Source of the DNA: Thiomicrospira sp. WB1
GTDB lineage: Bacteria; Pseudomonadota; Gammaproteobacteria; Thiomicrospirales; Thiomicrospiraceae
DNA: 64,000 nt
Reading direction: 5' to 3'
Assembly: GCF_001507535.1 (NCBI RefSeq)
Contig: NZ_LQBN01000002.1
Coordinates: 62,001 to 126,000, forward strand
Shown piece after piece: positions 1-64,000 of this stretch (positions are counted from its first letter, which is position 1; the number at the start of each line of letters is the position of its first letter). The position numbers and the translations under genes are program-made. The notes under the pieces are model-generated. The model searched no databases, was not told where the DNA came from, and saw only the letters and a list, made by a program, of their open reading frames with translations.

Positions 1-619
1 CAAAGCCAAACGCGGCACCGAGGTCGTGTTTGTCACCGGTAACCATGATGACTTTCTGCGCCGCTATTCCGGCATTGATTTTGGCAACATTCAGCTCACC
101 GATGAAGCGGAACACGAAACCCTCAACGGCGACCGTCTGCTGGTGGTGCACGGTGACAAGTACGACAGTGTGATCCAGACCCAGAAATGGTTGGCGGTGG
201 TGGGCGATTGGGGCTATGAAACCCTGGTGGTGCTTAACCGGTATTTCAACCGTTTGCGTCAGAAGTTCGGCATGGGCTACTGGTCTTTGTCGGCTTACGT
301 CAAACAAAAGGTCAAATCGGCGGTGTCGTTCATCACCGCCTACGAAGAAGCCGTGGTCAAAGACTGTCGTGAGCAGGGCTATGACGGCGTGGTCTGCGGG
401 CACATCCACCACCCGGAAATCCGTAAGATCGACGAGATCGACTATTACAATTGCGGAGACTGGGTTGAGTCGTGCACCGCCATGGTGGAAACCGCCAGCG
501 GCGAGTTGAAATTGCTTAAATGGGTCGACATCCAGCACGCGCAAAATAAGCAGAACGCGGCGGATGGCGCGGCTGCGGCACCTGCGGCCAATCAGGAGGC
601 GTTGCATGACCCCACCTGA
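1..619 (+). CDS. LpxH-like metallophosphoesterase (5' end outside window)
   Basis: This is the C-terminal part of a calcineurin-type phosphoesterase; the reading frame is open to the left edge, so the start codon lies outside. It carries the metal-binding motifs GNHD, HGD and GHIHH in the expected order. The family (COG2908) is related to UDP-2,3-diacylglucosamine pyrophosphatase of lipid A synthesis, but the GNHD form differs from the GNRD of E. coli LpxH, so the substrate is inferred only. A low-complexity Ala-rich tail ends the protein. The stop overlaps the dgkA start by 14 nt, suggesting co-translation. Both neighbours deal with membrane lipids. Confidence 0.8.
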   Translation, partial: KAKRGTEVVFVTGNHDDFLRRYSGIDFGNIQLTDEAEHETLNGDRLLVVHGDKYDSVIQTQKWLAVVGDWGYETLVVLNRYFNRLRQKFGMGYWSLSAYVKQKVKSAVSFITAYEEAVVKDCREQGYDGVVCGHIHHPEIRKIDEIDYYNCGDWVESCTAMVETASGELKLLKWVDIQHAQNKQNAADGAAAAPAANQEALHDPT

Positions 620-1037
620 TTCGCACAAACAAACCGACTCGGTGCATGCACATGCCATGAAGCCGGGGCATCGCGGCTTTGTCCGCATCATCAAAGCGGC
701 GGGCTATTCCTGGCACGGCATCAAGGCCTGTTACAAAAACGAGGCCGCCTTTCGGCAGGAGCTCTGGTTGCTGGTAGTGCTGACGCCTTTGTCCATGTGG
801 TTGTCGACCAATGCCGCCGAATTCCTGTTGCTGATCGGCTCCGTGGTGCTGTTGTTGGTGGTGGAACTGCTCAACACCGCGATTGAAATGGTGGTGGATC
901 GTCACGGCGAAGAATGGCACCCACTGGCCAAATTGGCCAAAGACATGGGCTCGGCCGCCGTGTTTGTCATGATGGCGCTGGTGGGACTGGTCTGGTTGAC
1001 CGTCCTCATTTCACGCTTCGGCTGGCAGTGGTTTTAA
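606..1037 (+). CDS. dgkA: diacylglycerol kinase
   Basis: Small integral-membrane kinase that phosphorylates diacylglycerol to phosphatidate, recycling lipid by-products of envelope synthesis. About 143 residues with three hydrophobic segments. The family signature is clear in the middle (VELLNTAIEMVVDR, active-site Glu and Asn). An in-frame ATG at 606 has a good AGGAGG 6 nt upstream, so I prefer it to the upstream start at 564. A second Met at 657 begins the conserved part. The start overlaps the preceding phosphoesterase gene. The gene converges on gshB, and the 54-bp gap between them contains one copy of the ACCAGGCCTGGT palindrome. Confidence 0.93.
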   Translation: MTPPDSHKQTDSVHAHAMKPGHRGFVRIIKAAGYSWHGIKACYKNEAAFRQELWLLVVLTPLSMWLSTNAAEFLLLIGSVVLLLVVELLNTAIEMVVDRHGEEWHPLAKLAKDMGSAAVFVMMALVGLVWLTVLISRFGWQWF

Positions 1038-1059
1038 GTCCGTAATCGATGCCTTTTTA

Positions 1060-1071
1060 ACCAGGCCTGGT
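1060..1071. repeat. ACCAGGCCTGGT palindrome, exact copy
   Basis: Exact copy in the gap between the convergent dgkA and gshB genes. The symmetry extends to the 20-mer TTTAACCAGGCCTGGTTAAA at 1056-1075, the longest perfect version in the window. No U-run follows on either strand. Confidence 0.9.
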
Positions 1072-1091
1072 TAAAGCTGGGTCAGGCGGGT

Positions 1092-2147
1092 TTACCCCAT
1101 ATGATCGTTCTGGCGGAATTCGTTGAGGCGGTGCAGCAGGAATTCCAGTTCGGCGTGTTTTTCTTCTTTTTCGTGGACTTTTTCTTCCAGGAAATCAACC
1201 ACCTGTTTGTGCAGTTTTAATTTGTTCAGGGCGTTGATATTGGTGATGCCACCCGGATTGAGGACGTTCACTTCCAGAATCTTGTCGCCGATCATGTCCA
1301 CACCGACAAAGTACAAGCCGTCGGCGGCCAGTTTGGGACCGATTTTGCGGCAGATTGCCATCTGTGAATCGGTCATTTTGTATTTGTGGGCGGTGCCGCC
1401 GATCTGAATGTTGGCGCGCACGTCGCCTTCGGGCGGCTTGCGGTTGTAGGCGCCGATGAATTTGCCGTTGAGCATCAGCACGCGCACATCGCCTTCTTCA
1501 GCGCCTTCGATGTATTCCTGCACAATCACATAGCTTTTGTCGGTGCTGTGGATGTAAAAATCCAGAATCGAGTTGATACTGGTCTGGGCGTTTTTTTCCA
1601 GCACAATTACGCCATGCCCGCCGGAGGCATTGAGCGGCTTGAGGATGACTTTGTCGCCGGGCATTTCGTCGATCATCTGACGAATGTAGTCCTTGTTTTT
1701 GGATACATGCGTGATCGGCAAATAGCTGTTGTGCGGGTCGTTGAAGGTGGTGGTGTAAAGCTTGTTGTTGGCTTTGCGAATGCCGTCCACGTCGTTGACG
1801 ATCACCGCCTGATTTTTCACCGAATCCAGAAAGTTGAACACCATCGGGTCAATCGGCGGGTCGCGGCGGATCATAATGCAGTCGAGCCCGTGCAACGGCA
1901 TCATCTGCAGTTGAAATTTGACCTTTTTGTAGAACTGGGTCATGTTGTCCGGGATTTTGTCCATCGGTTCGATGCGGCGCACATAGCCATGGGTCACGTT
2001 GTTGCGCACGGTGAGGTTGCTGGGGGTCAGAATCGCAATCTTATGGCCGCGTTGCAGGCATTCCTTGATGATGCGCAGGGTGGAATTTTTGGTGGGTGTA
2101 ATCTGATCCCAGTCTTCCAGAATAAAACCTATGTTCATGTACATCAT
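1092..2147 (-). CDS. gshB: glutathione synthetase
   Basis: ATP-grasp enzyme joining gamma-glutamylcysteine and glycine to give glutathione, cytosolic. About 351 residues, longer than E. coli GshB. Recognisable blocks are the RRDPPID motif near residue 95, the ATP-binding KPLNASGGHGV, the QEYIEGAEEGDVRV strand, and FVGVDMIGDKILEVNVLNPGGI near the end, which aligns with the E. coli FVGLDIIGD region. A highly charged tail of about 30 residues (EEKVHEKEEKHAE) extends past the normal family end. Two adjacent ATGs (2147 and 2144) follow an AAGGAG; spacing favours the second. No gshA lies nearby. Confidence 0.9.
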   Translation of the reverse strand: MMYMNIGFILEDWDQITPTKNSTLRIIKECLQRGHKIAILTPSNLTVRNNVTHGYVRRIEPMDKIPDNMTQFYKKVKFQLQMMPLHGLDCIMIRRDPPIDPMVFNFLDSVKNQAVIVNDVDGIRKANNKLYTTTFNDPHNSYLPITHVSKNKDYIRQMIDEMPGDKVILKPLNASGGHGVIVLEKNAQTSINSILDFYIHSTDKSYVIVQEYIEGAEEGDVRVLMLNGKFIGAYNRKPPEGDVRANIQIGGTAHKYKMTDSQMAICRKIGPKLAADGLYFVGVDMIGDKILEVNVLNPGGITNINALNKLKLHKQVVDFLEEKVHEKEEKHAELEFLLHRLNEFRQNDHMG

Positions 2148-2186
2148 CTGACTCCTTTTGCCCGGGCGATCACTAGGCTCATTCTG

Positions 2187-2218
2187 CGGCTTTTCATTAA
2201 AATTGCAAATGAAAACCG
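2187..2218. other. inverted repeat between gshB and the outer-membrane gene
   Basis: Arms of 11-12 nt (CGGCTTTTCATT and AATGAAAACCG, one bulge) flank a 9-nt AT-rich loop. It lies downstream of the 2273-3046 gene and upstream of gshB, both on the minus strand. It may be a terminator remnant or operator. There is no clear U-run, so the role is open. Confidence 0.35.
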
Positions 2219-2272
2219 TGAATGGAGCGTGATGATTTTTTGAAAACCATTGTTTGCTGTTGGTTGATTCTC

Positions 2273-3046
2273 TTAAAAGCGTCGAGTCCAGCCTGCAAAC
2301 AGAGTGAGGTCTTCCCCTTCTTCAGTTAAGGCAAAGCGGCTGCCAAGGTCCCATTGGCTGTTGGCGCTGTTTTGCCACGTCCACCCTAGACTCGCATAAG
2401 GCAGGTAGTCGTCCTCAACCGTGTACTCGCCCAAATATTCCAGATAACCTGAGATATCAGTATTTAAGTTATAACCCGTCACCAATGTGTGACTCCCCGC
2501 CCAGTCGTATTCAGACGCCGCAACTTTATAGGCTCTGTCAACCTGAAGCTGGAGGCCATAGTCATGCTGCAGCACGCTTCCGGCATAGGTCGCGATCAGA
2601 CCGCCTTCATGTTTGTCATTGCTCAAGTCACCACTTGGAATTTTTAGGTAGGGCAGTAAAGCTAGGGCAGTCTGTCCGCCTTGATTTCCCCAAAGGTTGA
2701 TTTTGCTTCTGATTTCAAAATCTCCGTGTGATGCGGTTGTTTGAGAATTCCCCGAAGCTTTGATTGTTTCTTCCTGATAAGGCGAAACCCCGATATGCAA
2801 ATCAATGTTCTGACTGATGCCATATTTGAAGAGTGTGTTGAAAAAACTCAAACGAGTTTGTTTGACAGCGTTCGAATCGTCCTTGGTATAAGAGATGAAG
2901 CTGGTTTCAAGTTGAAAATGCCCCGGGTCCACCGTCTGTGGAGACTCGGTTGCATCGGGTCTGTCTGCCGCCAGCGGGCGTAATGTATCGGCTAAGGCGG
3001 AGGGGGCACCCAATATCATTCCGGTTAATAGAATGTGTTGTTTCAT
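2273..3046 (-). CDS. outer-membrane protein, phenol-degradation transporter-like family
   Basis: About 257 residues with a Sec signal peptide (MKQHILLTGMILGAPSALA) and a mature start containing DRPDATESPQTVDPGHFQLE, characteristic of the MetA-pathway phenol degradation/transporter-like beta-barrel family. The rest alternates polar and aromatic residues as in a barrel and ends in Phe (WTRRF), the signal for outer-membrane assembly. Start chosen at 3046: AGGATC lies about 8 nt upstream and the signal peptide begins there; a longer frame starts at 3064. Substrate is unknown, and no degradation genes are nearby. The upstream region is AT-rich and probably holds its promoter. Confidence 0.75.
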   Translation of the reverse strand: MKQHILLTGMILGAPSALADTLRPLAADRPDATESPQTVDPGHFQLETSFISYTKDDSNAVKQTRLSFFNTLFKYGISQNIDLHIGVSPYQEETIKASGNSQTTASHGDFEIRSKINLWGNQGGQTALALLPYLKIPSGDLSNDKHEGGLIATYAGSVLQHDYGLQLQVDRAYKVAASEYDWAGSHTLVTGYNLNTDISGYLEYLGEYTVEDDYLPYASLGWTWQNSANSQWDLGSRFALTEEGEDLTLFAGWTRRF

Positions 3047-3347
3047 GTTAATGATCCTGTGCATTCTTTATTTTGGGCTAAATAAATAATTAGTCTTGGT
3101 TAATTATTTTATGGTTCATGCCGGTATTTGCAAATTTATTTTGAACGGGCATTGAGTGGAGGCGGGGGGAAGAGAGAATTTGACCCGTTGATGATAGGGC
3201 CTTTTCGTACAAGTCAGTAGCGAGCTAAATTTGGGGGAATGGTCGGGTCAAGGCAGAGCCAGCAATATATAGGATGCCTTGGTCGAATTTTTATGAGCAC
3301 AGAGAAAGCGAAGTCTTAGTCGTTTTTATCGGGGTTGGGTCGTAACA

Positions 3348-4208
3348 CTAGAGGGTTTGTTCGTCGCTGCGCTGGCAGATGTCCTGGGCCAGAATGACGG
3401 TGTCATCGTATTCGTCGGCTTCACGGCGTACCAGTTCGATCAGGTCATCCGTGGTGAGTTTCTGTGGGGGGTAGGCAAAGATGGCGATCTGGTCACCCGG
3501 CTGAAGATAGGTGTTTTCGCCTTGGGGCGTATAACGCGTCGCGCCGAGTGAAACAATGATTTGCGCTGGCTGCTCGGCAAGCAGGCCTGGTAATTTTTGC
3601 AAAGGTCCTTGTTCAGGCTGGTGGTTAAATTGGTGAATCAGCCAGTTTTGCAGGCGTTGATAAAAATACTGGTAGCCGTTGACGGGGCAGTCTTCGCCAT
3701 AAGGGATGATGTCGTCACCGCGCTTGAGAAAGGAGGCCAGATGATACTGGTCGAGCACGCCATCGGCTTCAAAGGCATCGATGGGCTGCCATTGACGGGC
3801 GATGCCGGTGCTGGCGGGGCCCCAGTTCTTTTTGGCGCTGAGTTTGGCTGCCGGGTTGAGGCGCTGGGTGCAGTCATTGAACACACTGAAAGCGCTGGGT
3901 TGGCACTGGGTGACGGCCCCCTGATCGTCATAGGCCATGTCGCAGAGCACGCAGATTTCCGCTTCCAGTTGCAGGCCGCATTCTTCCTCTTCAAAATCGG
4001 CTTCGATCACATCGTGCGACAGCGGGTAGGTGCCCAGATAGGAATCATCACCAGGCAGGTAGATGGGGAACACGCCTTTGGGCGCTTTGGGATCGGCGGT
4101 GGTGATGGTGTCGAACCCGCTCTCACCGGCTTGAGAGAGGTGATCGGCAAAATTGCCGGCCACGCCGAAAACGGGCAGTTCGTACAACTGGGTGTGAGTC
4201 AGGGTCAT
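3348..4208 (-). CDS. DUF5718 family protein
   Basis: About 286 residues. I recognise it as the DUF5718 family of unknown function. The N-terminal VFGVAGNFADHLSQAGE, the acidic LQLEAEIC strand and the NDCT and KNWG blocks recall the fumarylacetoacetate hydrolase fold, so a small-molecule enzyme is possible, but this is inference. No signal peptide or membrane segment. The mutS stop and this start share one nucleotide (TAATG), so translation is probably coupled to mutS. A one-substitution copy of the ACCAGGCCTGGT palindrome lies inside the gene at 3580. Confidence 0.7.
   Translation of the reverse strand: MTLTHTQLYELPVFGVAGNFADHLSQAGESGFDTITTADPKAPKGVFPIYLPGDDSYLGTYPLSHDVIEADFEEEECGLQLEAEICVLCDMAYDDQGAVTQCQPSAFSVFNDCTQRLNPAAKLSAKKNWGPASTGIARQWQPIDAFEADGVLDQYHLASFLKRGDDIIPYGEDCPVNGYQYFYQRLQNWLIHQFNHQPEQGPLQKLPGLLAEQPAQIIVSLGATRYTPQGENTYLQPGDQIAIFAYPPQKLTTDDLIELVRREADEYDDTVILAQDICQRSDEQTL
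3580..3591. repeat. ACCAGGCCTGGT palindrome, one-substitution copy
   Basis: AGCAGGCCTGGT followed by AATTTTT, within the DUF5718 gene, where it encodes Pro-Gly-Leu-Leu. Confidence 0.6.
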
Positions 4209-6841
4209 TAAAGCTCCTCTGTGTTGGTCAGCGGCTTGAGTTGATAGAGTAAATCCAGTGCCTGTCTTGGGGTCAGGCTGTCGGGGTCACAGTCTCGCAC
4301 GGCATCGGCCAGCTGGATCATTTCAGGCGGGATCGTGGGGGCGGCAAACAGATCGAACTGACTGGGGTCGGTCGGTTGAGGGCTGGTTGCATTGGTTTGG
4401 GTCTCTTCGACCGCGGTCTGTTCCAGTCTGCGTAGGTGTTTTTTCGCCGCCAGAATGATTGGTTGTGGTATGCCTGCCAAAGCGGCCACCTGCAAGCCGT
4501 AGCTTTGCGAGGCGGGGCCGTCTTCGACCTGGTGCATGAACACAATTTTGTCCTGATGTTCCAGTGCGCTCAAATGCACGTTGACGGTGTTGTCGAATTG
4601 TTCTGCCAACGTGGTCAGTTCAAAGTAATGCGTGGCAAACAGGCAATAGCCTTGCACCTTTTTGGCCAGATGTTCGGCAATGGCCCAGGCCAGTGCCAGC
4701 CCGTCAAAGGTGGAGGTGCCCCGGCCGATTTCATCGACCAGAATCAGGGATTGATCGGTGGCGTGATGCAAAATGTGTGCGGTTTCGGTCATCTCCACCA
4801 TAAAGGTGGAGCGACCGGAGGTCAGGTCGTCCGAGGCACCGATGCGGGTGAAAATGCGGTCGATCGGCCCCAGCTTGGCCGAGGCGGCGGGCACGTAGCT
4901 GCCCATATAGGCCATGATGGCGATCAGGGCGGTCTGGCGCATGTAGGTAGATTTCCCGCCCATGTTAGGCCCGGTGATCATGTGTAGGCGTCGTTCGTCA
5001 TTAAAGACGGCATCATTCGGAATAAACGGTTGATCCGACAGGGTTTCCACCGTCAGGTGACGTCCCTGTTCGATGGCGAGTCCCGGCGTGTCGGTGAGTT
5101 CGGGGCGGCAGAGGTTCAGGTCCTCAGCCAGTTGCGCCAGATTGACCAGCACATCGGTTTCGGCCAGCGCGGCGGCGGTTTTCTGCAGATCGGTCAGGTG
5201 CTGATTCAGGGTTTCCAGCAGTTGCTGATAGAGGTGTTTTTCACGGGCCAGGGCTTTTTCATTGGCGCTGAGGACCTTGTCTTCGAACCCTTTCAATTCC
5301 GGGGTGATGTAGCGTTCCTGTGCTTTAAGTGTCTGGCGGCGCACGTATTCGACCGGCACTTTGTCGCTTTGGGCCTTGCTGACTTCGATGTAGTAGCCGT
5401 GCACTTTGTTGTAGCCGACTTTGAGTGTGGTGATGCCGGTTTTCTCACGCTCCTGAGCTTCCAGATTCAGCAGGAAATCCCCGGCCTCGTTTTGCAGGTT
5501 GCGCAGCTCGTCCAGTTCGGCGTCGTACCCCTCGGCAAAGACGCCGCCATCGCGCGCGAGCATGGGCGGGTTGTCTACCAGTGCGGCGTCGAGCTGGGCG
5601 GCCAGTTCCGGCCAGGGCTGCAGCGCCGGTTTGAGGTTTTGCCATTTGTCGCCTTCAAGCGGTTGGATCAGGTCACGGATGGTCTCCAGCTGGGTCAGGC
5701 TGCGTCCCAGTTGCAGCAGGTCGCGTGGTCGGGCCGAATAAAGTGACACGCGGCTGAGGATGCGTTCCAGATCCCCGATGGGTTTGAGGCTGGCTTTTAA
5801 TGGTTCCGTGGCCTGTCGGGTTTGCAGCCAGTCAATCGCATCCAGTCGATGCTGGACAATGGTTTGAGTGCGTAGGGGCTGATTGAGCCAGCGCCGTAAC
5901 AGTCTGGACCCCATGGCGGTGGCGGTGTGATCCATGATCGAAAGCAGGGTGTGTTCCCGCCCGCCCTGCAGATTGGTGTCCAGTTCCAGGTTGCGGCGGC
6001 TGACCGCATCCAGTACAAGGGTTTGGTCGATCTGGTAGCTTTGCAGGCCGCCAATGTGCGACAGCGAGGTCTGCAGCATGCTCTGGGCGTAATGCAGGAT
6101 GGCGCCGCACGCGCCCAGTGATAACGGTTGATCGTCGCATCCGAATGCTTTCAGATCCTGGGTTTTGAATAGGGCCAGCAACTGATCGCGTCCGCTTTCG
6201 GCATCAAAGTGCCAAGGATCCATTTTAACCAGGCCTGGTAAGTTTTGCAGTGTCTCGGGCAGGCGCTCAACGTCGGGTTTGGCCACCAGCACCTCGGCGG
6301 GCTGCAACCGCTCCATTTCGCTGAGCAGTTGCGCCAGGTCCTTCAGTTGTGTGGTTTCAAAGCGGCCGCTGGCCACGTCCAGAAATGCAAGGCCGGTTTG
6401 TTCATCGGCGGGTGAGCCAAAATGCAGCGCGGCGAGCAGATTGTCCTGGCGCTCTTCCAGCAGGGCGTCTTCGACCAGTGTGCCGGGGGTGATCACGCGC
6501 ACGACCTTGCGTTCCACCGGGCCTTTGGACGTGGCCGGATCGCCGGTCTGTTCGCAGATGGCCACCGATTCGCCCAGCTTGACCAGACGCGCCAGATAGC
6601 CTTCGGAGGAGTGATGGGGAATGCCCGCCATGGGAATGGGTTCGCCCGCTGATTTGCCGCGTGCTGTCAAGGTGATGTCGAGCAGTTCGGCGGCGCGTTT
6701 GGCATCGTCGTAAAACAGCTCGTAAAAGTCGCCCATGCGATAGAACAGCAACTGATCCGGGTAGTCGGCCTTGACCTTGAGGTATTGCGCCATCATGGGC
6801 GTGTGCGAGGACGACGTGGACGATGCGGTCGGTTTTGCCAT
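4208..6841 (-). CDS. mutS: DNA mismatch repair protein MutS
   Basis: About 877 residues, the usual MutS1 size. It recognises mispairs and recruits MutL. The N-terminal mismatch-reading motif is present as Phe39-Tyr-Glu41 within RMGDFYELF. The connector and lever/clamp regions follow. The C-terminal ABC-type ATPase has Walker [10 protein letters not shown] near residue 624 and [14 protein letters not shown] as Walker B/signature. A C-terminal tail with [13 protein letters not shown] matches the tetramerisation region. The start lacks a strong Shine-Dalgarno sequence; an internal Met pair (MMAQYLK) is an alternative. The gene is followed, with a one-nucleotide overlap, by the DUF5718 gene. Confidence 0.97.
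6228..6239. repeat. ACCAGGCCTGGT palindrome, exact copy
   Basis: Inside mutS, where it encodes Pro-Gly-Leu-Val. Flanked by TTTTA on the left and AAGTTTT on the right. Confidence 0.9.
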
Positions 6842-6900
6842 AGTTCAGAGCATTCTGTGCGTTGAAAAGAATGGCGTATTCTAGCAAATTTGTGCGGCGG

Positions 6901-9900
6901 CTATGACTGGATGATGACCCGGTTACGTCCCTGTTTTTTGGCCTGATAAAGTGCTTTATCGGCCTGAGTCAGCAAGGCAGCGGCCTGTTCGGGCCGGTCA
7001 ATGCGATGGGCGGCCCCGCCAACGCTGATGGTCACATGATCGGCCGCCGAAGAAAAGGCATGCGGCACTTCAAGGTCGGCAATGGCTTGGCGCAGGGTCT
7101 GGGCCACAGACTCAACCCCGGCCGCGTCGGTTTCAGGCAGCATGACCACAAATTCTTCACCCCCATAGCGTGCCAGCAAATCGGTCGGGCGCTGGATGTG
7201 TTCGTTCAAGGCATGCGCGACTTTTTGCAGACAGACATCGCCCTGGCCATGACCGTAGTGATCATTGAAGGCTTTGAAGAAGTCAATGTCGATCATGATC
7301 AGTCCCAGCGGTTTGCGGTTTCGAGCCAGGCGGTGGCTTTCGGTTTCCAGTTGTTCATCAAACTGTCGACGGTTGGCAATGTGCGTCAGGCCGTCCATGT
7401 GTGACAGGTGATCGAGCAGATCGGCTTTGAGTTTCAATGAAATGTGGTTGCGGACACGGGAGCGCACAATCGGCAGATGAAAGGGTTTGGCAATGAAGTC
7501 CACGGCCCCCAGGTCGAGCCCTTTTTCTTCGTCTTCAGCCTGATCGAGGGCGCTGACGAATATCACCGGTATGTCCTGAGTTTGAGGGTCGTTTTTCAAA
7601 GCCTTACAGGCGTCGTAGCCATCCATGCCCGGCATGACAATGTCGAGCAGAATCAGGTCAGGCTTGGGGTGTTTTGCGGCCCGAGCCAGCGCTTTTTCGC
7701 CACTGTTGGCGATCAGGAGTTTGTAGTCGTTTTTGAGTCCGTTGGCCAGGATGCGGGCATTGGCGGGTTCATCGTCCACGATCAGAATGACCGGTTTCTC
7801 CTGTTGTAAAACGTCCTGGGTTTTGTCAGGAGGCGGACTCTGATTGGCTACTTCAATCGCTGGCGAGGCGTCCCCTGAATGGGGGTTTGTTGTGGGCGTT
7901 ACCGGGTGCCACGACAAGTGTTGCATCAGCTGATTCTGCAAGGCTTTGAGTTCAATCGGCTTGGCTAAGTGCGCGTTCATGCCCGCATCCAGGGCTCTTT
8001 GCTTGTCCTCGATCATGGCTGCCGCCGTTAAGGCGATGATGGGCAGGTCCGCATCGAAGCGGCGAATGATTTCGGTGGCTTTGTACCCGTCCATGACCGG
8101 CATTTGGATGTCCATCAGCACCAGGTCGTAGGATGTGGCTTTGACCGCGTCCACACCGGCCTGGCCGTTTTCAGCAAAATGCGGATTCAAGTTGAACTGT
8201 TTGAGCATTTCGCCAATGACTTCGCGATTGATGGCGTTGTCTTCCACGACCAGTATGGGCTGGTTTTCAAACTGGATGGTCTGGTTGTCCTGGTGGATGC
8301 CCAGTTGATCCAGTCGGTGGCTTGCATTGATGGCATTAAACAGTTGCGATGGGTTAAACGGTTTGTGTAAAAAAGTGAAGGTGTCGTCTCGTCCCATGTT
8401 AATTTCTGCCTGATCATGGGCGCTGACCATCAGCAAGGCCGGCAGGTCTGCATCGTGACCGTAGTCCTTATACAGCGATTGGATCTGGCGCAAGGCCGAT
8501 AAGCCGTTGAGAACCGGCATTTCCCAATCCATCAGAATGGTTTTGTAAAAACGATCGTCTTCCAGGTGAGATTGAACTTTTTCCAGTGCCTGTTGACCGT
8601 TTTCCGCTTCTTCCACTTCAAATTGCCAGGATTCGAGGATTTCTCGCAAAATGGTGCGACTGGTGGGCTGATCATCCACCACCAGCGCCCGGCAGGGGCT
8701 AGGGGCGCACAAAAAGTGCGGCTGGGGTTGAGCGCTTTCAGCGTTCGTTGGGAGCGTCAGGTCGAAATAAAACACGGACCCCCGGTTGGGTTCGGATTCG
8801 ACCGTCATGTCGGTGCCGCCCATCAGGTGCACCAGGCGTTGGCTGATTACCAAGCCCAAGCCTGTCCCGCCGTGTTTGCGCGTGGTGGAGTTATCGGCCT
8901 GCATGAAGGCATGAAACAGGCGCTGTTGTTGCGCCGCGCTCATGCCAATGCCCGTGTCGCGCACGGCAAATCGTACGGTGGCCGTGTCGGTGGTTTGATC
9001 GATCAGGCGGATGCAAACCTCGATCTCGCCTTTTTCGGTGAATTTGATCGCATTATTGACTAGGTTGGTCAGTATCTGGGTCAGACGCAGGCTGTCGCCT
9101 TTGAGTGCTGTGGGCACGTCGGGGCGAAGGTGGAACAACAGTTCGATCTGTTTGTGATTGGCCAGGTCGGAGAACAAAATAGACAGCTGTTCCAAAACGG
9201 TGTTGAGGTTGAACGGCTCGGTTTCCAGTTCCAGCCGACCGCTTTCGATTTTGGAGTAATCAAGGACATCGTTGATGATGCCCAGTAATAGCTTGCCGGA
9301 GCTGTGGATCTGCTCAACGCGGCGACTGGCCCGGCTGGAGAGTGATGGATCCTGGCTGAGGAGGTCGGCCAGTCCGATGACGGCGTTGAGCGGCGTGCGA
9401 ATTTCGTGACTCATGTTTGCCAGAAACTGAGATTTTGCCAGACTGGCTTCATCCGAGGCGCGTTTGGCCGCACGCAAATCGCTCATATGCCCTTGTTGCT
9501 TGCTCAGCAGTCGGTTGAGCGCACTGAGCAATCGTCCCAGCTCGTCCATGCGCGGGATGTCCAGTTGGTGCGATTCAAGACGGCCCTCGATCATGGCATC
9601 GACCTGATCCGCCGAGTCCTGCAACGGGTGCAAAATTCGTCGGATGAAAAGCGTGGTGATGCCCGTGGCCAGGAGCAGGAGCAGCAATGCCAGTGCGCCT
9701 AGCTTGATCAGCAAGGCCCAGACGGGCACAAAAATTTCGTCCTCGGCGATGGTGTGCACCACCAGCCAGTCGTTGAATTTTAATTTGTGGGTGGTGTAGA
9801 AAATTTTGCCGCCGAATTGGCTTTTTGCGATGCCAGTGAGCTGGCCCTGTTTCAGCAGGGACAGGGCCTGGCTATCTTTCAATCTTTTCAGGTTGACGAG

Positions 9901-10569
9901 TGTCATGTCGGGGCGTGAGGTGGTCACGATTAAATCGTTTTCCAGGTCCAGGACGTAGAAGTGTTTGTTTTTGCCTAACAATTCCTGTGACAGGTTCAGT
10001 AGAAAGTTGTCATCTGCCAGTTTGGTCACACCAAACACATAGCCCAGTAACTGGTCACGATCGCCCAGAATGGGCGCGTAAATTTGAAAGACAGGCACTT
10101 TGACCGCCCGACCGATGAGCGGGGCGGTGATGTAAGGTGTTTTTCGGCCGTTCAGGGCTTTAAAGTGTTTACGGTCACTGATATTAAGGCCGACGCGACC
10201 GGGAACACTGGGCGAGTCAAACAGGAGGTTGCCTTGCGGGTCGGCAACGACCAGGCCGGCATTGAAATAGTCATGCAGTTTGACACGGTTGTCCAGTAAC
10301 GCCTGAATCGCTTCGGGCGGTTTCAGCGCCGAGCCATCAGTCAGTTTCGGTGCAAACGCCATCAGGGTGTCACGCCGGGTGGCGAGTTCTTTGTCAATGC
10401 GTTCGGCCAGTTGTTGGTTTAGAAGGGTCTGCTCTGTTAACAAGCTATTTTTGGAGTCGCTGTAAACCAGATACCCCATGGCCAGACTGAACAGCAGGGC
10501 CAGACCGACGAAGGTGGCCTGAGTGTAGAGAATCAGTCGCTGAGTGAGTGTGAGTTGTTTTTTGGCCAT
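6901..10569 (-). CDS. hybrid histidine kinase with three receiver domains and a C-terminal diguanylate cyclase
   Basis: A 1222-residue inner-membrane signalling protein. Order: TM1 about 10-36, periplasmic double-Cache-like sensor 40-275, TM2 about 281-309, HAMP 310-365, histidine kinase with His388 in NMSHEIRTPLN, ATPase with N-box near 504 and GTGLGL near 568, then receivers with phospho-acceptor Asp681, Asp820 and Asp976, and a GGDEF domain with active GGEEF at 1136-1140. An RxxD inhibitory site (RPTD, 1127-1130) precedes it by 5 residues. No EAL or Hpt domain is visible. It should couple an extracytoplasmic ligand to c-di-GMP synthesis. It stands alone, divergent from pncC; the ligand is unknown. 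Confidence 0.93.
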   Translation of the reverse strand: MAKKQLTLTQRLILYTQATFVGLALLFSLAMGYLVYSDSKNSLLTEQTLLNQQLAERIDKELATRRDTLMAFAPKLTDGSALKPPEAIQALLDNRVKLHDYFNAGLVVADPQGNLLFDSPSVPGRVGLNISDRKHFKALNGRKTPYITAPLIGRAVKVPVFQIYAPILGDRDQLLGYVFGVTKLADDNFLLNLSQELLGKNKHFYVLDLENDLIVTTSRPDMTLVNLKRLKDSQALSLLKQGQLTGIAKSQFGGKIFYTTHKLKFNDWLVVHTIAEDEIFVPVWALLIKLGALALLLLLLATGITTLFIRRILHPLQDSADQVDAMIEGRLESHQLDIPRMDELGRLLSALNRLLSKQQGHMSDLRAAKRASDEASLAKSQFLANMSHEIRTPLNAVIGLADLLSQDPSLSSRASRRVEQIHSSGKLLLGIINDVLDYSKIESGRLELETEPFNLNTVLEQLSILFSDLANHKQIELLFHLRPDVPTALKGDSLRLTQILTNLVNNAIKFTEKGEIEVCIRLIDQTTDTATVRFAVRDTGIGMSAAQQQRLFHAFMQADNSTTRKHGGTGLGLVISQRLVHLMGGTDMTVESEPNRGSVFYFDLTLPTNAESAQPQPHFLCAPSPCRALVVDDQPTSRTILREILESWQFEVEEAENGQQALEKVQSHLEDDRFYKTILMDWEMPVLNGLSALRQIQSLYKDYGHDADLPALLMVSAHDQAEINMGRDDTFTFLHKPFNPSQLFNAINASHRLDQLGIHQDNQTIQFENQPILVVEDNAINREVIGEMLKQFNLNPHFAENGQAGVDAVKATSYDLVLMDIQMPVMDGYKATEIIRRFDADLPIIALTAAAMIEDKQRALDAGMNAHLAKPIELKALQNQLMQHLSWHPVTPTTNPHSGDASPAIEVANQSPPPDKTQDVLQQEKPVILIVDDEPANARILANGLKNDYKLLIANSGEKALARAAKHPKPDLILLDIVMPGMDGYDACKALKNDPQTQDIPVIFVSALDQAEDEEKGLDLGAVDFIAKPFHLPIVRSRVRNHISLKLKADLLDHLSHMDGLTHIANRRQFDEQLETESHRLARNRKPLGLIMIDIDFFKAFNDHYGHGQGDVCLQKVAHALNEHIQRPTDLLARYGGEEFVVMLPETDAAGVESVAQTLRQAIADLEVPHAFSSAADHVTISVGGAAHRIDRPEQAAALLTQADKALYQAKKQGRNRVIIQS

Positions 10570-10952
10570 GCAAAGGATGCCTATGGGTGTTGTGTCTTTT
10601 TGGACGCTCGCTCGCTTATCCGGCCCGACAAGGGTTCGCTAGAACCTGTGATGCATGTCTTTGGTTCTGGTGGAAAGAAAGGCCTTTCTTCGCGGGTCCT
10701 GTGCAACGTCTTTTCTGATGTTGTTTAGTCTTATTCAATCTTAAACGCAGTTTCTGCATAAGTCTATCTGACGTGCTTGAATCATAGATGCGTAGGTATT
10801 CAAATCATTGGGTGAAGAAGGCGAAGGCTCGGACGCGTCCGGCTGTCAAAATGATGCAAAAAACGTTATCCTTAACCTCTTAAATAAACGAATCAGTCGA
10901 TTGTGGGGCCGCGCTGAGAGTCAAGTGTGGCCGTTCAGTAAAAGGAGTAGGC
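10570..10952. other. 383-bp divergent intergenic region with two perfect palindromes
   Basis: No convincing gene. It separates the sensor gene from pncC. It holds AAGAAAGGCCTTTCTT (10675-10690) and CGGACGCGTCCG (10830-10841), both perfect dyads, plus a GAACC...GGTTC pair around 10642-10666. These could be operators for the divergent promoters. A short frame from 10808 looks like chance. Confidence 0.5.
10843..10872 (+). promoter_or_regulatory. possible sigma70 promoter for pncC
   Basis: CTGTCA, an 18-nt spacer and TATCCT lie about 80 nt before the pncC start. The match to consensus is moderate. Confidence 0.3.
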
Positions 10953-11453
10953 ATGCGCAGTCCTTCGGAATTGAACGCCCTGGTGGCAAAAGTCGGGGCG
11001 GCCCTGGTGGCAGACGAAAAAATGATTGTCACGGCTGAGTCGTGTACCGGTGGGTTGATTGCTGAGTGTTTGACCCGAGTTTCAGGCAGCCGTTCCTGGT
11101 TTGATCGTGCCTACATTACATACAGCTATGAATCCAAGCGTGAAATGCTCGGTGTTCGGGAAACCACCATTCAAAAAAAAGGGGCGGTTTCCAAAGAGTG
11201 CGTCGAGGAAATGGTGATTGGCGCTCTGCAGCAATCGCATGCCAAAGTCAGTGTGGCGTGCAGCGGTATTGCCGGGCCCACTGGCGGGACGCCGGATAAG
11301 CCGGTGGGCACGGTTTGGATCGCTTGGGCGGTTCAGGGGCATGATGAGGTGCTGGCCAGACGTTATCAGTTTGACGGGGATCGCGATGCGGTGCGCCAGG
11401 CCTGCGTTGAAGCCTCGCTCGAAGGGGTGCTGGATCTGCTTGCTGCACGCTGA
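10953..11453 (+). CDS. pncC: nicotinamide-nucleotide amidohydrolase (CinA C-terminal domain)
   Basis: About 166 residues, equal to the stand-alone CinA C-terminal domain. It deamidates nicotinamide mononucleotide to nicotinate mononucleotide in NAD recycling. Family motifs are [15 protein letters not shown] near residue 30, [11 protein letters not shown] and [19 protein letters not shown]. The start is supported by AAAGGAG 5 nt upstream. It lies directly before recA, a common arrangement in gammaproteobacteria and many other bacteria (cinA-recA). Confidence 0.95.
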
Positions 11454-11596
11454 TTTCTCACAGAAAAAGACTTTTAAATTGGCGTAATTATGGGATAATT
11501 GCCGCCCGGAATTTTTATTGCCTGGCCAATGGGGCAAAGCGGCTTCAGTCGCTTTTGACGCCAGCCAGCAGACAACAGGATCAATGGTGGACAAGC

Positions 11597-12625
11597 ATGG
11601 ATGAAAACAAACGCAAAGCTCTGGATGCGGCCCTGGGTCAGATTGAAAAACAATTCGGCAAAGGCTCGATCATGCGCATGGGCGATGCCGGTGTGGCGCG
11701 TGACATCGCATCGGTGTCGACCGGCTCCATCGGTCTGGACATTGCGTTGGGCATCGGCGGTCTGCCACGAGGGCGTGTTGTGGAAATTTATGGCCCGGAA
11801 TCTTCCGGGAAAACCACGCTGACATTGCATGCGATTGCAGAAATGCAAAAGCAGGGGGGTACCGCCGCGTTTGTGGACGCCGAGCACGCACTGGATCCAA
11901 TTTATGCGGAAAAGCTGGGGGTTGACGTCGACAACCTGCTGGTTTCACAGCCGGATACCGGTGAGCAGGCATTGGAAATTGCTGATTCATTGGTGCGCTC
12001 CGGCGCGGTCGATATTGTGGTGGTGGATTCGGTGGCTGCCCTGACACCCAAAGCCGAAATCGAAGGCGATATGGGGGATTCTCACATGGGGCTTCAGGCA
12101 CGTCTGATGTCCCAGGCGCTGCGTAAACTGACGGCGAACATCAAACGCACCAATACGTTGGTGATTTTTATCAACCAGATTCGGATGAAGATCGGGGTGA
12201 TGTTCGGCAACCCGGAAACCACTACCGGCGGGAATGCGCTGAAATTTTATTCGTCGGTGCGTTTGGATATTCGTCGCATCGGGGCGATCAAAAAAGGCGA
12301 AGAGATTCTCGGCAACGAAACCCGGGTCAAAGTGGTCAAAAACAAGGTGTCGCCCCCGTTTAAACAGGTCGAGTTTGACATTCTTTATGGCCAGGGCATT
12401 TCTCGGGAAGGCGAGGTGATTGATTTGGGCGTCAAGGAAAAGCTGATCGACAAAGCCGGTGCCTGGTATTCCTACAATGGCGAAAAAATTGGCCAAGGCA
12501 AGGATAATGTGCGTCAGTTTTTGAAAGACAATCCCGAGACGTACGAGACTTTGCAGGCCCAGTTGTTGGAAAAGCTGCTGCCCCAGTCGAATAAAGACAA
12601 AGGGGATGCGGCCGCGGAGAGCTGA
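11597..12625 (+). CDS. recA: recombinase RecA
   Basis: About 342 residues. Forms the ATP-dependent nucleoprotein filament for homologous recombination and triggers SOS cleavage. Walker A GPESSGKT is at residues 66-73, followed by the VDAEHALDP and [13 protein letters not shown] strands, the L1/L2 DNA-binding loops and [23 protein letters not shown] chose the ATG at 11597 (MDENKRKAL) with GGTGGA 5 nt upstream rather than a frame-extended start at 11555. A weak promoter-like GATAAT lies near 11494. No consensus CTG-N10-CAG LexA box is visible upstream. recX follows without a gap. Confidence 0.98.
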
Positions 12626-13135
12626 TTGCAACGCAACGAATCGTTAGAGACGCCGCTCGAACAAGAAGCATTGCGTGCCGAAACCCAGGAAAAGGCTGTG
12701 CAGCTTCTGGCACGCCGGGAACACGGGCGGCGCGAACTTGCCTTTAAGTTAATGCAGAAGCTTCCGGCTCTGCAAGATCAACCAGGCCTGGTAGAAAGTG
12801 TGCTCGATCATTGCCAAGCACAGGGCTGGCTGGACGAGGCGCGCTTTGTGGAAGCGGCGGTGCGAGAGCAAATGCAACGTCGGCAAGGCCCCTTTAAAAT
12901 CCGCCACTGGTTGCGCCAGCGCTGTGAACAGGATGTGTTGATTGACGCGCATCTGGCGTATGAGACCGAGGTTTGGGTCAGCCTGGCTCAGGAAGCCCTG
13001 GCCAAAAAATACGGTGCCGACTGGCTTGATCAGGCGAAAGGTGACCGAAAACAGCAGCAGCGAGCCCAGCGTTTTCTGCATTCTCGCGGTTTTGACGGCG
13101 ACCAGATCCGTCGGGCCCTCAACAGTGAATTTTAA
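12626..13135 (+). CDS. recX: RecA regulator RecX
   Basis: About 169 residues. RecX binds RecA filaments and limits their extension. The three-helix repeats are seen in REHGRRELAFKL, HCQAQGWLDEARFVEA and RFLHSRGFDGDQIRRAL. The likely start is TTG at 12626, immediately after the recA stop (TGATTG), so translation probably depends on recA; a later GTG near 12697 is possible. Nothing resembling the terminator found between recA and recX in E. coli is present. An exact palindrome copy encodes Pro-Gly-Leu-Val inside the gene. Confidence 0.9.
   Translation: MQRNESLETPLEQEALRAETQEKAVQLLARREHGRRELAFKLMQKLPALQDQPGLVESVLDHCQAQGWLDEARFVEAAVREQMQRRQGPFKIRHWLRQRCEQDVLIDAHLAYETEVWVSLAQEALAKKYGADWLDQAKGDRKQQQRAQRFLHSRGFDGDQIRRALNSEF
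12781..12792. repeat. ACCAGGCCTGGT palindrome, exact copy
   Basis: Inside recX, encoding Pro-Gly-Leu-Val. The flanks lack the usual T and A runs. Confidence 0.9.
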
Positions 13136-13168
13136 ATTTTGACGATTTTAGGAAATGGACGTTAGATC

Positions 13169-15763
13169 ATGACCAGTGCAGAACTGAGAAAGGCTTTTTT
13201 GGACTTTTTTGCCGAGCGTGGCCACGAGGTGGTGCACTCAAGCCCGGTGGTGCCGGCCAACGACCCCACCTTGTTATTCACCAATGCCGGCATGGTGCCG
13301 TTCAAAGAAACCTTTCTGGGACAGGAAAAACGTCCTTACCAGCGCGCGACCAGCGTGCAGCGGTGCATTCGGGCCGGAGGCAAGCACAATGACCTGGAAA
13401 ATGTCGGTTACACCGCCCGTCACCACACCTTTTTTGAAATGCTGGGTAATTTCAGTTTTGGGGATTATTTCAAGCGTGAAGCCATTCAGTACGGCTGGGA
13501 GTTTCTGACGCAGACATTGGGGTTGCCTGAAGACAAGCTCTGGGTGACGGTGTTTGAAGAAGATGCCGACGCGGAAAAAATCTGGCTGGAGGAAATGGGG
13601 GTCAGCCCGGAACGTTTTTCGCGCTGTGGCGCCAAAGATAACTTCTGGTCCATGGGCGAGACGGGGCCCTGTGGTCCCTGTTCAGAAATTTTTTATGACC
13701 ACGGCCCGGACGTGGCCGGTGGGCCGCCGGGTTCCCCAGATGAAGACGGGGATCGTTACATTGAGATCTGGAATCTGGTGTTCATGCAGTTTGATCGTGC
13801 CAGCGATGGCACCTTGACGCCGCTGCCCAAGCCGTCCGTGGATACCGGCATGGGGTTGGAACGCCTGGCTGCGGTCATGCAACATCAGCACAACAATTAT
13901 GACATCGACCTGTTTAAAGCCATTGTGGCCAAAGCGAGTGAGTTGACCGGTGAAAAGGATCTATCACACGCCTCTTTGCGTGTGATTGCCGATCACATTC
14001 GTTCCTGCGCGTTCATGATTGTGGATGGTGTCTTGCCTTCCAATGAGGGACGGGGGTATGTGTTGCGTCGCATCATTCGCCGTGCGATCCGTCATGGTTA
14101 TAAGCTCGGTCAGGAAAAGCCGTTTTTCCATAAGCTGGTCCCGGTTCTGGTTGAGCAGATGGGGCAGGCGTATCCGGAGTTGGCGGAGGCACAGGATAAA
14201 GTCATCAAGGCCCTTTCGCAGGAAGAAAACCGGTTTGCGGAGACCCTGGACCATGGCATGAAGATTCTGGAAGCGGATATCGCCGACCTGTCGGGCAAGA
14301 CCATTTCCGGTGACACCGCTTTTAAACTCTATGATACCTATGGGTTTCCCCTGGACTTGACCGCCGATGTGGCGCGTGAACGTGGTTTGAGCGTGGATGA
14401 GGCCGGATTTGAAGCGGCCATGGCCGAGCAGCGTGCCCGGGCACGCGAAGCGAGTCAGTTTTCAGCTCAAGGCAATGTGTCGGTGGATTTTGATGAGCCC
14501 ACCACGTTTGTTGGTTATCACGCTGATCAGGCGGATGCGCAGATTCGAGCCCTGTTTGTGGAGGGCGAAGCCGTAGACGTTCTGGAAGAAGGTCAGCAAG
14601 GAATCGTGGTGCTGGATCGCACACCGTTTTATGCCGAATCCGGCGGTCAGGTGGGTGATTGCGGCAGCCTGACCGAAGGCATGCACAGTTTTCATGTGAA
14701 CCAGTGTTTCAAACAGGGGCAGACCTGGTTGCACCTTGGTGAAGCCACGGCTGGCAAACTCGAAGTTGGCCAATCGGTGGAAGCGCGCATTGATGTGGCA
14801 GCACGACGAGCCAGTGAACGCAATCACTCGGCCACGCATTTGCTGCATGCTGCCTTGCGCACGATTCTGGGCACGCATGTGGCCCAAAAAGGGTCACTCG
14901 TAGTGCCGGATCGTTTGCGTTTTGACTTTTCGCACTCCGAGCCGATTGCGCCGGAACAGTTGTTGCAGATTGAAAAACTGGTCAATGATCACATCATGAA
15001 CAACCGACGCGTGGTCACCGAAGAAATGGACATTGAAGCCGCCAAAGCCAAGGGGGCGATGGCGTTGTTCGGAGAAAAATACGGCGATGTGGTGCGAGTG
15101 GTCGATATGGGCGAGTTCTCGATTGAGCTGTGTGGCGGCACGCATGTCTGCGCCACGGGCGAAATCGGCCCCTTCCGCATTGTGGGTGAAACAGGGATTG
15201 CTTCCGGTGTCCGCCGCATTGAGGCCGTGACCGGTCAGGCGGCCTGGGACGCCATTTATCGCAATGATGAAACCCTGCTGCGAGCCGCGCAACACCTGAA
15301 AACCGATCCAGAGACCCTGGCGACCAAAGCCGAACAACTGGTGTCGGAGCAAAAAGAACTGGAAAAGCAGCTTAGACAGTTGCAGGCCAAGCTGGCATCC
15401 AGTCAGGGGGATGACTTGGCGTCACAGGCGCAGGAGATCGATGGCATCAAGGTATTGGCCGCGCAACTCGAAGGCGCCGACACCAATACGTTGCGCGATA
15501 CGTTGGATAAACTCAAGGATAAATTGGCGCCGGCGGCGGTGGTGCTGGCTGCGGTGAACAATGACAAGGTCACACTGGTGGCCGGGGTGAGCAAAGAGGC
15601 AACGGATCGCATTCAAGCCGGGCCATTGGTCAACCATGTGGCGCAGCAGGTCGGTGGCAAGGGCGGTGGACGTCCTGATATGGCGCAGGCTGGCGGCAAA
15701 GATCCGGCGGCGTTGCCTGGTGCGCTGGCTTCGGTAAGTGACTGGGTTAAAACTCAGTTGTAA
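13169..15763 (+). CDS. alaS: alanyl-tRNA synthetase
   Basis: About 864 residues, normal length. Charges tRNA-Ala and edits mischarged Ser/Gly. The class II catalytic core has [16 protein letters not shown] and [19 protein letters not shown]. The editing domain has the zinc-type HSATHLLH near residue 550 and CGGTH near residue 655. A coiled region and a Gly-rich C-Ala domain ([15 protein letters not shown]) finish the protein. ATG 13169 has only a weak ribosome site. Gene order recX-alaS-lysC matches many gammaproteobacteria, but csrA, which usually follows there, is not next. Confidence 0.98.
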
Positions 15764-15775
15764 TCATATCAACGC

Positions 15776-15806
15776 AACCCCGGTACCTGCCGGTGCCGGG
15801 GTTTTT
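15776..15806 (+). terminator. intrinsic terminator after alaS
   Basis: A 12-bp stem (AACCCCGGTACC with GGTGCCGGGGTT, one G-U pair), a 4-nt loop and a run of T residues, just past the alaS stop and before lysC. Confidence 0.85.
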
Positions 15807-15829
15807 GTGTCTGTAAGGATCGAGCATAG

Positions 15830-17056
15830 ATGGCACTGATCGTTCAAAAATACGGCGGCACCTCGGTAGGAAGCATTGAGCGCATTCAACATGTGGCGCA
15901 AAAAGTTTGCCGTTCGGTGGCCAATGGTGACCAGGTGGTGGTGGCGGTTTCCGCCATGAGTGGCGAGACCAACCGTCTGACGGCGATGGCAAAGGAAATC
16001 CAGAAGCAGCCGAACCGGCGTGAAATGGATGTGCTCCTGACCACGGGTGAGCAGGTGACCATTGCACTGTTGTCGATGGCACTGGAAGCACAGGGTCAGC
16101 CTGCGATTTCCTATACCGGGTGGCAGGTGCCGATTCACACCAATGATGTCCATGCCAAGGCGCGCATCGAGTCCATCGAAGCCGACAAAATTCACTGGCA
16201 GTTAAGTCAGGGAAAAGTGGTTGTCATTGCCGGTTTTCAGGGGGTGACGGATCAGGGTGATATTTCCACGCTGGGCCGGGGCGGTTCGGACACCACCGCG
16301 GTGGCGCTGGCAGCGGCACTGAATGCCGATGAATGTCAGATTTACACTGATGTGGATGGGGTGTACACAACCGATCCCCGTGTGGTCTCGGAGGCCAAGC
16401 GTCTGGAAATGGTCACGTATGATGAAATGCTTGAGCTCGCCAGTCTGGGGGCGAAAGTGTTGCAGATACGGTCGGTCGAGTTTGCCAGCAAATATCAGGT
16501 GCCTTTGCGCGTGCTTTCTTCCATGCAGGAAGGGGGCGGGACCTTACTGATCAGTGAAGAAGAATTTGAGGAAAGAGCCATGGAAAAGCCATTGATTTCG
16601 GGCATTGCCTTCAGTCGGGATGAAGCCAAGCTGATGGTGCTGGGCGTGCCGGATGAACCGGGCATAGCCTACCAGCTGTTGGGACCGGTGTCGGAGGCAA
16701 ACATTGAAATCGACATGATCATTCAAAACCAGAGTGTGGATGGCACCACGGATTTTACGTTTACCGTGACCCGAAACGATTTGGCTCAGGCCAAGGCGTT
16801 GCTGGAGGCGACCGCTGAGCGTTTGAATGCACGCCAGGTGCTCAGTGACGACTCAATCGCCAAACTGTCCATGGTGGGGATCGGCATGAAATCCCATTCC
16901 GGTATTGCCAGCAATATGTTTAAAACCCTAGCTGAACACCAAATCAACATTCAAATGATTGGCACAACCGAAATCAAAATATCGGTGGTGATTGATGAAG
17001 GGCGACTGGATGAAGCCGTGCAGGCCCTTCACAGTGCCTTTGAATTAGACCAATAA
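15830..17056 (+). CDS. lysC: aspartate kinase
   Basis: About 408 residues, the stand-alone aspartokinase type with two C-terminal ACT domains. Phosphorylates aspartate at the head of the lysine, threonine and methionine pathways. The N-terminal [13 protein letters not shown] and the [18 protein letters not shown] block are the kinase signatures; ACT-domain strands include [19 protein letters not shown]. Probably feedback-inhibited. AAGGA lies about 10 nt before the ATG. The product feeds asd, which lies about 34 kb away in this window. An in-frame second start making a beta subunit is possible, as in some relatives, but not shown. Confidence 0.96.
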
Positions 17057-17082
17057 TCAAGAGCGATGGTTGGTTTGATTTT

Positions 17083-17111
17083 TTGTCAAAGACCTTGTTG
17101 CAAGGTATACT
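17083..17111 (+). promoter_or_regulatory. thrS: sigma70 promoter for thrS with dyad in spacer
   Basis: TTGTCA, exactly 17 nt, then TATACT, each one mismatch from consensus, about 35-40 nt before thrS. The spacer and first -10 base form the dyad ACCTTG-TTG-CAAGGT (17092-17106), a candidate operator. Confidence 0.7.
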
Positions 17112-17148
17112 ATCGCGTTTTTCTGACCCAACATAAATGAGTCGTGCT

Positions 17149-19071
17149 ATGCCAAACATTACCCTTCCGGATGCGTCCGTCAAAACTTATGCCAACCCGG
17201 TGAGCATTGAAACCATTGCTCAGGACATTGGAGCAGGCCTGGCAAAAGCCACGGTGGCCGGTCGCATCGATGGCCAGTTGGCTGATACCTGTGACCAGGT
17301 GGATCACGATGCCTCGGTGGAAATGGTGACGCTTAAGGATGACGATGGCCTGCACATTATGCGTCACTCCTGTGCGCACTTGTTGGGGCATGCGCTCAAG
17401 CAGTTGTATCCGAACGCAAAAATGGCCATCGGTCCGGTGATTGACAATGGCTTTTACTACGACATTGATCTGGAAGAAAAGATCACCCCGGAACATCTGG
17501 GCGCGATTCAGAAACGAATGAAAGAATTGGCCAAGACCAAGTATCCGGTGGTGAAAAAAATGACGCCACGCGACGAAGCTCTGGCGATTTTTCGTGAACG
17601 GGGTGAGGATTACAAAATTGAGCTGATCGAAGCCATGCCGGACGAAACCGAGTTTGGCCTGTATTACCACCAGGAATACATTGACATGTGTCGTGGCCCA
17701 CATGTGCCGCACATGGGCTTTATCAAAGCGTTTGCACTGACCCATGTAGCGGGTGCTTACTGGCGTGGGGATTCGGATAACAAAATGTTGCAGCGCATCT
17801 ATGGGCTGGCGTTTGCGGACAAACAGGCCTTGAAAGATTACCAGCACATGATGGAAGAGGCCGAAAAACGTGACCATCGCAAGCTCGGTAAGCAGCTGGA
17901 TCTGTTTCATGTGGATGAGCTGGCCCCGGGGATGGCGTTCTGGCATCCGAAGGGCAGCACGCTGTACCGGGTGGTGGAAGATTACATGCGTCAGCAGTTG
18001 CGCCTGAATGGCTATGAAGAGATTCGCACCCCGTTGATCATGGATCGTTCTCTCTGGGAGAAATCCGGTCACTGGGACAAGTTCAAGGACAACATGTTTA
18101 CCACCGAGACGGAAAACCGGGATTATGCCGTCAAACCGATGAACTGTCCGGGGCACATCCAGGTTTATAACCGTCAGCTCAGCAGTTACCGCGATTTGCC
18201 GATTCGTCTGGCCGAGTTTGGTCTGGTGCACCGTAACGAGCCATCCGGGACCCTGCACGGTCTGATGCGGGTGCGCTCCTTTACCCAGGACGATGCGCAC
18301 ATCTTCTGTACGCCCGATCAGATTGAACAAGAGGTTCAAGCGTGTATTGATCTGGTTTATGAAACCTATCAGGACTTTGGCTTTGACCAGATCGAGGTGA
18401 AGTTTTCCACGCGCCCAGACAAGCGTGTTGGGTCGGACGAGGTCTGGGATCAGTCGGAAGCGGCGTTGGAATCCACGCTTAAAAAAGCCGGTCTTAATTA
18501 TGCGCTGCAACCCGGTGAAGGTGCATTCTATGGGCCGAAGATCGAATTCCAGCTGAAAGACTGCATCGGCCGTGTCTGGCAATGCGGCACCATTCAGTTG
18601 GACTTTTCCATGACTCAGGCCGAACGGTTGAATGCGGTTTATGTCGGGGCGGACAATGAGAAGCATCACCCGGTGATGATCCACCGGGCGATCCTTGGGT
18701 CGCTGGAACGCTTTGTCGGCATCCTGGTGGAACATTACGAAGGTAAGTTCCCAACCTGGTTGGCACCGGTGCAACTGGTGCTGGCGTCCATTTCCGATGT
18801 TCACAATGATTATGTGACCCAGTTTGCCAAAAAATTGCAAAAACATGGATTTAGAGTGGAAACGGACTTGAGAAATGAGAAGGTTGGGTTTAAAATCCGC
18901 GAACACACATTAAATCGTGTGCCCTATATCCTGGTCGTGGGCGACAAAGAAATGGAAAATGACACCATTAATGTCCGCGCCAGAGGCGGAGAGAATTTAG
19001 GCAGTTTGACGTTTGACCAGCTTTTGGATCAGCTGAACAACGACATTGCCCGCCTGGGTCGCGTTGATTAA
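17149..19071 (+). CDS. thrS: threonyl-tRNA synthetase
   Basis: About 640 residues, full length. Domains: N-terminal TGS (starting [10 protein letters not shown]), editing domain with [10 protein letters not shown], class II core with [37 protein letters not shown] and [15 protein letters not shown], and an anticodon-binding domain. I chose ATG 17149 because family members begin at MP-ITLPD; ATG 17137 is an in-frame alternative four codons earlier. It begins the conserved thrS-infC-rpmI-rplT-pheST-ihfA series. A good promoter with a dyad in its spacer precedes it. A 598-residue frame on the opposite strand is a shadow. Confidence 0.97.
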
Positions 19072-19098
19072 TGATTTGTAAACAGGAGGAGAGACGCT

Positions 19099-19650
19099 AT
19101 CGCAGTTAGAAGAGGTCGTGGCCGACCACAAAAACCAGAAGCCCCGAAAGATAATGTTAATGATCGCATTCGAGCCAAAGAGGTTCGTCTGATTGCTTCG
19201 GATGGCGAGCAGGTCGGTGTGGTACCAATCGAAGAAGCCCTGGAAACCGCACGCGATGCGGAACTGGATCTGGTCGAAATTTCTGCAAAAACCAATCCGC
19301 CTGTTTGTCGCATCATGGACTATGGTAAATACCTTTACCAGCAGCAAAAGAAAAAGCATGAAGCGAAGAAAAAACAAAAGCAAGTCCAGGTCAAAGAAGT
19401 CAAATTCAGACCCGGGACCGAAGAAGGGGATTATCAGGTCAAGCTGAAAAAGCTGATCAAATTCCTGGAAAAAGGTGACCGTACCAAGGTGACCATCTGG
19501 TTCCGAGGACGAGAAATTACCCACAAAGAACTGGGTATGAAGGTACTGGAACGCGTGCGCGATGATCTGTCGGATCTGGCGACCGTGGAACAGATGCCGA
19601 AAATGGAAGGCCGATCCATGCAGATGATGATGGCGCCGATTAAGCGCTGA
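19099..19650 (+). CDS. infC: translation initiation factor IF-3 with ATC start codon
   Basis: About 183 residues. Binds the 30S subunit and proofreads start-codon choice. Family blocks are [30 protein letters not shown] and MMMAPIKR at the end. No ATG, GTG or TTG exists between the upstream in-frame TGA (19072) and the conserved N-terminus. The only fitting start is ATC at 19099, 9 nt after a strong AGGAGG (19084-19089). E. coli infC uses AUU for autoregulation by IF-3, so a rare start here is expected for the family. It follows thrS by 27 nt, in the same operon. Confidence 0.92.
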
Positions 19651-19745
19651 TTCATCGACTGCCTTTCATCAAACGATGACAATAACTGGGGGTTTGGCGT
19701 TGTGCCGACCTTCCGGTGCAGCTCTTCAGTGCTGTTGATTGTCGA

Positions 19746-19764
19746 GTGCAGAGTGGCTCTGCAC
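19746..19764 (+). promoter_or_regulatory. hairpin in the infC-rpmI gap
   Basis: GTGCAGAG-TGG-CTCTGCAC is a perfect 8-bp stem followed by CCTTTTAAA, within the 174-nt gap. It could be a weak terminator or part of an L20 translational operator, which lies in this region in E. coli. Which one is not decidable here. Confidence 0.45.
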
Positions 19765-19824
19765 CCTTTTAAACTGATGACCTGTCTGGTCTGAAGCAGC
19801 CGGGTCGAAAATGGAGTTTTAGCC

Positions 19825-20022
19825 ATGCCTAAAATGAAAACCAATAAAAGCGCTCAAAAGCGTTTTAAAAAGACCGGTTCCGGTCGCTACAAGTGCAAGC
19901 AAGCTCACTTGCGCCATATCCTGACCAAAAAGTCGACTAAACGTAAGCGTCAGCTACGTGCGCCCAGCATGATCCACGATCGTGATGTGGCAATGGTTCG
20001 TCGCATGTTGCCCTACGCATAA
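19825..20022 (+). CDS. rpmI: 50S ribosomal protein L35
   Basis: 65 residues, highly basic, with the typical [20 protein letters not shown] start and a C-terminal MLPYA. Component of the large ribosomal subunit. A GGAG sits about 9 nt before the ATG. It is followed 11 nt later by rplT and in E. coli is translationally co-regulated with it by L20. Confidence 0.97.
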
Positions 20023-20033
20023 GGAGAAGGACA

Positions 20034-20390
20034 ATGGCAAGAGTTAAACGAGGCGTGATTGCACGCAAACGACATAAGAAAGTTCTAAAGCAGGCCAAAG
20101 GCTATTACGGTGCACGTCGTAAAGTCTTCCGCGTTGCCAAGCAGGCGGTAATCAAAGCCGGTCAGTACGCCTACCGTGACCGTCGTCAGAAAAAACGTCA
20201 GTTTCGACGTTTGTGGATTGCCCGTATCAATGCGGCTGCCCGCGCAAATGGCATGACATACAGCCGCTTTATTTCCGGTTTGAACAAAGCGGGAATTGAA
20301 GTGGATCGTAAAGTTCTGTCTGACATCGCCATTCACGATGCGCCCGCTTTTTCTGCGATGGTGGAAAAAGCCAAAGCGGCGTTGGCTTGA
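20034..20390 (+). CDS. rplT: 50S ribosomal protein L20
   Basis: 118 residues, full length. Early-assembly 23S rRNA-binding protein and, in E. coli, repressor of its own operon. Typical blocks are [24 protein letters not shown] at the N-terminus (given here by position 1-24) and [27 protein letters not shown] precedes the ATG. A strong terminator closes the operon about 45 nt after the stop. Confidence 0.98.
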
Positions 20391-20433
20391 TTGGCCGTTG
20401 ACTGAGACACATCGGTGCTCAGTGAGCTTTGTT

Positions 20434-20461
20434 AGAAAAACCGCCTCTGTGCGGTTTTTCT
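20434..20461 (+). terminator. intrinsic terminator after rplT
   Basis: An 11-bp perfect stem AGAAAAACCGC / GCGGTTTTTCT with a 6-nt loop. The A and T runs at either side would allow action in both directions. Confidence 0.85.
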
Positions 20462-20526
20462 GATTTAAGGTCATGGAAATCCCAAGCATTACGTTTCATT
20501 GATTGAGTCCTTTTCCATCACAGGCT

Positions 20527-21594
<1,068 letters not shown>

Positions 21595-21611
21595 GCAGTG
21601 AGTGGTAACCA

Positions 21612-24011
21612 ATGAAAGTAAGTGAACGCTGGTTGAGAGAATGGACGAATCCTGATCTGACAACCGATGCCCTGGCAGAGCTGTTGAGTCTGGCTGGCCT
21701 GGAAGTGGACGCCGTTGACCCGGTTGCCCCCGATTTTGAACAGGTTGTGGTGGGGGAAGTGGTGTCGGTGGCAAAGCACCCCGATGCGGACAAATTGAAT
21801 GTCACTCAGGTTGAGGTGGGTCAGGGCGAACCGTTGCAGATCGTCTGCGGTGCCCCGAATGTGACCCAGGGCATGAAGGCCTGTTGCGCTCAGGTGGGCG
21901 CGGTCTTGCCGGGTGATTTTAAAATTAAAAAAGCCAAGCTCAGAGGCGTACCGTCTCATGGCATGCTGTGCGGCGCAACCGAACTGGGGTTGCCCGATGA
22001 TGGCAGTGGCGGTTTGATGGTGTTGCCGCCCGATGCGCCGGTGGGTGAAAACGTGCGCGACTATCTGGCACTGAATGATCACGTCATTGACATTGATCTA
22101 ACGCCCAACCGTGCGGATTGTTTGAGTGTGTCCGGTCTGTCACGTGATTTGGCTGCCATGGCCAATACCGCCTGGCAGCGACCGTTTGAACTGGCCGAAC
22201 AGCCGGGTCAAGGCCTTTGTGAGCAGGCCGTCACGGTGTCTCACTCCGAAGCCTGTCCCAAATACCTGGGGTGCATGTATGAAGGGTTTGATCCGACGGC
22301 AGACACCCCTTTATGGATGCGTCAGCGTTTGCAACGCAGTGGTGTGACGCCAAAAGCTTTGATGGTGGATGTCACCAATTATGTGATGTTGGAGCTGGGG
22401 CAGCCGCTGCACGCGTTTGATGCCGATGCCTTGCAGGGCACGGTGACTGTCCGCTGGGCCCAGTCCGGTGAAAAAATGGTCACACTGGAAGACAAAACCG
22501 TGACGCTGGACGCAAACACACTGGTGATTGCCGACTCGCAGGGGCCTGTGGCACTGGCCGGCATTATGGGCGGGCGTGATTCTGCGGTGACAGAGGGAAC
22601 GCAGCGCGTTTTCTTTGAATCGGCCCATTTTGCTCCGAGCGCGATCATTGGCAAAGCACGGGCTTACGGACTGCATACCGATGCGTCACATCGGTTTGAG
22701 CGTGGCGTGGATCCGGCTTTGCCTGAAGAGGCACTGGACCGGGTTCAACAGCTGCTGCTGAGCATTGCCGGAGGCCGTTTCAGTGAACGTGTTGCGTGCG
22801 TTAATGCCGAACATTTGCCGAAAGCCACTACGATTGAGATGCGTCCGTCCGCCATCAATCAACGTTTGGGCACTCAGATTTCACCGGTGGACATGCAAGC
22901 GATTCTGGCGCGTCTGGCGTTTTCGGTGCAGGGCGATGCGCAGACCGAGACTTGGACGGTTACCTGTCCGACCTGGCGCTTTGATATGACCATTGAAGCC
23001 GACCTGATGGAAGAGATCGGTCGTATCCACGGCTACAACCATTTGCCCGAAACACCGGTAACAGCGCCCATGCGATTGCCGCATGTGCCAGAAACCGAGC
23101 AGGAAGTTAATCTGCTTCGCCGCGCTCTGGTGCAGCGTGGTTATTACGAAGTGATGACGTATTCCTTCATTTCTGAAGCCCGTCACCGCCAGTTGACCCC
23201 GGAAATTGAGCCGTTGGTGCTGCAGAATCCGATTTCCGATGACATGAAAGTCATGCGCGCCTCCCTTCTGCCAGGTCTGTTGGCGACCGTGGCCTATAAC
23301 CAGGCGCGGCAGCAGGGCCGAGTGCGTTTGTTCGAGTCCGGACGGGTGTTCCTGCCCGAGACGGATCGCCTGCAACAGGTCGAGCGATTGGGCGGTGTCG
23401 TCACCGGCCTGGCTCATCCACGCGGATGGGAAGGCCAGGACCGGCCGGTTGATTTTTATGACCTCAAAGGCGATGTGGAAGCGTTGCTCAATATGAACGG
23501 TCTGCTGGAACAGATTCGTTTTGTGGCAAGCGAACTGAAGAGTTTGCATCCTGGGCAATCGGCCGACATTGTTCGCGGGGATTCGCGCATCGGTTATTTG
23601 GGGCAGCTGCACCCAAAGCTGAGCCGAGACATGGACTTGCAATGGCGGGTGTTTGTGTTTGAACTCGAACTGGATGCATTGCGCGAAAAACCCTTGCCTC
23701 AGGCGGAAACCATCTCCCGTTTCCCTGCGGTGCAACGGGATCTGGCGTTTGTGATGCCGCAAGCACAACCGGTTCAGGCACTGAAAGATGCGATTGCCTT
23801 AGTCCCCAGTGACTGGTTGCGTGCCGTGGATATTTTTGATGTGTATCAAGGTGAAGGACTCGCGGATGACGAAAAAAGCGTGGCCCTGTCATTGCACATG
23901 CAACGCACCGATCGGACGCTGGAAGACGCGGAAGTGGAAGCCTTGATCTCTGCCGTGATCGAGAAAGTTGGCGAGACCACGGGTGCGCGTCTTCGTGATG
24001 ACGCCCATTGA
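21612..24011 (+). CDS. pheT: phenylalanyl-tRNA synthetase beta subunit
   Basis: About 799 residues, normal length. Begins MKVSERWLREW, then an EMAP/tRNA-binding domain (VVVGEVVSVAKHPDADKLNVTQV), B3/B4 editing region, B5, and a C-terminal ferredoxin-like anticodon-binding domain (FPAVQRDLAFVMP). Partner of PheS. Followed by ihfA as in E. coli and Pseudomonas. Confidence 0.97.
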   Translation: MKVSERWLREWTNPDLTTDALAELLSLAGLEVDAVDPVAPDFEQVVVGEVVSVAKHPDADKLNVTQVEVGQGEPLQIVCGAPNVTQGMKACCAQVGAVLPGDFKIKKAKLRGVPSHGMLCGATELGLPDDGSGGLMVLPPDAPVGENVRDYLALNDHVIDIDLTPNRADCLSVSGLSRDLAAMANTAWQRPFELAEQPGQGLCEQAVTVSHSEACPKYLGCMYEGFDPTADTPLWMRQRLQRSGVTPKALMVDVTNYVMLELGQPLHAFDADALQGTVTVRWAQSGEKMVTLEDKTVTLDANTLVIADSQGPVALAGIMGGRDSAVTEGTQRVFFESAHFAPSAIIGKARAYGLHTDASHRFERGVDPALPEEALDRVQQLLLSIAGGRFSERVACVNAEHLPKATTIEMRPSAINQRLGTQISPVDMQAILARLAFSVQGDAQTETWTVTCPTWRFDMTIEADLMEEIGRIHGYNHLPETPVTAPMRLPHVPETEQEVNLLRRALVQRGYYEVMTYSFISEARHRQLTPEIEPLVLQNPISDDMKVMRASLLPGLLATVAYNQARQQGRVRLFESGRVFLPETDRLQQVERLGGVVTGLAHPRGWEGQDRPVDFYDLKGDVEALLNMNGLLEQIRFVASELKSLHPGQSADIVRGDSRIGYLGQLHPKLSRDMDLQWRVFVFELELDALREKPLPQAETISRFPAVQRDLAFVMPQAQPVQALKDAIALVPSDWLRAVDIFDVYQGEGLADDEKSVALSLHMQRTDRTLEDAEVEALISAVIEKVGETTGARLRDDAH

Positions 24012-24035
24012 TTTCAGTTAGAAAAGGGGACTAAA

Positions 24036-24329
24036 ATGGCCTTGACGAAAGCAGATATTGCCCAGACACTGAGTGACACGTTTGGCTTTAACAAGCGTGA
24101 ATCGAAAGAATTGGTGGAAGAGTTTTATCAGGAAATGTCAGATGTGTTGGAGCAGGGTGAGCAAATCAAACTGTCCGGGTTTGGCAATTTTGAACTGAAA
24201 GACAAAAATGCCCGTCCCGGCCGCAATCCGCGCACCGGTGAAGACGTGCCGATTTCGGCACGGCGTGTGGTGACCTTCAAGCCCGGCCAGAAACTGCGGG
24301 CCCAAGTGGACAATTATGGCGAAAATTAA
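24036..24329 (+). CDS. ihfA: integration host factor alpha subunit
   Basis: 97 residues. DNA-bending nucleoid protein, heterodimer with IhfB. The HU/IHF signature [21 protein letters not shown] with the Pro that intercalates DNA is at residues 48-68. AAGGGGAC lies before the ATG. The downstream MerR-like gene overlaps its end by 14 nt. Confidence 0.97.
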
Positions 24330-24696
24330 GGCCTATCATAGCTTTGAACAGCTTGACGCTGATCTGCCGGAAAAGAAGTACTTTACCATTGGTGAGGTCA
24401 GCGAATTTTGCCAGTTGAAATCGCACGTGCTGCGTTATTGGGAGCAGGTGTTTCCGCAGCTGGAACCCAATAAACGTCGAGGCCGCCGTTATTATCAGCG
24501 CTCGGATGTGGCATTGGTATTTGAGATCAAAAACCTGCTGCATCAGGAAGGCTTTACCATCCCCGGCGCCAAGGCAAAGCTGAATGAGGCGCGTAAGCAG
24601 CCGCGTCAAAGCAATGCCTCGCCCGCGCTTAAACAGCTTTATCAAATTAAAGAAGAACTTCAGGTTTTTCGATCTTATCTGAATCAGCGCTATTAA
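24316..24696 (+). CDS. MerR family transcriptional regulator
   Basis: About 126 residues. The N-terminal winged helix [28 protein letters not shown] is a MerR type. Next come [13 protein letters not shown] and a short C-terminal helix. There is no Cys-rich effector domain, so it is not a metal sensor of the MerR/CueR kind. It overlaps ihfA by 14 nt; a MerR-like gene is at the same place in Pseudomonas. Target unknown. Downstream there is no tRNA-Pro, which often follows in Pseudomonas. Confidence 0.9.
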
Positions 24697-24742
24697 GCGC
24701 GCCTCTCTGAGAGTCGTGTCACATGGCCCGACAGACCCGGGA

Positions 24743-25015
24743 TTACTTTTCCACTTTATGCAGAATTAGATTGCGGATCATTTCATCCAGAGCGTGATCA
24801 AAGGGCTGGTCTCGATTGGTCTGGGTGAAGACGTTGTGTGAGGCCACCACTTTGTAGTCGCGGTATTGCGAGTGCGGATCACTGACCAGGTATTTACCCA
24901 GTTTTTCCAGGTAGCCGGCATCCAAGTGAATGGTTTTGAAGGTGGGGTGACCTTGTTTTCCCAACACGATCAGTACATGATCATTGAAATTGTGGGGGCG
25001 TGTTTTCAGGTGCAT
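24743..25015 (-). CDS. hypothetical protein, about 90 residues
   Basis: I do not recognise this small soluble protein. It has a HxxGYLEKLGKYL segment, several His and Tyr residues and no signal peptide or membrane helix. Start chosen at 25015 (MHLKTRPHNF), with AAAAAAGGATC just upstream. It is the last gene of the minus-strand run that begins at lptD. An exact palindrome copy sits 15 nt upstream of its start, so if it has its own promoter, the palindrome lies in it. Confidence 0.6.
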   Translation of the reverse strand: MHLKTRPHNFNDHVLIVLGKQGHPTFKTIHLDAGYLEKLGKYLVSDPHSQYRDYKVVASHNVFTQTNRDQPFDHALDEMIRNLILHKVEK

Positions 25016-25030
25016 GCTGATCCTTTTTTG

Positions 25031-25042
25031 ACCAGGCCTGGT
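25031..25042. repeat. ACCAGGCCTGGT palindrome, exact copy
   Basis: In the 65-nt gap between the two unknown genes, flanked by a 6-T run plus G on the left and GAAAA on the right. It is among the best examples of the T-run/A-run context. Confidence 0.9.
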
Positions 25043-25080
25043 GAAAACCAAAGCAATCGCTTTGGGGGAGACCTGTTTTT

Positions 25081-25689
25081 TTATTCAACTCGATCGTATG
25101 AATCGTCGTCTTCGTCGAGTGGTGCGGTTTCGGGGTATTTCAGTCGCCACACTCGAATAAATTTATCAGGATCAAGGCGTTGTTGCAATAAACGAATCGC
25201 TGCGATGTATTGATCAATGTAGGCATAATTGTAACGGCGCAGACTCTGCCAGAGGTGCCGGTATTTTTTGGGCAGAAAATCACGAAAATGCGGTACCAGT
25301 CCGAATTCGCCTTCTGCGCGTCGAATGCGGTCCATGACTTCCAGGCGTGCCTGATAGCGAAATTTTTGTTCGTACTGATCAATGAGTTTGCCCAGTCCGT
25401 AGACAACGAACGCCGTCACCAGAAAACTGAGCACAAAGTGACCGCTCAGAAACGCACCGAGCAGGGTGAAACTGACCAGCAGCAAAGCGCTCATCGGCAG
25501 AGTCATGGCAAACAACCAGGCCTGGTTGCCTTTGACTTCGTCCGTGACCGTTCTCAGGTCGAAATCATCCACGTTGACCGTTTGTAGACGCTTGAGCATG
25601 GTTTCCGCATCTGGAATGTCGGTGGTATTTTCGTCGTTGTCGGTTTGCGGTGGCAATTCGGATTGGGTGGGATCGTTGCTTTGAGCCAT
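25081..25689 (-). CDS. hypothetical two-helix membrane protein
   Basis: About 202 residues, not recognised. An acidic, disordered N-terminus (residues 1-30) is followed by an amphipathic region, two closely spaced membrane segments (about 57-80 and 84-103), a basic amphipathic helix (FRYQARLEVMDRIRRAEGEF), and a Tyr-rich helix. The tail is acidic. Start at 25689 is chosen by position after apaH; the frame extends to 25776 inside apaH. It is probably the last-but-one gene of the lptD-apaH operon. A palindrome copy encodes Asn-Gln-Ala-Trp right before the first membrane helix. Confidence 0.65.
   Translation of the reverse strand: MAQSNDPTQSELPPQTDNDENTTDIPDAETMLKRLQTVNVDDFDLRTVTDEVKGNQAWLFAMTLPMSALLLVSFTLLGAFLSGHFVLSFLVTAFVVYGLGKLIDQYEQKFRYQARLEVMDRIRRAEGEFGLVPHFRDFLPKKYRHLWQSLRRYNYAYIDQYIAAIRLLQQRLDPDKFIRVWRLKYPETAPLDEDDDSYDRVE
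25515..25526. repeat. ACCAGGCCTGGT palindrome, exact copy
   Basis: Inside the membrane-protein gene, 484 bp from the copy at 25031, encoding Gln-Ala-Trp. Confidence 0.9.
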
Positions 25690-25702
25690 GTGATCGGTTC
25701 CG

Positions 25703-26560
25703 TTAAGATCGAGAGCGTTTGGGTTGCGCCGCCTGAGGGCAGCGGACGGTGTGGCGCTGATGTGTTTCAAGGGCATAAGCCGTCAATTTGCCGCCCCACA
25801 GGCACCCAGTGTCGGTGGCGTGAACATTAAACGCGTCCATGGCGCCCAGGGTTGACCAGTGGCCGAAAAAGATCGGCCAGTTGCGGGTTTGTCGCTGCTT
25901 AAAGGCAAACCAGGGAGCGCTGTCGGTGGTCGCGTCGGCTTCGGGCACTGGATGTTGGGGGGCGGATTTGTTGGCAAAATCGAGTGCTCCCTGCGCATCA
26001 CAATAGCGCATGCGCACGAACGCATTGACGATGTAGCGCTGCCGAGCCATCCCTGTGAGGTTGTCCGACCACTGCTGTCCTTTTTTATCGAACAATGCCA
26101 TCACAAACGTGTCCCAGTCTGGCCGCTGTAAAGCTGTCTCGATTTCAGCAGCATAGGTTTTGGCTTGGTCAAGATTCCATTGGGGGGGGATGCCGGCGTG
26201 TACCATGACCGCACTCTGTTCGTGGATCAGCAGTGGTTGCTGACGGAGCCAGTTTACGTAATCCTGAACGTTGGGATGGTTCAGAATGTCACTGAGTGTG
26301 TCAGTTTTGGATTGATAGCGGGTCAGGCCTGCGTAGGCGGCGAGCAGATGAAAGTCATGGTTGCCGAGCACCATGCGGGCGTGCCCTTGTTCAGAGGCGT
26401 TTTTGACAAAATCGAGGCAGGCCAGCGAGTCGGGACCGCGGTTGATGACATCCCCGGCAAACCACAATCGGTCCTGACGGGGATCGAAATCAATCTGAGA
26501 CAGCAGCGATTCGAGCGGTTCAAAGCAACCCTGCAGGTCGCCGATCACATACGTGGTCAT
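25703..26560 (-). CDS. apaH: diadenosine tetraphosphatase
   Basis: About 285 residues. Symmetrically hydrolyses Ap4A and can remove dinucleoside caps from RNA. Metallophosphoesterase motifs: GDLQGC at residue 7, GDVINRGPDS near 36, LGNHDFHLL near 65 and GHWSTLG near 230. It overlaps rsmA by 4 nt (ATGA). ApaG, which lies between rsmA and apaH in E. coli, is absent here. Confidence 0.96.
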   Translation of the reverse strand: MTTYVIGDLQGCFEPLESLLSQIDFDPRQDRLWFAGDVINRGPDSLACLDFVKNASEQGHARMVLGNHDFHLLAAYAGLTRYQSKTDTLSDILNHPNVQDYVNWLRQQPLLIHEQSAVMVHAGIPPQWNLDQAKTYAAEIETALQRPDWDTFVMALFDKKGQQWSDNLTGMARQRYIVNAFVRMRYCDAQGALDFANKSAPQHPVPEADATTDSAPWFAFKQRQTRNWPIFFGHWSTLGAMDAFNVHATDTGCLWGGKLTAYALETHQRHTVRCPQAAQPKRSRS

Positions 26561-27357
26561 AAGCCCTCCTCGAGACTGAGTTGGTTGCTGATGCGCACAA
26601 ACGCGTCCACATTAAGTTGCTCGGCCCGTAAAGCGGGGTCAATGCCCAGTTCGGTCAGTAACGCCGCAGTGATAATCGGCTTGAGGTTGTTACGCAACGT
26701 CTTGCGCTTTTGGCCAAACGCCTGTTTGACCACGTTTGCCAACCGGTTCGGATCGGTGGCTTCAATGGCGTGCGTCCGACGCGGTTTGAGTCGCACAATG
26801 GCTGAGTCCACTTTCGGTGGTGGTGTGAAATTAGCCGGGCCGACATCAAACAGGTGTTCGGTTTCACAGGCGTATTGCATCATCACGCTGAGTCGCCCGA
26901 ACGTCTTGCTGCCTGGCTGAGCACAGATGCGCTCCACCACTTCTTTTTGCAGCATAAAATGCATATCAATGATCGAATCGGCATAGGTCATCAGATGGAA
27001 CAGCAGCGGACTGGATATATTATAAGGAAGGTTGCCCACCACCCGCAAAGACGGCTGGTTTTCCTCGGTTGTTATTAATTGTGCGTAATCAAAATTCAAT
27101 GCATCGGCGGCATGCAGATGAAATGCGGGATGCGTGCCAAACTGCCGGTTCAGTCCGGGGAGCAGATCCCGGTCGATTTCAATGATGTCGAGGTGATCGA
27201 CTTGTTCCAGTAGGGGGCCGGTTAATGCGGCTTCACCCGGTCCGATTTCCACCATGTGGTCATCGGGCTTGGGCGCAATGGCCTTGATGATCCGGTTCAC
27301 GACCGCTTGATTGTTGAGGAAGTTCTGGCCGAACTGTTTTTTATGCTGATGACTCAT
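26557..27357 (-). CDS. rsmA: 16S rRNA adenine dimethyltransferase
   Basis: About 266 residues. Dimethylates A1518 and A1519 of 16S rRNA late in 30S assembly. Motifs: [16 protein letters not shown]-binding [10 protein letters not shown], and catalytic [12 protein letters not shown]. It overlaps both pdxA and apaH by 4 nt, so the operon is tightly coupled. Confidence 0.97.
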
Positions 27358-28361
27358 GCTGACTGAGCAGCCCTGTTCTGACTCATTTCGCCGGCAACCT
27401 GCAAAGCGTATTCAAAACTGTTGATGTCTGCCTGACCGCTTCCGGCCAGATCCAGCGCTGTGCCATGGTCCACAGAGGTGCGAACGAACGGCAAGCCGAG
27501 TGTGACATTGACCGCGTTGCCAAAACCGACGTATTTTAGGACCGGCAGGCCCTGATCATGATACATGGCCAGAAAGGCATCGGCTTTTTTGAGGTTGTGC
27601 GGGTGAAAAATCGTATCGGCGGGCAAAGGGCCGGTCAACTGCATGCCGGCCTGCTGGCGCAGTCGGTTCAGCACAGGGTGAATGACGTCGATTTCTTCGC
27701 GCCCCAGGTGGCCGTCTTCTCCGGCGTGCGGGTTAAGTCCCATGACGTAAATATTGGGTGCGGTCAGTCCGAAATCGACCCGCAGGCTCTGTTCCAGGAT
27801 CGTGAGAACGTTTTCCAGGCGCTTCGGGGTGATGGCGTCGGCCACCTCGCGCAATGGCAGGTGCGTGGTGACCAGTGGCACGCGCAACCCCGGGGTGGCG
27901 AGCATCATCACCACCTGAGCCACGCCGGCCCGTTCGGCCAGAAATTCAGTATGACCGGTAAATGGCTGTCCGCCTTGATTGATAATACCCTTGTGAATGG
28001 GGCCTGTGACCATGGCATCGAATTCATCGTTGAGACAACCGTCAGTGGCCCGAGTCAGCATGGACAGCACGTAGGCGCCGTTTTCAACCGCCAGTGTGCC
28101 CGGCGTGACGTCGGTCTTTAAGGGTTCGTGCAGGCACACCAGGGTGCCTGCACGGTGCGGGCGGGGCGGTTGAGCCGGGTCATAGTCGGAGAGTTCAAGC
28201 GGCAGGTTCATGCGCCGGGCCGTCTGAGAAAACAGCTGAGCATCGCCCAGAGCCACCCATTCATAAGGTCTGGCCTTTTGTGCCAGCTTGACCACCTGTT
28301 CCGGGCCAATGCCCGCCGGTTCTCCTGACGTGACAATCAGGCGCGGACAGGCATCACTCAC
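27354..28361 (-). CDS. pdxA: 4-hydroxythreonine-4-phosphate dehydrogenase
   Basis: About 335 residues. NAD-dependent oxidation step in pyridoxal 5'-phosphate synthesis. Starts with [11 protein letters not shown]; metal-binding His residues are in [19 protein letters not shown] and [12 protein letters not shown]. It overlaps surA and rsmA by 4 nt each, as in the classic surA-pdxA-rsmA order. Confidence 0.97.
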
Positions 28362-29734
28362 GTCCCAGCTCCTTCAGCGCGAAGTTTGTCCAGGCGGATG
28401 TCGATGATGGCTTGATCTTTCAAGCGTCTGAGCCAGACATCAAAGCTTTCATTGGCCTTCTGTCGGCGCAGTGTTTCAATCGCCTGCTGGCGTTGATCCT
28501 GCGCATTGGGATCGGTCTGTCGGGTTTGATCCAGATAAAGGATTTCCCAACCTTCCTGCGTGGCATAGGGGCGGGCGGCTTCACCCGGTGACAGTTGTTC
28601 GACCAGGCGGGCATGCGTAACCGAGAGTTCGTCCAGTGTTAACCAACCCATGTCTGAATTGGCATTGACGCTGGCCGGCATGTCTGGATAGTCACCTTTA
28701 AGGGTTTCAAAGTCTGCGAGAGAGCCGATGCCTTGAGCAACCTCCACCAGGGATTGGGGCGGTTTTGACTGCTTTGCGGCATCGTCCGACAGAATCAGAA
28801 AACGGTGCAAACGGTACTGGTCGACCAGAGCCTGGTCATCGGTGCGTCGCTTGTCTTCAAGCTTGATCAGATGGTAACCCACGGGGCTGCGAATGATGTC
28901 AGACACTTCTCCCGACTGCAACTGGGTGGCCACGGCCGTGAAAAAAGTGGGGATCTGATCCTGGGTCAACCAACCGAGGTCGCCCCCTTCAAGAGCGTTC
29001 TGGCCGTCGGATGATGATGCGGCAACGGATTCAAAAGACTGCCCCTGAAGAATGCTCTGGCGAAGCTGTTCGATTTCCTGGCGGGCCTGATCACGTTCTT
29101 CGGTGGTCGGGGCTTCGGGCAGGCTGATGAGCAGGTGACGCAACCGGTATTCATAGGCGGTGTCGATCAGTGCCTGACGTTGCAGGTAACGTTCGATTTC
29201 ATTTTCGGTGACCTGGGTGCGAGCGAGGACTTCGGTTTCCTGCAGCTTTTGAAAGAGCATCTGTTCACGGATGCGTTCACGAAATTGGGCAAACCCTTGA
29301 GGTTGCTGGCGATTGAGGTTGTCGCGCAACTGCGCCAGGGTGACGTTGTTTTGTCGGGCGATCTGCTGCATTTGTTCGAGTACGGCCTGGTCACCGACCT
29401 GTAGCCCCAGTTGCTGGACGCGTTGCATCTGCAGGCGCTGCAGAATCATTCGATCCAAGACCTTTTCCACCAGTTCGCGTTGGCTGGGCATGGCAATGTT
29501 CTGACGGCGCAGATCCTGCCTTGCTTGCGCGACCCGCTGAGCCAGTTCGCTCTGCAGAATGATTTCGTCATTGACCACCGCAATGATCTGATCCAGCAGT
29601 TGTGTGTTTTGCGCCGAAGCACTGGCAGGCACGCTCCCGATCAGGAGCAGGGTTGTCAGGCATGCGGCCAGCCAGCGGCGTGGTTTTGACCAGGCCTGGT
29701 GGTCGAAATAAGCGAAGGCGTTGATTTGTTTCAT
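28358..29734 (-). CDS. surA: periplasmic peptidyl-prolyl isomerase and chaperone SurA
   Basis: About 458 residues. Escorts outer-membrane proteins through the periplasm. An N-terminal signal segment ([23 protein letters not shown], hydrophobic core about 21-41) is preceded by an unusually long basic n-region that contains a palindrome copy. Next is the SurA N-domain ([18 protein letters not shown]) and a parvulin domain at about 205-300 (RHLLISLP ... GGDLGWLT). A second, more degenerate parvulin domain follows at about 315-420. It lies just downstream of its client lptD, 44 nt away, in the usual order. Confidence 0.94.
29689..29700. repeat. ACCAGGCCTGGT palindrome, exact copy
   Basis: Inside the surA n-region, encoding His-Gln-Ala-Trp-Ser-Lys together with its flank; TTTTG lies to the left on the plus strand. 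Confidence 0.9.
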
Positions 29735-29778
29735 GCGTGTTCTCTTGGTTTGGCCCCGTCCTCTCGCGGTCCGGGCGG

Positions 29779-32151
29779 TCAGAAGTTCAGCTCATCGTTT
29801 AAAAACTGATTAAAAGGCGTGCCCATGCCACTTAAGCCTTTGAGTTCGATCAAATACATTATGCTGTAATTATACAAGCCATTGTCAAGCTCTGTCTGTT
29901 TGATCGACAGCTCTGTGGCCCAGCAACAGTCGTCATAGCGCAGGGCGTAGCGTGACTCGGTGTTACGGTCGGCGGCAAAATCATAATTGAGGTAACCACC
30001 GGCCGACCAGGTTGGGGTCACCTGCCAGAAGGCGCCGGCCACCAGATCTTCTCGCTCATTGGATTCACCACGGTTGGTCAGGTTGTGCGCCATCAGTAAC
30101 TGAAAGCGGTCCTGATGCTGGTATTTGACCCGGCTGCTGGCACTGATCAGGCTCTGGTCGTCGCGGTCGTACTGGCTGGTGGAGGCAAACCGGACCGGAC
30201 CGGCCTGAAGGCCGAGCTTGACGAAATAATCCGATGTGCTAAGCCGATTGGCGTCGCGTTCGTCTTCACTGTCGTTTAGCGTGACCTTGCGATCTTGCAG
30301 GTAGTAAATTTGGCCAATACCTGCTTCCGCCAATGGGCGGCCATCACGGGTGAGAAACCGGGTGGTCAGTGCGGCGGTGACTTGCTGGGTGTCACCGAAG
30401 CGGTCAACTCCGCTGAAGCGGTTGTAGCTGAACAGGTTGCTGAAATGCAGCGAGCGCCGGCCGGTGTCAAACAAGGGCTGTTGGCTTTGATTGACATAAG
30501 GCACATACAGGTACTGCAGTTCCGGTTCCAGTGTTTGGGTGAGGGCGGTGTCGCCCAGAGCGAGATCCCGTTCAAAAATCAGGTTGCCACGCAGGGCGTA
30601 CTGGGCGGCTTGGGTTTGTTCACGCTGAGTGTCCGCTTGTGACGGCGTATTCACATCGTAAGTGACGTGATGCCAGCGTGTTTCGGCTTTTAAACGACCG
30701 TAAGGTCGAAACAGTTCGTAGCGTAAGCCGGAGGTGAGGTGATCACGCCGACCTTCAGGGCGGTTATGGTCGCTGCCCTGGATTGCAAACTCAGTGGTAT
30801 TGAGGCCCAGATCCAGATTCAACCCCGGGGTGAGTTGGCTGATTTCGGAGGGGCGATATTGAACCGTGATCTGCGGGCGTTTTTCGTAGTTGAGAACGTC
30901 GCTGTCGCGAAGTTTGAGGTAATCCTGCAAACGGATCCCCGCGTTTAAGTCGCCTCGAGAGGCACTGAGCTGAAGGTGTCGAGGCACATAGGTGACCGTG
31001 TCCAGTCTTGAATCCAGTGGCACATCGCTGTAGAGGTACTCATCGGACAGTTCCTGCCAGTTGATATGGCTTTGAACGCCTTCAGCCCACTGCTGACGCC
31101 CTTCGAATTTGGCACGCCAGCGGGTGTCAATTTTGTCGCCGTAATAGACGTTGCCTTGATCGTCCAATCTGGCCAGGCCCTCACTGGCTGTGAGGTTGTC
31201 ATTGAGCGCGCTCAGGGTCAAAACGCCCTGATGCGCCGGCTGGCGATAGCGGAATTCGTTATCCAGCACCAGCCCCCGCTTTTCCATGGCGATGGCAGTG
31301 AGGGTGTCGTCGTAGTGCGGCGCCAGGTTGAAATAATAGGGCACGGCCAGATAGGACTGGCTGGCTTCCTGGGTTAGAGATTGATGACCGCCGAAGCGCG
31401 GAAACAAAAAGCCCGTGGCACGCTCATCCATGGGGAAGTTGATGTAGGGGGTGTAAAACACCGGCACTTCGTGAAAGTGCAGCCAGGTATCGTAGCCGTA
31501 AATCCGACGTTTGGCATTGTTGATGTCGAGTTCGCCAAAGGTAAGCGTCCAATCGTATGTGCCGTTTTCCCGGGTCAGCGGCTCGGATTGAAACAGGCGT
31601 TTTTCCAGTTTGCAGGTGGTAAACCCCGCCTCGGTGAGTAATGCCTGATCGGCGGCCTGGTCAAACGTAATGCGCGCTGCGTGACCATGCGCACGGGAAG
31701 ATTTGAACTGAAAGCGTGCCTGATCGAGCGTGGCGACCTCGCTGACCTGATTTAAATCGGCGCGCTGCCCTGTCGCGATCAGATCAGGGCGCTGCAGAAC
31801 CACCTGACCGAACAGCTGGGCGGTTTGTTGATCACGTTGCAGTCGAGCCCGGTCTGCCAGAATGACCAGGCCTGGTTGGGTGAGCCGGACCTGGCCGGTC
31901 AGATCATATTCGAGCGAGTGCGGTTGTGAAACAAAATCGGCCTGAGCGGTGTTGGGTCCCGGTTCGGTGGCCACTTCAACGGGCGGCGCAATCCAATCGG
32001 GTGCGCAGTTGGACTCGGTTTGCGCTAGAATAGGCTGGCTAAACGCCATCCCGGTCAGGCCGCTCAAGGCCATCACCCAGTGACTCAGGCGGGTGCGCTG
32101 AAACGGTTTCGGTCGAATAGAAAGCGTGGGTGCGTGACGGAATCGAGCCAT
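29779..32151 (-). CDS. lptD: LPS-assembly outer-membrane protein LptD
   Basis: About 790 residues. Inserts lipopolysaccharide into the outer leaflet with LptE. A signal peptide with a long n-region precedes the OstA-like beta-jellyroll (about 70-190) and a C-terminal beta-barrel. The four family cysteines are visible: one in SNCAPDW after the signal, one in TTCKLEK, and the adjacent pair in YDDCCWATEL, so the usual two disulfides can form. Starts at ATG 32151, divergent from amgK. An exact palindrome copy encodes Pro-Gly-Leu-Val. Confidence 0.95.
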   Translation of the reverse strand: MARFRHAPTLSIRPKPFQRTRLSHWVMALSGLTGMAFSQPILAQTESNCAPDWIAPPVEVATEPGPNTAQADFVSQPHSLEYDLTGQVRLTQPGLVILADRARLQRDQQTAQLFGQVVLQRPDLIATGQRADLNQVSEVATLDQARFQFKSSRAHGHAARITFDQAADQALLTEAGFTTCKLEKRLFQSEPLTRENGTYDWTLTFGELDINNAKRRIYGYDTWLHFHEVPVFYTPYINFPMDERATGFLFPRFGGHQSLTQEASQSYLAVPYYFNLAPHYDDTLTAIAMEKRGLVLDNEFRYRQPAHQGVLTLSALNDNLTASEGLARLDDQGNVYYGDKIDTRWRAKFEGRQQWAEGVQSHINWQELSDEYLYSDVPLDSRLDTVTYVPRHLQLSASRGDLNAGIRLQDYLKLRDSDVLNYEKRPQITVQYRPSEISQLTPGLNLDLGLNTTEFAIQGSDHNRPEGRRDHLTSGLRYELFRPYGRLKAETRWHHVTYDVNTPSQADTQREQTQAAQYALRGNLIFERDLALGDTALTQTLEPELQYLYVPYVNQSQQPLFDTGRRSLHFSNLFSYNRFSGVDRFGDTQQVTAALTTRFLTRDGRPLAEAGIGQIYYLQDRKVTLNDSEDERDANRLSTSDYFVKLGLQAGPVRFASTSQYDRDDQSLISASSRVKYQHQDRFQLLMAHNLTNRGESNEREDLVAGAFWQVTPTWSAGGYLNYDFAADRNTESRYALRYDDCCWATELSIKQTELDNGLYNYSIMYLIELKGLSGMGTPFNQFLNDELNF
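31865..31876. repeat. ACCAGGCCTGGT palindrome, exact copy
   Basis: Inside the lptD jellyroll region, encoding Pro-Gly-Leu-Val. No T or A runs at its flanks. Confidence 0.9.
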
Positions 32152-32166
32152 GGCCTCGGGGATGAA

Positions 32167-34013
<1,847 letters not shown>

Positions 34014-34031
34014 TCAAAAGGAGATGAAATC

Positions 34032-34808
34032 ATGTTGATGCTTGTGTCCCCCGCCAAGAAACTGGATGAATCCCCGGCGCCTAAAAACGTGACGGCTTCC
34101 GAGCCCATTTTGCTGGATCAAGCGGCGCAGCTGATGCAAACCCTGAAACCACTTGGCCCGGTGGACATTGCGCAGTTGATGAAGCTGAGTGATGCGCTGG
34201 CGGAACTCAATTACGAGCGGTTTCAGGCCTGGCAGGTACCGTTTGATAAGAAAGCGGCCAAGCAGGCCGCGTTTATGTTTCAGGGCGATGTTTATCAGGG
34301 CTTGGCGGCAGAGCGGTTGTCTGAATCTGCATTGAATTACCTGCAAACGCACTTGCGAATTCTGTCGGGGCTTTATGGCGTGTTGCGACCTTTGGATCGC
34401 ATGCTGCCCTATCGGCTGGAAATGGGAACCAAGTTGGCCACAGAACGGGGCAAAAACCTGTATGAGTTTTGGGGCGATCGCATCACGAGCGTTCTTAATG
34501 AAACGCTGGCCGACTTGGACAGTCGGGTGGTGGTCAATCTTGCATCGAATGAATATTTCAAAGCGGTGCAAAAAAAGAAACTGAACGCTCAAGTGATTAC
34601 CCCGCAGTTTAAGGACTGGAAAAACGGTCAATACAAGATGATCAGCTTTTATGCCAAAAAAGCCCGCGGACTGATGGCGCGTTATGCGGCCGAACAGCAA
34701 GTTGAGCAGGTGGAAGACCTGAAATATTTTGATCTGGATGGCTACGGGTTTGCGCCGGACCTTTCCAATGAAACGAACTGGGTCTTTACGCGTCGTCAGG
34801 ACGGATGA
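34032..34808 (+). CDS. yaaA: peroxide stress protein YaaA
   Basis: About 258 residues, full length. YaaA lowers intracellular free iron and DNA damage under peroxide stress in E. coli. Characteristic blocks are [12 protein letters not shown] at the start, [33 protein letters not shown] and [21 protein letters not shown] lies before the ATG. It overlaps the DTW-domain gene by 4 nt. Confidence 0.95.
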
Positions 34809-35428
34809 GTCGCCCCGTCTGTCCTCACTGCCAGCGGTTGCAGGCGCTGTGCCTTTGCGACGCGCTGGTGTCACAATCGCCCGAAGTTCGGGTCTTGTTT
34901 TTGCAACATCCGCTGGAACAACGCCATCCCAAAAACACTGCGTGGCTGACGCACCTGTGTTTGGCTGGCAGTCGATTGGAGGTGGGGGAGCGATTCGATC
35001 CGGTGACTTTGCAGCGTTGGCTGTGTCCGGCGCCTGGCGTTCAGAGTGTGTTGCTCTATCCGCCCGATGCAGCCGGTGGTGGCCCTGTCTGGTCAGGCAG
35101 TGAAAACCGTCAGCCGCACGCCTTGTCTTCGCTGCAACTGGTGGTGTTGGATGGGACCTGGAAGAAAACCAACCGTATGATTTATCAGAATCCGGCTTTG
35201 CAGGCGTTGCCACGCTATCCATTGCCGGAACAAGGTTATTCGCGTTATCAAATACGACAGGCCAGGCAGTCTCATCAGCGCTCGACGCTCGAGGCCACGG
35301 TGCAGGCATTGAATGCGCTGGAACAGCGGCCTGATGGCTATGCGGATTTATTGCAGGTGTTGGAAGCTCTGCAGTCGCAATGGCAATCGCATCTGCCCAC
35401 GTCGCCAGCCGGGCGCAACCCGCGTTAG
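34805..35428 (+). CDS. DTW-domain protein, likely tRNA-uridine aminocarboxypropyltransferase
   Basis: About 207 residues. DTW proteins (TapT/YfiP type) add a 3-amino-3-carboxypropyl group to U47 of tRNAs using SAM. Visible features are the zinc-like [13 protein letters not shown] at the N-terminus, [15 protein letters not shown], and the motif [12 protein letters not shown], where Gly replaces the usual residue between Asp and Thr-Trp. The start overlaps yaaA by 4 nt, and the stop overlaps recN by 4 nt in convergent orientation. Confidence 0.85.
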
Positions 35429-37095
35429 GCGCTGTCTGACTGCGCCAGCTCCAGCATCTCCTGTGCGTGTTTGCGCGTCTGCTCGGTCAGCGTCATGCCC
35501 CCCAGCATTCGCGCCAGTTCTTCGGTGCGTTCGGAGACAGAAAGAGGGATGACCTGGGTTTGGGTTGTGCCTTTCTGTGTCGTTTTTTCAATGGCGTACT
35601 GGGTCTGAGCGCAGGCCGCAACCTGGGCCAGGTGCGTGATCGCCAAGACCTGACGGTGCTGTCCCAGTTGCTGCATGGTGCGGCCCACCACTTCGGCAAT
35701 GCCGCCACCAATGCCAACGTCCACTTCATCGAAAATCAACGTAGGCAGACTGGCGACTTCCGCGCTGGCGACCTGGATAGCGAGACTGATGCGTGACAGT
35801 TCCCCCCCGGAGGCGACCTTGCTCAAGGCCTGCAGTGGCTGGCCGGGATTGGTGGTGACCTCAAAAGAGGCTTTATCCAGCCCCTGTTCTCCCGGCGTCT
35901 GAGCCGTTGTGATCTCAATCTCAAAGCGGCCTTTTTCCATGCCAAGCGTCTGCATGCGCTCACTGACGGCACGAGACAGGCGTTTGGCCGCTTTTTTTCG
36001 CGATGCGCTTAAGGCGTAGGCGGCCTTTTCATAGGCCTGCCAGGCGTCAGCCACTTTCGCTTCAAGCGCTTCCAATGAGGTCCCCTCGCCGGTCAGCTCT
36101 TGCAATTCATTTTGCAGGGCCAGATGGCGGCTTTCCAGAGCCTCGGGGTCCAGCTGGTATTTTTTGGCCAGGGCAAACAATTCGCCCAGGCGCTCATCCA
36201 CAAATGCCAGTCGCTCGGGGTCGAGTGTGACCTGATGGTCGGCGTGTTGCAGGTCGTTGGCGGCTTCCGTGCAGTCAATCTGTACCGAGCGCAGTTGTTC
36301 CAGCATCGGTTCGATGGGGGCGTGGACGTTTTGAATCCCTTCGAGGGCCGCCACGGCGGCGGCGATTCTTTCAGAGGCGCCGCCGTCGCCGTTGAGGAGG
36401 TCCTGGCCCTGTAACAAAGCCTGTTTGATGTCATGGGCGTGGGACAACGTCTGTTGTTCGGCAGATAATTGTTCGTATTCTTCGGCCAGCGGCGCGACCC
36501 GGTCAAATTCGCTCAGTTGGAATGTGAGCAGTTCAATGCGACTCTGGCGATCGGCTTGATTCTCACGGTGTGCCGCCAGGGTTTGTTGCTGTTTTGACCA
36601 GGCCTGGTAGGTTTGCATGGTTTCGGTCAGCTTGGCGTCGTGTTGCGCGTAGGCATCGATCAGGGCGAGCTGTTCGCGGCTGTGCGTCAGGCTTTGGTGC
36701 TGATGCTGACCGTGGATGTCAATCAGCAGAGCGCTGAGCTGTTTCAACTGAGCCACGGTGGCAGGCAGCCCGTTGATGTATGCTTTGGAGCGTCCTTCTT
36801 TGCTCAGGGTGCGTCGCAGCAGGCAGTCGCCCTCGGCATTGAGTTCCTGTTCGGCCAACCAGGCTTGTGCCGCAGGCACGTTCTGAATGTCAAAATCGGC
36901 GGTGACATCGGCTTTGTCGGTGCCGTGGCGAACCAGTCCAGCATCGGCCCGATTGCCCAACGTCAGCCCAAGCGCATCCAGCAAAATCGATTTCCCGGCC
37001 CCGGTTTCACCGGTCAGAGTGGTAAAGCCTGCGGTAAATTCCAGATGCAGGCGGCTGATCAAGGCGAGGTTTTGGATGGTTAAGGCTTGTAACAT
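35425..37095 (-). CDS. recN: DNA repair protein RecN
   Basis: About 556 residues. SMC-like ATPase for double-strand break repair. Walker A GETGAGKS near residue 29, long coiled coil (about 160-370), ABC signature GGELSRISLAIQ and Walker B TLIFDEVDVGIGG near the C-terminus. Its start shares one nucleotide with the nadK stop (TAATG), so nadK-recN is a coupled pair as in many relatives. An exact palindrome copy encodes Tyr-Gln-Ala-Trp-Ser-Lys in the coiled coil. No SOS box was recognised. Confidence 0.96.
   Translation of the reverse strand: MLQALTIQNLALISRLHLEFTAGFTTLTGETGAGKSILLDALGLTLGNRADAGLVRHGTDKADVTADFDIQNVPAAQAWLAEQELNAEGDCLLRRTLSKEGRSKAYINGLPATVAQLKQLSALLIDIHGQHQHQSLTHSREQLALIDAYAQHDAKLTETMQTYQAWSKQQQTLAAHRENQADRQSRIELLTFQLSEFDRVAPLAEEYEQLSAEQQTLSHAHDIKQALLQGQDLLNGDGGASERIAAAVAALEGIQNVHAPIEPMLEQLRSVQIDCTEAANDLQHADHQVTLDPERLAFVDERLGELFALAKKYQLDPEALESRHLALQNELQELTGEGTSLEALEAKVADAWQAYEKAAYALSASRKKAAKRLSRAVSERMQTLGMEKGRFEIEITTAQTPGEQGLDKASFEVTTNPGQPLQALSKVASGGELSRISLAIQVASAEVASLPTLIFDEVDVGIGGGIAEVVGRTMQQLGQHRQVLAITHLAQVAACAQTQYAIEKTTQKGTTQTQVIPLSVSERTEELARMLGGMTLTEQTRKHAQEMLELAQSDSA
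36597..36608. repeat. ACCAGGCCTGGT palindrome, exact copy
   Basis: Inside recN. TTTTG lies on the left, as at 25031 and 29689. Confidence 0.9.
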
Positions 37096-37970
37096 TAAAA
37101 CTTCTGTCCCCAGTTGAGTTTGGCGCGCAAGAGTTTGTAGTGATCATGTTCCTTGGGATGCACCATTTTGATGAATTTGGGATGACGGGTGACATGGGTT
37201 TCGGTGCCCGCGCTGAACTGATAGGTCACCTGCCCGTCGCAAATGATCGAGGCAGTGCCACAGCAGTTTTCGTGCGGGCGAATCAGTATCTGGCTGTCCC
37301 CCGAAGTGACAATTGGACGGTTGCTCATGGTGTGCGGGTTGATCGAGACCAGGGTGACCACGTTCAAGTCGGGTTCGATGATGGGGCCGCCAGCCGACAG
37401 GGCGTAGGCGGTCGATCCGGTGGGGGTGGCAATGATCAGGCCGTCGGAGCGCTGGCTGTTGAGAAAGCGTCCATCTATGAAAGTCTCAAACTCGATCATG
37501 CGTGGGGAATCGTTTTTGTGCAGCACCACGTCATTGAAAGCGACGTCCCGGTAGAGGGCTTTGCCATCTTTCTTGATCAAAACTTCCAGCAGAGTGCGTT
37601 CTTCGCATTCGTAGTTGTTGGCCAGCACTTCGTCCAAGGTGATCATCATGTATTCGGGCGATACATCGGTTAAAAAGCCCAGTCGACCCAGGTTAACCCC
37701 CAGCACCGGCACATCATAATCCACCAGAGCACGGGCCACGTCCAGAAAGGTGCCGTCACCGCCGACCACCACCGCAAAATCGATGCGTTCCAGCAGTTCT
37801 GTTCTGGGAGCCAGCGTTATCCCGTAGCGATCCACCGGAAAGTCTTTGCAGGAGGAGGCATCCAGCAGAACGTCTTTTTTGTGGGTCTGAAAGTATAAGA
37901 CCAGCTTGTCGATCAGCTCCCAGGATTGGATGCCGTTGTATTTGCCAAAAATGCCAATGGTTTGAAACAT
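37095..37970 (-). CDS. nadK: NAD kinase
   Basis: About 291 residues. Phosphorylates NAD to NADP. The GGDGTFLD motif lies near residue 72, with NDVVLHK and the Gly-rich TPTGSTAYALSAGGPI region after it. I chose ATG 37970 (MFQTIGIFGKYNG) because the frame upstream to 38297 has no family similarity and overlaps hrcA antisense. It is divergent from hrcA. Confidence 0.95.
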   Translation of the reverse strand: MFQTIGIFGKYNGIQSWELIDKLVLYFQTHKKDVLLDASSCKDFPVDRYGITLAPRTELLERIDFAVVVGGDGTFLDVARALVDYDVPVLGVNLGRLGFLTDVSPEYMMITLDEVLANNYECEERTLLEVLIKKDGKALYRDVAFNDVVLHKNDSPRMIEFETFIDGRFLNSQRSDGLIIATPTGSTAYALSAGGPIIEPDLNVVTLVSINPHTMSNRPIVTSGDSQILIRPHENCCGTASIICDGQVTYQFSAGTETHVTRHPKFIKMVHPKEHDHYKLLRAKLNWGQKF

Positions 37971-38088
37971 GTCTGTTCTGCCGTTGAAAAATGTCGAAAC
38001 GCCCCCATAATAACGTTTCATGTCCGGTTTGCAATGACCGGGCCCACGTGCACTTGTCGATGTCGCACGAGTATTCAGGAAATCCAGT

Positions 38089-39129
38089 ATGAGAGACCCG
38101 TTTAACGATCGCGCGCAATTGTTGTTTAAGCACTTGATGGCATTATACCTGAACGAGGGGCGGCCAGTCGGGTCGACTGCGCTGGCGAAAATGCCCGATG
38201 TCGGGGTCAGTCCCGCCACGGTGCGCAATGTGATGGCCGACCTGGAACGTCTGGGGCTGGTGCATGCGCCCCACACCTCCGCGGGGCGTGTGCCCACGGA
38301 TCAGGGGTTTCGGGTGTTTGTGGATTCGATTCTGACGCTGCAGCCGTTGGATCAGCAGCTTAAAGCTCGCATCGAAAAAGGGTTCGAGCAGGCTCAGACG
38401 CAGGATGAATTGCTGGGCTCGGCCTCGAACATCCTTTCCGGTTTGACCGGCATGGCCAGTCTGGTGATGGTGCCGCGCAAAGAACAGGAAGTGTTGCGCC
38501 ACATTGATTTTGTACGCCTGAGTGAGACCCGGGTGCTGGTGGTGCTGGTCCTGAACGATCAGGACATTCAGAACCGGATCATTGAGTTTGACGCGCCGGT
38601 ATCGGAAAGCCACCTGATTCAGACGGCCAACTATCTGAATGAGCATTTTCGCGGGTTGCCGCTGTCGGACGTCAAGCACCACATGGTGGCGCGGTTGGAT
38701 ACATTGCGCCAGAATATGGACCAGCTGATGCTGGCCATTGTCGAGGCAACCGATCAGGTGATCGAGCAGAAAATGCAGCAGGACTTGCCGTATTTTGTTT
38801 CCGGTCAGTCCAATCTGCTCAACTATGAAGAATTGGCCCAATCAGACAAGCTCAAGGCGCTTTTCTCTTCGTTCGAAGAGCATTCGCACATGTTGCAGCT
38901 GCTCAACAAGAGCATGGATGCAAAAGGGGTTCAGGTCTTTATCGGCAAAGAGTGCGGAGCGGATTCGTATCAGGACTGCAGTGTGATCACCACACCCTAT
39001 GAACGCGACGGGCAGGTGCTGGGGGTTTTGGGCGTGGTTGGGCCGAGCCGCATGCCATACGATCGCATTGTGCCCCGGGTGGACATGACCGCCCGTATAC
39101 TCAGTTCATTGTTGCGTCAAGACGCCTGA
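38089..39129 (+). CDS. hrcA: heat-inducible transcription repressor HrcA
   Basis: About 346 residues. Represses chaperone genes via CIRCE elements. An N-terminal winged helix (VGVSPATVRNVMADLERLGL, about 35-60) is followed by TSAGRVPTDQGFRVFVD and a GAF-like domain ending in GVVGPSRMPYDRIVP. An AGGAAA precedes the ATG. The usual partners grpE and dnaK do not follow, and I find no CIRCE dyad in the nadK-hrcA gap, so its targets lie elsewhere. Confidence 0.95.
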   Translation: MRDPFNDRAQLLFKHLMALYLNEGRPVGSTALAKMPDVGVSPATVRNVMADLERLGLVHAPHTSAGRVPTDQGFRVFVDSILTLQPLDQQLKARIEKGFEQAQTQDELLGSASNILSGLTGMASLVMVPRKEQEVLRHIDFVRLSETRVLVVLVLNDQDIQNRIIEFDAPVSESHLIQTANYLNEHFRGLPLSDVKHHMVARLDTLRQNMDQLMLAIVEATDQVIEQKMQQDLPYFVSGQSNLLNYEELAQSDKLKALFSSFEEHSHMLQLLNKSMDAKGVQVFIGKECGADSYQDCSVITTPYERDGQVLGVLGVVGPSRMPYDRIVPRVDMTARILSSLLRQDA

Positions 39130-39329
39130 GGCCTAAATGGCATCGACTTTTTTACAGCACCAGTCAAAATTTGATTTCAGTCTTATGGATTTAGAGGAAT
39201 GGATTTTCTTTGTTGTTTGCTGGTAAGTGTTTATGCTAATATTTAAGCTTTTAAGGTATGATCTTAGGGAGTATCCCAAGTTCCTTAAAAGAGAGTTATG
39301 ATTAGGGTTCTAAACGAAATGGAGACTGT
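39130..39329. other. AT-rich intergenic region before the outer-membrane gene
   Basis: Markedly AT-rich compared with the neighbours. TATGCT (about 39232) and TATGAT (about 39258) are possible -10 elements, but no convincing -35 pairs with them. No gene seen. Confidence 0.4.
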
Positions 39330-39974
39330 GTGACTTTTACTTACCAATCAAGAAATATCGCAAAATCAATGGCGACTCTGGCACTGGCTTGCGCAATACC
39401 TTTGCAATCCAATGCAGCCGAGCCCGGTTCACTGGATGGTGTGTACGCTGGGTTGACATTGAATGGTTCGAAACTGGATGGCGACATTACTAATAAAACA
39501 ACGTCAAGCAAAATTGGTTTTGACAGCAATGGAATGGAAGCGGGTATCGGTTTTGAGGCCGGTCTGGGACGAAGCTTTAATGATTTATATCTGGGGGCCA
39601 GTTATCAATATTTAGATAATGGTCTGGGATATGCTGATTTGAACAGCTCTGGCAGTTGGAGTGGAAAGGTCGAAGCGGATAAGATCTGGAATGCGTCGTT
39701 GATTCCAGGTTACTACATCACTCGGAATTTATTAGCCTACGGGCGTTTTGGTATCGGTCAAATTGAAATTTCTACCAGCTCTAGCAGTGATTCAGAAGAC
39801 ATTGATACGATGACTTACGGTTTAGGTATGAAATATGCATTAACAGATATGCTTTCTGCCTCTTTTGAGTATCAGCGCTCAAGTGGTGATGAAGTGTTTG
39901 GATCGAATGAATGGGATGTCGACAGTCAAAGCGTTTTGTTCGGCATTCAATATCGCTACTGTATGATGAAGTAA
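39330..39974 (+). CDS. outer-membrane beta-barrel protein
   Basis: About 214 residues, an OmpW/OmpA-like small barrel by pattern. An N-terminal signal peptide (hydrophobic core about 14-29, ending SNAA) is followed by GVYAGLTLNGSKLDGD and alternating strands such as DLYLGASYQYLDNGLGY and MTYGLGMKYALTD. The C-terminus QYRYCMMK lacks the usual final aromatic. Start: GTG 39330, with GGAG 5 nt upstream; ATG at 39369 is an alternative. AT-rich codons (aat, tta, tat) differ from the neighbours, hinting at transfer or weak codon selection. Function unknown. Confidence 0.7.
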   Translation: MTFTYQSRNIAKSMATLALACAIPLQSNAAEPGSLDGVYAGLTLNGSKLDGDITNKTTSSKIGFDSNGMEAGIGFEAGLGRSFNDLYLGASYQYLDNGLGYADLNSSGSWSGKVEADKIWNASLIPGYYITRNLLAYGRFGIGQIEISTSSSSDSEDIDTMTYGLGMKYALTDMLSASFEYQRSSGDEVFGSNEWDVDSQSVLFGIQYRYCMMK

Positions 39975-39978
39975 GTTC

Positions 39979-40023
39979 TGCCAACTTTGGCAAAACAAGT
40001 CGAGCTTAATCCTTGGCTCGACT
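39979..40023 (+). terminator. two tandem hairpins after the outer-membrane gene
   Basis: TGCCAA-CT-TTGGCA (39979-39992) and AGTCGAGC-N10-GCTCGACT (39998-40023), both perfect. They start 5 nt after the stop. There is no T-run, so termination is uncertain; RNA 3'-end protection is possible. Confidence 0.45.
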
Positions 40024-40144
40024 GCCCACACTGACTTCATGTGTCTTTTTGAGTCATGGTTCTTTTCATGATGCTTGTCTTTGCCTTCCATGCTTTTTTG
40101 AGAGCCGTTTTTCTTGACTCGGTTCCTTTTTATGTCATGTTTTT

Positions 40145-40156
40145 ACCAGGCTTGGT
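40145..40156. repeat. ACCAGGCCTGGT palindrome, one-substitution copy
   Basis: ACCAGGCTTGGT preceded by TTTTT and followed by GAAGG, 5 nt past the epimerase stop. In the direction of that gene the A-rich side would follow the stem, so it is not a terminator. Confidence 0.7.
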
Positions 40157-40161
40157 GAAGG

Positions 40162-41025
40162 TCAATTTTTTTCTAGTAGGTGAGATAGAGCTGCTTCGGG
40201 CGTGGGGTAATGGAAGACAAACCCGTAAGCCTGAAGCCGGGTTGGCAAAACCGCGTGGCTCAGCATCAACACCTGAGCGCCACGCCCGAACATCAGTTTT
40301 AGTTGCCAGGCTGGCAAAGGCAAGCCAAAAGGGCGTTTGAGTACTCTAGCCAGTGTTTGCCCAAATTGATGCTGGGTCACGGGGGTCGGCGCGGTGAGGT
40401 TAACCACGCCGGTCAGATCCGGATGATTCAGGGCGTGTCCAAACGCTCTCACCAAATCATCAATACAGACCCAGCTGAAACATTGTTTACCTCCAGCCAC
40501 CGGCCCGCCCAGCCCGAGCCTGAAAGCGGGCAGCATTTTAGCGAGTGCGCCGCCTTTGGTGTCGAGCACCACGCCAAAACGAAAGATCAGGACGTCATCA
40601 CTCAGTTTTTGAGCCGAGGCTTCCCAGGCCTCGGACAGACGTCCGAGAAAATGCTCGCCGGCCTGGGAGTGGGTTTCATCCAGTGGTGCATCACACGAGC
40701 GTTCCGGGTAAAACCCGATGGCTGAGGCGCTGATGATGCGTTGGGGCCGTTGCTCCGGTTCGAGCGTTTTCAATGCGTTTGCGAGGGCCTGCGTGGTGTC
40801 GATGCGACTGTGCCAGAGTTCGTCTTCATACCCTTTGTGCCAGCGCTTGCCAATGTTGGCGCCAGACAGATGAAACAGGGCATCGGCGCCTTGCAGCGCT
40901 TTGGACAGGTCAAAGTCCGTGGCAAAGGCTTCACGCCCATAGGTGATGACCTCGTGGTGGCGTTCAAAATGGGCTGCCAGCGCCTGCCCGATCAAACCTG
41001 TGCCGCCTGTAATCACGATTTTCAT
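40162..41025 (-). CDS. TIGR01777 family NAD-dependent epimerase
   Basis: About 287 residues, the YfcH/SulA-like branch of the extended short-chain dehydrogenases. The N-terminal Rossmann motif [12 protein letters not shown] is followed by FHLSGANI and a YxxxK region that is not canonical. The substrate is unknown; in the family it is often described as a cell-division or sugar-epimerase-like protein without proof. It overlaps the Msr gene by 4 nt, the third gene of a bcp-msr-epimerase operon. Confidence 0.85.
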
Positions 41026-42356
41026 TGGGTCGCCTCGTCTTCATCCGGTACAAATGTCAGGACATTGCCGTTGATGCAATAGCGCTTGCCGGTCGGCGGT
41101 GGACCATCGTTGAAGACGTGTCCCAGATGAATGCCTGAACTGGCGCTGCGTACTTCGATTCGATTCATACCATGTGAGTCATCCGGGTGCTCGGTGATGG
41201 CACCGGGCACGGGATTGAAAAAGCTGGGCCAGCCGGACCCGCTTTCGAACTTGGTGTCGGTGCGAAACAGCGGGGCGCCGGTAATCGGGTCAACGAAGGT
41301 ACCTGGACGTTTTTCATCCAGATGCGAGCCGGTAAAGGGGCGCTCCGTCCCACTTTCGAACGCGATGCGCTGCTGCTCCGGGGTCAGGATCTGAAAGCCG
41401 AGCCATTCCCAGAAACGGGTTTTTTCGCCTTTGTAGCCGGTAAAGCGCGCTACTTCGCGTCCATTCTTGAAAAGCACCATGGTCGGCGTGGCAAACAGTG
41501 GTTTGGCCAGCTCCCAACCCGTCGGTGCCTCGGGGGTGAGGGTGGTGGTGACGGCTACCTCAGACTGCCAGTCGTTGAGGATTTCCCGCTTGAACTGATC
41601 GCAGAAGGCGCAGTCTTTGGCTTCAAACACCACCAGCTGCTGTTCAAAGTTCAGAGCCTCGCCATCGAGGGCGGGGGCCACATCGGCGGCTTTTTCCCTG
41701 CTGGCCAGTCCAGGGTAGGCCACGCCTGTACCGCCGAGGCCGCAATAGCCGTTGGGGTTTTTGGCGAGATAGTCCTGATGGTAGTCTTCAGCGGTGATGT
41801 AATTTTTCAAAGGCGCAATTTCGGTTTGGATTGTGCCCTTTCCGGCCTCGGTTAGGGCTTGCTGATAGCGCGCCATGGTTTGACGTGCCACAGTCATCTG
41901 GTCGTCATTTTGGGTGTAAATCGCGCTGCGGTAGTTGGTGCCGACGTCGTTGCCCTGACGGTTTTTCTGGGTGGGATCGTGGTTTTCCCAGAATCCGGCC
42001 AGCACTCGTTCAAGACTGACGGCTTCCGGGTCAAAAAACACCCGCACCACTTCGGCGTGATTGCGTTGGTCGCTTACTCCCATGCGGATCTGTTTTTCCA
42101 ACCCCAGTACGTCGTAGTAACCTGCGTCCGGGTCATCGCCTCCGGCATAGCCGCTTTCCACGCGCAGCACGCCGTCAATTTCGCCCATGCGTTTTTCCGC
42201 GCCCCAGAAACATCCCATGCCGAGCACGATGGACTCGGCGTTGTCGGGCAGTTGTGAGACAGCAATGTCATTCATGGGGGCCTCCTTGGCGCAAGCAGTT
42301 AAACTCAGTGAAAAAGCCAGCCATGGCGCCAGCAAAAGGGTGCGGAACGTAAGCAT
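41022..42356 (-). CDS. MsrA-thioredoxin-MsrB fusion lipoprotein
   Basis: About 444 residues. Repairs both epimers of methionine sulfoxide. N-terminal lipobox L19-T-A-C22 predicts a membrane-anchored lipoprotein facing the periplasm. MsrA (about 40-215) has catalytic Cys49 in GMGCFWG and a resolving Cys205 in NGYCGLGG. A thioredoxin-like domain (about 236-315) has Cys249-Ala-Phe-Cys252 and a cis-Pro loop ATPT. MsrB (about 320-440) has catalytic Cys427 in RYCINGN but lacks the zinc CxxC pairs. Neisserial PilB has thioredoxin first; here it sits in the middle. Start 42356 (MLTFRTLLL) has a good GGAGGG. One nt separates it from the peroxiredoxin stop. Confidence 0.9.
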
Positions 42357-42357
42357 T

Positions 42358-42930
42358 TCAATCTCCCTCCAGTGTGGCAACCGTTTTCAATTGTTTCAAG
42401 TCAGTCAAAACCTGTTTGACGTGTGTGTCCGGATCAACATTCCGATAAATTTTGGCCAATGTCCCGTCTGGAGCAATGATAAAGGTCTGGCGTTTGGCAA
42501 ATTTGACCACGACCAGATCCAGCAGGGCACCGTATTGCGCCGCCACGTCTGCATCGGTATCGGCCAGCAGTGAGAACGGCAGGTCATGTTTTTCAGCAAA
42601 GGCCGCATGGCTGGCTTGAGAATCAACGCTCACGCCCAAGACCACTGCGTCCTGCTGGATCAGGCGGTTGATGTTGTCGCGGAAGCTACAGGCTTCTGTG
42701 GTGCAGCCGGGGGTATCGTTTTTGGGATAAAAGTACAAAACCAGCCATTTGCCTTGGTAGTCGGAGAGTTGATGGGGCTGGTTGTGCTGATCCATCAAGC
42801 GAAAATCCGGTGCGGTCTGTCCAATCGATAGCGCCTGACTCGCAACCGCGACAGAGCTGCTCAGCAGGAAAAAGAGGAGCAGCCCCCTTCTGACAGGGCG
42901 GGCGAGCTGAGTGTGTAATGACTTGATCAT
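42358..42930 (-). CDS. exported peroxiredoxin of the Bcp/PrxQ family
   Basis: About 190 residues. Reduces peroxides with two cysteines: Cys76 (peroxidatic) and Cys81 (resolving) in PGCTTEAC, in PrxQ spacing. Unlike cytosolic Bcp, it starts with a basic n-region and a hydrophobic segment (about 16-31, ending VAVAS), so it should be exported. The start at 42930 has a perfect AGGAGG 4 nt upstream. Placed directly before the MsrA-Trx-MsrB lipoprotein, it points to a periplasmic oxidant defence operon. A degenerate palindrome lies in its upstream region. Confidence 0.88.
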
Positions 42931-42988
42931 GGGACCTCCTGTTGGATTCATCCGAACCCTTGGCCTTTTAATCATTATTCATGTTTTG

Positions 42989-43000
42989 ACCAGGCCTGTC
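42989..43000. repeat. ACCAGGCCTGGT palindrome, degenerate copy
   Basis: ACCAGGCCTGTC preceded by TTTTG, about 60 nt upstream of the peroxiredoxin start. Confidence 0.5.
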
Positions 43001-43059
43001 CATGATAGAAAGGGTTTTTTGAAGTGTTTTGTATTGTTTTTGTATAGGGTGTGTTGTAG

Positions 43060-43755
43060 TCAGGTTTTTTTGCCGGTTTCGATGGGTACGGTGGTGTGCA
43101 GGTCGTTGGCCATGGATTTTTTCTTGAGCCAAGTGGAGGCGGCGTGTTGCGCGGAACGTTCCATCTGGGCCCGTTTGCCGTCCTGTGGGTATTTTGGGGA
43201 GGGTTGTCGTTCCAGAGTGTTGCTGACCCAAAAGCGCCAATAAGCGATCAGATCCGAGTTCCAGAACCGATCAGGGTCGGCACTGACATAATGCAGGAAC
43301 TTATCCAGTGATTGTTTGGCTGTGGGTTCATTCAATCCTTCCTGCTGGGCGTAATCGAGCATTTGTGCGCTGTGGTGCGCAACCAGCTCCGACAACTTTT
43401 GATGGAGAAGGTTGTCGGTTCCCTGAAAACGCTTGAGGTGGCGCTTGAGGTTGTCGTCCATCACTGGCGGAGTGGCGTGCACCGGGCAGGTCTGTCCGGT
43501 TTGGGCCTGGTAGGCATTCGGATTGAGTGACAGGCGGCAGAATCCCCGGTTGTCGCGTTTGACGTGCAAGATGTCGCGCTCTTCCAGTCGCAACAGGACC
43601 TTGTAGACCAGTTCGGGTTTCCAGAAATCAAAGACTTCCACCAGCTCTTGGGTTTTCAGTGGGCGCTGGTCGTAGTGTTCGTTCATCCAGCCGAGAAACA
43701 CCGCTTCGTGCATGGAAAGGGTCTGGGCAACCTGAGTGTCAAAGGTGATGTTCAT
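43060..43755 (-). CDS. DnaT-like replication accessory protein (tentative)
   Basis: About 231 residues. The N-terminus (residues 1-80) looks like a winged helix, with QELVEVFDFWKPELVYKVLLRLEERDIL. A C-terminal block FLHYVSADPDRFWNSDLIAYWRFWVSN resembles the DNA-binding segment of the DnaT/phage primosome family. That resemblance, and its place 21 nt after a gene of the phage P/DUF6475 kind, suggests a helicase-loading role. This is inference. AGGATG precedes the ATG. No other phage genes are near. Confidence 0.55.
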   Translation of the reverse strand: MNITFDTQVAQTLSMHEAVFLGWMNEHYDQRPLKTQELVEVFDFWKPELVYKVLLRLEERDILHVKRDNRGFCRLSLNPNAYQAQTGQTCPVHATPPVMDDNLKRHLKRFQGTDNLLHQKLSELVAHHSAQMLDYAQQEGLNEPTAKQSLDKFLHYVSADPDRFWNSDLIAYWRFWVSNTLERQPSPKYPQDGKRAQMERSAQHAASTWLKKKSMANDLHTTVPIETGKKT

Positions 43756-43776
43756 AAAACAGTCATCCTGAGCGGT

Positions 43777-44427
43777 TTACGCCGGATCCGATGGGGGCTG
43801 TTGGCTCAGCCATTTTGAACTGGCTTTGGCGACTTCAATCGGTGCCTGAGGTGTCTTGAGATGGCGCGCGACCTGCCGTGCCTGTTCGGCATCCCCGATG
43901 TAAACCGGTGGTTGCAGCCGAGCGCCTTTGATTTTGGCATTCTGCTGATTCACGATGCCGGTGAGTGCCTCGGGCAGATGCTGGGCCGCAGGCGTTCCAT
44001 ACAATGCCCGATAGGCATTTTTGAACTCATTGGCTTTAAAAGTTAACGATTTTTCATCCGGCAGATTACACAGTGCGATCCAGCCGCCCATGCGATGGAT
44101 GATGTGATGAATCAGCGGGTCGGAAAACACCACGTCCTGATAGGCCCCGACACGACGAATTGCGTTTTCCACCAGATTCCATGCGTTCAGGGCCCGGTCC
44201 TGGCTGCCACCTTTGCAGTGTTTGATGATGTCGGAAATCTTGGGCCACCATTTGCCTTCTTCCGGGTGTTGCATATGGGCATTGAACGCTTGCTGGACCT
44301 GCTCGATTGAATAGTTTTTCAAGCCGTTCCAGTAAAGTTCAAAGGTCATTTCCGTCAAGTCTTTTTCATAATAGGCAAAGACGGTGGTCATTATCTGCGA
44401 AAATTTTTCCAGATCATGTTGTTGCAT
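43777..44427 (-). CDS. DUF6475/replication protein P-like protein (tentative)
   Basis: About 216 residues. The N-terminal region (LYWNGLKNYSIEQVQQAFNAHMQHPEEGKWWPKISDI, given here in pieces by residues 35-72) and the block RVGAYQDVVFSDPLIHHIIHRMGG (about 100-125) match a family common in phages of Betaproteobacteria and Gammaproteobacteria, next to their replication genes. Lambda P loads DnaB; the role here is inferred. Start 44427 (MQQHDLEKF) has AGGAA upstream; an upstream extension to 44445 is possible. It is the first gene of a two-gene unit. Confidence 0.65.
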   Translation of the reverse strand: MQQHDLEKFSQIMTTVFAYYEKDLTEMTFELYWNGLKNYSIEQVQQAFNAHMQHPEEGKWWPKISDIIKHCKGGSQDRALNAWNLVENAIRRVGAYQDVVFSDPLIHHIIHRMGGWIALCNLPDEKSLTFKANEFKNAYRALYGTPAAQHLPEALTGIVNQQNAKIKGARLQPPVYIGDAEQARQVARHLKTPQAPIEVAKASSKWLSQQPPSDPA

Positions 44428-44581
44428 GGGGTTCCTATTCGCCAAAGGCCGGGTCAGATCGGTCAGGATTGGTGTATGATAATCTCAGAGCATTTATGAA
44501 AAGCAGCTCATTTTGGTCACCGTATTGTTCGCTTTTTTGTCGGTTGAGTCGGTGACGTTCTTTACAGCAGAGTATAGCATT

Positions 44582-45907
44582 TTGGCCACGAATTTTTCGA
44601 AATGGATCGTCTCAATTGTCTGTGCCGCGGGATTGTTCTGGGTTGCCGGTGCCACCCAGCTGACCTGGGCGGATCAGTCCCGGTCTCTGCCGGGAACGTT
44701 GGTTTCGTCTGATGCCCTGTCTGTCTGGACTGCGGAGGCGGGCGCGATATCGACGGTTTGGCGCATGCAGGATCAGGTTCCCAGAATTCCGGCGTCCACG
44801 GTCAAGCTCATTACTGCCCTTCTGGCACTGGAGACCTGGTCGCCAGATCATCGCTTTCATACGGACGTGCATCTGCAGTCTACCGAGCGCGGATGGGAGC
44901 TGGTGGTCAAAGGGTATGGCGATCCGTTTCTGGTGTCAGAAACCTTGGCCACACTGGCCGCTCGCTTGACCGAACGTTTGAAGCAAAAGGGTATTGGCCG
45001 CATTGAGCGTTTGGTATTGGATGATGGGTATTTTGATGTAGCTCCGGAAACGGTCCCCGGGTTGTCGCAGACAGACAATCCATACGATGCGCTGCCAACG
45101 GCCCTGATGGCCAATTTCAATACCCTCAAGGTGCGACGCGAAGACGGTCGTATTCGAAGTGGCGAGCCGCAAACCCCGTTGACCGCTTTGGCGGCATCGA
45201 TCGCGTCAGAGCGTTTGCCCGCGGATCAGGCTGTCGGACGAATCAATCTGGGGCAGCGCCCCGAGCGCAGTGCGGTGTATTTCGGCCAGTTGCTGCAGAC
45301 GTTTCTGGCGCGTGAAGACGTGACTGTGCAGAGCGTCTCGCGTCGGACGCCGGATTCGGTCGCGCTGTCGGAAAACCAGGCCTGGTCAAAAACCCCCTTT
45401 TTGCGTTTTGAAAACCCCAAGCCTTTGGCAGAGCAGGTGCGTGCCATGCTCAAATACTCAACCAATCTGATTGCGCATCATCTGATTTTAAAGCTCAGTG
45501 CGGAGCGTTTCGGCCCGCCAGCGACCATGGCAAGTGTCAGGCGCTACCTGTCGCATGCGTTGAAGGCGCGTTTTGGCTGGGCGGAAGTAACGGTTTACGA
45601 GGGCGCCGGACTGAGTCGTCAGAATCGACTGAGCGCACGACAGCTCGGGCAGGTATTGAACGCGTTTGCTCCCTGGCGTTCATTGTTGCCACAGGAGCGA
45701 ACCGGGGTGTGGGCCAAGACCGGCACCTTGCAAGGCGTGCGTACCCTCGCCGGATATGTGTGTCCGACCAGTTGTGATCAGTCGGTGGTGCCGTTTGTGT
45801 GGCTGTTGAATGACACAGGGCCACTGGATGCGCGCTGGCAATTTGCTCAACGGTTCCGTCGGGCTTTGCAGACTGGCGACCAGGCGTTGGCCGCTTCAAC
45901 CCCCTGA
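44582..45907 (+). CDS. dacB: D-alanyl-D-alanine carboxypeptidase/endopeptidase (PBP4)
   Basis: Peptidase family S13, periplasmic, cleaves stem-peptide cross-links. The three serine-hydrolase motifs are SxxK in PASTVKLIT (near 44795), SxN in KYSTNLIAHH and KTG in VWAKTGTLQG. No ATG is available at the N-terminus. TTG 44582 gives a clean signal peptide (MATNFSKWIVSIVC to TWA), so I prefer it. TTG 44513 and GTG 44552 are longer alternatives. None has a good ribosome site. An exact palindrome copy encodes Asn-Gln-Ala-Trp-Ser-Lys. Confidence 0.88.
   Translation: MATNFSKWIVSIVCAAGLFWVAGATQLTWADQSRSLPGTLVSSDALSVWTAEAGAISTVWRMQDQVPRIPASTVKLITALLALETWSPDHRFHTDVHLQSTERGWELVVKGYGDPFLVSETLATLAARLTERLKQKGIGRIERLVLDDGYFDVAPETVPGLSQTDNPYDALPTALMANFNTLKVRREDGRIRSGEPQTPLTALAASIASERLPADQAVGRINLGQRPERSAVYFGQLLQTFLAREDVTVQSVSRRTPDSVALSENQAWSKTPFLRFENPKPLAEQVRAMLKYSTNLIAHHLILKLSAERFGPPATMASVRRYLSHALKARFGWAEVTVYEGAGLSRQNRLSARQLGQVLNAFAPWRSLLPQERTGVWAKTGTLQGVRTLAGYVCPTSCDQSVVPFVWLLNDTGPLDARWQFAQRFRRALQTGDQALAASTP
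45375..45386. repeat. ACCAGGCCTGGT palindrome, exact copy
   Basis: Inside dacB. CAAAAA follows on the right, the mirror of the TTTTG seen on the left of other copies. Confidence 0.9.
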
Positions 45908-45911
45908 GGCC

Positions 45912-46571
45912 TTAGTCAATGCCCAGTAATTTGTGGGTCTGCAAGCTCAGGCGCCATTGGGGGTGAGCCAGGCAATAGGCCAGCGTGTCTTTTAAATGGG
46001 CGCTTGTGTTTTGCGAGGGGGTGTTCGGGTCGGCCATGGGTTGAAGATAGAAAAAATCAAAATCCAGGTCTGCGACCTGATGCGGGTGCAGGTTGGGTTG
46101 GGGGTATACCAGTTTCAGTTCGTCGCCATGGTCTTGAATCAACGGGGCACCCGCTTTGGGGCTGACGCATAACCAGTCAATGCCTGGCGGCGCTTTTTGC
46201 GTGCCATTGGTTTCCACGGCAATTTCAAAGCCAGCCTGGTGAAAGGCGTCGATCAGATCAGTATTGACCTGTAGCAGCGGTTCACCGCCGGTTAGGACGA
46301 CAAAGGGCGCCGTTTTGTCTTGTTCGACTTCATCGGGCCAAAGGCCCAGCAGGTGGCTGACAAGTGCCTCTGCGGTGTCAAAGCGCCCACCGTTCTGACC
46401 GTCTGTTCCCACAAAATCGGTGTCGCAGAACTGGCACACGGCTTTGTGGCGATCCGCTTCAAGGCCCGTCCAGAGGTTGCAGTGAGCAAACCGGCAGAAA
46501 ATGGCGGGGCGGCCGGAATGAAACCCTTCGCCCTGCAGTGAATAAAATGCTTCTTTGATGCGGTACGCCAT
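45912..46571 (-). CDS. queE: 7-carboxy-7-deazaguanine synthase
   Basis: About 219 residues. Radical SAM enzyme of queuosine synthesis. The QueE-type cluster motif C-x14-C-x2-C is complete (HCNLWTG ... CQFC). It also has FYSLQGEGFHSG at the N-terminus and LTGGEPLLQ. Start 46571 (MAYRIKEAFY) fits the family; the frame extends to 46595. It is convergent with dacB (4-nt gap) and divergent from leuC. No other queuosine genes are present in the window. Confidence 0.93.
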   Translation of the reverse strand: MAYRIKEAFYSLQGEGFHSGRPAIFCRFAHCNLWTGLEADRHKAVCQFCDTDFVGTDGQNGGRFDTAEALVSHLLGLWPDEVEQDKTAPFVVLTGGEPLLQVNTDLIDAFHQAGFEIAVETNGTQKAPPGIDWLCVSPKAGAPLIQDHGDELKLVYPQPNLHPHQVADLDFDFFYLQPMADPNTPSQNTSAHLKDTLAYCLAHPQWRLSLQTHKLLGID

Positions 46572-46636
46572 CGTTGTCAGGTCCCTCTCACCCATCTCAA
46601 CCCAGGTGAAAAATTGCCCTGGTCAAGTCGCGAAAA

Positions 46637-46645
46637 TGCTACAAT
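46637..46645 (+). promoter_or_regulatory. leuC: extended -10 promoter for leuC
   Basis: TGCTACAAT fits the extended -10 pattern (TGnTATAAT, one mismatch) about 87 nt before leuC. No clear -35. Downstream, CGGTGAGC and GCTTACCG (about 46663-46688) could form a leader stem. Confidence 0.5.
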
Positions 46646-46731
46646 ATTGGACCATTTTAACAGGCCGGTGAGCAAAAATCGCTTACCGAACCAGGATAGA
46701 TCGTTTAATTCATCGCCGGAGAAAACAGAGC

Positions 46732-48174
46732 ATGACAGACACGACCGCCCCGCAGACTCTGTATGACAAATTGTGGGCCTCGCATCGGATTCGAGAGGAA
46801 TCCGACGGCACCGCATTGATCTACATTGATCGCCAGCTTCTGCACGAAGTGACCTCGCCGCAAGCGTTTGAGGGATTGCGCCTGGCCGGTCGAAAACCTT
46901 GGCGGGTTGAGGCCAATGTGGCAACCTGTGACCACAATGTGCCGACCACCTCCCTGAAAGGCGGGGTGTCTTCCATCGAAGATCCGGTGTCCCGCATTCA
47001 GGTGCAGACACTGGATAAGAATGCGGCGGAATTTGGCATTCTGGAATTTCCAATGGGGGATCCGCGTCAGGGGATTGTGCATGTTGTGGGGCCGGAAGAA
47101 GGGATTACCCTGCCCGGTATGACGCTGGTGTGTGGTGATTCGCATACGGCGACGCATGGTGCGCTGGGTGCGCTGGCCCATGGCGTGGGCACTTCTGAAG
47201 TCGAGCACGTCCTCGCGACGCAGTGCCTGATTCAAAAGAAAATGAAAAACATGCTGGTCAAGGTGGATGGCAAACTGGCCCCCGGTGTCACACCCAAAGA
47301 TGTGATCCTGGCGGTGATCGGAGAGATCGGCACCGCCGGTGGCACGGGTTATGCGATCGAATTTGGTGGTCAGGTGTTCCGTGACATGTCGATTGAGGGC
47401 CGCATGACCGTCTGTAATATGGCGATTGAAGCCGGGGCGCGTGTGGGTCTGGTAGCGGTGGACGAAAAGACCATTGAGTATGTGAAAGGTCGTCCCTATG
47501 CGCCGTCCGGTGCGCTTTGGGATCAGGCAGTTGAGGCCTGGCGGACTCTCAAGTCTGACGAGGGCGCTGAGTTTGACAAGGTGGTTGAGCTGGATGGGTC
47601 GGCCATTGAACCGCAGGTGTCATGGGGGACATCGCCAGAGATGGTGGGCGCGATCAATGGTCGGGTCCCGGACCCGGATCAGGCGTCGGATTCGGTCAAG
47701 GCTGAGAGCATCCGTAAGGCCTTGCAATACATGGGGCTCCAGCCTGGCACGCCCTTTGTGGATATTGGGGTGGATTATATTTTTATCGGCTCCTGTACCA
47801 ATTCGCGCATTGAAGATTTGCGTGCGGCGGCGCAGGTGGTGAAAGGGCGTAAAGTCGCCGACAGTGTCGAACTGGCTATGGTGGTGCCCGGTTCCGGTTT
47901 GGTCAAGCAGCAGGCGGAAGCCGAAGGATTGGACCGCATCTTTCTCGAAGCCGGGTTCGAATGGCGAAATCCCGGTTGCTCCATGTGTTTGGCGATGAAC
48001 GCGGACAAGTTGCCGGCCGGCAAGCACTGTGCCTCGACCTCCAACCGGAATTTTGAAGGGCGCCAGGGCGCCGGTGGTCGGACCCACCTGGTCAGCCCCG
48101 AGATGGCAGCGGCGGCGGCCGTGGCCGGGCACTTTGTTGATGTTCGTCCCTTGATGCAGGAGGCCAGCGCATGA
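46732..48174 (+). CDS. leuC: 3-isopropylmalate dehydratase large subunit
   Basis: About 480 residues. Aconitase-like [4Fe-4S] subunit of isopropylmalate isomerase in leucine synthesis. Cluster cysteines are in [12 protein letters not shown] and [10 protein letters not shown]. Other blocks are [10 protein letters not shown] and [30 protein letters not shown], split here by position. It overlaps leuD by 4 nt. leuCDB are consecutive; leuA is not in the window. Confidence 0.97.
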
Positions 48175-48827
48175 GTTTACAGAAATTTACCAAATTCGAG
48201 GCGTTGGTCGCCCCCATGGATCGAGCCAATGTGGACACCGATGCCATCATTCCCAAGCAGTTTTTGAAGTCGATCAAGCGCACCGGTTTTGGCCCTAATT
48301 TGTTTGATGAATGGCGTTATGAAGATGTTGGGCAACCGGGTATGGACAACAGTCAGCGTCCGTTGAAAAAGGATTTTGTGCTTAATCAGCCGCGTTATCA
48401 GGGGGCAAAATTATTGTTGGCCCGTGAAAATTTTGGCTGCGGTTCCAGCCGTGAGCATGCCCCCTGGGCCCTGAAAGATTATGGGTTTGATGTGATTGTG
48501 GCACCCAGTTTTGCCGATATTTTCTTTAACAACAGTTTTAAAAACGGCATTTTGCCGATTGTGCTGCCAGCGGACACTGTAGAGCGGCTGTTTCAGGCGG
48601 TGTATGACCAGGAAGGTTATGCCTTGACGGTGGACCTGGAAAATCAGCAACTGATCCAGCCTGATGGCGAGCCGATCGCGTTTGACGTCGACAGCTTTCG
48701 CAAGCACTGTCTGCTCAACGGCCTGGATGACATCGGGCTGACATTGCAGCACCGTGACGAGATCGAAGCGTTTGAAACCGACTACCGTCAGCGAGCGCCT
48801 TGGTTGTTTGCCGAACCGGCACAGTGA
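48171..48827 (+). CDS. leuD: 3-isopropylmalate dehydratase small subunit
   Basis: About 218 residues. Swivel domain partner of LeuC. Motifs: [33 protein letters not shown] and [21 protein letters not shown] lies inside the leuC end, and the ATGA overlap supports coupling. Confidence 0.97.
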
Positions 48828-48882
48828 GTTTTATCCATAATATGCCCTGCGTGAGGGCGCAGAAAGAGACAGGAACCATTTG

Positions 48883-49962
48883 ATGACACAGCAAGTTTTG
48901 GTGTTGCCCGGCGATGGCATCGGGCCTGAAATTACCGCAGAAGCCGTCAAGGTGTTGGACGCGTTGCGTCAAGCCGACGGCTTGGATATTACCTTAAGCG
49001 AAGATCTGGTCGGTGGCGCGGCGTACGACGCACACGGGAAGCCTCTGGCAGATGAAACCCTGGAAAAAGCCCGGCAGGCGGATGCGATTTTGCTGGGTGC
49101 CGTCGGCGGTTACCAGTGGGAATCGCTGGACATTTCCGTTCGCCCTGAAAAGGGACTGCTGACCTTGCGCTCCGATTTGGAACTGTTTGCCAATCTTCGT
49201 CCCGCGTATCTTTATCCGCAGCTGGCCTCGGCCTCGACCCTGAAGCCTGAAGTGGTCGCGGGGTTGGACATTCTGATTGTGCGGGAACTGACCGGGGGGA
49301 TTTATTTTGGTCAGCCCCGTGGCGTACGCACTCTAGAAAACGGCGAGCGTCAAGGCTACAACACCTATGTGTACAGAGAGTCCGAAATCCGCCGCATTGC
49401 CAAAGTCGCGTTTGAAGCGGCGCAAAAACGCAACAAAAAGCTTTGTTCGGTCGATAAGGCCAATGTGCTGGAGGTGACAGAACTGTGGCGCGAGATTGTG
49501 GATGAGATGGCCTGTGACTATCCCGATGTGGAAGTGTCTCACATGTATGTCGACAATGCGGCCATGCAGTTGGTGCTCAACCCAAAACAGTTTGATGTGG
49601 TGGTCACTGGCAACATGTTCGGCGATATTTTGTCAGACGAAGCCTCGATGTTGACCGGTTCAATTGGTATGCTGGCTTCGGCGTCTTTGGATGTGAACAA
49701 TAAAGGCATGTACGAGCCCAGTCATGGATCGGCGCCCGACATTGCCGGACAGAACAAAGCCAACCCGCTGGCGACCATTCTTTCGGCGGCCATGATGTTG
49801 CGTTTCAGTCTCGGGCGTCCCGAGCTGGCGGACAAGATTGAGCAGGCGGTCAGCCAGGTACTGGATCAGGGGTTGCGGACCGGTGACATTGCCGGCGAAG
49901 GTGATACCGTTGTGGGCACACGTGAAATGGGCGATGCCGTCGTGAAGGCGCTGGGAGTATAG
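48883..49962 (+). CDS. leuB: 3-isopropylmalate dehydrogenase
   Basis: About 359 residues. NAD-dependent oxidative decarboxylation in leucine synthesis. Motifs: [26 protein letters not shown], and [22 protein letters not shown] 48883 has AGGAA 7 nt upstream; a TTG directly before is less likely. The leuD-leuB gap holds a short stem (GCCCT-GCGTG-AGGGC). Confidence 0.97.
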
Positions 49963-49967
49963 TTTTT

Positions 49968-49979
49968 ACCAGGCCTGGC
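49968..49979. repeat. ACCAGGCCTGGT palindrome, one-substitution copy
   Basis: ACCAGGCCTGGC preceded by TTTTT, in the 46-nt gap between leuB and the M23 peptidase gene. Confidence 0.7.
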
Positions 49980-50008
49980 AGCCTGTCTGCCGAATCAACT
50001 GAGCGATT

Positions 50009-50959
50009 ATGAAAAACCACTTTACCATTACGATCAGTGACGTTCACGGATCACGGCATTTTTCGTTCAAGCAGTTTGTACGAAAGTTTGCCGTTTTTGT
50101 GGTGTTTACCATTGTGCTCATGTTTGCGGCGGCAGCGCTGACCATCTGGTGGCTCAACCAGGAAATTGAGGTGATCGAGAGCAAACGCCAGCATGCTCAG
50201 GCTGAATATCAGAGTGTGCTGGAAAAGAGTCGCAATGCGTACCAAAGTTTGCAAAAAGAAAAACAAATGATTCAGGACCAGCTGGACAACAAAACCAAGC
50301 AGGTTCAGTTTCTCGATCAGACTCTGCAGGGACTGGAAGATTTGATCGGTGTGCAGCCGGAAGAAGATGCACTGGTGACCGATCGGGTCAAACTGGCCCA
50401 GTTGACCACTCTGGAAAAACAGCTTTTGCTGGAAGATTTACCCAGTGGGCGCCCGGTTAAAAATTTCAAAGGGGTCAGCAGCAGTTTTGGCTGGCGACGT
50501 CACCCGGTCAAGGGCACGCGTGAATACCACCGCGGCATTGATTATCGGGGGGATGCAAAAGACCCGGTGATTGCCACCGCCAATGGCGTGGTTGAATACG
50601 CCGGCTACCATAAAAAAAGCGGCTATGGTAACTTGGTCATATTGTCGCATGATCATGGCTTTAAAACGCTGTACGGTCATATGAGTCGGTTGAAGGTCAA
50701 AACCGGTGAAGTGGTGCGTCAAGGCCAGGAGATTGGGTTTATCGGGTCGACCGGTTTGTCTTCCGGGCCGCATTTGCATTATGAAGTGTCGTTTGTGCAG
50801 CGCAAACTCAACCCGACTGCGTTTGTGCATTGGGACTTGAAAAACTACAACGAAATTTTTAATGAAGTGGAAGGTGTTCCATGGGGATCTTTAAGTCAAA
50901 TCATTCAGGGTCGCGTCCAGCGGGTGGAAAAACAATTATCGCTGCGGGATGTAAATTAA
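50009..50959 (+). CDS. M23 family (LytM-type) metallopeptidase
   Basis: About 316 residues. Murein endopeptidase or activator anchored in the inner membrane: one TM segment (about 27-49), periplasmic coiled coil (about 50-115), and LytM domain (about 150-280) with the zinc motifs HRGIDY and HLHYE. Both first His-x3-Asp and the His-x-His are present, so it is probably active. Its 3' end overlaps the bactofilin gene by 79 nt in another frame. M23-bactofilin pairs shape cells in Helicobacter and Caulobacter relatives, so a cell-shape role is inferred. Confidence 0.92.
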   Translation: MKNHFTITISDVHGSRHFSFKQFVRKFAVFVVFTIVLMFAAAALTIWWLNQEIEVIESKRQHAQAEYQSVLEKSRNAYQSLQKEKQMIQDQLDNKTKQVQFLDQTLQGLEDLIGVQPEEDALVTDRVKLAQLTTLEKQLLLEDLPSGRPVKNFKGVSSSFGWRRHPVKGTREYHRGIDYRGDAKDPVIATANGVVEYAGYHKKSGYGNLVILSHDHGFKTLYGHMSRLKVKTGEVVRQGQEIGFIGSTGLSSGPHLHYEVSFVQRKLNPTAFVHWDLKNYNEIFNEVEGVPWGSLSQIIQGRVQRVEKQLSLRDVN

Positions 50960-51390
50960 AGGGCGAAGTGCGTGACCTCGAAGGCGCGCTGCACATAGAC
51001 GGTGAAATTGATGGCATTCTGGAAACCGAGCATGAGATTTCAATCGGCGACCAGGGCACCGTCAGTGGGCTGGTTCGCGCCAAAAACATCGTTGTCAGTG
51101 GTGTGCTTGAAGGCAAGGTGGTGTGTGAAAGCATCGATATTTTGTCGACCGGCAAGCTGATGGGCGAAGTGGTCTGCGGCGAGATGATGATTGAAGCCGG
51201 TGGCAAGTTCATCGGTGAAAGCCGTGAGCTGACCGAGGGCGGCTTGATTGTCAGCTTCCCCGAGGCCGAAGAAAAAACCTTTTATGAGCCAACCGATGAA
51301 GTGTTGGAAGCCAAAAAGGTGGTCGAGCATAAAAAACAGCAAAGCCAGCCTGCGCCCAGTGAAGATGTGTTGCAGGAAGCTGGTCGTTAA
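50881..51390 (+). CDS. bactofilin
   Basis: About 169 residues. Polymerising cytoskeletal protein with a right-handed beta-helix of short repeats (about 18-115), seen as alternating Gly/Val/Ile strands such as GALHIDGEIDGILE and SGVLEGKVVC. Flanked by a short basic N-terminus and an acidic, disordered C-terminal tail (about 125-169). The ATG has GGAAGG upstream, inside the peptidase gene. See the finding on the overlap. Confidence 0.92.
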   Translation: MGIFKSNHSGSRPAGGKTIIAAGCKLKGEVRDLEGALHIDGEIDGILETEHEISIGDQGTVSGLVRAKNIVVSGVLEGKVVCESIDILSTGKLMGEVVCGEMMIEAGGKFIGESRELTEGGLIVSFPEAEEKTFYEPTDEVLEAKKVVEHKKQQSQPAPSEDVLQEAGR

Positions 51391-51468
51391 GGTTGATTGA
51401 ACGCCTCATTCCGAAAGGGACTGGTTGGTTTTGAACGAATTGAATTTGAATGTGAAACGAAGGGTTGA

Positions 51469-52494
51469 ATGATGACAAAACAGTATGACATTGCCGTTGC
51501 TGGCGCCACCGGTGCCGTAGGCGAAACCATTCTGAAAGTTCTGGAGGAACGCAACTTTCCGGTTCGTAACTTGTATCCTCTGGCGAGCAGTCGCTCAGCT
51601 GGCAAAAAAATAGAATTCAACGGCAGCTGGGTGGAAATCCAGGATCTGGCTACGTTTGACTTTTCCAAAGTCCAGATTGGGTTGTTCTCACCCGGTGGCA
51701 GTGTTTCGCGAGAATACGCCCCCAAAGCGGCGGCGGCAGGATGTGTTGTGGTTGATAATACCTCTGAGTTTCGTTATGACGACGATGTACCGCTGGTGGT
51801 CCCGGAGGTCAACCCCGATGCGGTGGCGGGCTACACTCAGCGTAACATCATTGCCAACCCCAACTGTTCGACCATTCAGATGATGGTGGCCATCAAGCCG
51901 ATTCACGACGCAGTGGGCATCAAACGTATCAATGTGTCGACCTATCAGGCGGTGTCGGGTTCGGGGAAAGAAGCGATTGAAGAACTGGCCGGGCAGACCC
52001 GTGACATCCTGAATCTCAAGCCGGTCAAGACGGAGGTTTATCCGAAGCAGATCGCGTTTAACTGTATCCCGCAGATTGACGTGTTTCAGGACAATGGCTA
52101 CACCAAGGAAGAAATGAAGATGGTGTGGGAGACCAAAAAGATTCTGGAAGACGAATCAGTGCTGGTGAACCCGACGGCGGTGCGTGTGCCGGTGTTCTAT
52201 GGACACAGCGAAGCCATTCACCTGGAAACCGATAAAAAAATTACCGCAGACGAAGCCAAGGCCCTGTTTGAAAAGACCGATGGGATTGTGCTGATGGATC
52301 AGCATGAAGACGGCGGTTATCCGACGGCTGTGACCGATGCGGCGGATACCGACCCTGTGTACGTTGGGCGCGTGCGTGAGGACATCACCTGCGATAACGG
52401 GCTGAACATTTGGGTGGTGGCAGACAACGTCCGTAAAGGTGCGGCGACCAATACCGTTCAGATTGCGGAACTTTTGATCAAAGATCACTTGTAA
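51469..52494 (+). CDS. asd: aspartate-semialdehyde dehydrogenase
   Basis: About 341 residues. Second step after LysC, leading to lysine (and cell-wall diaminopimelate), threonine and methionine. NADP-binding AGATGAVGETILKVL at the N-terminus, catalytic Cys in NPNCSTIQ, and GHSEAIHLE. It is the shorter, 340-residue class rather than the E. coli type. fimV, usually between asd and truA in Pseudomonas, is absent; the gap to truA is 20 nt. Confidence 0.97.
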   Translation: MMTKQYDIAVAGATGAVGETILKVLEERNFPVRNLYPLASSRSAGKKIEFNGSWVEIQDLATFDFSKVQIGLFSPGGSVSREYAPKAAAAGCVVVDNTSEFRYDDDVPLVVPEVNPDAVAGYTQRNIIANPNCSTIQMMVAIKPIHDAVGIKRINVSTYQAVSGSGKEAIEELAGQTRDILNLKPVKTEVYPKQIAFNCIPQIDVFQDNGYTKEEMKMVWETKKILEDESVLVNPTAVRVPVFYGHSEAIHLETDKKITADEAKALFEKTDGIVLMDQHEDGGYPTAVTDAADTDPVYVGRVREDITCDNGLNIWVVADNVRKGAATNTVQIAELLIKDHL

Positions 52495-52514
52495 GCGGCA
52501 ATCGAATCGTTCCG

Positions 52515-53315
52515 ATGTCTCAACGCATTGCCCTAGGGGTTGAGTACGCTGGCACACGGTATTGTGGCTGGCAGTACCAGCCTCACTGCGATTCGGTCCA
52601 GGGTCAATTGATGGACGCGTTGGCCTTTATTGCCAATGAACCGGTGGAAATGGCCTGTGCGGGTCGAACCGATACCGGTGTGCATGCGTTGGGTCAGGTA
52701 GCGCATTTTGATACCCGGGCCGAGCGACCGAACAAAGCCTGGGTTCAGGGCGTCAACACCCGATTGCCATCGGATATCCGGGTGACCTGGGCAAAGCTCA
52801 TGCCTGCCGAGTTCCATGCTCGTTTCAGTGCCGAGGCACGTGCTTATCGCTATGTGATACTGAATCAGCCAGTGGCGTCAGCGCATTGGGCCGACCGGGT
52901 GACCTGGGAGAGAGCGCCATTGAATGAAGTTTTCATGCATCAGGCCGGCCAGTTGTTGCTTGGCGAACGGGATTTCTCTTCGTTTCGAGCAGCGGGATGT
53001 CAGGCCAGTCATGCACGGCGACAAGTGCAGGCGCTAAGCGTTCGACGAGAAGGGCCTTTTGTGTTGATTGATATCCGTGCCAATGCGTTTTTGCATCACA
53101 TGGTTCGAAATATTGTGGGGACCCTGCTGGAAATTGGCCGTAAGGAACGCCCGATCGATTGGGTCAGTGAACTTCTGGCTTTGCGCGACCGAACCAAAGC
53201 GGCCAAAACCGCGCCGGCGACCGGCTTGTATTTTGTGAATGCTTATTATCCGTCGCAGTGGGACGTACCGCTGGCACAATTAGACGAGCGGCTCTGGGAG
53301 TATTCACATGGTTAA
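52515..53315 (+). CDS. truA: tRNA pseudouridine(38-40) synthase
   Basis: About 266 residues. Makes pseudouridine at positions 38-40 of the tRNA anticodon arm. Catalytic Asp is in [18 protein letters not shown]-terminal [15 protein letters not shown] and [17 protein letters not shown] are family blocks. It overlaps trpF by 8 nt. Confidence 0.96.
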
Positions 53316-53979
53316 TGCGACAGACAATGCCCGAACGCGGGTGAAAATTTGCGGCATTACCTGTGAAGCGGATGCGTTGGCGGCCGCACAGGCCGGTGCT
53401 GATGCAATCGGGCTGGTGTTTTATTCAAAAAGCCCCCGCGCCGTATCCCCTGAGCAGGCGGCAAAGATTCAGTCAGTATTGCCGCCTTTTGTCTCCACGG
53501 TCGGGTTATTTGTGAATGCTTCTGTCGAAGCAGTGCAAGAGACGCTGGACTCGGTGCCCCTTGATCTGTTGCAGTTTCATGGTGATGAAACGGCGACGTT
53601 TTGTGAACAGTTTGATCGCCCCTACATGAAGGCGATTCGGATGCAGGCCGATACAGACTTGTTTGAATTGGCACAAACGCACGCGCGGAGTCAGGCATTG
53701 CTGTTGGATACCTACGTGAAAGGGGTGCCGGGGGGCACTGGGGAACAGTTCAACTGGGACTGGGTGACGCCTCAGGCCTTGTCCACACTCGATAAGCCGA
53801 TTGTGCTGGCGGGTGGATTAAATAAAGATAACGTGAGTGAGGCGATCACCACGGTTCGGCCTTGGGCCGTTGATGTAAGTGGCGGGGTTGAAAGCGCTCC
53901 GGGTCGGAAGGATTCCAAACTCGTTCAGGCATTCATTCAGGCCACAGTTGGCCCGATGCAAAAACAGGAAAATGTATGA
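53308..53979 (+). CDS. trpF: phosphoribosylanthranilate isomerase
   Basis: About 223 residues. TIM-barrel enzyme of tryptophan synthesis. Begins [12 protein letters not shown], catalytic Cys in KICGIT, and [21 protein letters not shown] at the phosphate site. GGGAG lies 6 nt upstream. Overlaps truA by 8 nt and trpB by 4 nt. Confidence 0.97.
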
Positions 53980-55181
53980 CCATTGATTACTCACAGTACC
54001 CCGATGCAAGAGGCCATTTTGGTGTGTATGGCGGTGTGTTCGCACCGGAAACGCTGATGGCGGCACTTTCGGAATTGACGTCACAGTACCAGTCACTGAA
54101 AGATGATCCAGCGTTTATGGACGCTTTGGCGCGTGATTATCAGGACTATGTCGGGCGTCCCACCCCGCTTTATCTGGCAGAGCGCTGGTCCGATGCGGTC
54201 GGTGGTGCCAAAATCTATCTAAAGCGCGAAGACCTGAACCATACAGGTGCGCATAAAATCAACAATACCATCGGTCAGGCTTTGCTTGCCAAGAAACTGG
54301 GCAAGACACGCATCATTGCTGAGACCGGAGCCGGTCAGCATGGTGTGGCCAGTGCCACGGTTGCCGCGCGTCTTGGCTTGGAATGCGTGGTGTACATGGG
54401 AGCGGAAGATGTCAAGCGTCAGGCACCCAATGTCGCCCGTATGCGTATGCTGGGAGCCGAAGTGGTCGCAGTGGAGTCCGGTACCCGTACCCTGAAAGAC
54501 GCTCTGAATGAGGCGATGCGAGACTGGGTCACCAACGTGGACGACACCTTCTATATTATCGGCACCGTGGCTGGCCCTCACCCTTATCCAATGATGGTTC
54601 GGGATTTTCAGGCCATTATTGGCCGTGAAGCCAAACAACAGCACCTGGAAAAGGAAGGACGTCTGCCCGATGCCGTGGTGGCCTGCGTCGGCGGCGGCTC
54701 CAACGCCATTGGCATTTTTTATGATTTTCTAGGTGATACGTCGGTCAAACTGGTTGGTGTGGAGGCCGGTGGCCATGGTTTGGCTTCGGGAGAACATGCT
54801 GCGCCGTTATGCCAAGGGAAGCCGGGGGTTTTGCACGGCAATCGCACCTACATTATGGAAGATGAAAACGGACAGATACTGGGGACACATTCGATTTCAG
54901 CCGGTTTGGATTACCCGGGGGTCGGGCCGGAGCACGCCTGGTTGAAAGACATCGGTCGTGCGGAATATGTGGCCATTGATGACGACGAAGCCATGCAGGG
55001 GTGTCGCGACTTGACCCGCTTTGAAGGGATTATTCCCGCACTGGAAACCAGTCATGCACTGGCTCAGGCCTTCAAAATGGCTGCTGACATGCGTCCGGAT
55101 CAATCCATTGTTGTCAATTTGTCCGGTCGCGGCGATAAAGATATGAATACCATTGCTGCGATTGAAGGATTTGAATTTTAA
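53976..55181 (+). CDS. trpB: tryptophan synthase beta chain
   Basis: About 401 residues. PLP enzyme joining indole and serine. PLP Lys is in [11 protein letters not shown], with [12 protein letters not shown] and [10 protein letters not shown]. Overlaps trpF by 4 nt. In Pseudomonas trpBA is elsewhere; here it sits between trpF and accD. Confidence 0.98.
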
Positions 55182-55194
55182 CGTGAGTGCTGAC

Positions 55195-56046
55195 ATGACC
55201 CAAACCTCTCGACGCATCGCCGAAACGTTTTCGGCGCTGAAAGAACAAAAACGAACGGCGTTGATTCCCTACATCACTGCGGGTGACCCGCACCCGGATA
55301 TGACGGTGCCACTGATGCACAGTCTGGTGGACGCAGGGGCGGACATGCTTGAACTGGGCGTGCCGTTCTCGGATCCGATGGCCGATGGCCCGGTGATTCA
55401 AAAAGCGGTGGAGCGGGCGCTGTCGCATCAAGTTAGCCTCAGACAGGTGCTTGAGATGGTGGTGCAGTTCCGGCAGAAAGATGCACACACGCCTGTGATT
55501 CTGATGGGCTACTTGAACCCGATTGAAGCCATGGGCGTGGAAACGTTTGCTCATCAGGCGCAGCAGTCAGGGGTGGATGCCGTTTTAACGGTGGACATGC
55601 CTCCGGAAGAGACCGAATTTTACCTGCCGGCACTGAAACAGGCGTCAACGGATTTAATTTTCCTCGTTTCACCGACCACGCCCGAAAGCCGATTGACCGC
55701 TGTCAATGAACAAGGCAGCGGTTTTGTTTACTATGTGTCATTGAAAGGGGTCACCGGTTCAGGCCGGCTGGATGTCGACGATGTGGCGACGCATGTGGCC
55801 TCGTTACGTCAACGCACGGCCATGCCTGTGGCGATCGGTTTTGGCATTCGTGATGCTCAGGCGGCTCATGCGATGGCCCAGCTGGGGGACGCTGTGATCA
55901 TCGGTTCGGCCCTGGTTCGGGAAATTGAAACCCTGGTTGAACAGAATCAGGTCAACTTTGAAACCGTCCAAGCCCGCGTGACCAGTCAGTTGCGATGTTT
56001 TCGTGATGCCATCGATCTGGCCGATGCAGGCAAAGAACTGGAATGA
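55195..56046 (+). CDS. trpA: tryptophan synthase alpha chain
   Basis: About 283 residues. Makes indole and channels it to TrpB. Blocks: ALIPYITAGDP, the catalytic Glu in LELGVPFSDPMADGP, and YYVSLKGVTGSG. ATG 55195 (MTQTSRRIAETF) fits the family; GTG 55183 is an alternative start with AAGGA further upstream. It follows trpB by 13 nt. Confidence 0.95.
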   Translation: MTQTSRRIAETFSALKEQKRTALIPYITAGDPHPDMTVPLMHSLVDAGADMLELGVPFSDPMADGPVIQKAVERALSHQVSLRQVLEMVVQFRQKDAHTPVILMGYLNPIEAMGVETFAHQAQQSGVDAVLTVDMPPEETEFYLPALKQASTDLIFLVSPTTPESRLTAVNEQGSGFVYYVSLKGVTGSGRLDVDDVATHVASLRQRTAMPVAIGFGIRDAQAAHAMAQLGDAVIIGSALVREIETLVEQNQVNFETVQARVTSQLRCFRDAIDLADAGKELE

Positions 56047-56067
56047 ATTGCAAAGGGAGATCCCACC

Positions 56068-56925
56068 ATGAGTTGGTTTGAAAAAATTCTGCCAAGTATC
56101 AAGCAAGTCAGAGAACGCAAAAAAAATGTCCCCGAAGGGCTTTGGACAAAGTGCCCCAAGTGTGACAGCACTTTGTATCGCGCCGAAGTGATTCGAAACC
56201 TGGATGTTTGCCCTAAGTGTGATCATCACATGCGAATGGGCGCGCGGCGACGCTTGGAAACGTTTCTGGATGAAGGCTCCGCCATGGAAATTCATGGCAA
56301 TGTCTCCCCCGTCGATGCGTTAAAGTTCAAGGATATGAAAACCTATAAAAGCCGTTTGTCCCAGGCCCAGAAAACCACCGGTGAAAAGGACAGTTTTGTC
56401 ACCATGATCGGTCAGATCCATGGGTTGGAGGTTGTCGCAGGCGCTTTTGAATTTCGATTCATGGGCGGTTCCATGGGGTCGGTGATGGGAGAAAAATTTG
56501 TCCGTGCGGTGAATACGGCGATTGAAAAGGAATGCCCGCTGGTTGTGTTTTCGGCCAGTGGGGGCGCGCGCATGCAGGAAGCGCTGTTTTCACTGATGCA
56601 GATGGCCAAAACCAGTGCCGCATTGGGTCGGCTGCGAGCAAAGCGTCTGCCGTTTATTTCAGTGCTGACCGACCCGACCATGGGCGGTGTTTCGGCCAGT
56701 TTTGCCATGCTGGGTGATTTGAATGTCGCCGAACCCAAGGCATTAATTGGCTTTGCCGGTCCAAGAGTGATTGAACAGACGGTTCGTGAAACGCTGCCAG
56801 AAGGGTTTCAGCGTTCTGAGTTCCTGTTGGAGCACGGGGCCATTGACCGCATTGTCCATCGCCATCAGTTGGCGTCGGAATTGTCCGATGTCTGCCGGAT
56901 GCTGATGAAAAAGCCCGCTGCCTGA
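56068..56925 (+). CDS. accD: acetyl-CoA carboxylase carboxyltransferase beta subunit
   Basis: About 285 residues. Transfers the carboxyl group to acetyl-CoA for fatty acid synthesis, with AccA. The zinc ribbon is intact: CPKCDSTLY and CPKCDHH (residues about 28-50). Crotonase core includes [16 protein letters not shown] and [19 protein letters not shown] lies before the ATG. folC follows after 7 nt. Confidence 0.97.
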
Positions 56926-56932
56926 CGTCACC

Positions 56933-58258
56933 ATGTCGAACCCGTATCGATCACTCAACGACTGGGAGGCGCATTTACTGCAACGTCATCCGGACGAGAT
57001 TGAACTGGGTGTCGAGCGTGTCAAGTCGGTTGCGCAAGCACTGGGTGTGGCCAAACCAAAGCCACTGGTCATCACCGTGGCTGGCACCAACGGCAAGGGT
57101 TCCAGTGTGGCGATGCTGGCCTCAATTTATCATGCAGCGGGCTATCGGGTCGGCACCTACACATCTCCTCATTTTCATCGATTCAATGAACGAATTCAGG
57201 TTGGTTTGCAGCCGGTTGATGATGCGTCCATTGTGGCGGCATTTGAAGCCATAGACGCCGCGGCGGGCCCGACCCGTCTGACCTATTTCGAAGTGGCGAC
57301 GCTGGCCGCTTTGTATGTGTTTGCACAACAACCGTTGGATGTCATCATTCTGGAAGTTGGGCTGGGAGGTCGCCTGGATGCCGTGAATCTGGTGGATGCG
57401 GATGCGTGCCTGATTACAGCGATCGATGTGGATCACCAGGCCTGGCTGGGCAGTGACCGTGAAACCATTGGCCGAGAAAAAGCCGGTGTGATGCGCGCTG
57501 GTCGTCCCTGCGTCTGCTCGGACCGTCATGTGCCAGCCTCGGTCATGGCGCAAGCTGAGACGCTTCAAACACCACTGCGAGCTCTGGGCAAAGACTTTGA
57601 CTGGCAGGGTACGACGACGGACCAGGCCTGGTGGTTTTTGCCAGATGCGAGTCAAAAAACGGAAACCTGGTCCATGCCGGCCTTGCCGCTGAAAGGACGT
57701 TATCAGTGTGACAATGCCAGTGGTGTCTTGGCTTTGGTGGATTGGCTTTCGGATCAACGTCCGGTGGCACAGGATAAGATGCGGGCAGGACTGAAAAAGA
57801 CGCGGCATGCAGGCCGGATGCAGCAGGTCACTTGGCAGGGGCAGCATTGGCTGCTGGATGTGGCGCACAACCCCCATGCGGCTGCCGCATTGACTCAAGC
57901 ACTGTCTTCTTCGGCGAAGGCTGTGCCTCACTGCGTCTGTGTGTTGGCGGTGATGGCTGATAAGGATGTCGGAGGAATGATCCGTGCGTTGGCACCGGTG
58001 GTTCGTCACTGGGTGTTGCCACCGCTATCGGTTGAGCGCGCCTTGTCTTCCGAAGTACTGGCAAATCAGTTAAAGGGGGCCGGGATGGCCGCAAACCGCA
58101 TTCATGTGAGCGATTCGATGGCCCATGCACTGGAAACCGGGCGTATGTTGGCGCAAGATGAATCGATGCAGGCCGTGGTGTGTGGGTCTTTTTATACGGT
58201 GGCGGAGGCATTGCCCGTGATGGATGTCTCTGTGAATGAAAGCGAGGCGGTGGTATGA
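56933..58258 (+). CDS. folC: folylpolyglutamate/dihydrofolate synthase
   Basis: About 441 residues. Adds glutamate to folates. ATP site VAGTNGKGSSVAMLASI, TSPHFHRFNERI, and the conserved region around IDVDHQAWLGSDRETIGREKAG near residues 160-180, where a one-substitution palindrome copy falls. An exact copy follows at 57621. Overlaps the SPOR gene by 4 nt (ATGA). Confidence 0.96.
   Translation: MSNPYRSLNDWEAHLLQRHPDEIELGVERVKSVAQALGVAKPKPLVITVAGTNGKGSSVAMLASIYHAAGYRVGTYTSPHFHRFNERIQVGLQPVDDASIVAAFEAIDAAAGPTRLTYFEVATLAALYVFAQQPLDVIILEVGLGGRLDAVNLVDADACLITAIDVDHQAWLGSDRETIGREKAGVMRAGRPCVCSDRHVPASVMAQAETLQTPLRALGKDFDWQGTTTDQAWWFLPDASQKTETWSMPALPLKGRYQCDNASGVLALVDWLSDQRPVAQDKMRAGLKKTRHAGRMQQVTWQGQHWLLDVAHNPHAAAALTQALSSSAKAVPHCVCVLAVMADKDVGGMIRALAPVVRHWVLPPLSVERALSSEVLANQLKGAGMAANRIHVSDSMAHALETGRMLAQDESMQAVVCGSFYTVAEALPVMDVSVNESEAVV
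57435..57446. repeat. ACCAGGCCTGGT palindrome, one-substitution copy
   Basis: ACCAGGCCTGGC in folC, in the conserved Asp-His-x3-Leu-Gly motif, encoding Gln-Ala-Trp without an indel. Confidence 0.75.
57621..57632. repeat. ACCAGGCCTGGT palindrome, exact copy
   Basis: In folC, 186 bp from the previous copy, encoding Gln-Ala-Trp in a variable region. Confidence 0.9.
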
Positions 58259-58794
58259 CGAATCCCTCTTGCGATGAGCATACAGACGAACAGGAAGCCT
58301 TTAAGAATCGCCTGGTTGGTGCCGTATTGTGGCTGGGGGTTCTCGTGCTAGTTGTGCCCCAGTGGTACGCCAACCCGGTTGCATTTGATCCACAGTCGCC
58401 CTGGCCGGAAGTGTCTGAAGCCGACAGCCAGCCGGCCATGGTTCACACTCTGCCGACTGAAGCATCCGAGGCAGACGTGGCTTCAGGCAGTGAGCCGCAA
58501 GCCGATTCGACTGAAACAGCGTCGCCTGAGACGCAGTGGATTTTGCGCCTGGTTGCGTATCGCACGGAAGAGCAGGCCAGAAAACTTGCAGGAGAGCTGG
58601 AATACGATTATCAGGTGTTTATCAAACACTTTCCGCAATCCAATTATTATTCAGTCCGGTCCGGTCCTTATGCGGATCGTGCGCAGGCTGAAAAAGATCA
58701 GAAAAAACTCGATCAAATGTTAAATATTGAATCCCAACTGGTTAGAATTTCGCCGAACCAATCGGGCACCGAGGCAACGAACGGGAGAGAGTAG
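58255..58794 (+). CDS. SPOR-domain membrane protein
   Basis: About 179 residues. One N-terminal TM helix (about 23-42), a Ser/Glu/Ala-rich periplasmic linker, and a C-terminal SPOR domain (about 98-165: [21 protein letters not shown] and [18 protein letters not shown]). SPOR domains bind denuded glycan at division septa. It is at the DedD-like position between folC and purF; cvpA, which usually follows, is missing. Confidence 0.9.
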
Positions 58795-58795
58795 T

Positions 58796-60307
58796 ATGTG
58801 TGGCATAGTGGGTATGGTTTCAGCAACGCCGGTCAATCAGGAGTTGTATGACGCGCTGACGGTTTTGCAGCATCGCGGACAGGACGCAGCGGGTATTGTG
58901 ACCTGTGATCAGGGGCGTTTGTACCAGCGAAAAGATAATGGCATGGTCAAAGACGTATTCCGCACCCGCCACATGCGGGATCTGGTCGGGCGCATGGGCA
59001 TCGGGCATGTGCGCTATCCAACCGCGGGTAGCTCTTCAAGTGCCGAAGCGCAGCCGTTTTATGTCAACTCGCCTTACGGGATTGCGCTGGGACATAACGG
59101 TAATATCACCAATGCTGATCAGTTGTCCAAAGAGATTTATGAAGAAGATTTGCGCCACCTGAACACCAACTCCGATTCGGAAGTGTTGGTGAATGTGTTT
59201 GCTCATGAGTTGATGCGAGACAAAAAACTGTCGGTGTCGCCGGGCGATATTTTTGCTGCCATCAAAGGGGTGCATCGCCGTTGCCGCGGCGGCTATGCTG
59301 CCGTTGGCATTATTCCTTCGGTCGGACTCTTTGCGTTTCGGGATCCGCATGCCTTGCGTCCGGTTGTGGTCGGTCAGCGCCAGGCCGACAATGGTGATAC
59401 CGATTACATGATTGCGTCGGAAAGCGTTGCGCTCAGTGCAGCCGGGTTTGAACTGATGCGCGATCTGGGGCCAGGGGAAGCGGTGGTGGTCACCGAGAAA
59501 GGTGAGATTCACTTTGAACAGTGTGCGGAAAATCCCCAGTATAACCCGTGTATTTTTGAGTTTGTTTATTTCGCCCGCCCGGATTCCATGATTGATGACA
59601 TCTCAGTCTATAAATCCCGTTTACGCATGGGTGAAAAACTGGCTGAACAGATTCTCAATGATTGGCCGGACAATGACATTGATGTGGTCATGCCGATTCC
59701 CGACACCAGCCGTACCTCGGCGTTGCAGCTGGCGGACCGTTTAGGCAAACCTTACCGGGAAGGCTTTATCAAAAACCGTTACATCGGCCGCACGTTTATC
59801 ATGCCTGGACAAACACAGCGCAAAAAATCGGTGCGTCAGAAACTGAATCCGGTCCCGCTTGAGTTTCAGGATAAAAACATTTTGTTGGTGGACGATTCGA
59901 TCGTGCGCGGTACCACTTCCGGAGAAATTGTGCAGATGGCGCGTGATGCCGGTGCCAAAAATGTGTATTTTGCTTCGGCCGCACCTGCGGTGCGCTACCC
60001 TTATGTTTACGGCATCGACATGCCCAGCCCGTCTGAACTGATTGCCAATGGACGAGACATTGAGCAGATTCGTGACTACATCGGGGCCGATCGTTTGTTC
60101 TATCAGAAGCTGGACGATCTGATTGATGCGGTGTCGTATGGCAGCCGACGCATCAATGAATTTGACACGTCGTGTTTCAGCGGCTGTTATGTGACGGGCG
60201 ACATCACTCAGGAATACCTGGATTCTCTGGATCAAAGTCGTAATGACTCGGCCAAGCGCAAACAAAAGCAGGTCGGGCGCGAGCCAGTGGGGATCTACAA
60301 TGGATGA
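58796..60307 (+). CDS. purF: amidophosphoribosyltransferase
   Basis: About 503 residues. First committed step of purine synthesis. Cys2 at the new N-terminus (MCGIVGMVS) is the glutaminase nucleophile, so the start is 58796 and not the longer frame to 58727. The PRPP site is [23 protein letters not shown] is upstream. It overlaps metZ by 8 nt. Confidence 0.97.
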
Positions 60308-61484
60308 TCATCAGTGGGCATTGGAAACGCTCGCGATCCGAGCCGGTTACGAACAGACCGAGCAGCAGGAAAACAGTGAAGCCATTTTCCCCACCTCCAG
60401 TTTTCGCTATGAGTCTGCACAGCAGGCCGCGGACCGTTTCAGTGGTGAGGAGGCGGGTAATGTCTATTCCCGCTTTACTAACCCGACCGTTCAGGCCTTT
60501 GAGCGTCGCTTGGCGGCGATGGAAGAGGGGGAGGCCTGTGTGGCCACAGCTTCGGGCATGTCGGCCATTCTGACCAGCATGATTGGTCTGCTTCAGGCCG
60601 GTGACCATTTGGTATGCTCGCAAAATGTGTTCGGGACCACCCGCGTGCTGTTTGATCAGTATTTGCGCAAGTTCGGGGTGGCGATCAGCTTTGTGCCTTT
60701 GACCGATCTGGCGGCTTGGGAAGACGCGATTCAGCCCAATACCCGCCTGTTGTTTTTGGAGACGCCGTCGAATCCATTGTCCGAAGTTGCAGACATGGCC
60801 CGGCTTTCTGAGCTGGCGAAACGCCATCAGGCCTGGTTAATGGTCGATAACTGTTTTTGTACTCCGGCTTTGCAACGCCCTCTGGCACTGGGCGCCGATC
60901 TGGTGATTCATTCGGCCACCAAATTCTTGGATGGGCAGGGACGAGCCGTCGGCGGCGCCGTGGTGGGCCCCGCCGATTTGATTGAAGAAAAAATCCGTGG
61001 TGTCATGCGCACGGCCGGGCCATCCATGAGCCCTTTTAATGCCTGGATATTCCTGAAGGGGCTGGAAACCCTGGCATTGCGAATGGAGGCCCATAGTCGC
61101 CAAGCGCAATCCCTCGCTGAATGGCTGGCGGTGCACCCGGCGGTTGAACGCGTGTATTTCCCGGGGTTGGCGGACCATCCTCAAAGAGCGCTGATAGAGC
61201 GACAACAAGCAGGGCCGGGCGGGTTGTTGGCCTTTGAGGTGAAAGGTGGTCAGGCCGAAGCCTGGTCTGTGATCGACCAGACGCGCCTGATTTCGATCAC
61301 CGCGAATCTGGGTGATGTCAAAACCAGTATTACGCATCCGGCAACCACCACCCATGCCCGTGTGCCGGAAGCCGAGCGTGAAGCCAGCGGCATCACGATG
61401 GCTTTGTTAAGGGTGTCCGTTGGGCTGGAAACGATCGATGACTTGAAAGCCGATCTCGCGCGGGGTTTGGACGCGATTGCCTGA
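60300..61484 (+). CDS. metZ: O-succinylhomoserine sulfhydrylase
   Basis: About 394 residues. PLP enzyme using sulfide directly to make homocysteine. The Cys/Met-metabolism signature with the PLP Lys is in [20 protein letters not shown]-like [13 protein letters not shown] and VVDNCFCTP-type MVDNCFCTP also match. The purF-metZ order supports MetZ rather than MetB. A one-substitution palindrome copy is inside it. Confidence 0.93.
60826..60837. repeat. ACCAGGCCTGGT palindrome, one-substitution copy
   Basis: ATCAGGCCTGGT in metZ, encoding Gln-Ala-Trp just before the conserved VDNCFCTP region. Confidence 0.7.
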
Positions 61485-61502
61485 AGCGCCGACCTGTTTT
61501 TT

Positions 61503-61514
61503 ACCAGGCCTGGT
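61503..61514. repeat. ACCAGGCCTGGT palindrome, exact copy
   Basis: In the 52-nt gap between convergent metZ and yhbY, preceded by a 6-T run. Confidence 0.9.
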
Positions 61515-61536
61515 CGTTTCGGACTCTTTCAGCGAC

Positions 61537-61866
61537 TTACTTGGGCAGTTCAGCGGCCAACTCTGAATCAACGTTTAGGCGCAACAAAACCACAATTTTG
61601 CCCACGGATTGAACAATCTGAGCTCCGGTTTGTTCAACCAGTGCGTTGATCATCGCCTGACGCGCGTCGCGATCGTCTTCCGCCATTTTGATTTTGAGCA
61701 GTTCGTGATGGCTCAGCGCCTCTTCAACCGCATCGGATACGGCCGGCGTCAAACCGTTTGCCCCAATCAGGATGACGGGGCGTAACCCATGCGCAATGCC
61801 TTTTAGAAATTTCTTTTTTGATGTGGTCAGCTTAGGCTGGACCGGATTGACAAGGCGTTCAGTCAT
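61537..61866 (-). CDS. yhbY: CRM-domain RNA-binding protein YhbY
   Basis: About 109 residues. Binds pre-50S particles in E. coli. Residues 20-90 form the CRM domain, with KGIAHGLRPVILIGANGLTPAV and HELLKIKM. Divergent from rlmE, as in many gammaproteobacteria. The short dyad TTGCG-TTCG-CGCAA (61891-61904) lies in its 5' region. Confidence 0.93.
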   Translation of the reverse strand: MTERLVNPVQPKLTTSKKKFLKGIAHGLRPVILIGANGLTPAVSDAVEEALSHHELLKIKMAEDDRDARQAMINALVEQTGAQIVQSVGKIVVLLRLNVDSELAAELPK

Positions 61867-61998
61867 AAATTAAAGATACCCGTTGGTGTTTTGCGTTCGC
61901 GCAAGCGGTTCTGTGATCGAATCAACGCGATACGCCAATGAAAAAGATGCATTTTAACGCAATCAAACCCGAATGAGCAGGAAACATAGAGGAAGACG

Positions 61999-62622
61999 AT
62001 GGGACGAAGTAAGTCCAGTACCGAATGGTTGAAAGAGCACTTTGATGATTATTATGTGAATAAGGCCAAGCAGGAGGGGTGGCGTTCGCGTGCGGTCTAC
62101 AAGTTGCAGGAAATCGACGACAAAGACGCGTTGTTTCATCACGGTATGACGGTGGTGGATTTGGGGGCGGCACCCGGTGGTTGGTCTCAATGGGCCACAC
62201 ATCAGATTGGGGCGCAGGGTGAAGTGTTTGCGTTGGACCTGTTGCCCGTGGAGCCGTTTGCAGGGGTCACGTTTATTCAGGGTGACTTTCAGGACGATGC
62301 GGTTTATGAAGCATTAATGAACGCATTGGACGGACGGGAAGTGGATCTGGTCATGTCAGACATGGCACCGAACATGAGTGGTAACAAACAGGTGGACATC
62401 CCCAAAGCCATGTATTTGGTCGAGCTCTGTGTGGACCTGGCGGATCAGGTTCTCAAGCCCGGCGGAAACCTCTTGATGAAAGTCTTTCAGGGCGAAGGGT
62501 ACGAAGCGCTGTTAAAACAACTGCGTGGTAAGTACCAGAAAGTGATGACACGAAAACCCAAAGCTTCGCGTGCACGCAGTAAAGAAATGTATTTACTCGC
62601 AAAAAACAAACGAGGGTCATAA
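61999..62622 (+). CDS. rlmE: 23S rRNA 2'-O-methyltransferase RlmE
   Basis: About 207 residues. Methylates U2552. The K-D-K-E tetrad is present: Lys in SRAVYKLQEID, Asp in SDMAPNMSG, Lys in LLMKVFQGEG, Glu in RSKEMYLL. SAM site VVDLGAAPGGWSQWA. AGAGGAAG before the ATG. Usual neighbour of ftsH. Confidence 0.97.
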   Translation: MGRSKSSTEWLKEHFDDYYVNKAKQEGWRSRAVYKLQEIDDKDALFHHGMTVVDLGAAPGGWSQWATHQIGAQGEVFALDLLPVEPFAGVTFIQGDFQDDAVYEALMNALDGREVDLVMSDMAPNMSGNKQVDIPKAMYLVELCVDLADQVLKPGGNLLMKVFQGEGYEALLKQLRGKYQKVMTRKPKASRARSKEMYLLAKNKRGS

Positions 62623-62816
62623 AAAACCTTTCGTGAAACTGCGAAAAATGCCATGGGTCAGCGGATTTCTTGTTGATCAGAGTAAAAAAAATGAATGGTT
62701 TTGTGGTAAAGTTTAGGCGATAAGAATTGATTTTTTGCAACGCAATCAAACGGCGCTTTTTCGGGTAAAAGGGCTTGAAATAAGCGCGTCGGAATGGTCG
62801 GAGAACCCAACAGACT

Positions 62817-64000
62817 ATGAAAAACGATATGCTCAAAAATATCCTGATTTGGACGGTGGTCGCAACGGTTATGCTGTCCATCTTTAACCATTTCAGTGGG
62901 CAAGGAGCAACTCAGAGATCGCAGCTGGCTTACTCTGAATTCATTGACGAGGTGCGCGCCGGGACGGTGAGCCAGGTGACCATCGAAGGTGAGAAAATCC
63001 AGGGGGTTTTTTCTGATGGTCGAGCGTTTACAACTTACAACCCGGGCGATGTCGGATTGATGGGGGACTTGCTGGACAACCGTGTGAAAGTGGTATCGCG
63101 TCCCCCCGAAAAGCAAAGCCTGTTGATGCAGATCTTTATTTCGTGGTTCCCGATGTTGCTGTTGATTGCGATTTGGATCTTCTTCATGCGCTCCATGAGC
63201 GGTGGCGGCATGGGGGGCAAAGGTGGCCCCATGTCCTTTGGTAAAAGTAAGGCCAAAATGCTCAGTGATGATCAGGTAAAAGTCACGCTGGACGATGTGG
63301 CCGGTGCCGATGAAGCCAAAGAGGAAGTCGGAGAAATCGTTGATTTCCTGCGCGACCCCGAAAAGTATCAGAATTTAGGTGGGAACATTCCGCGTGGTGT
63401 GTTGATGGTGGGCCCACCGGGTACGGGTAAAACTTTGCTGGCCAAAGCCATTGCTGGGGAAGCGAAGGTGCCGTTTTTCAGCATTTCAGGCTCCGACTTT
63501 GTGGAAATGTTTGTCGGTGTGGGGGCTTCTCGAGTCCGTGATATGTTTGAGCAGGCCAAGGCGCATTCACCCTGTATTATCTTTATCGATGAGATCGATG
63601 CCGTTGGCCGCAGCCGGGGTGCCGGAATGGGCGGCGGTAACGATGAGCGTGAGCAAACCCTTAACCAGATGCTGGTGGAAATGGACGGGTTTGAAGGCAA
63701 TGAAGGGGTGATCGTTATCGCGGCCACAAACCGGGCCGACGTACTGGACCCGGCCCTGTTGCGTCCGGGGCGATTTGACCGTCAGGTCAGCGTGGGGTTG
63801 CCCGATGTGCGGGGGCGAGAGCAGATACTGAAAGTGCACATGCGCAAAGTGCCCATGTCGGATGATGTCGACCCATCTCTGATTGCTCGCGGGACCCCCG
63901 GGTTTTCCGGTGCGGACTTGGCTAACCTTGTTAATGAGGCAGCTTTGTTCGCAGCGCGGGCAAACGAACGACTGGTGACTCAAGGGCACTTTGAAAAAGC
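62817..64000 (+). CDS. ftsH: ATP-dependent zinc metalloprotease FtsH (3' end outside window)
   Basis: First 394 residues. Inner-membrane AAA+ protease that degrades membrane proteins, sigma32 and LpxC. TM1 at about 7-24, periplasmic domain with [18 protein letters not shown]2 at about 100-126, Gly-rich linker, AAA module with Walker A GPPGTGKT at 199-206, Walker [11 protein letters not shown] near 254, and the arginine-finger region RPGRFDRQ near 313. The zinc motif HEAGH is beyond the edge. The 194-nt gap before it shows no clear heat-shock promoter. Confidence 0.97.

Follow-up and report, generated by a model that had tools for sequence, protein, structure and literature searches.

A DUF6475 gene pair fixed in Hydrogenovibrio genomes lacking dciA as a candidate phage-derived helicase-loading module

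Introduction

The described system closest to the locus presented here is DopC/DopE, a lambda O/P-derived pair that Brezellec reportedly described in 2017 in two orders without dciA and dnaC; DopE is said to be the lambda-P-derived member and DopC the lambda-O-derived one. DopCE is also named in passing elsewhere (PMC13326638). The dnaC/I genes have themselves been presented as domesticated phage loaders that replaced dciA, and the same study left open how the helicase is handled without DciA and DnaC, for example in Cellvibrionales (Brezellec 2016, PMC5109545). DciA, DnaC and lambda P have all been reported to use the LH-DH module of DnaB (PMC9912922), and this shared target makes a swap of unrelated loaders plausible. 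According to that study, one residue of the DnaB DH helix tells the helicase types apart, being serine in those served by DciA and glycine in those served by DnaC/I (PMC9912922).

Here we describe two adjacent genes, P0001 and P0002, in a 64-kb stretch of DNA (the window) from a genome of 2.28 Mb in six contigs. The pair would resemble DopC/DopE in consisting of two phage-derived chromosomal genes, a loader and an O-like partner, in genomes without dciA and dnaC. It differs from DopC/DopE, as the latter is reported, in that its putative loader is a DUF6475 protein without PF06992, its loader gene comes first and it is confined to one genus. Its likeness to lambda P and O lies in the slot of phage DUF6475 genes after an O-like gene and in a remote, collinear profile similarity, whereas the pair lacks PF06992, is chromosomal and fixed, and has no ori repeats that could be found around it. 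With DciA and DnaC/DnaI the pair would share the task of loading the helicase at oriC, but no sequence relation of these to P0001 or P0002 was found (PF05258, IstB/DnaC).

Genomic context of the gene pair

Both genes lie on the minus strand. P0001 (43777..44427, 216 aa), the proposed lambda-P-type loader of DnaB, starts at an ATG at 44427, a start that aligns in 11/11 orthologs; after a 21-nt spacer (43756..43776, minus strand) it is followed by P0002 (43060..43755, 231 aa), its proposed recruiter or initiator partner. The coordinates and the gap agree with those given in an earlier note on this DNA. With a shared strand and so short a spacer, the two genes are probably read from one transcript.

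The conserved side of the locus (44513..49962) comprises dacB, queE, leuC, leuD and leuB, where queE and leuCDB were identified by reading the ORFs. Pfam assigned Peptidase_S13 to dacB and identified a peroxiredoxin and a PMSR/SelR protein among the neighbours, matching the earlier description of the surroundings as dacB and a redox operon. The gene at 41025-42380 (minus strand), next to that for the peroxiredoxin, encodes a fusion of methionine sulfoxide reductase A (PMSR) and B (SelR) domains with a thioredoxin-like domain. In a by-eye reading of the window's listed ORFs, no integrase, capsid or repressor gene was seen near the pair, as the earlier note had also observed, nor any other phage gene. 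No tRNA was found in the 64-kb window, no repeats of 14 nt or longer around the pair, and no Rfam match at the gathering threshold in window positions 37000-50000. Promoter-like sites (2, against a shuffle mean of 1.2, sd 1.1) and terminator-like sites (2, against 3.4, sd 1.9) were both within chance.

P0001 is a DUF6475 protein of phage type

By its sequence, P0001 belongs to a phage protein family. It matched DUF6475 (PF20081) in Pfam at E 2.3e-30, with 105.2 bits against a cut-off of 28.5, which confirms the family resemblance first suggested for this gene. Among PHROGs it matched phrog_10105 (E 1.9e-61) and phrog_9804 (E 3.6e-14), and its residues 9-70 matched phrog_2289, labelled 'helicase loader' (E 4.9e-5); all three were also matched by 11/11 P0001 orthologs. 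The description of P0001 as replication P-like is upheld by the helicase-loader match across the orthologs, but not by Phage_lambda_P: neither PF06992 nor phrog_109 was matched directly by P0001, and PF06992 had 0 matches in the window's genome.

Profile comparison points to a remote likeness. The DUF6475 and lambda-P profiles aligned over 114 collinear columns (hhalign E 0.0072, probability 5%), and the score of 25.2 exceeded the best of 150 column shuffles, 23.9, by a narrow margin. A bridge is offered by phrog_9804, which is common to P0001 and to the PF06992 loader of another genus, g176 (E 1.3e-4), described below. The structure model of P0001 was of low confidence (pLDDT 44.8). Neither P0001 nor P0002 matched DciA (PF05258) or IstB/DnaC in Pfam; PDB sequence searches with the pair returned nothing meaningful, and an NCBIfam search with the pair and scans of viral_contigs returned nothing informative.

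P0002 combines a predicted winged helix with a helical C-terminal part

The AlphaFold model of P0002 (mean pLDDT 70.7) predicts an N-terminal winged helix (residues about 1-90) and a helical C-terminal part. A fold search against the PDB returned common winged helices, among them a Pol III subunit (Z 9.1), the RepA-type initiators 4pql/4pt7 (Z 7.9) and MarR, which indicates a fold rather than a function. Foldseek gave no PDB match at E 0.001. Three BFVD entries, none of them named, matched at E 0.001 or better; named phage replication or DnaD-type proteins in BFVD appeared from E 2.9e-3, with TM-scores near 0.3.

Searched alone, P0002 matched nothing in PHROGs or in NCBIfam, and its one match in Pfam was at chance level. 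Of its 11 orthologs, two matched the 'replication initiation protein' family phrog_11233 (best E 4.4e-4), four matched a winged-helix regulator family in Pfam (best E 0.0023), and two orthologs searched again against PHROGs at E 0.1 had no match. No replication family in Pfam was matched by P0002 or its 11 orthologs. In a tblastn search of phages nothing reached E 0.01, the best match being to a Streptococcus satellite phage at 0.06. Comparison with lambda O and five further O-position proteins as a mixed set gave nothing (E 0.34), and a plasmid search was uninformative.

The earlier note had also seen a DnaT-like C-terminal block in this protein. DnaT (PF17948) was matched in Pfam neither by P0002 nor by any of the 11 orthologs, and against E. 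coli DnaT only 19 columns were aligned, in the N-terminal part. The C-terminal part aligned to DnaT repeats at hhalign E 0.0064, with one of 100 shuffles scoring higher; on these comparisons the DnaT-like label is weakly supported. The winged helix of P0002 matched that of a winged-helix/DnaT protein of genus g176 (E 2.4e-5; score 41.8, where the best shuffle reached 26.5), and phrog_11233 is pointed to both by that protein and by two of the P0002 orthologs.

DUF6475 genes in phages and comparable pairs in other genera

In the phage collection searched, DUF6475 genes occurred in at least 33 records. In Bcep176 the order is a CII-like gene, a primosomal protein gene and the DUF6475 gene. In Aeromonas phage 56 and in Shewanella phage X14, too, an O-like or primosomal gene precedes the DUF6475 gene, which in X14 carries the annotation 'replication protein P' and has NinG downstream; in VvAW1 it follows a DUF3268 gene. 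Phage DUF6475 genes usually occupy the slot after an O-like gene, which is the slot of the lambda P helicase loader.

A recurring chromosomal pair was found in genus g176. One member is a winged-helix protein in which DnaT is matched twice (5.8e-41); the other is a lambda-P protein (9.1e-10), found in 5/7 genomes. It resembles the Hydrogenovibrio pair in being conserved and chromosomal and in the match between the winged helices, but differs in its two clear DnaT domains, its PF06992 loader and its O-P order; it may itself be a DopCE case. These genomes measure about 1.2 Mb, and the pair (L150, L158-L162) is flanked by an apparent aroG gene and an efflux operon.

Genus g109 (L152, L154, L155; 3.0-3.9 Mb) holds another candidate domesticated pair: in two genomes a 325-aa protein stands beside a 262-aa PF06992 lambda-P protein, ahead of an apparent class B acid phosphatase gene, and in a third genome the pair is broken up. 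Three genomes of genus g37 in family f31 (G063, G207, G313; 1.4-1.6 Mb) carry a single DUF6475 gene each (L095, L098, L099), which follows a 307-326-aa gene, possibly as a second fixed lineage or within prophages. At four loci from the class-wide search (L093, L096, L103, L105) DUF6475 genes are followed by three small ORFs that look conjugation-like by eye (TraA/TraL/TraE-like), suggesting that DUF6475 proteins may have a use in integrative or plasmid elements as well; one genome (G379) had four DUF6475 matches.

Distribution, synteny and selection

The genus set comprised 11 genomes, including that of the window (G000), and was taken as Hydrogenovibrio, which NCBI files in Thiotrichales, Piscirickettsiaceae. 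PF20081 and P0002 each matched 11 of 55 relatives, namely the 11 genus members, where both genes are single-copy and adjacent; neither search matched any of the 44 other relatives, and for P0002 the search outside the genus but within the family covered 23 genomes. A further Hydrogenovibrio record, UBA654, carries both genes too. Class-wide, DUF6475 was found in 11/369 genomes, the window's genome included.

A family-wide search of 62 genomes with a P0001 profile recovered all 11 genus members and one of the 51 others. This sole outside match (L182, G017:C147) comes from a sister genus and lies at a contig end, with an O-like gene identified by position (no Pfam match), a YdaS/Cro-type gene and a CI/S24-type repressor as neighbours. 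The gene sits in a lambda-like prophage, so phages with such a loader infect the family.

Synteny was checked in relatives, as the earlier note had proposed: queE and leuCDB share the pair's neighbourhood in one orientation in 10/10 other genus genomes, and in G007 the pair lies 2.7 kb from queE. A dacB gene was detected nearby in 6/10 of them, and the msrAB/bcp side is variable. Distances of P0001 and P0002 between genomes track those of lpxC, leuB and queE (r 0.65-0.92). The dN/dS values were 0.005-0.087 for P0001 and 0.022-0.076 for P0002, next to 0.019-0.043 for lpxC, 0.012-0.025 for leuB and 0.038-0.143 for queE; they are approximate, since several dS values lie above 1 and, for P0001, P0002 and lpxC, one pair in five is saturated. 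Between G000 and G005, P0001 and P0002 show faster evolution than lpxC and leuB. P0001 and P0002 are under strong purifying selection.

The earlier note had named two observations that would speak against a domesticated module, a lack of similarity to replication families and a recent, strain-specific prophage scar. Such similarity is present, and the pair is found genus-wide at one constrained locus. We reject the strain-specific scar on the pair's presence in 11/11 genomes, at one locus and with low dN/dS.

Loss of dciA and search for DnaC

DciA (PF05258) was matched in 21/23 same-family genomes outside the genus and in 0/11 within it. A sister-genus DciA profile likewise matched 46 of the 51 non-genus family genomes against none of the 11 Hydrogenovibrio genomes, and after inspection of the locus dciA was seen in 49/51 sister genomes. 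Three genomes of genus g2 (G011, G017, G024) were considered as dciA-less exceptions; in each, a 142-174-aa ORF lies between lpxC and secA, and these ORFs matched the DciA profile, when searched alone as a four-sequence set, at E 4.5e-11 to 1.2e-12. PF05258 also matches G024, and G017 at 0.0016, under the cut-off. These exceptions were rejected, as a diverged dciA is in place. The dciA locus is unassembled in G429, whose contig breaks off within lpxC, and in G417, where lpxC was not found.

The native locus was compared at 19 of 30 lpxC loci, eight from sister genomes and 11 from Hydrogenovibrio, with LpxC, SecA and the dacB-type neighbour confirmed by Pfam. All eight sister loci have dciA on the opposite strand in the interval from lpxC to secA. 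At 11/11 Hydrogenovibrio loci 46-338 nt separate the lpxC match from the SecA match that follows it, and dciA is missing; a tblastn search of these loci for DciA gave a best E of 0.05, at chance level, and a six-frame DciA profile search gave nothing better than E 0.23. A hidden, diverged dciA, sought with the sister-genus profile in whole genomes and at the native locus, was not found. Since sister genera of the family keep dciA, its loss is a genus-level event, and as the proposed replacement is seen in one clade, the swap would count as one evolutionary event, not many.

The IstB profile matched three frames in the window's genome, of 561, 834 and 859 aa. The 561-aa frame, adjacent to DnaN, reads as DnaA, and the others are of large-ATPase size, so a resident DnaC was rejected for this genome. 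Among the matches listed, the strong IstB match in the genus was an IstB beside an IstA-like gene (G006). IstB matches of ~450 aa, considered as dnaB candidates, read as RarA/MgsA by eye and were set aside. The check for dnaC and dciA that the earlier note had called for thus found dciA in 0/11 Hydrogenovibrio genomes and, in that of the window, no resident DnaC, the outcome to be expected of a domesticated loader.

Discussion

The pair is fixed genus-wide at one locus and constrained, and dciA has been lost from its native locus. We consider it likely that the pair is a phage helicase-loader/recruiter module that was domesticated in the Hydrogenovibrio ancestor and took over the job of DciA. 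By analogy with lambda P, P0001 would bind the replicative helicase DnaB and deliver it onto single-stranded DNA at oriC; P0002 would bind DNA or DnaA and tether the loader-helicase complex there, much as phage O-type proteins do for P. For the module serving the chromosome that the earlier note had proposed, the genus-wide presence, the constraint and the missing dciA are borne out; a loading activity, essentiality and the chromosomal role are what we infer from them.

The strongest competing reading, which we regard as unlikely, is that the pair is nothing other than DopC/DopE and that the 2017 description already took in Hydrogenovibrio. The lambda O/P-derived pair said to occur in two orders lacking both loaders would fit such a case. 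In the 2016 survey, most Thiotrichales species have neither dciA nor dnaC/I (Brezellec 2016, PMC5109545), and NCBI places Hydrogenovibrio in Thiotrichales. The identity is at odds with the absence of a Phage_lambda_P match in P0001 and of any Pfam replication family in P0002, and with sister genera of the same family that keep dciA, which makes this a genus-level event. Domesticated phage loaders replacing dciA are a known kind of event; what would be new is the DUF6475 version with its reversed gene order, prior coverage of which by the 2017 work we hold doubtful. In the part of the literature on DUF6475 and on a Hydrogenovibrio helicase loader that was covered, no report of the pair was found.

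A second reading assigns the pair to replication restart, in the manner of PriC or DnaT, with loading at oriC left to another factor or to DnaA and DnaB alone. DnaT is a restart protein, and P0002 bears a weak likeness to it in its C-terminal part (hhalign E 0.0064), yet a restart role leaves the coincidence with dciA loss in exactly Hydrogenovibrio unexplained and appears improbable to us. Very improbable is an old prophage remnant kept for another reason, such as interference with the use of DnaB by incoming phages: the sister-genus prophage with its DUF6475 gene does place such phages in the family, but defence genes usually vary between strains, and the pair stands in 11/11 genomes at one locus with low dN/dS and a joint loss of dciA.

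Within the preferred reading, a domesticated loader that replaced DciA, we tentatively suggest that the Hydrogenovibrio loader came from a phage lineage other than that of DopCE and that the winged-helix partner itself recognises oriC or DnaA, a proposal we hold as plausible without leaning on it. If a separate phage source is correct, phage modules would have taken over helicase loading several times, each time independently, and in groups as small as one genus. Domestication would also suggest a role for DUF6475, which still stands as a 'domain of unknown function' across those 33 or more phage records. Several species of the sulfur bacteria in Hydrogenovibrio are named and in culture. As Hydrogenovibrio lost dciA where its sisters kept it, and one candidate replacement is present in 11/11 genomes, the question of what takes the place of DciA becomes testable in these bacteria.
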